Shown here: positions 1 through 64,000 of the stretch, one piece after another
Numbering within the stretch: the stretch's first letter is position 1
Layout: every line of letters begins with the position of its first letter
Origin: Pagrus major
Lineage: Eukaryota > Chordata > Actinopteri > Spariformes > Sparidae
NCBI RefSeq assembly: GCF_040436345.1
Contig: NC_133238.1
Coordinates: forward strand, 12,354,126-12,418,125
Direction of reading: 5' to 3'
DNA: 64,000 nt
Notes under the pieces: model-generated
Told to the model about the DNA's origin: nothing
Database searches by the model: none
Seen by the model: the letters and a program-made list of their open reading frames with translations, nothing else
Position numbers and translations under genes: made by a program

Positions 1-403
1 CTTTGGTTCTTTCTGTTTTACTCTCCTCTCTGCACTTTCAAGTAAAGTACATTTCCCATTCAACGGTCAAATAGGAAATAATTACAGTACGTTACAGTGG
101 ATTCTGGCACCTCCACAACTCGCTGCTGTAAAGGTGGTCTTCTCTATCCAGTTCACACTTCAGGTCAAGGAAATCCTGCTATGTTTTGGTTCCAGCTGTG
201 AACACACTTTTTTGGTTCTGAACCAATTTATCTTTGGTCAAAATACTCAGAGTCGTTGAAAATAAAGTCTGTTCCATGTTGTGGAAAAGGGATATCTGAG
301 AAAAAAATAACCCAGATCACTGGAGTGCCCATTTTCTTTCATCTTTTCTCCTGAAAATATCTGCAATGATACCCTCTCTATAGTTGTGTAAATGTGTAAA
401 TAC
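1..403 (-). other. slc4a10: slc4a10 intron 2 (partial)
   Basis: This stretch follows coding exon 2 of slc4a10 on the minus strand. It opens with the donor ggtatttac just below position 404. I see no further exon before the left edge of the window, so the next exon must lie outside. Confidence 0.7.
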
Positions 404-3400
404 CTTCTAGTTCTTCCTTCTCAAAGTTGGTGTTGAGCATGGAGCGTGTGCCCCCGCGGTCCACCACGGCCTCCTCATCAGTTCTCTGGAAGAGACACAC
501 ACAGCGACAGAGAGTATGAATAATTTACATATTTAATATTTTTCTCAGACGGATACACCCACATGGTAACACTCACTAATAAATTGTAAAACATGTATAG
601 TTAAACTTTAGATAATAGTTATTTCACTGTTAACAAACACATACATTTTTTGATTGTAAAGTTGCAACTGATGTTTATAAAGCTTGACAATCACTTTATA
701 AATGGTAATAAAATAAAATATTATATATATAATAATAATATAAATATTCATCTTATTAATGATGGTTCTTACAAAGTGTTACCACACACATATACAATAA
801 GATATGAAGCACACAAAGGCTAACATTTCTCCTTTCCCCGGTGCTGATCTCTGACTGGACAGTCTTAATGGCACATCATATCGGGTCCAAGGAGCCTTTC
901 TGTCCTCTCTGAAGCAAAATCCATATTTCATCTACATGCTACAAGTTGTTATATAAGAGCACATTGAGCGCACCCGCCCACCCTCCTCTTCCCACCCACC
1001 CTCCTCTTCCCACCCCCACCACTGCCTAGTGGGAGGATGTGTCCTCAAATAAATACTCACGCACGCACAGAGAAACTCAGCATTATAAGGCTAACTTCCA
1101 CCGACTGTCACCATGGCAACAAAAGGCAGCCAATCGTAATTTGTAAAGAAAAATAAATAAATAAATAAAAGCCACGCTCATCTGCTGAGTGCCAGATTAC
1201 GCTGTTTTTTGAGTCATGGTTTTAAAAAAAGAATGCATCATTGTGCGTAAGCTGTAAATCATGTTGAAACGCTTCGACACCCACACCTCTGGCAAGACGA
1301 GGTACTCTGTGACTGGAGCAACTGGGAGGGAGGGACTGGTGCTAATGGATTCAACAAACTGCTCTTCTGGTTACTATTAATAGCTCTGACCTTGAAAAAT
1401 GAAACAGGGATTGGTCTGTGAATGCTAACTCTGCTTTAAATATTTAATGACAACACTGGCTTGTTATTCGTGGGGCTTTAATTGTTTTGCAGCAGGATGG
1501 AAACTTACACATCATCTGATCCTGGACAGAAATACTGCCACACAGCAAAAATTGTCAGTTCTGATATGGTAAAAATTAACACCACGTGACTGTGTGTCTG
1601 CGTCAGAGCTATTTTAGCTCTTTTGATCGTTGCCCTAAAGCCATATCAACTCTAATCAACATTTATCAACTCAAAAAGAGTCACTGAAAACCAACCCTTA
1701 TGAACTGAGGCTTGAACATGAGGCTGCATGTATCGAGTCATGATTATTTTAGCCAGTGGACAGTGATATTGACAGTTTTAGCTCTACTCATCAAACTGAA
1801 AGCTTTTCTGTCAGGGCAGCTGCACGCCACGAACACCAGAACAAAAAGTTGTCATGGTGACGCCTCCTCCATCACCTTCTCCCTCCTGTCCTGCCTCCGT
1901 CCAGTCTCTCTGCATGTGTGTGTTTGTTGTGAGTCTAGTGTTTATCATTTAGATCATGTGTCCTCTGCCCTCTGTTGTCCTTGTTGAATTTGCTGCAGGT
2001 CTCCTGACTGTGTACCTGTTCTGCATGAGGTCATTAGTGTCGTAACAGCAACTTCTTTTCAAGTCGTTGTACCTGATGTTACCTTGCTGTTATTTAACCG
2101 TTGTGGAATGTAATTATTAAAGGGGCACTATGTAGTTTGGAGAAGAAATTCAAACACATAATCTAAATATTTACAATATCAATGAGGTAGTAATAAAGAG
2201 TCAGAAATGTTTATTTTTCCATAACTGAATAAACAAGCTTTCTCAGAGGAAAATAAGGACCCCAGGACACTGTTTGAAGCTAGAAAGGTGGCAGGGTCCG
2301 CCACATATAAACAAAGTAAAACAGTATGAAATTGTGTTGTCCTTTAAGGTCAGTTTGTTTATTCAGTAATGAGAAAGAAGAGAGTTTGTTTATTTAGTTT
2401 GCTCAGTTTGTTAAGACAGATCTGTAAGTTTTGTATGTTTGTCTGACGTGACCCAAGTTATAAATAATCCACCTAAATACTACGCCTGTAGTAAAAAATA
2501 ATTAAATCTCATGTACTTTAAAACCTCAGTGTTGGCAGGCATGGTGCAGGAGGTGGAAGTCTGCCAGGTTTTTCAGGTTGCTAACTGATGACTAGCTAGC
2601 TCTGAGAGATTTTGTGATTATATAAATTCATGTATAAAATTGAGAAAAAAAACATACCAAACTGACTACTTCAAGCCAGTTCCCAGCGTTTAAGCCCTCC
2701 ATGAATGTAATATTTGTAACTTTCTGGTCTAATGCTGAATAATTTTGAGTTAACGCAGATGTGAAACTGAGGGATACAGGCTATACTGCAATAACAACCC
2801 AGGAGGCATATGCTGCGCTGCATTGTGACAAGCTAAAGGTGCCTGATGCTGGCCATCAATCTCTGATCCCCAGAGATTAAGCAAGAGCACTGGTGCTACA
2901 ACAGTCCCTCACACACACAGAGAAACACACACACACACACGCTCACACACATGGGCATCCATGTGAGGCAGACAGATGCTGACAGCTGACGTGGTGGGCT
3001 TACTGTATATAGGGACATTAACAGAGCCAGACATGCAAGGCCACATACTGTACACTGGGCCAGATGGGGATTCATTATCAAGTCTCTGTAGACAGACTTC
3101 CCTAGATTTCCCCTGACAGATAGTTCATGGTAATCTGAAAGACTCTGACATCTTCTTAATGTGCTAATTTCGTCATTGTCTGTGCCTGTGCATTCCAATT
3201 CACTCCGATCCAAGGCTGACCACTGCACGTAATCTACTGTGAGAAGAGCACAGCACTCAAGACCCAGAGCTAATATCGCAAACCAAGGGTGGCCGTAATA
3301 ACTAAATAAAGAACTGACAAACCTGTCTACTAACTGTTACATTTCTTATCTTTTCCCCCCTGTGGTCGTGACAGCAACAAAGATGTGAGTGTTTGTGACA

Positions 3401-6400
3401 AGCCTGGGAGAGGAGCAGGGAGGTTGGCAGTGCTGGTTGGCCCTGCAGGTCCCAAGGGAAACTCCCTCAGCCTCACTAACACACTGTGTCGACCCATGAG
3501 AACCACACACAGCTAAATACAGCTAGTGTGCAGTTCAAAGCCCCAGCATGAGCACCTGAATGCAACAGAATGAGCATTTTAAAAACCAGTCAGATTAACT
3601 GTGTGTAACCTCCTGAGTCTATATAACACAACAAGTACTCTGATAGCCTCAGGTCCTCTATATCTATCCTGCATCTCCCCTGCATTAGCACTGCAGTGGT
3701 CACTGCAGCACCGTTTATAACAGGCAGGCTGTAAAACATGAGGAAAAGGTACAATGCAGCCATATTTCATTGTAAAAAGTAAAAAACGTAAGCATCTAAA
3801 CACTGTACCCTGGTTTCTGATCACTCTGTGCCATGCTCGCATGTGCATCATCAACACAATTTATTAATAAGTATCTCCAAGTAATTTATCATATACAATC
3901 ATACACTGTAATGAAACTTGTTCTTGGCATTTCATTTTACCCATCCCTCAGGAGCAGTGGGTAGCCAACAGACGTCTCCCAGGGACCTACTCCACATGCA
4001 GGCCAGCACCTTGGTCAAGTGCACTGACCGCAGAATTAACCTAATATACATGTTTTGTTGGTGGGGGAAACCGGAGCACCCGGAGGTGACAACACAAGCA
4101 CAGGTGGAACACACAGTCTCCACACAGGAAGGCTGGGAATCGAACCAAAGAGGCAGCAGTGCTACTGAGCCACCGTGCTGCCTAATAGCTGATCAGATGA
4201 TCAACATGCTGACAGAAATGGCAACCAGAAACTAGACTTTGCTAATCCGTAACTGTAGCTGATGCAAAATGAGCCAATACAAACTGAGGAAACTCAGTCT
4301 CCAGTGTCTCCAGGTTTCTGCTTATCCAGCACATGGACGATCAGAAAGCTGGATATTGTTATGATCAGGTACAAAGGACATTTTTCATGTTCCCAATATG
4401 ATTAAAACCAAGATAAGATTCAGAGCATAGCTGGTAGACACTAAAACTCCACGCATTTGTTTAAACCAGGCCTTGAAAGCGACATCATGTCACATCATTG
4501 GTTAGCTTTAAAAGCTACTCTTACCAACTTTGAATCCAGTAACACAAGTTAGATGAACTACATAAAAAAACAAACTCAAGTTAGAGACACTCATTCCTCT
4601 GAGAGACTTTAAAGTTCCTCTAATATCTTTAAAAACGTTAATTTAATAATTATTTAAATGGTCTGAGCTCGGTTGAGCAGAACCCCTTTGCTCAACTTGA
4701 CTACTCCTTGATCCAAGGTTGTGGTCCAGGCCGACTCCCGTCAGATGAAATAGCCACTTAGCTGAGCTACTTGATACAGTTTTGGAGCTACCTTCCTATT
4801 TAAAGGTGCAATATGTAAGAACTGGCCACCTATCAAATTCCGTCTCCAAGCAAATAGAGAGTAGCATATCACAGGAGTACCCGCTAAACGCTGCTAACCG
4901 TGGCTGCAATTAGCTTGTTAGCTCAGTTAGCAATGCAGGTAGCAGTCCTATTAGTCAGTGCCCACCACCGGAGGCCTGAGTTATACACTGAGACTATCGT
5001 GTCTTGAGGTACAAAGCAGTACTTGAAAGGAAGGGCCGGCGCTAGCTGGTTACCATGCTAACTACAGTAGATAAAACTGTTATTTGGTCACATTCTGTTA
5101 ATAAAGTTTTAAAGTAAAATTCTTACATATTGCACTTTTAAATAGTTGTCTGAACAAGCTGTGTTTGCTTCTCATAAAATGTACAGTTTTCAGTCCTACT
5201 TTACCTTTCTGATGTCAGTTTCCATCTCAAACATGCACCTGCCTGTAGACAGACCTCAAAGGCAACGTGCAGTTTGGCCTCCTAAAGAGAAAGTGGCCTT
5301 TTTTCTGGGCTGTCTTTTAAAATAAATAAATAAATAAATGTTCTTTCCTGTTCGCGGACATCCTGCCCTGCTGAACAAATATATTGATTCAATCAAACTA
5401 TCAAATCGGGAGCTTGGTGTTCCCCTGCGATGCCCTCTACCCTCCCTCCCTCATGGTTTCCTGCCACAGCAGTGTGCACTGTCTGGGCACTCATTTTACT
5501 TTTATATTGATACTAATTGATTAGTTTACTAATTGATTGATTGATTGCTTGATCTATTTAGCAGCTCGACATGTGCCAGCTAGCTAACAGTTGCTAGTAA
5601 TGCTGAAATCAGTGAAATATAAGAGTCCTTGTGTCCTCTCTACTGAACATGCTTAGTTAGAACGAAGCATTTGTCCATTGGCTCAAAAGGGAAAATAGTG
5701 AATAAGAGAGGCTGAAATCCACTTCCTTTTCCTAATGGATCTCTATCTTTTAGTTACAACAAAGCCTGATACTATGACCCTCTCTGCTTACATTTACACT
5801 TAGGGCATTTTAGCAGATGCTTTTTTTGTCCAAAGCGTTGTCTGCTCTGTCCCAAACAAAGCTTTACCCTGCTCAGTAGGACAGATGAGCCAGAATCTCC
5901 TCCCTGCAGGTTCCTGCTTCTATTTATAGACACTGGTTTCTCTACTTCACGATACTGACCCCAGACCAGCCCAGAGAGTCGCATCCCCTGCTCACCAATC
6001 TGGGCTGAAATTAATCTGCCAGCCTTTACGGAAGGATAAAACCTTGTCTCTGACCATGGGATCAGTGATGGAGGGCCCTGTGTGGTGGTGGAGAGAATTA
6101 AATCGGCCGTTTCTCCGTTGGTCTGCCGGTCGGTGATGAAGGCTTCAGGGGGGAACAGGAGCACGGACCACGTGATCAAGACCACTGGGGAGTTGGGATG
6201 GGAGGGGTGGGGGTAGCCATGTGACCAGGCATGATGAGTAGACACGCGATAACAAAACATAAATTTATGTCTATATCTTTTATCATCTATCTTGGTTTCA
6301 TCATAAGCCACTTTGCTTTACAAGTCATTGATTTGTTTGTTTGTATGTAGCCTCACAAACACTATTGTACAATGTAGGCTGCACATGTACTGTACACACA

Positions 6401-9400
6401 GAGGAGCACACATCATGCATATAAGCCCGCTAATGCATACAGTCCCTTTGCAGGCAGTGGTGTGATGGGGAGGAGCAGTGTGGATGAATGAGCACAGGGG
6501 TGAGGAGGAACAAAAGGCTTCAGGCCTGGAAACGAACCGAGGACCAGAGGATGTTCTAATGTCACACAGTGTTAACGGGCCGTGTGTGTGGTCATGTATG
6601 TGCCCACAGCTCGAGCATTTGTGCAGTGATGGTTAAGTAGAGCATCGTGACCTTCATGAGAGGGGCTTGACATTGGACTTCGTCTGATTGGGATTCAGTG
6701 CACATTCTGTAGATGCGTGCGGTAAAGCTGCGAAGTCGCTAGCACAGATGCTCTTGGTCATAAAGGAGGTAATCAGTTGTTCATTTGACTTTTTATTTAT
6801 ATAGAAAGTAAAGAACAAAGATCTGATTCAAATCCTGATTGGTGTTGGTTTGCCCTGATTGGTGTGTGACATCACTTTTATTCCCAGCTGATCCCCTCCT
6901 ACTTCAAACCAGTGTCAATATCAGAGAGAGAAAAAAGACAGAAATCTGTCATGTGAAATGATTGTTCTTATTTTGGCAGAAAATGATGTGATCATGCAGG
7001 ACCCCACCAGCTGAGAGCCTTTAAACCTCCTTTTCACTTACTCTACTGATCTACATCCATGCTCTATTGTTGTGTGCACATAAAAACCTGAAGCTAAGTG
7101 TAATTTTGTTTCCCTTAGAATGAGCCTTTTACGTATATCTACATATATAGACATATTGCACCGACATGTTTCTACAGTAGCCCAGTATAGACAATCCAAA
7201 CACTGGCTCTGAAGAGAGTTTTTCACATTTTTCGCAGTTTAGCAGGGATTGTAGGAGTTTTTTTTTTCTAGAATACCACACTGGACCTTTAAGTCCCCAA
7301 ATGTCTTGTCTAACTCGCTATTTAAAGGCAATTTGACACATCAAAGTCTGTTTACAGGTGTAGGGGAGTACTACTGCATGTGAAAAAAAAGTTGTAGAAA
7401 GTCTTTCGTGCCTCCGGGTGTGATGTCTGATAATTTGCCTCAAGTGAGTCAGCATCAGTTGGGTCTGAACACTTCAAGTTTGAACATGAAAGAAAATCTG
7501 GAGGAGGGAGTTAGAAAGAAATAAGATGCCACTCATCATCTCTGCTTGAGGCTTGTAGAGTACACTTTAAATAGGCAAAAGTAATTCTCCAGCATACAGT
7601 ATTATGTATATCTAGTTCTATAGCCTGAATAAAGGTTTTTTATTTTAGTATTTTCTTCCTGAAGAGACTTAAACCTAGCAACAAAAATCTGGGTAATTTC
7701 CCCGGCAGCTACAAAACATTTAGCAATGAAACAAATCTCTAGAACAGCCTAAATCTGTCACAGGATTACCACCAGCGTTCCCCTCCGACGAACAGGTGTC
7801 CCTGGAAGCACTGAATCTAGAGTTACAGCTTTCCCACAGGTTGATATATTGTTTGTGGTGGTCGTGACCAAGCTGGATGTATCTGGGGGGCTGCAAAAAC
7901 TACCAATTGCACTTAAAAGCACCATTACAGCAGACTTTTTAATCAATCTGTACTTTGAAATGTGATTTTAGACAGGGGCCACTCAGATAAATTCTATTCA
8001 AGGGAAACACTGGAGGCATTTCTAAACCTATTCATCCACCACCACTCAAAACCTGATTACACACCTCAGGCTGCTCCACGTGCGGTCCGTGTCCCTGACC
8101 ACTCATCCTAATGAGTTTCATGTCTGACATTGTTAAACAGTGCCTCCGGAGGATCGAGTGATTGACCCAAAAGGGCCGACAAAAGCCAGTGTGTCCTCGG
8201 CATCACCAGCCGGCCACCACCCTCGCTTTTGTAAACACATCTGGTGAAGACTGGTGAGCGGAAAAAGAACTAAAGATCGTGGGAAAGCAGGAAATAAAAA
8301 ACATCCATGCACTCACTGAATCCTACTAATTAATATTCATTGTTTTAAAATCTTACATGGGACAAAGGATGAGAAAACCTTCTCCGAATAATCCTGTACA
8401 CAACATCTTGTGGTGTATTTTCAACTGATACAGTCCAAAAATAAACCCAGCCACCGTAGAAAGTGACCTGAAATGTGTCTGAACATCCTGCTCCAAAAAC
8501 ACTAACAAGACTCATCTTACTCTCTGAATCTCCTTGACAACGTGCTCCACTTTCCTCCTGACTCCGACCTCTCAATGTTAGTCCAGTTAAAGGTGAACGC
8601 CACTCAATTGAAACAATGTGACAGCCAAGTCAGCGTTCCTCCACATGTAGACCACCCGGCCACAGCTGAAGAGGGAATGTAAGACTGGCTTGTCATAGCA
8701 CATGGTGTACAGCCTGGAGCTACTGAAGTGACAATGACTTTGTTGACTAATGTTGTTTGTATGAATGCACAGATTGTTGGAGGGCACTTTTAATGACAAT
8801 CAATGACATTTTCATTTAAAGGAGCACATAGATTATGAAAATTATATGTCTCTTGTGGCTCAGGAGGAGCTCTAGAGTAAAAAACTAATGATTTAATAAT
8901 TACAGAAAGCCTGTATTACAGTCTGAAGGTGTGGAGAGTGAAAGAAGAAGAAGAAGAGGTCATTTAGGAGGCAGTAAGGGTCTAATGAGTTCATCTTCCC
9001 ATAGATAATGTTACGTGACTCACAGTTGGAGCCATTCTTCGACTCAGATCAACATGAAACTCTCCTGTCTCCTCGTCGCTCAAAAAGATGAACAGCTGCA
9101 TCAGAAAATATCTGATTCTTTGATAAAATTGTGAAGATATGCCTGTGCACATAAAAACGAGAGACAAGACTCCCAAGGGCAAAGCATCCAATCACTGAGC
9201 TAAAACTTCTGTCAACTGAATTAATAAACTGGTTGCAAATGTAAATTATGGTCCCATTTAAAGTAAAATAGATGATAAAGCAGGGGATGCTTTAGGTTGT
9301 GGCTACCTTGTGATTGACAAGTCATTATCTTTGAGTTGTCAGTCAGATCCAATCAGGATATCCTCCCCAGCTCTACCCTCTTGTCCAAATATGATCACTT

Positions 9401-12400
9401 TTGGCTGCAAAAACCCAAGATGGTGACGGCCATGGTGCCAAAATGATGGTGAAATCATGGTGGGGTTACACTTAATTAAAAGCTTAATTTAATACTAAAT
9501 CAAAAGATTTAATAAATCACATGCACAGTCAATTGACCTTCAATTGACCCTGGTCAATTACAACAGAAGCTACTTTTCTTTTTCCAGTAAAATCTGGTAA
9601 ATCTGTCCTCTAGACCCCCAAACACTCTATGATGTACCCTGGGATACTACAACCTCAGATTACAAAGTAACAGCACGCTCACCCCATACACCTTCACCCC
9701 ATCCCCTTGAGATACAAATACAGCAATCAGCTGTCAGCAGTGTGGACAGTATGCTACTAAGGATTGGGAGCTTCCTACTTAAAGTAGTAGAAATACTGTT
9801 GTAGTATAAATAGCATACTTTTACTACTTGCAAGAGCGTTGATCTGTGTTATAGTGTTTGGGGCACCTACTACCCAATTATATCTCCTTTTCTGTCTCTC
9901 TGTCCAACTCTGCTACCTGTGTTGAAGCTTTGCTAAGTTACTCATGGACGAGGCTAGCTATGTAAGCTAACTAAGCTGACTAACATTACAATACAGTCAA
10001 GGAGGACGCCAATAATGTTTACATCCCGCGCTGATATGAGCAAGAGCCTCTCGTCCAGGAGTAGATGCCTGCTTCCTTATTTTTCCGGTGGCATCAGTGT
10101 GAACAAATGCTTTGAACTGATGTTATTGGTCTTAAAGTAAAAAAACATGACTCTGAAAACCTATTCTGTGATGATTTTGCGTATTCCACTAATAAATGCA
10201 AACAAACTACAGAAGAAACACGACTCCTTTCTACAAAGACAAAAAAGAAACAGGACTGCTTCACATGTAGCTCTCAGAAACCACTCATTTATTTTACAAG
10301 AGCCTGGCCTAATGATGAAAGGATGAAAACTCCTTTCGAACTGATGCTTTGGCTTTCAGTGTTCACAGACATAGCAGTCGTTGCAATAAGGATTAGTCTG
10401 CAAAACAAAAATGAAAATCTTTAATTTCATGTCCTCTTATTTTCGTACAGTCAGATTGTTACCAGCACATGGAAACAAAAACACAAGATGTAATGGAAAG
10501 TGAATGCAACACAGGCGGGCATATTAACTATCCGGTGATGTTATCTTTCAGACGTGACTAGTTATAAAACAACAGAGAAGATCTGTTCGACTGTCAACAA
10601 CAGATTTGTCTGAGAGCTTGTATTCCATTTTCTCGGCCAGTGTAAATCACAGACCTATTGATTCTCACAGGCTCCGTTCCAGGAATCTGTGCACATTATC
10701 ACATCGCTCTCAGGGAGGCAGATATGTGCCCTCATTCCTGTGTTCTCCTGAGGCTTTCACAACAGCAGGGATGATTAATGTTTACATTACTATACCTTAA
10801 GATCTAGGCCAGGAGGTGTGGCCTTAAAATCATATTTGATAGAGTAAGTTGCACACATTCTTTCACAGCAAGCTCAGAAAATATCCAAGCACGTGGCGTT
10901 TCATGCAAAATCCTTTGGTTTAAATGTCAGTCTATTAACTTCCAATCTGCTTTAGTGGACTTTATATACATGCTAAGAGTGATTTTATAGCTTCTAGCTA
11001 GCTAAGAGTGGAGATGGATTATCAGCAGCTGTACAAGCCTTGTGATTGGCCTACAGCTTCTGTTGTCATGGTTTTCATCCCTACAGATGGCCACGGTTAC
11101 TGTGGCAATAGCAGCAGGATCAGCATCGGCAGCATCACAGGGAAGAATATGCTAAATACACCGGGAACATCTCTGCATCATCACTTCTCTCTAACCTCGT
11201 CAGACATATGGAGATGAGAGGTGTGGGCGCTGACCTCCATAAAAAGCAGGTTTTTAAAAGCTTCTCAGATTTGAACTTTCTGCGTGTCCTAAAAGCACAA
11301 AACCACCAGAAAAAAACTATGTACGTGACAAAAGTGCTCGAACACAAACAAATCCAGTGTTTCTGGCTTTTATTCGCCTTTTGTTCCCTCAGAGATCACC
11401 AGGGTCAGTACAGCGGGTATAAGCTCCTCACTCACCCCAGAATGACAGTCCCATCTGTCAGCAAACAGACCCGGGACCTTTCGCATGCACATCAGCACAA
11501 CTGGCCCTCTCTGCAAGCTTCCCTATCAACTATACATGCATTAACATTCTGCGGTTAGCAAGACTGAAAGAGCACACGCAAAGCTTTTTCTGGCAAATAT
11601 TCTTCATCTACTGTTGGTATTATTTAACATCAATGTCACAACAATAGTGCCGTCAAAACAGTCTCAAACGTGGCTGGTTAACAAATGTACATTTCTGTAT
11701 GTTGCTAGATTTGACAACACTCAGCAAATTACAGCAAATTTACAGAAATGCTCTTTCTCTTACACCTTGAATACTTTTGCAACATCAGAGTAACCTACCT
11801 GATAAACAAATCCTTTACTGTGGTCCACTGAGAGCATGGTGTGCTTCCTTTAAGGTTGGGGCAGGATGCCCGCTAACTCCCCTTGTGCTTGCGGCAATGG
11901 TAAGACGAGAGGCTAAGGCTCAGGGCCTGAGCCCCGCTCTGGACTCAAGAGTGTGTTTTAGTGATTGTGTGTGAGAGTCAGAGAGAATAGCAGACACAGA
12001 TAGTGTCAGCTCCTCAGTCAAAGCCTCTCCTCTCTTCTCCTCAGCCGCTCTCCTCAGCCGCTCTTCCCATGCTGGAATATGGCAGCAGCCTCACTCCGAA
12101 AAGCTCCACGATTACTACATAAAAACAAAAGCACGGAGCTCAGCACAGCTCCGACTCTGCCTCTCCCTCTGCCTCCAACGGCTTTCATCCAGGGTAGCAT
12201 CAAATGTTTCTGACAAGCGTCCATCCGCCAATCCCCCCAGAGAGATTAGCGCTCTGACATCACCGATGCTGTGCTGTGCACAGTTCTGCTCTGCTGAGCC
12301 TCCAAGCAGCTCTGTAGCTCTGTTACCTAAGAGAAGCCTGAGGTCGCAGGGAGTCAAATAGCACCATCTTGCATGAGGGGCTTCACACAGTCCCAGTACA

Positions 12401-15400
12401 CCTCACAGCTACAGTGCCATAGTCACCACACACCTCAAGCAGGAGAAGCAGCTAGCTTACCGTATACAGGATGTGCATCTTTACGTGCATGCCTCTGTGT
12501 TTGCACAACCTACCTGAGGCAAAGAAGCTGTTCTCTGGCTGTAGTGCATTGTCAGCGAAATTGTGATCGAGGCACGGTGTGCTAGAAACAGATCCGGAGG
12601 AGCAAGCAACTATTTTTGCTGCACTGCCTGTCAAATTACAATAACGCTGTCTTTGTGGTTCATGTCATCTGATACTTTTTAAAGAAGACTTGTGATATTT
12701 TTACAGGTGAAGATGAGACAGCGAAACCACACTTAGCACTGCATCTCATTTTCCTCATCTTACCATCTGTCTCTCACGTCCTCCATCCAGCTCTGTACCC
12801 TCTGCCTCTACCTATCTCCATGCCCTCTTCATCGTCCTCTCCACTGACACTGCTATAATTAACCATGGAAAGGAGCACAGCCGGTCCAGGCTCCTAGCTG
12901 CGGTGGGGAAGGCTTCCTGCCTGCCTGCCAGTTTTGCACAGTTGGATCATCGAATCAAACAGTGATTTCACACTGATCCAAGAACAGCACGCTCAAAAGA
13001 ACAAGCCCAGGCAGCTCCGGCAGACTTCCTCCGTCTGTTCTCGCTGGTCTTCTCAAATTCGACCAATCAACCAGCCCTAAGTGGACAGCCTGGCAGACGG
13101 CCTACGATTATGTCAGGGTTGTAATTAGGACCACGTCAGTTTAAGTCCAAGTCAAATCCAGGACCAGTGGTACTCGAGTTCAAGTCAAGAAGTGGTCAAC
13201 AGAGGTTCAAGACCTAAGTGCTCAAAGCATTTTAAACAGCAGGTTCACCAAAGCAATGCTAATGATGCTTGATGCTTCACCAGCTAACACGCAGACAACA
13301 CAAGTGATGGGAAATGGACTCTATTAACCAAAGACAATTAATACAACCTCCCTTTGCTTTCCCTTGATGAGTGGCAATGGCTGAGGCATGCCAAAAACAA
13401 TGTAAAATACAGGATTTATCTCCACATTGTCCATTATTTTCTTCTTCTGGGACACCATGTTGTACATTATGACTTAGCTAATTCATTAGAGATTGACAAA
13501 TCAGTTAATGCGCAGAAGTTTGAGGACTACAGTCCCCTACAATTGTCATACTGGTTCAAAATTACACGAAACATCCATAAAATTACACACTTTAAAAAAT
13601 AGTTTTAGGGCATTTTCCCACCTGAAAGTCCAAACCAAGGTTGTGACCAAGGTTTGGGTTTTTGTCATACAATGCAATCATTCCAGCAAACTAAGGCATG
13701 TGCATACCTATGTTCTGTTGTCTTCACCTATGTGAGCTACCTCTTCCTATACTTGCAATTGATTGGTTTGTTGAATGGATAGATTCAGTTTGTTGTCACT
13801 AAGATAGTATTATTATGGCATTACTACCAGAAGCACCAACTTCATGTGTGATACCCATGTGCTACCTTGGCTCATTTGCTTTTATTGTGTTGGTTTTCCT
13901 TTTTCCAGTTCTGACAATAGCCTGCCAGAGCTTCTTGTAATTGGTCCAAAAGAGCGAAACATCCAAAAAACAACGGACTGAACCATAGTTTCATTGGATC
14001 TAGGCTGAGACCACCTCTTTTTGTCAGACAAAGGTTCAGCTGTTTGGTCCGGGCTGTGGCCAGGGTGAGCTTTCACACCTGTAATTTTGGTTTTGGATTA
14101 AACCACGAATCCAAAAGACTCAAACAAGTCCAAGTCAGAGCAGATAAAAGGAGGTAAGTCAAAAAGAGCCAAAACTGGCAGAGAGTCCATTCAAGCTTTA
14201 GTTTATGAGCCAGGAATGCCCCTCAGATCCTCCGGCTCTTCTCTTTTAGCTGTTCCACAAAGCAGTAAACATTTGGTGAAAACATTTGGTGATGCTGCTC
14301 TCAGCCATGATGCTCCGAGCCGCTGGAACAGCCTGCTGGATGTGAAAGGAGCTGGAAAAATGTATACTTTTTTAACGTAAAGTAAAAACCTACTGTATCT
14401 ATTCAGCCTGGCTTTTATATTATGTCTTATAATCTTATGGTTTCAGTGTTTATACCTCATAATACCACATCATAACTCTTTCTTTTTTTATCTTTATTTT
14501 ACTGTTTATCATTGTTGTTCTGTTCTATTTTATTTTATTAATATTTTTACATGTAGTAGTTTATTTTACCTTCATCGTTATTGTTATGGCTTGTATTTAT
14601 CTTTAAGTCTTTATTATTTATGATTTCTTTTACTTTTCTTGATATCCCATGATTTTTTCAATCCCTTGTAAAGCACTGTGAAATGCATTTTCATATGTTT
14701 GAAAGGTGCTATATAAATAAAGTTTGGTTGAATGATTGATTGAAAATGAGTTCTCAAGACTGGATTCAAGATTAAAGGAGTACTTGGACACTTTTGTAAA
14801 TACGCTTACAGATAAGAACATAGATGGACAGATTCCTGTCCAGCTAAGCTAACCAGCTGCTAGCTCTAGCTTCATAATTAGGGCACAGCTACTAAGGAGT
14901 ACAAAGGTTAACACTGCAGTGATAAAACAACAAATATGACAAATATCCCTGCATCCGTACAATATTTCGGACTGAAGAAAGTTCTGGTAAAGAGAGGCTT
15001 CACAGTTTGGCCAGTGGCACACACTTTGTGCTCAGCCTTGTCCTCAGTCTGGCCCACAGCCCACAGTTGCATAAGCAATATTTTTGTCAGAACAGATGAC
15101 ATGCATGCATCAAAACTCCTCTCCGGCCGGCTTGATTGTCTGCCTACACTCACATCCTGCGAGCTCTTCAAAGCCATTTCACTTAACTCCCATTATCTAT
15201 TGTTATTTATTTAGCCAGCCTGTTCTCAGCCTCGCGTGGTGGCTGCCAGATGCATAGTGACATGTGTGACAATAGTGATCTAAAAATACATGACATCTGC
15301 TACTCAAGCTGGCTAATTTAAGACATAAACCAAATACAGCTGTGCAATATTACTGTAGATTGTAGATTATAGAATACATGGATTAAGAGCCATCACACTT

Positions 15401-18317
15401 CTGCCATCAGAGTCATCAAGAGAATACAACAGCCTCCTGAAATCTGCCTAATTTATTACTTTTTTAACTTTTAATTACTTCTTTGATAGTTCAGAAAAAT
15501 GTAGATCCTTTATCTAAGTGTAACTACTAATACAACAATTTAGAAATACTCCTTTACAAGTTAAAGTCCTTCATTCAAGAGTTAGGGGCTGATAAATTAC
15601 ATGATTAGATTTTTAATACTGATGCATCAATGTGTGAGCAACATTTTATTGTTGAAGCTTCTTGAGTTGGAGCTAGTTTCATAGATAGTTCGTAGAGTAG
15701 TCCAGTGTCCACTCAACTATTAACATCTCGTAGACATCTGAAATGTGACAAGGGGCCCCAACTTCTACCTGAAGGAAATGCTAAATATTCTACTATGTTA
15801 ACGAGCTGCTGTTTGATGTTGGGCAGGTATAGTACAGTAGATTTTTTTGGGACCATAGGCAAGGGGGGACAGGGGAGACACGACAGCCATTCTGGGAAAA
15901 ATAGGATTTGTCCCCCCGATACATCATACCACACATTACAGGAAAACACAGTTATAATCATCACCAGTTTTTAATTACGCTGCACTGAATTAAAGGTCAG
16001 CCTTATGTAAGCTAGCGGTTAGCTGACATATGCTAGCCAGCCGTAGTAACATCACCCAATGTTTGCGGCTGTTTGAAGACAATGAGAGAAGCTGGCAATG
16101 CAATGTAGTTTTCTTTAGCTGGTAGTGTGACAGAGTGTCTGTTAGCAGAGTTATACATTTCATGTTATTGTACCCTCCTAAGTCCATATGCTTATTTTCA
16201 TTTTCGATTAATCTGCCGATTATTTTTGCGAACATCACAATTGCTTCTCTTGTCCAACAAACAGTCCAATACCCAAACAATAACTCTTCATTTACTGTCA
16301 GAAATGACAAACAAAAGCAGCAAATTTCTGACATTTCTGCTTTAAAAATGACTGAAACGCTAAATCGATTATGAAAATAGCTGGCAATTAATTTCCTTTC
16401 AGTTGACTAGTCTAGACATAATTAAGTACAAGTACTTCACTTACAATTAATCACTTTCTTGAAGCTCTTTACAGACTTGCTATAACGTAACAACAGTCAG
16501 TACATTTCTTGTGACCTCCTTTTTATTATCCTTGCGTTGCCCTTTATATTTCTTACTTTATTACTTTTACTATTGATTTCTAGATCTTGTGTTTTTAAAC
16601 TAGTCTTTAACAAGTGCATTAAATTGAGTTATCGTTCATATTATGAAGCAAATCAATATGACATTTTTGCAAGGCAGATAAAGCGAATAAGAGATGTAGG
16701 TACTCACCACATCTTTATTTTCTTGGGAACTTTGTTCCTGCAAGTCAAAGAACATGAAGAAATCAGTCAACGGGACAAAAGCAATGTGGATACTTTACTG
16801 TCCGTTAATAATTTCCTGAACATGTAATAAACCTGTCCCAATTCAAAACAACTCAGCAATTAGCAATGCTTCCTGCTGTAAATTAAACATACTCTCATGC
16901 TTGACCTTGGGAACCTGGTAACCTAGAATGGGGTACAATAGTGTTTTTCCTTGTCATGTTGTGTTGGTGAGGAGCCCCTGAGATTCTCAACGTGCTTACA
17001 CCTCACATACCCATGCACATCCCGGTGAAACCATGACAACGCATTTGCTTGCCTGTGTAGGCAGAGGGACAGGGGAAGCGGCGATGAGTTACAACAACAG
17101 GAAGAGCAGCCACACTGCATTGAGACTGCAGGGGAAACAGAACAGCCATCCCACGCCACATCAGGCTTCACTGTAAGCTCTGGAAAACTAAGTCCTCATG
17201 TAACACGTCCACAAATAGGACAAAACAAGGAGGGTTATTGATTCGCCTCCGGAGCAATCACTGCTTTCAAACATGAGCACAAAGCAGGCATATTTCATCT
17301 CCCTCTCCTCTGTCTGGGCATCCGAGGAAGCAGCGGACATGTTTTTTCCCTCCTCCTCCTTCTCTGTACAGTCTCACCTGAATGCTAATGAGGGGGGGCT
17401 GACCTGCAGGAGGAGGATCTGCCTTCAAGTGGCTCAATGTGTTAGGTCTGAGACACGCTCGCTTGGTGTTGTGCCAACTGTTTGTGTCCTGTTGTACTCT
17501 GGCAGCATGGGCCCACTAGAAGGAATCTCAGTGAAATAAATAAGACTTTGGGATGCTTGTGTAGCATCTTTATCATCTCTCAGGTTGATGGATGGTGATT
17601 CCAAGAGATAGCTGCTCATATGAAAGATTACTTTTTTATGAATTTCTGTTATGCTCTCAAAACGGGCCAAACAGGTTATGAAGAATAATCCAGTGAAGCT
17701 CCTCATGCAAAGATGCAAAGAGCGTGAGCTTGTTGCATCCAACTGATGAAGCCTCCCTCTGTCTCCTCATTGTCAGGATCAAACACCTCATGCTCTCATC
17801 CCAGGCCTGTAGACCTACAGCATGTACTCAAAGCAACAGCAGGTTCTCACAAAGAGTATATAAACTGGGTCGATATGATTTGGCTGAACATGTTATAGAT
17901 AACAAATTAGAAACTGTAGCTGCTGTTAAACATCCTATCCAACCTGGACAGTGCATCACAAATGCCTTGTGTTTGAGAGATGTCATCTTTGGCTCAAAAT
18001 ATGAATTGTGCGCAAGGTGAAACCATCAATTTTGCCAATTTATGGTGCGCAGCATCCATGTTTGTCATGAGATCCATTGCAGGCACCAGTAAAACACTCA
18101 TAATATGGGTCATTTTGACATCCAGAGGTATTGAATATGAATCATACACTGATGGGACGTTTTATTCTAAAGAGAAATTACATCAGACAAATTCATCTCA
18201 GTCTAAAAAAAAGCTCCAGGATGTGAAATTGAACACAAACACAACAATCGCGCGTGTATTTGGGCTTACCGTTGGTAAGAGCGGCTCCATTTGAGCTCCT
18301 TGGTCCGTGATGTCCAT
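404..18317 (-). CDS. slc4a10: slc4a10, Na+-driven Cl-/bicarbonate exchanger, N-terminal end only
   Basis: Two coding exons are visible: 18270-18317 (16 codons, MDITDQGAQMEPLLPT, phase 0) and 404-485 (27 codons plus one base). The second exon reads RTDEEAVVDRGGTRSMLNTN, then FEKEELE, then the first base of G. Donor ACG|gtaagc and acceptor ttccag|AGA are canonical. The string DQGAQMEPLLPT and the DEEAVVDRGGTRS block match the start of vertebrate SLC4A10 (NCBE/NBCn2); SLC4A8 and SLC4A7 share the DEEAVVD motif but not the first-exon peptide. The family moves Na+ and bicarbonate across the plasma membrane, mainly in neurons and choroid plexus, and its long cytoplasmic N-terminus starts here. The ATG at 18317 is the only one giving the conserved N-terminus. 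The gene continues past the left edge, so the membrane domain cannot be judged. A slc4a10a/b paralogue assignment is not possible from 43 residues. Confidence 0.9.
2121..2345 (+). repeat. dispersed teleost repeat beginning aaaggggcactatgtag
   Basis: The segment starts with aaaggggcactatgtag and ends near tcctttaagg, so its ends are roughly inverted. This looks like a short non-autonomous DNA element that I recognise as common in fish genomes. The family name cannot be assigned without a repeat library. Confidence 0.45.
3900..4182 (-). repeat. tRNA-like-headed dispersed teleost repeat
   Basis: On the minus strand it begins ggcagcacggtggctcag and contains a pol III B-box-like ggttcgattcc at 4136-4146. 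It continues through ctccgggtgctccggtt to a tail resembling the common teleost sequence cctgagggatgggtaaaat. This is a widespread fish repeat family. It is not a tRNA gene, because no cloverleaf can be folded around the B box. Confidence 0.65.
4802..5139 (+). repeat. MITE-like inverted-repeat element, copy A
   Basis: The left end is aaaggtgcaatatgtaagaa and the right end is the inverted counterpart ttcttacatattgcactttt, giving imperfect terminal inverted repeats of about 20 bp. The interior carries the family hallmarks: agcatatcac, a gctgctaacc/ttagctcagttagc stretch, and gctggttaccatgctaac near the right end. Other copies are listed at 34.1, 41.2, 42.1, 42.6 and 47.5 kb. It has no coding capacity. 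Confidence 0.75.
5790..5842 (-). repeat. retroposon-tail fragment
   Basis: The minus strand reads gctttggacaaaaaaagcat followed by ctgctaaaatgccctaagtg. This is a diverged copy of a very common teleost repeat tail whose consensus, from memory, is close to gctttggataaaagcgtctg. It explains the C-terminal part of a long spurious minus-strand ORF at 5772-6311. Confidence 0.5.
14200..14752 (+). repeat. 5'-truncated non-LTR retrotransposon remnant
   Basis: The plus strand can be read as FGDAALSHDAPSRWNSLLD at about 14288-14344, which resembles the very C-terminus of ORF2 in L2/CR1/Rex-type LINEs (pattern AAPRLWNSLP). About 400 bases later comes the typical tail gaaaggtgctatataaataa followed by agtttggttgaatgattgat. 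Only the 3' end survives and no reverse transcriptase core is present. Confidence 0.5.
16190..16412 (-). repeat. MITE-like teleost repeat (cgattaatctgccgattat family)
   Basis: It contains ttttcgattaatctgccgat and further sequence characteristic of a short inverted-repeat element common in fishes. Related copies occur at 23222-23531, and a terminal fragment (cagtcgactaatcaattaat) lies near 48648. Both short ORFs here are repeat-derived. Confidence 0.6.
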
Positions 18318-21229
18318 CTTTTCTTCTCCGTGGCTTCACAATAGACACGTCGTGCGATGCGCTGCTGCGCTTCAGTCAAACGCTGCTAGAAGAAGAGCTC
18401 TGCTTTTTGTTGGTTTCTCTTTTTCTTTTGTTCTTCTTCTTCTTCTTCTTCTCTCTCCCCACTCTCACATCCACCGGCCGGGTTTTCTCAAATGGAGGTA
18501 GCACAGCATTCCCGTCCTGCCCTACATAATTTACGCATGAAGGAGGGAGGTAGTGCTTCCCATTACACGCGTTTTGAGCCCCGGCGATGATGATGAGGCG
18601 CACTAGTGAGACGCGGAGCCGCTGTGCGCACACCGCTTTTTATCCAGAAATACATTTATGACGGGCTAATCCTCACTAAATGTGTGTTTACGGCCACGCG
18701 AACAGGCGTAAATGAGAGAAGGCGCGTGTGTGGGTATCCCTCAATTGTGAATTTAAAGCGACCTGGCGCCTCATCCACAGGGTACCATGCTCTCATAGGC
18801 TGTAATTGTATTTTTTTAATCTAGATTCTGCAGGATCTTTGTGTGATTTCACCCACAGAAGCCAGACATGTGGCAATGCCTTCATAATGTGTCATGTTTG
18901 GGCGAACCATGTGGGTTTCCTGCGCCATGCAGGCCCTCTGTTATCAGGGCAGGTTGGAAACATCCGCAGCCATTATGATCACAGACTTACAGGCCAAGTG
19001 ATGTTGTATTAAATGTTCTTTGCGAATAAAAAAGCCACCAGCTGCAGTAATGCACTGGACATCCCATTATTTGTAGCTGCGGCACGCGATGGTGCACCGG
19101 CATCAGCATCCACATTACACAAGGAGGCTGCTGCAGGGAGGTTTATACTGTGGCGCCCTCCTCTGGTGGGACACGGGAAACGTCAATGAGACTGCAAGGC
19201 ATGGGCTGGAGAAGCACTGTAATTTGATTACTCACAATCCAATTGTGTTATCTCACTTCAGTGGGTGTGCACTCGAATCATTTCAATTAAATGTGCATTT
19301 TCCATCTTATTTTCTTACATAGGTTCTTAAAGTAAAGCTATTCTATCATTGAGTCAGGGTAAATACATTTAATAACTTAGTCTGATTAAATTAAATCAGT
19401 GCAGACGTATAGGCTACATAAACCTGATGTTTCTATTGAATCATTATGTGGGAAGGAACACCAAAAATGAAGGTTCAGTCATTATCTACTCGCCCTCACA
19501 CTGATGGAAAGTTGGGTTAAGTTTCCGTAGTCCACAAAACATTCCCAGAGCTTCACAGCAAAACAGAGTAAATTGACTAAACTTTACCAGATTTTCAATC
19601 AGCACGATCATTTCTGGGTGAATTTATCCTTTAAATGGAACTTCTACATACACATGAAGTGTTTTTAAGTGTTTTTAAGTATCTTTCATAAAGATGATGA
19701 CGGTTCTCGGTCATCCAGGCCATGGTAACTCTAAGTGCTATATCATAGGCAACTGGACAAGTGGCAACTTTCTTTGACATAAAAGTAATGCATTTCAGAT
19801 TGTTTACTCTCTGTCCTGTGATAAAGCATACATGTGATGATTTACACATGTATACATATTGACTCAACATGATAGGAAAACCTTGCTTTAGGTGAGACCC
19901 TTTAAATTGAACTTTTAGATGGAAAGTTTTACTTGTAAGTGAAATACTTCCAAGACACTGTTGTGGGCAAGTGTATTACATGAATGTCAGTATTAAAGAG
20001 GACATATATGCTGCGATCTAAGGTGTTATTTATGAAGATTAATGCAGGCTTTAATAATAACAAGTGTATTTTAGTGTGATTACCAGTGAGCCTGAATCAA
20101 GTGCAGTGATTCCCAAGTTGAGGCAGTGGATCCAGGGTCCCTGACAGGCTTGCATAGAGTCTCATACTAATCTGAGAAGGGATTTAATCAGTACCTCTCA
20201 TTTTATTCAGCTTTGCACAAGATAAAGTGGTTCATTAATTAGCTTGATAGCGTTTTATCAGGCAATCTGGACCAAATTACACTTTATCTGCTGGAATGTC
20301 ACCTGATTGGATTCTGTGGTACACACAGCCACAACAACACAGTTTAATATGGATATATGTAATTACCATTGACTCAACAACTTTTGGGGGGGAACCTCGG
20401 TCCATCCACCTGTCATCAGCACCTGGTGAGAGACCAGTCAGGATGTTGTTGTTGATCCGGATCCGGATCCGCCCAGCCAGGCGTCACACAGCACCGACAA
20501 GATGGCCGAGAGTACGGGACGAAAGTGAGGGAGGAAACAAAAACACTGGCGAGCTATCCTTGCCGCAGATGCCAGACCTGTAGCGCTGCCGAGGAGACGG
20601 TAGAGGAAAGCTAAAAGCTCGGTGGTCGGCTCGGTCCAGACTCCGCTGTGTGGGGGACATCTGCGGTATGCAGACAGGTTGTGCTCGGAGCCAGCGCGCT
20701 GACAGAACGTTTGTCAGGTTGTCTGCGTCGGCTAGCTAGCTAGCGGGCTAACCATGTTAGCTAGCTGACAAAACCGTTAGCGAGAGAATACGCTCCCAGA
20801 AAGTGACAGTTGGGTCATTTTTAAGATAAATAATTGTTGCTGCGTCTTTGTTTCGTTTGTTGCTGCAGAGAAAGTCCCCCGAGTGGGAAAACTCGGATTT
20901 AACCCACCACTTTGGCGAGCTGGTTAGCAAACTAACATTGCGGATTTCTTGTTTGCAGCTACAGCGTTAGCATTAGCAAACGTCTGTTAGCTTGCTCAGC
21001 TGTTTTGGATGACTTGGGGTTGTTCCGACGCGGGGAGGGTGCACCAGCGTGTGTGGAAGGACGTTTTCTCTCCACATAGAAGTACCTGAGACGGTTCTCG
21101 GTAGGCCTGTGTAGCCGGGGGTGTCCTGGAGGATTGCTAACATTACCCGCAGCGCCGCCGGGACTGTAAACATAAGTCAAGCCGAGGAGAGCTGCGCGAG
21201 GTCGAGGCGCAGATCCAGTCAGCATCACC
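18318..21229. promoter_or_regulatory. divergent slc4a10/stk24 upstream region
   Basis: slc4a10 starts leftward at 18317 and stk24 starts rightward at 21230, so their promoters lie in this interval. The first ~350 bases next to slc4a10 would be its 5'UTR and core promoter; they are GC-richer and include a TTC run near 18429-18450 (GAA on the coding strand). The ~800 bases before the stk24 ATG are CpG-rich and TATA-less in appearance, and include overlapping gatccg units near 20456-20473. In between lies a MITE-like repeat at 19449-19636. Transcription start sites cannot be placed from sequence alone. Confidence 0.6.
19449..19636 (+). repeat. dispersed teleost repeat (gttcagtcattatctact family)
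   Basis: The segment contains ggttcagtcattatctactc, cctcacactgatggaaagtt, tccacaaaacattcccagag and ends in gggtgaatttatcctttaaa. This is a short fish repeat; an inverse copy sits at 36430-36731 inside slc15a1. Confidence 0.6.
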
Positions 21230-29733
<8,504 letters not shown>

Positions 29734-30893
29734 TAATTGGCTCTCTGCCCCAGCCCTGCTCTCCCAGGCCCCCCAACCCCCCCCCAACACCACAGCCACA
29801 GGTCAGAGGGTTAAAAGCCAAGGGTCATGTCATTCAATACCAGCTGACCACGTTTGACCTCCCGTGTCGTGGGGGGGGCTAATCTAGCCTGTAAAAAATT
29901 ACTGAACTCCGACGCGGAGGACAACAGAGAGACTCTGGAGAGCTTCTTTTAGCCACTTTTGAGAGGAGACGTTCAGGGGACGGCAGAACCCGCGGATCGG
30001 CTGCGATGAGACTCAAAGTCGGAGCGAGTCAGACTCTGGGCTCTGCGAGACTTCTCCAGCCTCACACCGAGGCCTCTCCACACGGAATTTGCCCGACGAG
30101 GAGCCCCCCAAAATCCAAGACTTTAATCCCCCTCTTAATGCAGGCGTCATATCCCCAGAACCTCTGAAAGCATGCTTGATGAACCTGCAGGGATATTATC
30201 TTTGTGTGCAAGCTGCGTGTGTGTGCGTGCACCTGCGAGCGTGTCCGTCTGTCTGTCTGTCTGTCTGTGTGTATGTGTGTGTGTGTGCACGTGTGCTCTC
30301 ACGTATGTAAGACTCCCTGTTAAGGCAAATTGCAGCATTCTTAATGAAACCTCAGGTAAAGTGCTTTAAGTGGACTTCGAGGCAGTGGGAGGAGGGGGGA
30401 GGGGAGGAGGGGGGGGTCGCCATGCTGTACATGATTACGAGTTGTCATTGCGGGAAATGAATCACTGTGTACAAAATGGTCATGCGCATTTTGTAGATAT
30501 TGATAATGTTTAAAAGTAGATATTTAAAGATTTCAAAAGTTACTCCAAGAGAAAGAACAGAAAATGCCTTGCCTTTTTGAGATACACACGTCTACGTTCT
30601 GGCATTTCATCCGAGACTTTAGTTTGTTTTCTTTTGCTCGTCGGTGAGTGAAAAATTCAGTATTCATCAGTGTTTTCTTACCAAGTGACTGAGCTCCAAT
30701 CTGACATTTCAATCACCTGCTGAATCATCGGACTAACTATGATACTAAGCTTACTTTGTTTAGAGGCAGAAGCTTTTCCTTTGTTTTTGTAGTCAGGGGG
30801 AAAACTCCTCCCTGGACTTATGTTTAGACAATTTAAGTTTTGAAATTGTTTAGGTCAAGAATGAAGGTAGATCTTGTGTCGACAGTGGCTCTT

Positions 30894-31142
30894 TTAATAA
30901 TAATACAGAGTAGAGCCAATGACAATTACAAGGGGGAACCACATGCTGATATCATGTAAAGTATTACTTTTCCTTGGCTTGTAATTTATCCTCACTTTAA
31001 AAGTGGAGCTGAGGAGTAACCGGCAAGGACCATCGTAGGCAATCACATCATGACACTCGCTCATGGCCAAAACTAAACCGTAGATCAGGACGAGCCAAGC
31101 TGCAGAAATCAACGCCATCTTTATTTCCTCCACTCCAGACAT
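30894..31142 (-). other. 82-codon ORF antisense to the stk24 3'UTR, hypothetical
   Basis: The ORF begins MSGVEEIKMALISAAWLVLI and has a hydrophobic run at residues 9-27 that looks like a signal peptide or membrane anchor, then a short polar stretch with two cysteines. A donor-like AAA|gtgagg follows the codons for SSTFK at residue 49, so it could be a first exon rather than a whole gene. I recognise no family. It may equally be chance, since it is AT-rich and lies within the inferred stk24 3'UTR. Confidence 0.15.
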
Positions 31143-31729
31143 TTCTGTTCTCTGTTCTCACTTCCACACCACGCTAGAAGTGCCATGTTGTCTTTTATGC
31201 TTTCACCAGATGTTTGTAGTATGATTTGCACCTTTGTTTTTTAATTTTCAGATCAGTTTTTTTTTTTGCACTTTGAAAGTGTGTCGAGTATTTAAAGAAA
31301 CCTGTAAGAGGACAAAAAAACAAAAATGAAAAAAGTTGCTAATAGCCATGTTTTACTATATATGTTTACTTAAGAGTTCCAGAATTTACTACTGTGCTAA
31401 TGCAGCAATAATGTTGAGGAGTTGCATCAAGACGCACTTGTCAACACAGGGATTGAAAGAAATTAAGAAATATCTGATATTTTTATAACTGCAAAGAGTT
31501 AAGTATGGAAATATGGAATGCTTTATGGATATGGGCACCTGCCTCCGGCAAAAAAATATCTATACCTTACAGAAAAACATATGCTACGGAAATAACTACA
31601 AAATGTGTACATTTGGTCTCCTTTATCATAGCTGACAGTTTATAGTACTGTATATAATCTTTGCTTGTGTCATTTGAGAATTCCCAAGTTAAATGTAAGC
31701 TCCTTGTAAGCTTTCAAAGTGACATGAGA

Positions 31730-31735
31730 AATAAA
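31730..31735 (+). terminator. stk24: stk24 poly(A) signal AATAAA
   Basis: A canonical AATAAA in gacatgagaaataaagatct lies about 2 kb after the stk24 stop codon and is the first clear hexamer that fits. The slc15a1 signal on the opposite strand is only about 260 bases away. Confidence 0.6.
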
Positions 31736-31994
31736 GATCTAATGCTAACTGAGAACTTTGTCAAGCATGGCTCATTTCCTTGAGTTAGATGTGTTAAGAG
31801 TAAGGCTGCAGCTAATGGAAGGAAGTTGTGTTTTCACCTGTGTTTGTTTGTCGTGTTCGTGTGGTGACATAGAGAGGAGGGAGGGGATTGCTAACTAAGT
31901 ACAACAATGCTTACAGCAGCTTTAAGTGAAATGTCACAAAAGAAGAGAAACTGATTTGACAAAATGCAACGGCATGGGTTTTGAGAAACCTGTG

Positions 31995-32000
31995 TTTATT
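31995..32000 (-). terminator. slc15a1: slc15a1 poly(A) signal AATAAA (TTTATT on plus)
   Basis: The minus strand carries AATAAA 684 bases past the slc15a1 stop codon. This implies a 3'UTR of about 0.7 kb and a tail-to-tail arrangement with stk24. Confidence 0.55.
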
Positions 32001-32683
32001 GACAACACCTCGCTAGCATCTTACTGAGCAGCCGTTATCACAGGGCAAATGAAATCTGAGGTTGAATATGGAATACAATTAAACATTTTCTGACTGAATG
32101 AGCAGTCCTGGCTCTTAGATTTTACCCTGGAGATGATGAGAACATCATATATATATATATAAAACAGTGACAATATATTACAATACATACAACACTGTGC
32201 TTTGAAATAAATACAAATGTTGGAATGGTTCCCTTGTTTGTTTACAAAAGCCTTCTACACAAAAATCACATGAAGATGATGCTACACAGTGCAAAATAAA
32301 TCATCTTGAAAACAAATTTACAACAGCTAAAGCACCAATTACCAACCAATAAAAATCCAGGGATTTTAATTACATGGGTAACCTCTAAAAAAAAGGGATA
32401 TTCTTTAAAAAGTTTGAGCCAAAACAGTGTTTGAATTATCCCTGCCAACACTGTCCACCAAGAGCTTAACCATCTAAGCCCTATTTCTGTGTTCGTCCAC
32501 CTTCGGCACCATTTCACTCCGGTCATCCATTCATTCAAACCACCACGTGTCGAGCAGTGCACCAGACCGCATTGACAAAATGACCCAAAAAGGACTTAAC
32601 GGCATAGGCACTCCCAGAAACGACGCACAGAACCAAGCAGCATTCGTACACTAAAGAGGGAAAAGCAGCAGAGAAGGGTCGCT

Positions 32684-35600
32684 TTAGATCTTGGTTTGTA
32701 CCACCTCCTCGTCAGAGCTGGATCCTTTAGAGCTCCTTCTGTCCTCTTTGTGGTTCTCAACAGACACCTTCCTGGCCATCTCCAAACTCTTCTTTCTGTC
32801 TTTCTCATCAGGCTCCATCTCTTCAGGCTTCCTCACGGCAAACTGGGCTTCTATCTTGGCCGGGTCGATGTAGGTGTAGAAATAGGCCATGACGGCGAAG
32901 ATGATGCACACCAGCACCAGCAGAGAGGCGAAGAGGATGTACTCGGCCCACTAGTGGATTAACAAAAACAAAAAAAAACACACACAGTTTTAATCTTTTA
33001 ATTTTTGAATGTTTGAAACTAAAATTCTTACGTATCGCACCTTTAAATTTAAGTTTAGCTCTCAAAAATACACAGAGGAAACCAAATTCATCAAGTTTCA
33101 CACATTAACCATGGGCATTTTATCACACAAAATGAACTTTGAGGACAATATGTGTCAAGTAACGGTTAAATAATATCCACCCACCTGATCTTCGAGCGTT
33201 GCAGCCTCAGCGATAATGAGCACAATGATGTTACCTACAGCGACAGTTAGCAGCCAACCAGCCTGCAGCACAGACTTCATGTTGCTGGGTGCCTTGAGGG
33301 CAAAAGTAGATTCATACAGAACTTTAATTATTTGTGTTTTTCACTTGTTTCCAAAATGCTTTTGTGAGGAAAGCACCCTCTACCTGTGAGTAGGAGAACT
33401 CCAGGCCGGTGACAGAGAAGACCACCTCTCCTGCAGTCATGAGGAAATACTGAGGGATCTGCCAGGCCATGTGGAAGGTGTTAGGGCTCATGTCCATAAC
33501 TGGTTGGATGTAACTCTGGCACTGCAGGACAGAGACGGGAACCCAGATGTGTTACCTCAATCAAAAACAGCTACATTCGAGCTATATTGTGACTTAAAAT
33601 GTATTTATGAGTTACATCTTGTCCAAAAGTGAAATTCGGCCTGATGATCATGGTGTAAGAGCTGCCGAAGCCAAATTTCTGTTGGAAGAAACACTCTTGT
33701 CCTTCGCTGTCCTTGATCGAGAAATTTGCACTGATGTAACAAGAAAAACACCGGTCAGTACAAGGACATTTCTCAAACACTATTGCATGTGACATATTAA
33801 CAAATAGCAGTCTTACTTTCCCTGTGGAACCGCACCATAAGCTGACATGTTGTTGGTGTTGGTGTCCCCAAACAGCACCTCACCCAACGTTATGTTCAAA
33901 GTAGAGTTAAAACCATTCAGGAATCTGGGGAAGGAGAATTCAGCGCACAACAGTCAGTCTAAAAGTGAGTTTACGCAACATTTGGAACAAGATTAAACAC
34001 GTTCTTTTGCTGCTACAGTGTTATCTTACCAAAGTCTGATCTGAGTTCACTAAAGAACTTGAGTAAAAATAAAAATAGCTTGTTGTTCATTTGCCTATGA
34101 TGACAGGCTTACTAAATCACACATATACCATAATAATGGCCGCCACCTGGGGGCAGCATATCACCAGAGTAACTGTTATCTGCTGCTAAATGTAGCTGCC
34201 ATTAGCGAGTTAGCTGAGTTAGCCGTACAGCGAGCACTCTGGACTGGAAGCGCGGAGAGGTTTTATGAGACGGGACTAGCTCGGGCTAGCTGGTTAGCAT
34301 GCTAACTTCGGTAGATATCTGTTCAACAATACATAGATGTCTTTGACGTAAAATCCAAACTGTTATTTCTTCACATTCTGGTGATGTTAAGTAAAAATGT
34401 GTACATGTTGCACCTTTAAGAACATCACAGTGGCCTAAATGTAATGGTTCTTTTAAAGACAAAAAAAAAAAAAACAAGTAATCAAACAGCCTCATAACAA
34501 TTTGAAACTTGCCTGATAGCGTTAGCGCCTTGCTCCGGCTTTGCTTTGATGTCCTCGAACTGAAGACAAAAAGATACATTAGAACCTCCACATCTTTATA
34601 TGTTAAAGAAACTTACAGTTTAAACATAATTTAAGTCCATTTAAAACAACATGTTGTCACTATCTGGCTCTCGTACTCACCTTTATGTACCTGGGTAGGT
34701 CCCCATCCTGAATGATAACCAGGGTAGTCCGATTGCCATCTGCTAAACTGGCACTGTAATTGGCGTCAGGCCCCAGCTGCAGTTGGAAGGTGTCAGTAAA
34801 GGTCAGGTAGTCCTCGCTGCCCTGTAGCAGAAACATAAATCAATATTAACCCGTCCTCAACCCTTTAGTGTACGGTGACTGAGAACAGACAGTTTTAGTA
34901 ACTTTGTCAACTTTGTGTCTTATATTGACTGAAGTACCATGTAAGGGTCCAGGGGAAAGGTGTTGTTTCCAGCTTTAATGTCCAGCTTTCTGTCAACCAT
35001 GTTGATGAACTTCACTTGGACTTCATTGCTTGATGGGAACGTAGGCAGTGTTTTCTAAAAGAGAAATGGCATCGTGTCCATGTGTGTGTGTAAATTGCGC
35101 CTCATAAGATTTTGTGTACATCGAAGTTACTCGGCGTACGTTTTAATGTGTCACACTTACATCAATTTGTATCTGGACCAGGGCAGCAGCGATGAACGCG
35201 AGAGCAGCGAAGAGCATGCCCACAGTCATCCTCTTCAACGGACTGCAGAAGACACGTGTTCATACACATTTGAGTTTATCTTCATATCTCTACGCCCTAC
35301 TCAGACACATGGAACAATAGTTTCAGGCAGCCAAAATGGACAGCAATAAAAATAGACTCACCTGAAGTTTATTTTGCACTTGGCAATCAGTGGGTAGATC
35401 ACACTGTCCATGATTGGCACCAAAATGAGGATCAAGATAGGGTTGACAGTCTGGTGGGGAAGAAGGCGAGTTGCTCTTTAAAGCCATGTCAACAGCATCG
35501 AGGAACACCACAACAAAGTGAGGAAAATAATCAGCTCAAATGTCTCACCTGCATCTGATCGGGCTGGATCGTGAGAACTCCCTGTTGAAGAAGAAAAGGA

Positions 35601-38600
35601 GAGAGACAAACAGAGTCTCATTTATAAAACAGTCTTTTCTGATGTTTTAGTAAAAAATGCTAAAAGTAAATCACTTACAAAGTCGCCGTTTAGGGTTGTA
35701 GCCTGGAGGGTCCATCTTGAGCCCTGTGGAGGAGACGCATCTATTCTTTAGTCTGACTTTTGAATCTGCCACTATCTTTTTCTTCTAACTGTCAAGTGTC
35801 CAGGAGAGAGAATTGGTTGTTACCTGCTGGTCAAAGAGAGCCCAGAACATGGGCAGAGGGATGTAGAGGAACAGCACCTTCAGCACCATCTTCACCTGCG
35901 CAATCAGGAGTTTCTGGAGCCAAACACAGACAGTGATTATGATTTTTACATCACTGATTGTGCTGTTTGTATTTGCACGGGCATTTGTACTGCACTTACA
36001 TCATATCCCTCCTCAGCCCAGTCCATCCAGTGGTCTCTCTTTGGATATTGAGGACTACGGTGTCTAAAGCGGTTATTGAGGGCAAACTACAGATAGCAGA
36101 AAGAAAACATTTCCATGTGAATTTTCCCTCTAACTGGAATGTACTTTGTGACTGAAACGGTAACTGAAAGTTAACAAAGGTAACTAATGAATGTTGTAAT
36201 AAATTATACATGTTCCACTTACCCCGATGCAACGGCAGACCTTCACGATGATGTTGCCTTGAGGGGCAGTCTTATTGTACATACCACTTCCAATGATGAA
36301 CACAACTGCAGAAATGATCAGAAATTAAAGGACATCATTGTTAGAACTTATTTTAAATACTGGTCCAGCTTGTGCATGCACTTCACATGGGGTGTGAGCT
36401 AACGCTTTTAGCCTAGCAGCTACAATGAAGATTTCAGCTTTAAAAATGGTGTAAATAACATCTTTCCTAATCAATTCTGGATCTCAGAAGACTTAGGAGA
36501 CTTGGATTACGCTGGACAAGCTGTACGGAGCCATTTTATGTTTCTTTTCAGTTGTTTTTTCAACATTTTAAAACAAGTCCCTATCTGCTTCAGTTGTGTA
36601 GGAGAACGCTGCTTTGCTGTGAAGCTCCAGAAATGTTTTATGGACTACGAAACTTCACCCGACTTTCCATCGGCACGGGGGTGAGGAGATAACGACTGAA
36701 GTTTTAATTTTTGGGTAAAGTTATCCTTTAAGTTGGGGAGACTCACAAGAGACAATTCAAAGTTAGACAGACTGACTTTTATTCTCTAGTATGGGCCAAG
36801 ATCGGAACAACACTGGAGCCTACAATTCCCATAACATCACATTACTATCCGCTTACATACGGCCAATAAAAAAGTGATTAATTCATGTAAATTGCTACAA
36901 ATTGTTCTACAGAGCCCTTTAATAAAATACTTCTTACTATGATGTAGCACTGATCTGCTCACAGAAACAAAAATAAAGAAAAGAAGGAGTTCTTACTCAG
37001 AGCTACCACCATGAGAAGAGCGGGGACACCAAAGGCCAGAGGGTAGCACTGCATCTTTTTGTGAACACCACACTCCTGAGCTGGAAACCACAGCACACAC
37101 ACACACACACATTTATTAAACTTCCATATGTGATATCTTTCACATAGTTTAAGCTTTGTGATCAACTTCTGCATACCTCTCAGGATGGGGGTGATGATAG
37201 TGGACAGCAGACTGCCAGCATTGATGGACAGGTAGAAGATGGAGAAGAAGGTGCTTCTCTGCTTCTCCTGTTGGACACAGAAAGTAAAAAATAAATCAAG
37301 ATTGTGACGTTATAGCATCGATTAACATTGGATGCATTTTCCCCAAACTCTTACACAACATCTCATTTCACTTGAGTCATTAATATTATGAGTAATCTTT
37401 GTCCCGGGCCTTGAACGGACAGATGGACCTGTGATCATTAGTTAATCAACAACAGGCTGGAATGAAGCAGAGATACAAGAAGTGCTGACGGCAGGAATAA
37501 CTGAGTGAATCATCTTTTTAATTGCTGTGTGCACGTGTGTGTGTGCGTGTCCTGCATGTGGTGTGTGCATGCATTCATGGGAGGTCAGCGTCCATGTGTA
37601 TGTTTACATGTAGCTGCATCATGAGTGTGTGTACCTGTAATTTGCAAAGTGGGTATAAGGGTTGGACAAGAGTGTGAATACAGTGTGTGTGCTTGAGCGA
37701 CATCTAACCTGATGGTCTTCAAACTGGTCTCCACCAAAGGCAGCCACGCAGGGCTTGATGCCTCCTGTTCCCAGGGCGATGAGCAGCAGCCCCACCATGG
37801 ACAGAGCTCTGTGGGCACGACACAACACAGACACTCTGTCAGTATATCTGTTTGTCAACCTGTTGCGTTTCTGTCACAAAAACCTGAGTGTGTGTTCAAC
37901 TCACACGTGGAGGGTCATGTCATCGGGGATGCCATCCCTGTCGCGATCTGTTATGTCATGGATGGCACTTATTGCCATGATGATCTGTCCCAGCGTGTAA
38001 ACGATGGACAGGTAAACAATGGTCCTGTGCAGAGGGAGGAGGAGGAAGGAGCGAGGTGTTAAACAGGTGTGCATGAGGTTCAGATAGAGATAAGATAGAC
38101 ACGGGTCAAAAATCCAAGGATGAAAGTTAACAGCTGATTCTGTGATATACTTTGACCCTAACCTAACCCTGCAGACAAGCATACATCTACTATTAAAAAG
38201 TTTTTTTTGCAGGATTTGAAACTCACTTGAACTTGCCGAGCCATGAATCGGCCACGATGGCTCCCAGGATGGGTGTCAGGTAGCACAGAGCCACAAAGGT
38301 GTGGTAGATAGTGGTGGAGAAGTCATCGTCCCACTGCAGGAAGTACTTGAAGTACAGCACCAGCACGGCTGCAGACGGGAGGGAAGACGGAGAGAATGGG
38401 AGAAAGTGAAAAAGAGGTGGAGAGATGGGAAGTATTAAGATATTTAGCTTACAGAAAGTAAAGAAGGTCACGACCCCTCAGATGTGTCTTGTGACCCTTT
38501 AGAGGGGTCTGAACCAAAGGTTGGGAACCACTGAACTTACTACCTGACTGTATATAAAGTATTTAAAATACTCACAGGGATCATTTTTCTGCAAAGCGGG

Positions 38601-39345
38601 TACTTTTACTTATATTGTACTGATAATACTTTTTATTTTTATTTGTACTTAAGTACAGCATGACTTTGACTCATATTGGAGTATTTTTACATTGTTGTAT
38701 TGGTACTTTTCCACACACTGATCATATATTTTGTGTGTAAACTCTTAAATAAATGTAGTAAAGAAGCACAAAGTCGCATAAAATGGAAATACTCGAGTAT
38801 AAGCACCTCCAAATTGTACGCAAGTACATAAAACAACTTCTTTAAATATGAATAAAGCAAATTAAACTGTATTAACTGCATCAGACTGAGAGCAAACCAA
38901 CTCACCTCGCATGCCATAGTAGGAGAAACGCTCGCAGAACTCATTGACCACGATGAAGAAGATGCTGATTGGGTAGCCGAGGATGGTCTTCTGTTAAAGG
39001 AAAGGAACAGATATTAAATTACATTAATTAAATCACTCCACTTCAGTGCCTGGAACTGGATTTCTAATGCCATGATTATGATTATATTTTTGATTATATA
39101 CAGGAAGTCCTGTTGGTTATCAGAAAATTAAACATTAAATATCTGCATCTTTATAATTTCTACAGACGGTTCAATAACAGAAGGACTTACACTTTTCCCC
39201 TTGTGCTTCTTCTCGCCTTTGTCTGCAGAAGTGAGCATCATAAGTCAGACATTATGTTAACTTAAAAAATATGAAAAAGCTAAATATGCAGATAAACATG
39301 CAGGAAAATAAATCCCAAAATGTGAGGCTGGGACTCACCTGCCAT
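32684..39345 (-). CDS. slc15a1: slc15a1 (PEPT1), proton-coupled oligopeptide transporter
   Basis: Complete 736-residue protein, 23 coding exons: 39339-39345, 39191-39222, 38906-38990, 38227-38368, 37905-38024, 37709-37808, 37177-37267, 36997-37080, 36223-36305, 36000-36086, 35824-35913, 35679-35723, 35549-35581, 35362-35450, 35161-35242, 34938-35054, 34681-34821, 34513-34559, 33817-33924, 33616-33730, 33384-33521, 33185-33292, 32684-32950. It imports di- and tripeptides with H+ across the intestinal brush border. Visible hallmarks are ExxER in TM1 (E30, E33, R34), H64 equivalent to human H57, the PTR2 signature [28 protein letters not shown], and [16 protein letters not shown] before the last helices. 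The large extracellular loop between TM9 and TM10 (exons 16-21) has several N-x-S/T sites. The C-terminus is longer than human PEPT1 (708 aa), charged, and ends QTKI, a possible class I PDZ ligand. The intron after exon 18 uses a GC donor. SLC15A2 is less likely from the loop sequence and from synteny. Confidence 0.95.
34129..34419 (+). repeat. MITE-like inverted-repeat element, copy F
   Basis: In the slc15a1 intron between coding exons 18 and 19. The right end catgttgcacctttaag and the interior agctagctggttagcatgct match copy A. The left terminal repeat is eroded (cataccataataatggcc). Confidence 0.6.
36430..36731 (-). repeat. dispersed teleost repeat in slc15a1 intron
   Basis: This is the inverse copy of the 19449-19636 family: tggactacgaaacttcaccc, cgactttccatcggcacggg and a tail gggtaaagttatccttta. 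It lies in the intron between coding exons 8 and 9. Confidence 0.6.
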
Positions 39346-39389
39346 GGCTGCTTTGTTTGTCGACTTCGGGTCCCTTCTCCGACAGAATC
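39346..39389 (-). other. slc15a1: slc15a1 5'UTR part of the ATG exon
   Basis: On the minus strand a T-rich tract (tttttttttgctgaag) followed by gattctgtcgg gives a plausible acceptor at 39389, so the ATG exon probably carries 44 bases of 5'UTR. A donor-like GGC|gtgagtcc at 40292-40287 could end an upstream non-coding exon. Confidence 0.4.
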
Positions 39390-40441
39390 CTTCAGCAAAA
39401 AAAAAGACGCAAAGAGACTAGTGACCCCTGTCTAGATCCACGGCATGAAGACCGAGCCGAGGCCCGGCCACCTTCTTATGTAACTTCCCCATCGACACCC
39501 CCTGCAACTCCCACTGATGCTGCAAACATCATGTCCAGCACCTCCCAACGTGCAAGTCACCATTGTTCCCTCCTCCCAGCACATTCTCCTCATCGTAAGT
39601 GTGTGTGTGTCAGTAATTACTTTATGACTCAGGTGCAATGAGAGGGTCTTGCCTTGCAGATAAAGAGGACTGATAAAGGTAATAATATTCTTATTGCTTT
39701 CCAAAATGTCCTGACAATTCAATTATTAGCATTACTGCCTGGATGCATTGTGTACACGTATGGCAAAATAATTTTAAAAAATACATGTGTACGCGTACTT
39801 CACAGTACACACCTTTAAGACCTTTAAACCCGCTTTAATTTTTTGAGTACAAACTTATAGACTGGTTTGTTTATTAGTAGATAAAGTGTTTGGCTTGACA
39901 CGTGTACATGTGGTTATATGTGTGTTTAACTAATGATGACCTCCGAGGAAAATGGCCGCCGTGTGAATATGGTGTATTATGTCATTTCAGGCTAAAAAAT
40001 GTTTTTATTAAGCATTAGTCCATAGGTTTTTTTTACCCAGGTGGTTAGAAGAGTCTGTGAGAAATCTTTAAATACATCCAGAAAAGCAACAACTTTTTGT
40101 TAAACCACCATCTGAGTTTTAAAAAAAATAGCTGGGTGTTTATTTTGAGCTCTGGACAGTACTGGTACTTGATAGCAGCAGTGACTAAAGCACAAACACA
40201 TAAAAAGATCAAGATTACAGCAGTGACTTCTTGCGTACTTCATCAAATAATGACACACAAACACACAACATGAAACACCAGCAGGACTCACGCCAGACGC
40301 ATGATGTTTAGCAGCCCGAATCTCTGAAACAATGACTCAGTCGGGGTGTTTGTCGGGGTGTTGGGGTGAGGTAGGGGGGCTCTGTCGGTGATCGGAGGTG
40401 GGATTAGCTGGTCATTTAAATGACACAGAGCTCAGTGGGGG

Positions 40442-40458
40442 TTTTATATGAGTCAGCA
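40442..40458 (-). promoter_or_regulatory. slc15a1: candidate slc15a1 core promoter: TATA box plus Maf/AP-1-type site
   Basis: On the minus strand TGCTGACTCA (40458-40449) is immediately followed by TATAAAA (40448-40442). This lies 1.1 kb upstream of the ATG, and about 150 bases downstream is a donor-like GGC|gtgagt at 40292. TGCTGACTCA fits the MARE/NF-E2/Nrf2-type consensus. Expression of PEPT1 genes in response to Nrf2 has been reported in mammals. The actual start site is unverified. Confidence 0.4.
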
Positions 40459-41183
40459 TCCTGATTTCACTCCCGTCTCTCTTCAATGTATGCACTGCTC
40501 TGTTCACCAACATGCTTACTATTAATCACACATGCACAATAGAGTTATTTTTAACAGATAATGTAATGACCCAAGTAGATTACAGTATCTAAATATGACA
40601 CATTATCAGTTGTCAACTACAGTCACATGTTACACCCAGAGTTTACTCTTAAAACTGCATATTGTAAAGCTTTGCTACTGATGTGTGGTGCACTGTCAAT
40701 AATCAAATATAGCAAAGTATATGGATGAATATTGCTTTGCACTAGCAGGCTAAAGCTAGGCAGCCCTAGCTTATTTAAAAAGCTGCTGCTCTGATTGTTT
40801 GGCTCCTAGTTTTGTCTGTCGAGCCTGCAAAATGTGAGGAAGGCGGGAAATGTTGGTTTGGAAAAAATAGGGAATAAATAAATAAAAATAATATGAGTTT
40901 GTTTAAGAGTAGCCAGTTAATGGTCAATGTTAGCTTACTCCAGCTAACAGTGAGTCATGAAGTCAGGGAAGAGAATTAGTGATATCTGTGAGAGCAAACT
41001 CTCAATGTTAAGGATGCTAACATTAGCTAACATTTAGCAACCATAACCTACTAGAGCAGAAATAACTGTGTGTATTGAAATGTGGTGTGTTGAATGCTTC
41101 AGAATTTATTTTCATTTGGAGGAATGTGTTATTTTTCTCTTTAAAGTTATTTTTTATGAATATTAAAGGAAAAACATTAAATT

Positions 41184-41525
41184 TAAAGGTGCAATATGTA
41201 TGAATTGGCCACCTCTCGAATTAACACTCATAACAAATAGTGGGCCGCATAGTACAAGAGTAACCACTAACTGCTGCTAACTGTAGCTGCTGTTAGCTAG
41301 TGAGCTCAGTTAGCTGTGCTGCTAGTAGTCCAGACTGGGAGCTCAGAGTGGTATTATGAGAAATGACAGGCCAGGGCTAGCTGGTTAGCATGCTAACTTC
41401 AGTAGTTATCTCTGCAACACAATACATAGATGACAAAACGACAAAACTCTTATTTCTTCACATTCTGTCTTTAATTTCAGTAAATTGAATATTCTAAACT
41501 AAAATTCTTACATATTTCACCTTTA
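41184..41525 (+). repeat. MITE-like inverted-repeat element, copy B
   Basis: The left end is aaaggtgcaatatgtatgaa, the right end ttcttacatatttcaccttt. The interior includes ctgctgctaactgtagctgc and gctagctggttagcatgcta. It is in the same orientation as copy A and of similar length. Confidence 0.75.
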
Positions 41526-42061
41526 ATGTCTCTTTTTAAACTCTATTTTAACTATTGAACTAACTATTAGTATTATTTATCAATGTATTCAGTTATATTC
41601 TTGACTTTTCTGATAACCTTTTGCTCCATGTTGTCAGTTTCGGGCGTCCACACTGATGAACGCAAACATCTGCTTGTCTCAAAGTAGTTCTCCTTCAATG
41701 CACCGCATAAAAACAGCATACAGTAGGTCTATAGTGATAGTTTGAGGCAGAAATCTATCAATTTAACGAGTCAATAACCAATTTTAACAGTCCGCTTTTC
41801 AACTTACCCATGGCAACATGCAGTCCAGCCGTACATCATGAGTCACCCTTCTGTTACAGACAAAAGTGTTTCCTCCTCTGAGGTAAAGCTTGACTGACAG
41901 TTGGACGTCTGTGGCTTCCTCTTCACAGATAAGAGACTGCTTTGAATTTTATCTGAAACAAGAGAGGGTGCTCAGTAAAACTAACACAACGAAATGCCTT
42001 CACACGTCTTCACATTGTTGACTTTCAAAGCAGACGCACAACATTTTAGTTAGGTGTGTTT

Positions 42062-42352
42062 AAAGGTGCAATATGTAAGAACCAAACAAGACAAACAAAT
42101 AGAGGGCAGCACATCACCGGAGTTACAACTACCTGCTGCTAACTGTAGCTGCCGTTAGCTAGTTAGCTCAATTAGCCATAGCTGTCCAGCCTGGGAACTT
42201 AGATATTAGGTATTACAAACTAGCTGGTTAGCATTTTGACTTCAGTGGATGTATCTGCAACACAATACATAGTCATCTTTAACATAACATCAGAACTGTT
42301 ACTTCTTAACATTCTGGTTTTAAACAAAAAATCTTACATATTGCATCTTTAA
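42062..42352 (+). repeat. MITE-like inverted-repeat element, copy C
   Basis: The left end is aaaggtgcaatatgtaagaa, the right end tcttacatattgcatcttta. Interior family motifs (gctgctaactgtagctgccg, actagctggttagcat) are conserved. An internal stretch is shorter than in copy A. Confidence 0.75.
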
Positions 42353-42601
42353 TGCTAGCAAATTTTAGCACACTAAACTAAGCTGGTGAACATTAGCAAC
42401 ATACCTGATAAACATCAAAATGCTGATGTTGTTATTGTGAGAAATTAATCATGCTAACATTAGCATTTAGCTCAAAGCACCACAGTTGGCTACCTAAGTA
42501 AATCCTCAAAAAGCGTTGGACGTTCAAAGACTTTACACTTTTAGAAAAAATTAAATAAAGTGCAAAAGAAACGCTAATAGCAGAAGACAACAGTGATACG
42601 T

Positions 42602-42839
42602 TAAAGGTGCAATATGTAAGATTTTAAAACATTTAAAAATTAACATCACCAGAATGTGGAGAAATAACAGTCTGATGTTATGTTAAAGACGACTATGTAT
42701 TGTTAGCATGCTAACCAGCTAGCCTTGGCCTGTCCTGTCTCGCTCCAAGCACCCAGTCTGACTGCTAACTGCATGTCTAACTGAGCTAACTAGCTAACGG
42801 CAGCTACAGTCGGCAATTCTTCTTACATATTGCACCTTT
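42602..42839 (-). repeat. MITE-like inverted-repeat element, copy D (inverted)
   Basis: Both ends carry the aaaggtgcaatatgtaag repeat in inverted orientation. The interior order is reversed relative to copies A-C: gttagcatgctaaccagcta comes first, then gctaacggcagctacag. It is shorter than the other copies. Confidence 0.75.
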
Positions 42840-43110
42840 GAACCACATGAGCGAACTAAAAGATGACTTCGTGATCAGATGACACTGAGTTACACTGTTG
42901 TGCTGCCAAGTCATGACTGGATCAGTTACAGAAGTGACTCTTAGGAAATCATTTTATCAAAAGCTGTTGACTGTGATGAAATGTGATCTGCAGATAAAGG
43001 GAAGTGTTATCTCAACACTCCCTGTCCACAATGTCCAGCTTCTCCTGCATGAATGATTACACCAGATCATACAAAAGCAAAGGCACAGAAGAGGGTATTA
43101 TGACAGATTT

Positions 43111-43116
43111 TTTATT
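43111..43116 (-). terminator. dock9: dock9 poly(A) signal AATAAA (TTTATT on plus)
   Basis: This minus-strand AATAAA lies about 910 bases past the dock9 stop codon, within ttttttattatttat on the plus strand. An alternative hexamer occurs at 43555-43560. The sequence from 43111 to 44026 is therefore inferred to be 3'UTR. Confidence 0.5.
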
Positions 43117-44026
43117 ATTTATATGTCTTAAACATATTTACATGGGCAGTCATTAAGTAAAAACGTTCTCCTTAATTTTGACCTCACAGATAATAAAAGG
43201 CAGCTACATGACAGACAGAGAAACAAAGAGGGTAGATTACAAACAGTCACACCCTTGTCTTGCATTGCACAGTCCTTTTTCTAATGTCTTTGGCAAGAGT
43301 GTCGGTAACAATAGAAAATATTGCACACCATTTTTTCTTTACAGAAAATAGGTTAAAACATTGTGGTTCACTTGGCTTTAGACAGTTTCTATACACGTCC
43401 ATTGGCCTAAAATAGAGCGAATAATTCTTAAAAGATAAACTCTGATGCCTCCGCTGTAACAGGGCCTTGATGGGAAAGAATAGAAAAGGGGGAAATGTAA
43501 AAAATACTGTGCACCAGCTGAAGAATGCATGTACGGCTGCAGCAGTGGCATTTGTTTATTTCCATTAAAAACTTCCTTGAACACTCTCGTACAAACACTG
43601 TACATGAATGGGAGCCCTAGATTTAAAAAAAGAGAGATAAGGTTTAGACTTGGGTCAAATTCAAATACCGATGTTCCTCATTTGTTACAACATCCCTCGG
43701 GTGGAGCTTAAGACACCACGATGATTAAGATAACATTGTGTTGTCAGTCACAGTATTGGATACACACTTGCTGTGTCAGATCACATGCTTAAACCCCTCT
43801 AACATGACATAAAATAAACTATACAAAAGGATAAATGACCCAAATCTGACATAAGTCAAAATAGTATTGACCGGAGTCTCCATAGGAAACATTTTCCAGC
43901 TCATGACATGTAAAGTAAACCAATGGATGATGGCTTCAGGTTGTGTTCAGGTACTTTATGGTTTCCTCTCGACTGGCAGGTAGTTGAATCCGTCATTGGT
44001 GGTGAAGACGTCGTGAAACATCCACA

Positions 44027-47000
44027 TCAGAGTATGGTGGTGGAGCCGTGTGGGTTGGCACTAGTCGGTGTGCCACTGATGGCGTTGAAGATGCCCATGG
44101 AGTCGGACAGCGCGCTCCTTGTGCCGTCCTCCACTGGGTTTATCTGGAAGGTCACATTATTACGATTAGGAAGGTTGTTTGAAAGTGACACACACTCACT
44201 CAGGCACGTACATTTATGTTTAGGGACTGTGGGGAAATTATTCGAGGAGGTTTTGGTGGAAGTTGTTTCAAAATGAAGGGTCGAAAGAGAACAACAACGC
44301 CGAGGAGGGCTTTGCTTTTGTCTTAAATTACGATACGATTGAGCTCGTCTCCCCATTTTTATAATTTTCATACAGTCCCTCACAGTTTCTGTAGTAACTT
44401 CCTCAAATGACAAAAGCACTGTTACCATCCAATCTGCTCAGGCCAGCACAAAGAGAGAGGAGACAGGAGACCCGGTTAGTAAACGAGCAGAGGAGTGCAG
44501 CAGTGGACAATAAAATGAGCACAATGAACATAAATAGTAAAAATGAACTAAACAAAACAGCTAGTTGGAGTCTGAATGATATAACCCACATCTATACCTG
44601 TTCATGCATGATGTTCGACAGCTCCCTGGCCAGGTCCCTGTAGCTGGCCTTCATCTCATCGTGGTACTCCTGCTGGTCCTCTTTGATCAGCCGCTCGTTC
44701 ACTCCCAGCCCCTGACCGCAGGCGTCCACGAATTGCCTGAGGGAGGGATGCGACAGGGTTTTAGTGCCACTTCAAAGCAACATGCAGAGGACAGAATGTG
44801 ACAGAGTAACATGGTAGGACATATTTCCATAGGCCGAGAACAAACCAAGGGAATAAGCAGCGAATGTTTCCATCATCGATAAGTACCTGAACACCTCTTT
44901 GAGCTGCTTGACCTTGTTGTCAGGATATTTCTTGGCACTGCTGTCGTCCAGGAAGGCTCTGGCGTAAGCGAGAGGGCCGGCATTGACCTGGAAAACAACG
45001 GAGGTGAAAGATCAGAAATGACACTGAAGGAGTGAAATGATTTACAGCCTTTGTAACTGGCAGCACGACCTCGCCACCTGTACCTGAACGCTGATGCTGC
45101 CTTGCAGTTTGAGCTGCAGACGGATCATGTCCACCTCGGAGGCCGAGCACAGCAGCCGCAGCTCGGACACCTTGGCACTCATCTCGTCTATGGCCACCTC
45201 GATGGGGCTCAGGTCGGTCTGGTGTTGGTACATGACCGCTATACGCTTCTTCACGTAAGGGAAACAGTGGGTGGCTGGATGGGAGACAGAAGAGGATGGG
45301 GAGGACTTAAATCATGCTTTCAAATGACATAAGAATTGTGCAAAACAACACTGAAAAACTATGCTGGGATGTCGATTCAGCTCAAAATTCAGATAAAATC
45401 AATTTGGCACTACAAAAAGACCTGCTGCCAAAAAAAAAAAGACCTGTGGCGACAGTACAGCCAAATATTGAGGCCCTAAACACACCCCTGCCTGCAGCCA
45501 AGTCATTATCAGTCAGCAGGATTATTACCATCAAAGATAACTACATGAACTTTGGGATCAAGTGAATAAACCTCACATGATCTTATCTGATTAATGTTTC
45601 GGGACCAGGAACAACCAGGAAATATTCTTGCTTTCTGCTTCCTGATGTTGCCGCTGTGATAAATAAGCCACACGGTGCGTTTCTTGCTCCTGCTCGTACA
45701 AGTCAAATTTGTGTCTAAACTGCTGTGATGATGGCAAATCATTTTCATCACTGTGTGCATGACCTACTGGTGAGAACGGTCCGCCGTTTACACTGCTCCT
45801 CCACCCCTCCCTGCTTCTTTCCCGACACCGTGAACGGCGTCTCAAACACGAAGCGCCGGATGTTGTGGCTCTTCTCGAAGTCGGTCTTCCGGTCCTCCAG
45901 CTCCTTGTCGTCTAAGTAGGGTGTGACGTGGGTCACCTGGATGTAGGCGTACTTGGAGTCCAAATCCTTCGGGTTCACCTGTAAGTGCACAGGAGACAGA
46001 TATATTTTATTTTGACTCAAACGTCGACAGCCCTAAAATATCTGTGGTCCTGGGAAAACCTTATAGGTGCAATATGTAAGAATCGTCAACTTTCACAAAA
46101 AAAAATCTAGCAATAGCCCTCCAAGTAAGTTTGTTTTGGGGTGAACTGCCCCTTTAATAAACTTAAACCTGCATTGTAAGTGGCTTATTTACAAGCTTTC
46201 ATCCAGAGTCAATGAACTGTAGCGATGCTGCTGTATGTTGTTTTGTAACCATGACTTTTCTGAACGCCGTCCCTGAACTCTGCACTACAAACCTCCTATT
46301 ACATGTTCTCCCAGGGCCATTGCACAACTGTCAGGGTCTACACCACTTCCCGTCACATAAACACACACAGACGTGATCCCACCTTGCCAGAGTCCTGAAT
46401 GATCTTGACGTTCTCCTGGCCGAACTTGTCGGAGTAGAGCTTCAGGAGCCTCTGAGAAATCTCAGACAGCGGAGTGAACTTTGGCTCCTTGTAGATGTAT
46501 TCCTTTCCATCTTCGTCCTCGAAGAAGCCCTGTGGAGGAGAGGAGGCAGGTCAGGAGACTGGTGTTGAATTCAGCCGTACAAATGGAGTTCTGCTTCAGA
46601 ATTTGACGACTTTTAACCTTTAAAAACTAAACACGTTTCTGACACAGCACAAGCAGTACACGGACAAACAAAACCCAATAAAACACATGTATGCAATACC
46701 TCATTTGAATGAGGTATTGCATACAAAGCCACTTATAGGACAATCAAAAAAAAAAAGAAACAAAAACTTACTCTACACCATTTACTCAATGCAAAAACAT
46801 GCATGTGCAGTTCCTCTCCACCACCGTTCAGCAATCACAAGCCAATGAGGAGCTAAATCTAGGTGATCCAGAGCTACGTTTAACCACTAATTGAACTCAA
46901 CAATATCAGGCCTCAAATAATATAACGATGCGAGGAGGCGGACTAGCACACCAGGCCAACACACACAGCTAAACCTCTACGGACTTACCGCAGCCTTGGA

Positions 47001-50000
47001 GAGGGAGGAGAAAAGAAGAGACATCTCTATTAACAAGAGAGTTTTAGGTGGGCTAAAGCTCAATGGTTTGTGTGCATATGTGTGTGTGTTTAGGAAGTGT
47101 TAACACAGTGAATGTGATTGCAAAAGGCAAGAGATAACATGACTTATTAAGAGTGCTAGCAATCATGCTCAGCAAAATAGTACTATAATACATCCATGGT
47201 TAGCTTATGTGTGTGTTTCACCTGTCCAAAGAAGGCCACTCTGAAGTATGTGCCCAGCAGCCTCTTGCCTGTATGCATCACCTCCATCACTTTGGTATAG
47301 GCACGGTGGAGGGTATCGTACAGGTGTGTCAGTTTCTGTTCCGCAGAAACACAAAGATTGCAGACATTTTCACAAAAATCAACCAAGAACTTAAAGAAAT
47401 AACGTTTTAGTAACTTTTTGCTTGATAAAAGATAGAAACACAGTCGAGCTGTTATCATAAAAATAGTGATTATTGTCGCTTTAAAAGGTGCAATATGTAA
47501 GAAATGGCACGTGTCGGATTTACACTGCAAACAAATAGGGGGCAGCATATCACCAGAGTAACCGCTAACTGCAGCTAACTGTAGCTGCTTATCTCAATTA
47601 TCCATGCAGCTAATGCTCATATTAGCTTACTCTGACTGGACTGGGAGAGTTAGTGTTGTTTGAGGGACAAAGTGGCTTGGAGCTAGCTGGTTAGCATGCT
47701 AATTTCAGTAGATATCTCTGCAACACAAAACATAGCTGTCTTTGACACAATGTACCTTTAAAGCAAGACTACACAACTTTTGCTGAATATCTAAGATGCA
47801 CTCCATGTTTCCTGAAAGGTTTATAGCACTGCTTCTGTCTGATCACTGTTCAGTTTACCTCAAAGTCTCTACGCTGCTCGTAGATGGGAATGATGAGCCT
47901 GTAGACATCGGCGATGAGCTCGTAACGCTCCGCCTTCCAGAGGCCGTCACCGCACTCCTCCAGCAGCTCCATCAGCACCTCCTGAACACACACACACACA
48001 CACACACGCACTGATGAATAAATATAAGCTTCCTGCAGTCTCAGCATATTTTACTGTTGCAAAGGGGGACATTTCTGTTTGTTCTGATTTACAAGGCTAC
48101 AGTGGACTTAAAACGAGCGTAATGTTCCTGTAAAGGCAGCAGACGTGGGAGGAAATGGATCCATCATGTCTGTTCTTTTTATTGGGGGATTATACAGAGG
48201 AGGAGATGGAAGGTGGAAGCGCTTTTTCGTTGCCTACAGATGTGTTGACCAAGTCATAAAAGCTGAGAAATTCTCTGGCCATCACTTTCAATTTCACATC
48301 AGTTTAGACCAGGCAGCTTTCCCCACACATAAACTGGTATTTGTACACCTCACGCATACTTTAAACCAGGCGTACAAAGGTTTTCAGGAGATTGGTGCAG
48401 GGAAATGACAAAATATAACGAGAGAGATGTTTTGTTCTGCATCCATTTATGATTAATGTTAGGAATGGAAACGAAACTTGGACGCTGGAAGACGCTGGAA
48501 CCAGCAAATGTTTGACATTTTTATGCTTAAAAAATGACTTTAACAGGTACAATAATATTATTACAGGGATGGGGCTCTGTTGGAACAACAAACATGGGGG
48601 GGAGGGATTAATCTATAATTCAAACAAATGCCCATTGATTTTCTTTCAGTCGACTAATCAATTAATCTAGTGTCAACAAGCCACTTCCCCTGCCGGAGTG
48701 TCATTGATTAAGAAGACACTGAATCCCTCTACAGGAGTGTTGACCCTGAGGCCAGACCGTTCTGTGTGCCAGCTCAGTGATTTTCTACATTAACACATGT
48801 AACCAAGCCCCAAGTCAAAGTCTACAGTATTTTCACGTCTCGGAGCAATTGATACTCTTAACGGAGATAAGAGACGGTCATTATGTGACACGTGATGCCA
48901 ATGAGGAACTTAAAAAAACATCTAAATGCTTGGTCAACACAGCGGAGCACAGCGTGTAAGGAGATTAGTGTACAGCAGTTTCACCTCGTTGAAGTGAACA
49001 TCCTGCATCCCCACGTCCTCCATCATGGCCGCCTCCTCGTCGATGTTCGGAGTGATGACGCGGAAAGCCGAGCAGCCCTGCCTGAACATACCTGAACGTA
49101 CAGATACAGAAGCAACATGAGTGGTTTTGTTTTTTTTCCCCAAAACTAATGTGTGAAAGGCAAAATTAAATTTCGAATTTGCTTCTTTGGTTAAACATCT
49201 TTAAAAATAAGAGAGCCTCTGTGGAGCAAAAAGGTCGACGCAGTGTTTGACAAAGGAGCTCTGAGGGGAAGTCAACCCACTCTGACCTGACGTTGAACTT
49301 TCATAAAACCCTGTTGTATTTTACAACAGATCCCCGGATCCAAAGTCTGAACACAGTATCCTGGTTGGTATGTGCAGAAACACGAGAGGGGATCTTATCT
49401 AGAGAATGCAGTGTTTTTAACACGGGAACAAACAGATGACCCTTGGACGGCTGCTCAGGTGGAGGATGAAGGTGTATGTTCCTGTGTGTATATGTGTAGG
49501 TGTGCGTGGAACAGGACATGCTCGTTTTATTTCTCAACAAGCAGTGCAGAGAGTAAATAAGTAAAGAGAAAAGGCAGGAGATATTCAAAATCGCCTGCAA
49601 ATTATATCAATCGCTCCATTAAAAAATAGGAATATGCATTAATAAGCGACCTCCTTGGCTTCACCAGGCCCAAAAGCATTTTTGTTGCCATCCATAATCT
49701 TTCATCAGTACACAAGAAGTGAATCAAATGAATTTATTGAGTTTGTTCAACACTTATTCCTGTATAATCTTCTCTCTACGGTGATAAGCAGTTACTCATT
49801 ATATAGCCTCTATAAATTGGGATTGTAAAAGTGTTTGAGTTCAAACGATCAGCGGTTATTTAGCATACTGTTCCGACTCCTATATCCTCGACTCACCTTT
49901 CCTCCACAGGTACTCAGCTACCAGAGCAGCGACGTGCACATAACACATGGCTGCCTGCAGGTGGAGCAGACAAACAGAGACAAGGCACAGGTTAGAGATG

Positions 50001-53000
50001 TAACGCAGGGTTAGGGCCAAATAAAAATAAATAAATAAATAAAAATACCTCTGAGAGATCTCCGTTCTTGTGGTGGATACGTGCCATGCTGTCCAGCCAT
50101 GTCTTTCTGAGCTCGGGCGTGCTGGTGTAAGACTTGGCCAAGCTGTACTGGAGGTCCACCAGCATCTCCGGATCGTTCTCGTGCTCCTTCATCTGCTCCG
50201 TGGCCATCAGCACTGTGCGGATGCGCTTCATCAGGTCCTTCACATCTGACGGGAATGCTGTGTGCTACAAGAGGACAATAGCCAGATGTAAGTCTTGTGA
50301 GCCTGTTTTTGCAGTCCAGACCACTAGTTGCACGGCTAACTGAGCTCACTAGCTAAAGGCAGCTACAGTATCATCATTCTCCCCTCACCTTGATGTTCTT
50401 GTCACTGTTGGCACAGTTGTTAATGATGGAGAGAGACTGCTGGAAACGGGTACCCCCGATGCCGATGACGTCAGCAATCAGCTGACTGACAGCAATGACC
50501 ACCTGGGTGAATAGAGAGGAAGAACAAAGATAATCAATGTTACACTAACGCAACAAGAACATGGTTAACGACTCATCAGAAAGGCTTAAAAACTATTCGA
50601 CACACATACCTGCAGGTGTGTTCGTACAAAAGACTTGCGTCCTGTGTAATCAAAGTTGCTTTTCATGAGGAAGTAGAGCAGATGGGCGGCGTCACTGCGG
50701 ATACAGCTCAGCTTGGAGTTACAGCACTTGAGGATTTCGTAGCATAGAGAGGCACACATGTCGGCCCTGCCGTCGAAGAAGGTGCAGGGGAACTGGAGGA
50801 CACGTGGAGGGAGGCAGGATGTAATGCGTGACAAATACAGCTATCAGGGAAAAAGACAATACAACAAATGTTCTGATTTCCCTTTCACCTTGTAGATGAA
50901 GGTCCTGAGCGAGGTGAAGACCTGTTTGAGGGCGGCCTCAGACTGAGGGATCTGCAGGAAGCAGAGATGTACCTGGAAAACTTTCTTCATCAGGGGGTTG
51001 TGACCAAGATCTGAAGTAAGCTGCGTCTAAGGGGGACAAACCAACCAAGATGTGATTAAGATGCAAAATGTCATGTGTCTTTGTTGTTTGTATCAACAGG
51101 CTGTCGCAGCTGATACCTTGAATCCCATGATGAAGATGCTGAGTGTGTCCAGCACAGTCAGACAGACCTCTGTGGACACATTGGCCTCCAGCAGACACTG
51201 GCTGCTCACGTCTGCTTCCGTATGAGAGTACACTGCACAGATAGCACACACACAAGGTCGCTGTTAAAAGATATATCTTTATTGGAGCAGTAAATATGTT
51301 TTTCACTCAAACATCACCTGCTTGATTAGGTTGTTGATCAGTACCAAGCACTTCTGTTCTGCTTGTTTATGAATGGAGATAAGCTCTGTCATTGTTATTG
51401 CAGCTCTTATTGCTGCCTATAGAGGTCAGTAAAAGACACAGACGTTTAGTTTAGCTGCTCACCAAATAAACAACTAAAATCATATTTTAACCAGACATAA
51501 AATAGTCAAATTACTGGTTGGTGCTTGGGCCCTAATAATCTCTGTTCCAGCCCTGGCAAGCAAGCAAGAAAGCAAGAAAGAAAGAAAGAAAGAAAGAAAG
51601 AAATCTGCGAAGCCCTCTTGGTGTGACGTTCGTCCTCTAGAAGTCAGGACAGGACAGGATGTCTTACTGTTGTTGAAGGTGTGAGCGTTCTCCAGCGTTC
51701 CCAGCTGCTGAAGACGGGCATGCAGGATCCCCGCCCTGTTACGAGACACAGGCAGAGTCAGAGACTTCCTGTCGGGAGCTACAGGCCCCGCCGCCTCCTG
51801 GCTCCTGTTGGGAGAGGAGAAACACTGTTAGCGGGTATGCTACGGTCACATGATAGGACGGTCAATACATCGATAAAAAGGCACACAAGAGGAAATGTCT
51901 GAGGAAATGTCTCAGTGGTGTCGAAGAACAGTAACAGATAGAAACAGAGCAGACAAATGAATGTGGCTTTAATGGCAGCATCATGCATTAATTAGGCAAA
52001 GTGACACCGGCAGTCTCTTACCCACGCAGGAGGGGCCCCGGCCCGCGACATTACCCACAACAACAACTTTCCAGCAGTGTTACAGACGAGAGAACAAACC
52101 AGAGGCAAAGGGGTTAAAAGAGTCAGTCAGTTTGTGTTTGTAAGTCTGTGCATTAGTGTGAGTCATATTGCATAGATGAGGAACATAATTAGTTTCGGTT
52201 CAATTTTTTAAACACAAATAAAGTCAGTTGAGATAAGAGACGTAACACTGTACCTGACGATGAATCTCTTCCCCATGTATCTGAACTGATGGAGGCAGAC
52301 TCTGCAGGACAAACACAAGAGGTGGTGCTCAGTCGGAGATCATTGCCAGACTCAACTTGCATAAAAGTTTGTCAAGTTCTGTGCTTACTCTATTAATGTG
52401 AAGAAGTCCATTAAGTCTGAGGGAGCTGCTTTGTTCCAGTATGCAAACAGGGCCTCTGGGGTGGAGGACATGGGAAGAAAAATCTTTAGAAAGGATTAAC
52501 TGTGGGCCAGTTTTTCATATCAGCAATGTGTCACGATCAAGTACAGTCACTCAGATGACAGTCTTACCCTCTGACATGCTCTTGAGGATGTGAAGGAAGC
52601 ACATGAGCAGGTTTTTGATCTCGTCCCGGTCAAGTTTGTCGCAGCGCAGCACAGTGCTGCCCAGAGCCGACGCACACTGGTTCTAGAGGGAGACAGAAAA
52701 CAAATAAGAGGATAGAAAGTTCTCGTTATCAGGCGCAGACGGCGGAGTTGCAGAAATCGGAAAACTTCAAAAGAGATAAGGAACATCACTCAAACCCAAA
52801 CTTCAGAGATGAGAAATGTCAAGTATTTTCCTCCGGGGCGGACAAAAGCATTTGCTGAAGCAGCTCTGTGCTTTGAGATAACGGCATCAATTGCAGGTTT
52901 GAAGAAACACATTTACAGTTACATTACAGCAACTGAGGAAATAAGTGAAAGAGGCCATGAGGTCAGCTCAACCTCCGCAGCACACACACTCCCTGACGTG

Positions 53001-56000
53001 GGACACTCAGAGGAAGAATGTAGGGAGGAACTTAGGGAGGATTTTGGACGTACTGTACAGACTTCAGCAGTGTTTTTGGTCTCTAAATTTGACACTAAAA
53101 GCAAAACTCTGGTTTAGTGGCTCATAAAAAATCACACATCTGCTAAATTCTGTACAACTGCAGCCAAAAGTCTCTGTCGGAGAGCTCACAAAGGTCAAAC
53201 AGAATACTTGTATGAGTAAGTTTTCCTCGTGATTCCCCTCAACCCTCTGGCCTGCCGCTTGTTTGTCATTTTCACTGTCGCTGTCCTGCAGGAGGTGAGG
53301 CAGGGGCACAGACAGGAGCGAGAAGTCCATGGTGACCCGCTTGGTCGCGCGGTTCATAGGTGGGAGTTGATCCTCGGGGTCCAAGGGGAGAGGGGGAACG
53401 TTGACCGAGTGCCTCCTGGTAAATCCCTCCTTGTAGTGGGTTGGGAAGGTTACAGAGCAAGGACAAGGGGAGTGGGAGCTCTGAAGGAGGGGGTGGGAGG
53501 ACAGCGAGGACGTCCAAGAGTGCAGATAATGTAAAATTAAACAGAATTAGGGGAGTGCTGAGCGAACTACCAACTTTTAACTTTGTGTTTTGTTGACATT
53601 GGCTTTATTTCCTCATTATTTCAGGTCTCACAGACCAGAACCATGAAGCATATTTAATCTCCTTACGCTCACTGAAGCCAGATAACCTAACATTGGCGAT
53701 ACTGGATAATTGGTATCACAAAGCTGGTCAAACGAAAAATTTATGACTTTAATCTCATCAATACAAAGACTATAAAGTCCAAACATTTGCGAGATCTTCT
53801 GAGATTAAAGCCACAAATTTATGAGAAAAAAAACTTGGACAATAGTGTTTTTTGTCAAGGAACCGTATGGCTTCACTTTGCAGAGCTGGACTGACCTCAG
53901 TGCACCACAGACGGCACCACTTTCGGTCTAATATGCCTGCAGTTGATGATATAATCAGATGACATTCTGTGATTGGATTTAGCAATAAGAAAGTACTCGT
54001 GATTTTGGCCCAAAGTGACCGTATTATCATAACCAGCCAGACTTTGAAGAAATGGCCTGTAACCAGCAATATCCTTACATCTGTCTGGTTCATGCAGTTC
54101 AGCTTTCTTTCTTTTTTTTTTTGCTGATAACCACAAGGAATTAAGGCTACTGCAGCAGCGAAAGGTGATATTGAACGATATTAGATATATTATCACGTGG
54201 AATGAGACATTGTGAAATAGGATTGTGTGATTCACTAATATTGCAAGTGAAGTATCATTCAAGTATTCATGTACCTTCTCTAGGGAGTTGGTCTTGTCGC
54301 TGCTCTTGTCCAGGAGGCTGTTTCCAGAGTCAGTGGAGACCAGAGAGCCCCTGGAGTCCGCGTGGTGCACTGAGCTGACGTTGGGGGTCGAGCTCTGAGG
54401 GGAGGCTGCAGGAACAGAGCACAATAGTTTGCTGCATATCAGAAGATGATGAATCTACAGTTTACACACGCAGAGAACATTAAGCTCATCATGAAGATAT
54501 TTAGGATAGAAGAGTGCGGATCTACCTGTTCCAGAGATGACCCCGAACACATCTTTGTGGAGGGCATTTTCTATGCAGCTCCCAGGTTTCTGAGGAGTCA
54601 CCATGGAGTTGGGCACCAGGGAGTCCTCCCTGGCATTCTGGGACAGAAAGCAACAGATTGAGGATGCTTTCAGCTGAAAGGTAAACACTGGTAGTCAAGA
54701 CAGTGACCTGTTCAGATGACATTAAGCCAGTAATTCGTGTTTTGAATACGTGAGCTGCCATTTAATTTCCCACCACTAGGTGTCATGCTTACATTGTGGT
54801 TGCTGAGGGGGGCTGACTCCTTGATGTCAAGTCTGTAGACGTTCTCCTGGAGCAGACCAAACAGCGGGAGGTAGAGGGTGGCAAGTCTGGCCTGCTGGCT
54901 CTGGAATGACACAGTAAGTGCTCATGAGTCAAAAGTCAGACTGAATTTATCTTCAAGTCAACCCAGGCCTGGAAGCGTACGCGCTTTTCATTTAATTCAT
55001 CCATTTATGGTGTGTTCAAAGTACAGTAAAAGGTGTTGTAGAGCTCACTTTCGCAGCGTAGCGGTCGTCAAACGTGTGTTTGATCATCAGCCCCTTGAGC
55101 ACCTGGATGGCGATCTGACGGACCTCTCTGAACTCCTGAAGAGCCCCGCCCACCTCCCTCATCAGCAGCCCCACCAGGAAGTGGTTTCGACAGAAGTCGT
55201 CCGTCAGAGAGTAATCCAGCTGAAGATCTGTAGCAGGGCATCAGTCAACAGATTGCAGCGGACAAGGAGAATATAAACCGCGCTCCACTTAGATGAAAGT
55301 GACGTTGAGTGTGTGATTTACCTTGGAACCTTTGAATTCTGCCTTTTCCGAAGGGCATGGGCAGATTAAGAGGGACAAAGTGCTCATGGTTGCAGACCAC
55401 CCGCAGGAATTCAAACTTGAACTCGTACAAAGTCTAATAGGAATGCATGAGAAAACACATTTTATGATGGCTTTAATAACTGGGATAAAAGCGTTAAAGA
55501 CGGTAGCAGGGGAGCCTTTTCACCTTGGGGTCGCCAGGCACAAAGCAGTTCATGTAGTTGTTGATCTGCTTGAATACGAAGCCCCTGTCCATGAAGGTGA
55601 AGCAGCGCTGAGTGAAAAGGTGAGCAAACATTACATCATTGTTTAAAATTATGTTAATCACCAAACATAAACCATCTGCAGTGAGGATGATTTAAATATA
55701 ACTCTACGGTCTTTAACCGAAGGGCAGTTTTTCAAGCTCATCTACATATTAAAGGACAATAAGTCACTGCAGGCGTCGGGAGGAGTGCCAACCTTGATGA
55801 AAACTGCCAGGCTGTGGTTGGCATTGCGAGCCGCATCCAGGTTGTCCTTGTATTTCTGCGTGATGTGTGGCATCAGCATATTCACCAGAGTCTCCACTGC
55901 GTGGTAGAACGATGCAGAGAAACGCTGGTTCCTGGAGAGCTGCGAACAACGAGAAAAGAGGGAGAGGATTTAGGCTTGGAGGAAAGTGGTTCAAGAAAGG

Positions 56001-59000
56001 AAGACTGAGGACTTAAACAAGACCCACCTTGACCTTCCCACACTCTATGAGATAATGAGCCATTGATTTCACCAGGCCTTCAAAGAAGTACCACGAGTGC
56101 TGCAACACAAAGAAAGAGTTAGGCAAGGAAAGCTACCATCCCAAATGTGGAAGGATATGTTTACAAGATGCTAAAATTATATTTAAAAGGAGTCCAGGCA
56201 TGTGACAAGCAATTACGCCATAGAAATGTATAATTATCATGAAAACAACATGTAAAATTGTTGTAATTACACAGTCAACTCAACAGCTAAAGCAAGAAAG
56301 CTGAGTCTTCTTACTAACTTATATCTCAACGTCACTCTTTCTTCATTTACAGTCTTTCTGAGACAGAATAGATATGAATTTAGGTTACCTTTAGCAGCTT
56401 GTTGCTAGTCAGGAAGTCTGTGGATGGCTTGAGGATGGCAGTCATGGCTTTTGCCAGCTCCTCATGAACTGTCTTTACGTTGGTGGAGGAATAAGGCTCG
56501 GGCTTAAACACAAACTGAGAGTAGAGAGGGAGAAAATGAGATTTTAACTTAAGCAGGAACATATAAATATACCTGCACACTGTCATCATATAGTGAGAAA
56601 AGACTGCACCTTGACATAAGATCTCAAGTAATGTTCAAGCCCTTCTTCGTGGCACTGTGCTACCACATGAACCATCACCCTGCACAGAGACACACATGGT
56701 GACATAAAATATAAAAGAATAAGAAAAGGAGGACGTGAGGCTCGCTATAAAGAACTAGCCAAAGATAGGAATTACATTTATCCATTCAAAGGCACTGACA
56801 GCTCATTTACACACTGCCTACAGAGCTTCAAAGACTACTCACACACCCAACTGAGATACATACACAGCGTGTGCAAGCCATAGGTGAGTCTAATGAGAAA
56901 AAGGATTCTGGCTATTAAAGAGAAACAGAGGAAAAAGAGAGACCCAGATGAAAGTGCTGTTATTATAATTTTCTACAGATGAAGTTTGTTAAAAGAGACC
57001 AAAAATATCGTTCGGACACATAACTTTCTGCTGCTGGAAACCAGGCGTCTCACACATGTGTGCTTAAGCGTTTGTGTTTGGCTTGCCTGGTCACGTTAAC
57101 AGCCACATCCTCGTGTGTGGCTCTGGTTAGGACGCAGAACAGCTGGTTGAGGATGGTGGGCAGAAAGTTGACCATCACATGACCTTCCATTGCATGGAGA
57201 CTCTGGGGAGGGAAGGGAGGAAGTAAGACTCCTGCTTGTCATGTTCCCTTAAATGCTAGATTACAAGATTTTATTTGACGAGACAAGAATAAAAGGGGTG
57301 TGTTGCATTTTCCCCCGGGGGGGAATTAGCGATAAATTACGCTCGCAGTACCTTTAGGTATTTCACCAGCTCCCCTTCTGAAGCTTGTTCTGACATCTCC
57401 ATGCTTTGACAGTGGTGGAAGAAGTTGTGCAAGTGTTGATCCTAAAGAAAACACATCATTTACTCATATATTTGACATTTATTTCCATTGAGGTGAGCAG
57501 GTGAGATTGATGGACATAATTAAATGGACACACCTGAGTGTAAACTGTAGAAACAAGATGAGTTGAGACTTTGAACAAGGTTTTTCCTCCGTCTACCCAT
57601 TTGATCTCCGAGCCAGAGTGCTGTAATGACATGTAGGCAACCATTACTCCACTTAATATTGAATAAAACACTGCACTGTGTTGATTTATTAAAGCACATC
57701 TAGAATAACAAGGCACAAGCAACATGATATAATCAATAAATTAGCCGCAGTTCTTTTGTAATATGAGAAGACAAGCTGTCTTACCATATGGCTACAGTTT
57801 ACTACAAGATAAATAAATACAGTCTTTTTAACCAGAGTTCTTATGAAGTAATTGCAGTCAGAGTTTAGAGGCTCAATGCTGGCTCATTTTGAGAGAACTG
57901 CAAGTGTTAAGCACAGCCACTGTTACATACATACTACAGCTTTAATTAAATTTACAGGAAACCCATTATCCCTGCACCACATAACCAACACACAGGGATC
58001 TTAACGGTAAGATGGCATTGATTGTTTTTACTGGATTAAATTTTAATGCTCATCAGATTCCACAGGCATTTCATGTGAAAGCCTGTCGGGGCATCTGCGA
58101 GGTCCCAATCCAATCACAGCTAATAAGATCTTTGACCATTTACCACAACCTGCACCGGATCTTTTATGGTAATGCATCCAATCTTAAAAACCATTTTGGA
58201 AAACTGTTTGACCGGCAGAACAACTTCGATCTAAAGCACTTACGTGCCTTACTTAAACAGAATGTTGCAGCAATCAATGATTTCCATAAACAACCACAAG
58301 TCCTGCTGAGATTTTAATTTCACAGCCCTCTCCTGACCTTTAGTGCTAATCAACTGCACGCATAACTCTCAAAAATTAATAAAATGTCTAATATTAATCA
58401 TCTTCTTTTACCTTGTTGACACCATCCTGGGAGCTGAGGTACCCGGCGGGCAGATTGGCAGCCACAGGCAGCTGCTGCTCATTCATGATGACTCTGCCGT
58501 CCCGTAGCAGAGGCAGCCATGCTGAACCCACTGTGAGTAAAGGACAGGTAGAGGCCACATGGTTGTAAAGAAGTAGTAATACAATTTAAAATATATCTAA
58601 CAACCTCATTAAAACTACCATCACGCTGTACAAAGTATGCCTGTATCAAACAACTTTTGCACATATGATGCACAGCAGAAATGAACATGAATTCACTGAA
58701 ACACAGTAGAAATACCCGCTGGAGTTTTAATTCAGAAGGGGAAGACGTGACTGAAAGCTGCAGCCTACCTGGCGTCTCCACCAAGTCTTTCTTCTTGCTG
58801 TTGCTGTCACAGCTCACGTGATAGAAGGTGAAGAGAAGGTGATGCTTCTCATGCAGCTGAGTAGGCAGCTCTATCTTTATCTGAAGGAGAGAAAAACACA
58901 GATTCCTGGGGTTCGTTCCCTAATACACAGGGGGCTTTGTTCCGGAAAATGAAAGTGAAAAAAAAGGCCTGCGGAGCATTTCCAGTGGGGATTGAAATGT

Positions 59001-62000
59001 GCTCAAACAACATAAGAGGAGGTGAGAGGTACCTCCTTAACTTCAAAACACTCTGCTTTCAAAGAACATATAACTTTTTGACTTTGAGCATATGTTGCAG
59101 AGCATATCTGGCTCTCTCTACTGATTATTAAGCATTTAACAATACCTATGATAGCAATAAAACTCTGATTATGAGTAGTATGAGCATATAAATACCTCAT
59201 CATAGAACTCAGGGTTCTGCTGGTGGTGCAGGACGGCTGCATATGCCTGCTTAGTGAATAGAGAACCTCCTGGACGGCCATAGATGCACTGCAGTGGATT
59301 CATAAAGTAGGAAATAATCAAACATGAGAGAGAGATAGGAGTGCATGTTTGAAGTCCAATGAGTTCAAAGCAAATACTTAAGTCAAGATGAACCAGTCTA
59401 GAATCAAGTCCACAACCAAGATAAACCAATTTTAAAAAAAAGAGACCCAAGTTGAGTGTCTAAATCAGACAAACAGTACCTTGTCAAGACTGACAAGTTA
59501 AACCAACAAGTCCCGAATCCAGTCCGAACTAAGGCCAACAAATTCAAAGTCAAGACCCAAGTCGAGTCCAACAAGTCCAAAGTCAAGGCCGAGTCCAAAG
59601 TTAAGACCCACATCAAGACTAACAAGTCCTAATTCAAGTCCAATGAGTTCAAAGTAAAGTCTCAAGTCAAGATGAACCAGTCTAAAGTTAAGACCAAAGC
59701 AAAGACCAACAAGTCCTGAGTCAAGACCAACAAGTCCCAAGTCGAGTTCCAACCACGGCCAATAAGTCCAAAGTTAAGACCCAAATCAAGGCTAACAAGT
59801 CCAAAGTCAAGACCAACAAGTCTTAATTCAAGACCACTGAGTTCAAAGTCAAGTCTCAAGTCAAGATGAACCAGTCTAAAGTCCAGAACAAAGCCAAGAC
59901 CAACAAGTCCCAAGTCAAGACCAACGAATCCAAAGACAAGTCCCAACTAAGGCCAATAAGTCTAAAGTCAATTGCCAACTTGAGACCAACAAGTCAAGAG
60001 TCAAGACCAAAGTCAAGACTAGTGAGTCCAAAGTCAAGTCCCAAGTCTCGACCAACAAGTAACAAGTTAAGTCCTTTTTTAAATTTTTAAATCAAATCAG
60101 TATCAGTCAGTAAGTATATTTGCAGATTGTATTTATCACTTTCAAAAAATCTTGATATATTTAAAATCCAAACGACCATGTGTGGCTTGGCTTGCACAGA
60201 GCACATAACCAGAGAACAGCCAACAGTTTCATTTTGGACTTTTGGCAAGTGTAAATATATTTTTGGCACAGTATGTTAACCACAGATGATAAAGTCCAAG
60301 TGAAGCCACGAGTCACCGGTGTCCATTGGTGTCGATTCCAAGTCATGTGACTCGAGTTCACACCTCTGTCGGTTTGATTTTTGTCATTTCAGATTATGTA
60401 GCATGCAAAGAGCTGAAATGAGAGCTATGTATACACACCTTCAGCGGCAGGGCTTCATCCTCATCAGTATCCTTGAATTCAATGCAAACGGCAATATTCC
60501 TCGCCTGAAGAGGGGGGACGGAAGTTTGGGAACAGACAGATGAGAAAAGCATGTACAAGTCCCGAGATACCCCAGAACAAATTTTAGCTGGACACTTTCT
60601 TGACTGATGTGTATTAGATGTGAAGAGTGGGAAGATATTTCAAGGAGAGGATAGCCAGCTCTCATTTAAAGTAAAAGTGTGCAGAGAGACAGATGATGGG
60701 GGAGAAGGCAGGTTGATTTCCGAAATGGAGCTGACCTAGTGAAAAACACAAGCCTGTATTAATGTATTAATCAGAAGCTGCTGCTCTGCGTAAGGATAAT
60801 TCTATCCAGCTCTGCTGCTGGCTGAACGAGCCAGAGGCGGTTGCCAGTTGTCTCACAGGGTAGGAACACAAAATGATGATCATGAGAGAATGGTGGCCAA
60901 AAAAAAGCTTAACCTTCCAAAAAGGAAAAGTCACAGGTTTTGTGATGACTTTGTAACATATGAAGGTTAAAATATTGATTGTACCACTAAAAGAAAGGCT
61001 CAAAATTAAAGGCATAATCCCCTTTTTCCTCTTATTCAAAGGATTGTTACATTAACTTAACCTTTACCTTTGCAAAGGATTTCTGTCCGTCGTATTTGAG
61101 GTGTTTTGGGTACACGTAGAGGTGGTTTTTATAGATGGTGAACGGTTGGGAGCACTTAGCAATGCAGGGTACAAACTCCTCCACCTCCAGGAGAGCGCTG
61201 CCGGGCCCGTTGCCTTCAAAGTTCCTCACGGGGATGTAGGAGGAAGTGACACAATCTGCAGACAGGAAACAAGAGGAGTTACAGAGTTCAAGGTTGAAGT
61301 CTGACGCTTATAAATAGATGTTAAAAGTAAATATTTGGAGGGTTTACTGGTTACATCCGGAGCCACACTGTCGATAGTCACATCTAAGTTCCCCAAGAGG
61401 ACAGGGAGTTTGGCCATTTTCTCTGGTCTGTCGGGAAATCAGACACAGAAACAGCAATAAGAAAACTGTATAGAGATCAGTTGTAGTGATCTTCAGAGAG
61501 GGGAAGAAGCGTACTTTCTGAAGTCAGTGAGCAGCTTGAACATGTCCTCGTCTGACAGCTTGCTGCTGTCCTGCCTGTAAAGAGCTGAGAAGCGAGCGCC
61601 TTTGTCCAAAGTTCCTGATGCATCTTTGAACACAGGCCTGCGGAGACAAAGAAAGAAACCTACTGGAGAAAGGGCACATTTCAGTTCCACACTAGTGGTT
61701 CAAAGATTTGTGAATCCCAACAGGCTGACTTTCCTTTGACAGCTCCCACTCAGTCTATACGCAGTATCCTAAATCTGAATCACTATGTGGCATCGTGGCA
61801 CAAGAGAATACGTCTCCTCGAACTTTGAGAAGCTTAAAGTTTTCCTTCAAGTGCAAGAAATCATCAGATGTAGTATATGATTCTGTATAACACCAACCAA
61901 CCCTGACACAAGATTTACCATTTATGTTTATCTAATGTATTATCATTCTAGGTTCTCAATTCCCTTTTCTTCAGGGAGGGAAACAGACTGCCTGCTGGTG

Positions 62001-63009
62001 GAAGTCCATTTATTCTCTTGTAAACAAAATTGGGTACAAGCACTTGTGTTGTGGATATCTGAAATCTTTAATTAGCAACTGAACAAACGGTGCAAACATA
62101 CCCAATAGTCCAAACCAAACTTTATTGTGTAATTGCTTTGTAGATAAGTGGGTTTGTTCTCTGTCATGCTGCAGAGGGATTTAATTTCTTTTGTTGTTTA
62201 TTTTGAATGTGGGGGTTGTGGCTGTTTTGTTTCAAGTTCTTTGACACAACAAACGAAGATTAAAGAAAATACACAATGGTTTTTAATACCTTGCAGCCCA
62301 GGCGAATGGCATCCTGTACTGCCCCAGTCTGCTGCAGGCTGTCTTCGCATTCTTCAGCACCTTTTGAGCCATCTATAAGTAGTCAAGAAAAGTGGGGTTG
62401 ATTACACAGATTAATAATTTGAGATTTCACAGCCTCATCCTCGTCATCTCTACCAATCTCTGTACCTTGGCTGAGTCTGAGCTCTTCATGTAGGGCTCGG
62501 TGCAGTGGGTGATCCCCCCCTGCAGCACCTTCTCGATCCTGGCCACCAGGAAGATCTCCGGATGGGGGCATGTGACTGAGAACACCCCCTGTTTAGGGTA
62601 CTGGAGAGCCCCCTCTGGGAGCCCACTGGCCTGCCTGTGGCTATCTAAGGGACCATCGCCACTGCCGTTGATGTGCATGTCATGTCCGCTGACAGAGCCT
62701 GATGTCATCTGACGGACCAAAGGGTGGTTGAGGTCGACGTGGAAGTCGGCCGAGATCTTTCTGCTGTTCTGGACGTCGAAGAAGGAGAGGACGACATAGA
62801 AAGGCTCCACCTTTGATGAATAATGGGAGGAAGGAACATATTTTGAGGAAAGAAAAAGGACAGTAGTTTACTTTTTGAGGGATACGCATCCTTCCTAATG
62901 CACTTCTCGTTTTCCACTCAGTCAAAATGTACCATAGATGTAATTCATCTTCCCTTTCTCTCTTTCCACTGTGGATTTCCATTACACAAACCCATTTGAG
63001 CATGTGTGT

Positions 63010-63072
<63 letters not shown>

Positions 63073-63833
63073 CTGAGTAGCGGAGCTAATAGCTGTGGTT
63101 TCCCAGTTGAGTGCTGAGTGTAGGAGGCGTCCGTCTCTTACAGAGACAGAGACCTTGGAGAGTGACGGCAGGAAACCAGCCTCAGACTGGTGCTAATGCA
63201 TGATGGGAGGCCCAGGCTGGTTGCTATGGTAGCGGCCATCCCTCGTGCCAACAACACCAGTTTTGGCAGGGGCCAGCCAAGTGGGCCATCTGAACTGTCT
63301 GTGATCTTCTTAACTGATTTAAACCTCGCCCTCGTTCACTAAAGGACGTTTCCCGGAATTATTCCAGAAGCGTGATTCTGTCCTCGCACACACGTGTGCA
63401 TTCACAGATCTGTTGCCTCCATGTCGACTTAGAAATAGACTTGTAATAAGCACCTTCATCTATGTTTGTTTTTCACTGAAACGTACATTAGTTGTTGGTC
63501 CCTCCTCGTTCTCTGCAACACAGCCCTGCAGGTTGAACGACAGGTCGTGACAGCTGACCAGGACTCTCTTCCCGAACTTCTCTTCAAACTGCCGCACGTC
63601 GGGCTCAATGCCAGAGAAATCCAGTTTCTGTGGAAACAGGAGATGCTGTCAGGAAATCAGTCAATAACAGGAGCAAAACTGACTCTGGTGCCAGGGAGAT
63701 GAGAGCAATACTCATTCGGAATGTACAAGGATTAGCATTCAGGTATTATCTTCATCACCTGTGTGTCAGGATCCAACGTGAAGAGTTTCAGGCGAGCTTC
63801 ACTCCTCATTTTGGACTCAATATCTCTGGCAGT
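44027..63833 (-). CDS. dock9: dock9 (zizimin1), Cdc42 guanine-nucleotide exchange factor, lacking ~300 N-terminal residues
   Basis: Forty-four phase-consistent coding exons encode the last 1768 residues; the gene runs past the right edge, so the PH domain is not visible. Exons 1-24 (5' to 3'): 63759-63833, 63487-63627, 62466-62810, 62290-62372, 61515-61637, 61348-61427, 61068-61255, 60439-60504, 59196-59288, 58769-58880, 58412-58530, 57534-57620, 57352-57441, 57087-57202, 56610-56679, 56389-56514, 56028-56099, 55793-55939, 55524-55607, 55322-55433, 55049-55227, 54793-54900, 54526-54637, 54275-54405. Exons 25-44 are listed under the armadillo-like and DHR-2 entries. The protein activates Cdc42 at membranes and promotes filopodia and dendrite growth. 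The exon strings [42 protein letters not shown] and the C-terminal [11 protein letters not shown] identify DOCK9 over DOCK10/DOCK11, whose tails differ. Exon 14 uses a GC donor and exon 38 is a 6-base microexon. Confidence 0.95.
46688..46725. repeat. near-perfect 38-bp palindrome
   Basis: Two 18-base arms (tgtatgcaatacctcatt and its exact reverse complement) are separated by only TG. It sits in the dock9 intron just downstream of the 6-nt microexon in transcription order. No related copy was noticed in the window. Confidence 0.85.
46989..46994 (-). other. dock9: dock9 6-nucleotide microexon (Ala-Ala)
   Basis: Between the exon ending ...RVAFFGQ (47222) and the exon starting [11 protein letters not shown] (46529) lies GCTGCG, preceded by ttttctcctccctctccaag and followed by gtaagtcc. 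Both splice sites are strong and the exon is in frame (two alanines). From memory, mammalian DOCK9 reads FFGQAA at this point in some isoforms, which supports it. Skipping it also keeps the frame. Confidence 0.7.
47484..47760 (+). repeat. MITE-like inverted-repeat element, copy E
   Basis: The left end is aaaggtgcaatatgtaagaa. The interior includes gggggcagcatatcaccaga and gctagctggttagcatgcta. The right end tgtaccttta is degraded. It is located in the dock9 intron between exons 36 and 37. Confidence 0.7.
47984..48008. repeat. (CA)n microsatellite abutting a dock9 splice acceptor
   Basis: A short AC run starts a few bases from the acceptor of the exon at 47859-47981. On the transcribed strand it forms a (UG)n tract directly upstream of the gtgttcag acceptor. 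Confidence 0.7.
51570..51601. repeat. (GAAA)n microsatellite in dock9 intron
   Basis: About seven gaaa units follow two gcaa variants. It lies in the intron between exons 28 and 29. No function is indicated. Confidence 0.7.
53244..53429 (-). other. dock9: candidate dock9 cassette exon (62 codons)
   Basis: In the 1.6-kb intron between exons 24 and 25 there is an open stretch with an acceptor cccactacaag|GAG at 53429. It is phase 0 on both sides, as the flanking exons require. It reads [20 protein letters not shown], then [20 protein letters not shown], then [17 protein letters not shown]. The composition (RRHSV phospho-type site, proline-rich, acidic DSDSEND) is protein-like and resembles the regulated linkers of zizimin-family proteins. 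The proposed donor AGG|gttgag is weak; a second in-frame donor CAA|gtattc lies 36 bases further on. Confidence 0.45.
58412..61255 (-). other. dock9: dock9 DHR-1 (C2-like, phosphoinositide-binding) exons
   Basis: Exons 7-11: 61068-61255, 60439-60504, 59196-59288, 58769-58880, 58412-58530 (roughly window residues 283-475). Hallmark strings are [78 protein letters not shown] and [13 protein letters not shown]. The domain targets DOCK proteins to membranes. Confidence 0.85.
59350..60075 (+). repeat. diverged minisatellite rich in aagtc units with higher-order structure
   Basis: The stretch is built of imperfect repeats such as aagtcaagaccaacaagtcc. A longer block containing agtcaagatgaaccagtct recurs near 59387, 59671 and 59865. 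Long minus-strand ORFs of repeated LGLD/VGL residues here are translations of the array. It lies in the dock9 intron between exons 8 and 9. Flanking sequence near 60290-60366 (gtgactcgagttcacacctc) matches the end of a common teleost element. Confidence 0.8.
63002..63070. repeat. (TG)n microsatellite in dock9 intron
   Basis: An almost pure TG run of about 34 units in the intron between exons 2 and 3; on the dock9 transcript it would read (CA)n. It is likely to be polymorphic in length. Confidence 0.9.
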
Positions 63834-64000
63834 CTGTTGAAAAACAAAGCAAAAAAAGGACTCATAGAAGAACAGCTTAATATTTAAAAAGGGAGTGGGA
63901 TGGAAACAATCAGCCTGTCTAGATCAGAGGCCTGGGTTGGATGTACTGTATAAAAAATTAAGGGAAGAAAGAACACTGATCAGGAAATCCAGGGACAGTG
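63834..64000 (-). other. dock9: dock9 intron at right edge
   Basis: The sequence upstream of the acceptor caacag at 63834 is intronic as far as visible. No exon is seen before the window ends. Confidence 0.6.

Follow-up and report, generated by a model that had tools for sequence, protein, structure and literature searches.

We analysed a window of 64,000 nucleotides of the Pagrus major genome. Its right-hand part holds dock9 (44030–64000, minus strand), the 5′ part of which runs off the window. After dock9, on the same strand, comes slc15a1 at about 32690–38480; one of its exons was confirmed (38226–38477; E = 1.4e-21 against human SLC15A1, with no Pfam match to this exon above cut-off), and the rest was delimited by eye. 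We take DOCK9 followed by SLC15A1 to be the order on human chromosome 13 as well. The dock9 region also holds a dinucleotide-type repeat at 62683–63192 (minus strand), whose translation reads as repeated HT.

Protein comparison favoured DOCK9 over DOCK10. The exon upstream of the site described below scored 63.9 bits against human DOCK9 vs 36.2 bits against DOCK10, and the two exons around the site, joined, scored 114.9 vs 95.2 bits. DOCK11 had no chain among the matches and is hence absent from this comparison. By best match (DOCK9 over DOCK10) and gene neighbourhood, the gene is assigned as the DOCK9 orthologue.

Within a phase-0 dock9 intron of 692 nt (47221–46530, minus strand) lies the hexamer GCTGCG (46994–46989, minus strand), preceded in the window sequence by tgtctcttcttttctcctccctctccaag and followed by gtaagtccgtag. 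The features around it, in the order of transcription, are as follows.

47222–47335, minus strand: upstream dock9 exon, phase 0, 38 codons, ending FFGQ; top match human DOCK9 (2WM9), E = 1.9e-17.
47029–47033, minus strand: candidate branch-point motif TTAAT, a consensus match, beginning 39 nt before the microexon.
46995–47023, minus strand: acceptor and its polypyrimidine tract (tgtctcttcttttctcctccctctccaag), which holds UCUU at −25 and −22; acceptor score 12.8 bits.
46989–46994, minus strand: candidate 6-nt microexon GCTGCG (Ala-Ala), identified from position, frame, splice-site scores and shuffles.
46983–46988, minus strand: donor gtaagt, 9.75 bits, compared with 7.2 bits for the upstream exon's own donor.
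46798–46803, minus strand: RBFOX motif TGCATG, 191 nt past the first base of the microexon and present once in the 692-nt intron; a motif match.
46383–46529, minus strand: downstream dock9 exon, phase 0, 49 codons, starting GFFEDED (segment ...IIQDSGK).
Predicted junctions from the exon ends around GCTGCG, minus strand: TTTGGACAG joined to GGCTTC when skipped; TTTGGACAG, GCTGCG and GGCTTC in succession when included.

GCTGCG sits 227 nt past the FFGQ exon and 459 nt ahead of the GFFEDED exon. Its six nucleotides are a multiple of three and both flanking exons are in phase 0, so the reading frame is kept, and its translation is Ala-Ala. Under the size definition used for vertebrate microexons (an internal exon of 3–30 nt with functional-looking AG and GT sites), GCTGCG has the size and the sites of the class. 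Its acceptor has one blemish, ending in AAG, not CAG or TAG. The intron downstream of the candidate also contains an inverted repeat (46688–46725) whose 18-bp arms match perfectly and are separated by 2 nt; the RNA of this region has a folding energy of −26 kcal/mol (z = −7.1). No further copy of the arm turned up elsewhere in the window with up to 3 mismatches allowed, and an Rfam search of the region returned eight weak matches, all far below gathering scores.

Splice sites were scored with hand-entered Shapiro–Senapathy-type matrices, not with MaxEntScan. On this scale, 28 of 7,646 GT dinucleotides on both strands of the window scored as high as the microexon donor, and 21 of 8,855 AG dinucleotides as high as its acceptor, its own site being counted each time. 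Across the 64 kb, both strands included, the GCTGCG pair was the only one this strong whose members were 3–27 nt apart in multiples of three. With looser cut-offs (acceptor 8 bits, donor 6 bits) there were four minus-strand candidates, GCTGCG being the sole one in dock9. The sites also compared well with those of the gene itself. Among 23 dock9 coding segments chosen by visual inspection, not all of whose candidate sites are proven junctions, the microexon donor was beaten by 1 of the 18 with a donor above 4 bits and the acceptor by 2 of the 20 with an acceptor above 5 bits.

We compared the pair with chance in several ways. On its own, AGN6GTAAGT occurs about as often as expected (2 observed in the window against 2.4 expected); once the pyrimidine tract is included, however, the site is rare. 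Whole-window dinucleotide shuffles yielded a comparable pair in 1 of 60 cases when each site had to be as strong and in 4 of 60 on the summed score. For shuffles of this 692-nt intron, the corresponding counts were 0 and 3 of 20,000. Because shuffling destroys natural pyrimidine tracts, a fairer test keeps the real donor and acceptor sites and displaces one set relative to the other; this produced at least one such pair in a fraction of 0.042 of 20,000 trials. Together, the shuffles and the shift control give about 0.02–0.07 equally strong chance pairs per window.

Neighbouring dock9 exons matched the Pfam families for lobes A and B of DHR-2 and, below its family cut-off, lobe C; the two exons flanking GCTGCG, alone or joined, gave no Pfam match above cut-off. 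The insert falls between the lobe A and lobe B segments. An earlier note on this DNA had placed GCTGCG exactly between two phase-0 dock9 exons, with a strong tract plus AG before it and a near-consensus donor after it, and had read it as adding two alanines after FFGQ within the DHR-2 coding region. Coordinates and frame confirm the placement, the scores of 12.8 and 9.75 bits bear out the strength of the sites, and the exon frames with the neighbouring Pfam matches support the position in the domain.

Passages of PMC10152721 give the catalytic valine of human DOCK9 as residue 1951, preceded by Gln1944 and Gln1950, and describe lobes B and C as contacting Cdc42 and lobe A as stabilizing lobe B. 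The spacing of these residues (1944, 1950 and 1951) fits a stretch of the fish gene. Carried onto 2WM9 through the ARAF motif at chain position 355 and the Q at 163, this numbering would have the insert follow Q1767 and precede G1768, with the catalytic valine 184 residues further on. There the helices of lobe A would end and lobe B would start with its first strands. In 2WM9, the human DOCK9 DHR2 structure, FFGQ adjoins GFF directly without AA, which corresponds to the skipped form; in the alignment, neither the human DOCK9 nor the DOCK10 structure constructs carry an insert at this site.

Mammalian DOCK9 is taken here to have a 14-residue insert at this site, starting AA, with QYQFTDSETDVE presumably its remainder, that is, the second part of the longer insert. 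The three sense frames of the fish intron did not yield QYQFTDSETDVE (best score 8, against a median of 10 in 300 shuffles), and the fish site would differ in this respect from the mammalian one. The insert string had no occurrence in the literature searched. A table in PMC8627023, citing Irimia 2014, lists a human DOCK9 microexon of 6 nt at hg19 chr13:99,461,376. It resembles GCTGCG in gene and in length, a likeness drawn from a listing of gene, length and coordinate. Because human DOCK9 itself has a listed 6-nt microexon, the two codons more likely form a separate exon of their own, and the listing argues strongly that a two-codon exon is real and old; GCTGCG is probably its fish counterpart. 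The earlier proposal that just the two initial codons of the longer insert of mammals survive in this fish, which would make GCTGCG a truncated remnant of a longer exon, is rejected on the same ground. The 14-residue insert would then consist of the 6-nt exon plus a second exon.

Optional exons of the same gene have been described in mouse, where Dock9 exons 37a plus 37b are regulated by Nova2 (PMC4633719); their lengths and positions are absent from the source passages. Only six identifiable dock9 coding segments come after the fish site, which makes identity with 37a/37b doubtful, and we rejected that equation; the mouse exons may lie elsewhere in the gene. The same passages name four Nova2 targets as alternatively spliced in zebrafish, Dock9 not among them, an absence that counts against the microexon but is weakened by that possibility and by the fact that a 6-nt change is hard to detect by RT-PCR. 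Passages of PMC6419433 mention Dock9 and give no exon. Among the papers listed for searches on the DOCK9 coordinate and on Dock9 with Ptbp or Rbfox, none besides PMC8627023 was, by its title, a splicing study of the DOCK9 microexon.

The flanking intron carries motifs of the kind associated with regulated microexons. Upstream, UCUU occurs at −44, −25 and −22 and YUCUCU at −47, a motif-level match to PTBP1 sites; downstream, the single UGCAUG (46803–46798) is a motif-level match to RBFOX, with a chance of about 0.1, by hand estimate, of one such hexamer in the 459-nt downstream intron. This layout, upstream UCUU with a downstream RBFOX site, agrees with the one described in the passages of Li et al. 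2015, where 129 of 141 responsive mouse microexons were more included after Ptbp1 knock-down. The canonical SRRM3/4 layout has a UGC directly upstream, between or beside the pyrimidine tract and the AG. No UGC lies between the two here: on the upstream side the closest TGC is at a distance of 82 nt, and the sole close TGC is inside the exon.

The regulatory motifs give a mixed picture. Of 95 zebrafish-conserved microexons, 42 had UGC together with a UC repeat or similar tract and 44 more were similar, typically with either one, according to passages of a study whose main text does not contain 'dock'. GCTGCG resembles these exons in being in frame, tiny and directly preceded by a long UC-rich tract, and differs from them in having no UGC between tract and AG. 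Within the wider family, a passage of PMC12626424 reports a conserved neural microexon in zebrafish dock7. The two genes are alike in encoding DOCK-family exchange factors with a microexon, the dock9 one being a candidate; dock7, however, belongs to another subfamily (DOCK-C), and the position of its microexon in the protein is absent from the source passages. The earlier note had taken the UCUU-rich tract to be of the PTBP1 type and to suggest neural regulation. The UCUU motifs do fit PTBP1, but neural regulation is not established by them, given the strong sites and the lack of an SRRM4-type UGC; it is plausible for this candidate exon.

We consider GCTGCG to be a genuine dock9 cassette microexon, optional or near-constitutive and probably corresponding to the 6-nt exon listed for human, with a probability of about 0.82. 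In favour of this reading are the position, phase, splice signals and statistical rarity of the site, which the sequence shows, together with the skipped form in the human structure, the human listing and the UCUU and RBFOX layout. It includes the case in which the microexon is nearly always spliced in, Ala-Ala DOCK9 being the default in this fish with no neuronal switch, which we regard as possible, though on the unlikely side. Donor and acceptor alike rank near the top of the dock9 candidate sites, which suggests that they would be strong enough for near-constitutive use, and the missing SRRM4-type UGC points the same way. In the passages of Li et al. 2015, unusually strong sites mark constitutive, not alternative, microexons, and constitutive microexons have a higher T content 5–20 nt upstream; the 8 T and 8 C counted there in dock9 do not decide between constitutive and alternative use. 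Against near-constitutive use stand the UCUU motifs and the RBFOX site, as well as the human DOCK9 and DOCK10 constructs, which lack the insert and thus suggest that the skipped form is normal in mammals.

It is improbable that GCTGCG is a chance pseudo-exon, that is, a strong acceptor and donor 6 nt apart that are unused or serve as a decoy. The bare AGN6GTAAGT pattern is common enough for such an accident (2.4 expected per window), equally strong chance pairs are expected at about 0.02–0.07 per window and the acceptor is an AAG; however, the near-absence of matches in the intron shuffles, the exact frame of GCTGCG and the independent listing of a 6-nt DOCK9 microexon in human all weigh against it. 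A consensus donor so soon after an acceptor might also mark a recursive-splicing point, at which the upstream piece of the intron is removed first and the donor regenerated. Vertebrate recursive sites are known from very long introns, whereas this one has just 692 nt, and six bases separate the AG from the GT. We rejected this explanation, given the short intron, and hold it to be very unlikely indeed.

If GCTGCG is a genuine cassette microexon, binding of U2AF to the long pyrimidine tract and of U1 to gtaagt would define the exon in spite of its tiny size. Where PTBP1 is high, the microexon would be skipped; where PTBP1 is low, as in neurons, it would be included, perhaps aided by the downstream RBFOX site. 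Inclusion would insert Ala-Ala between the equivalents of human Q1767 and G1768, near the start of lobe B, lengthening a turn there. The two alanines would tune exchange activity or partner binding and leave the catalytic valine untouched. More speculatively, and well short of even odds, the two alanines could act as a switch at the beginning of lobe B, common to fish and human, that tunes nucleotide exchange or the choice of GTPase in neurons; what remains of the mammalian insert would then be a separate exon, either gained outside this fish lineage or lost within it.

Human DOCK9 already has a listed 6-nt microexon, and the fish dock9 hexamer described here is a well-supported candidate for the same kind of exon. 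Exons of this type are likely to be omitted by homology-based gene prediction. If used, GCTGCG would offer a minimal test of how a microexon retunes an enzyme, and its presence would suggest that the Cdc42-activating domain of DOCK9 has long carried a two-residue insert in vertebrates.
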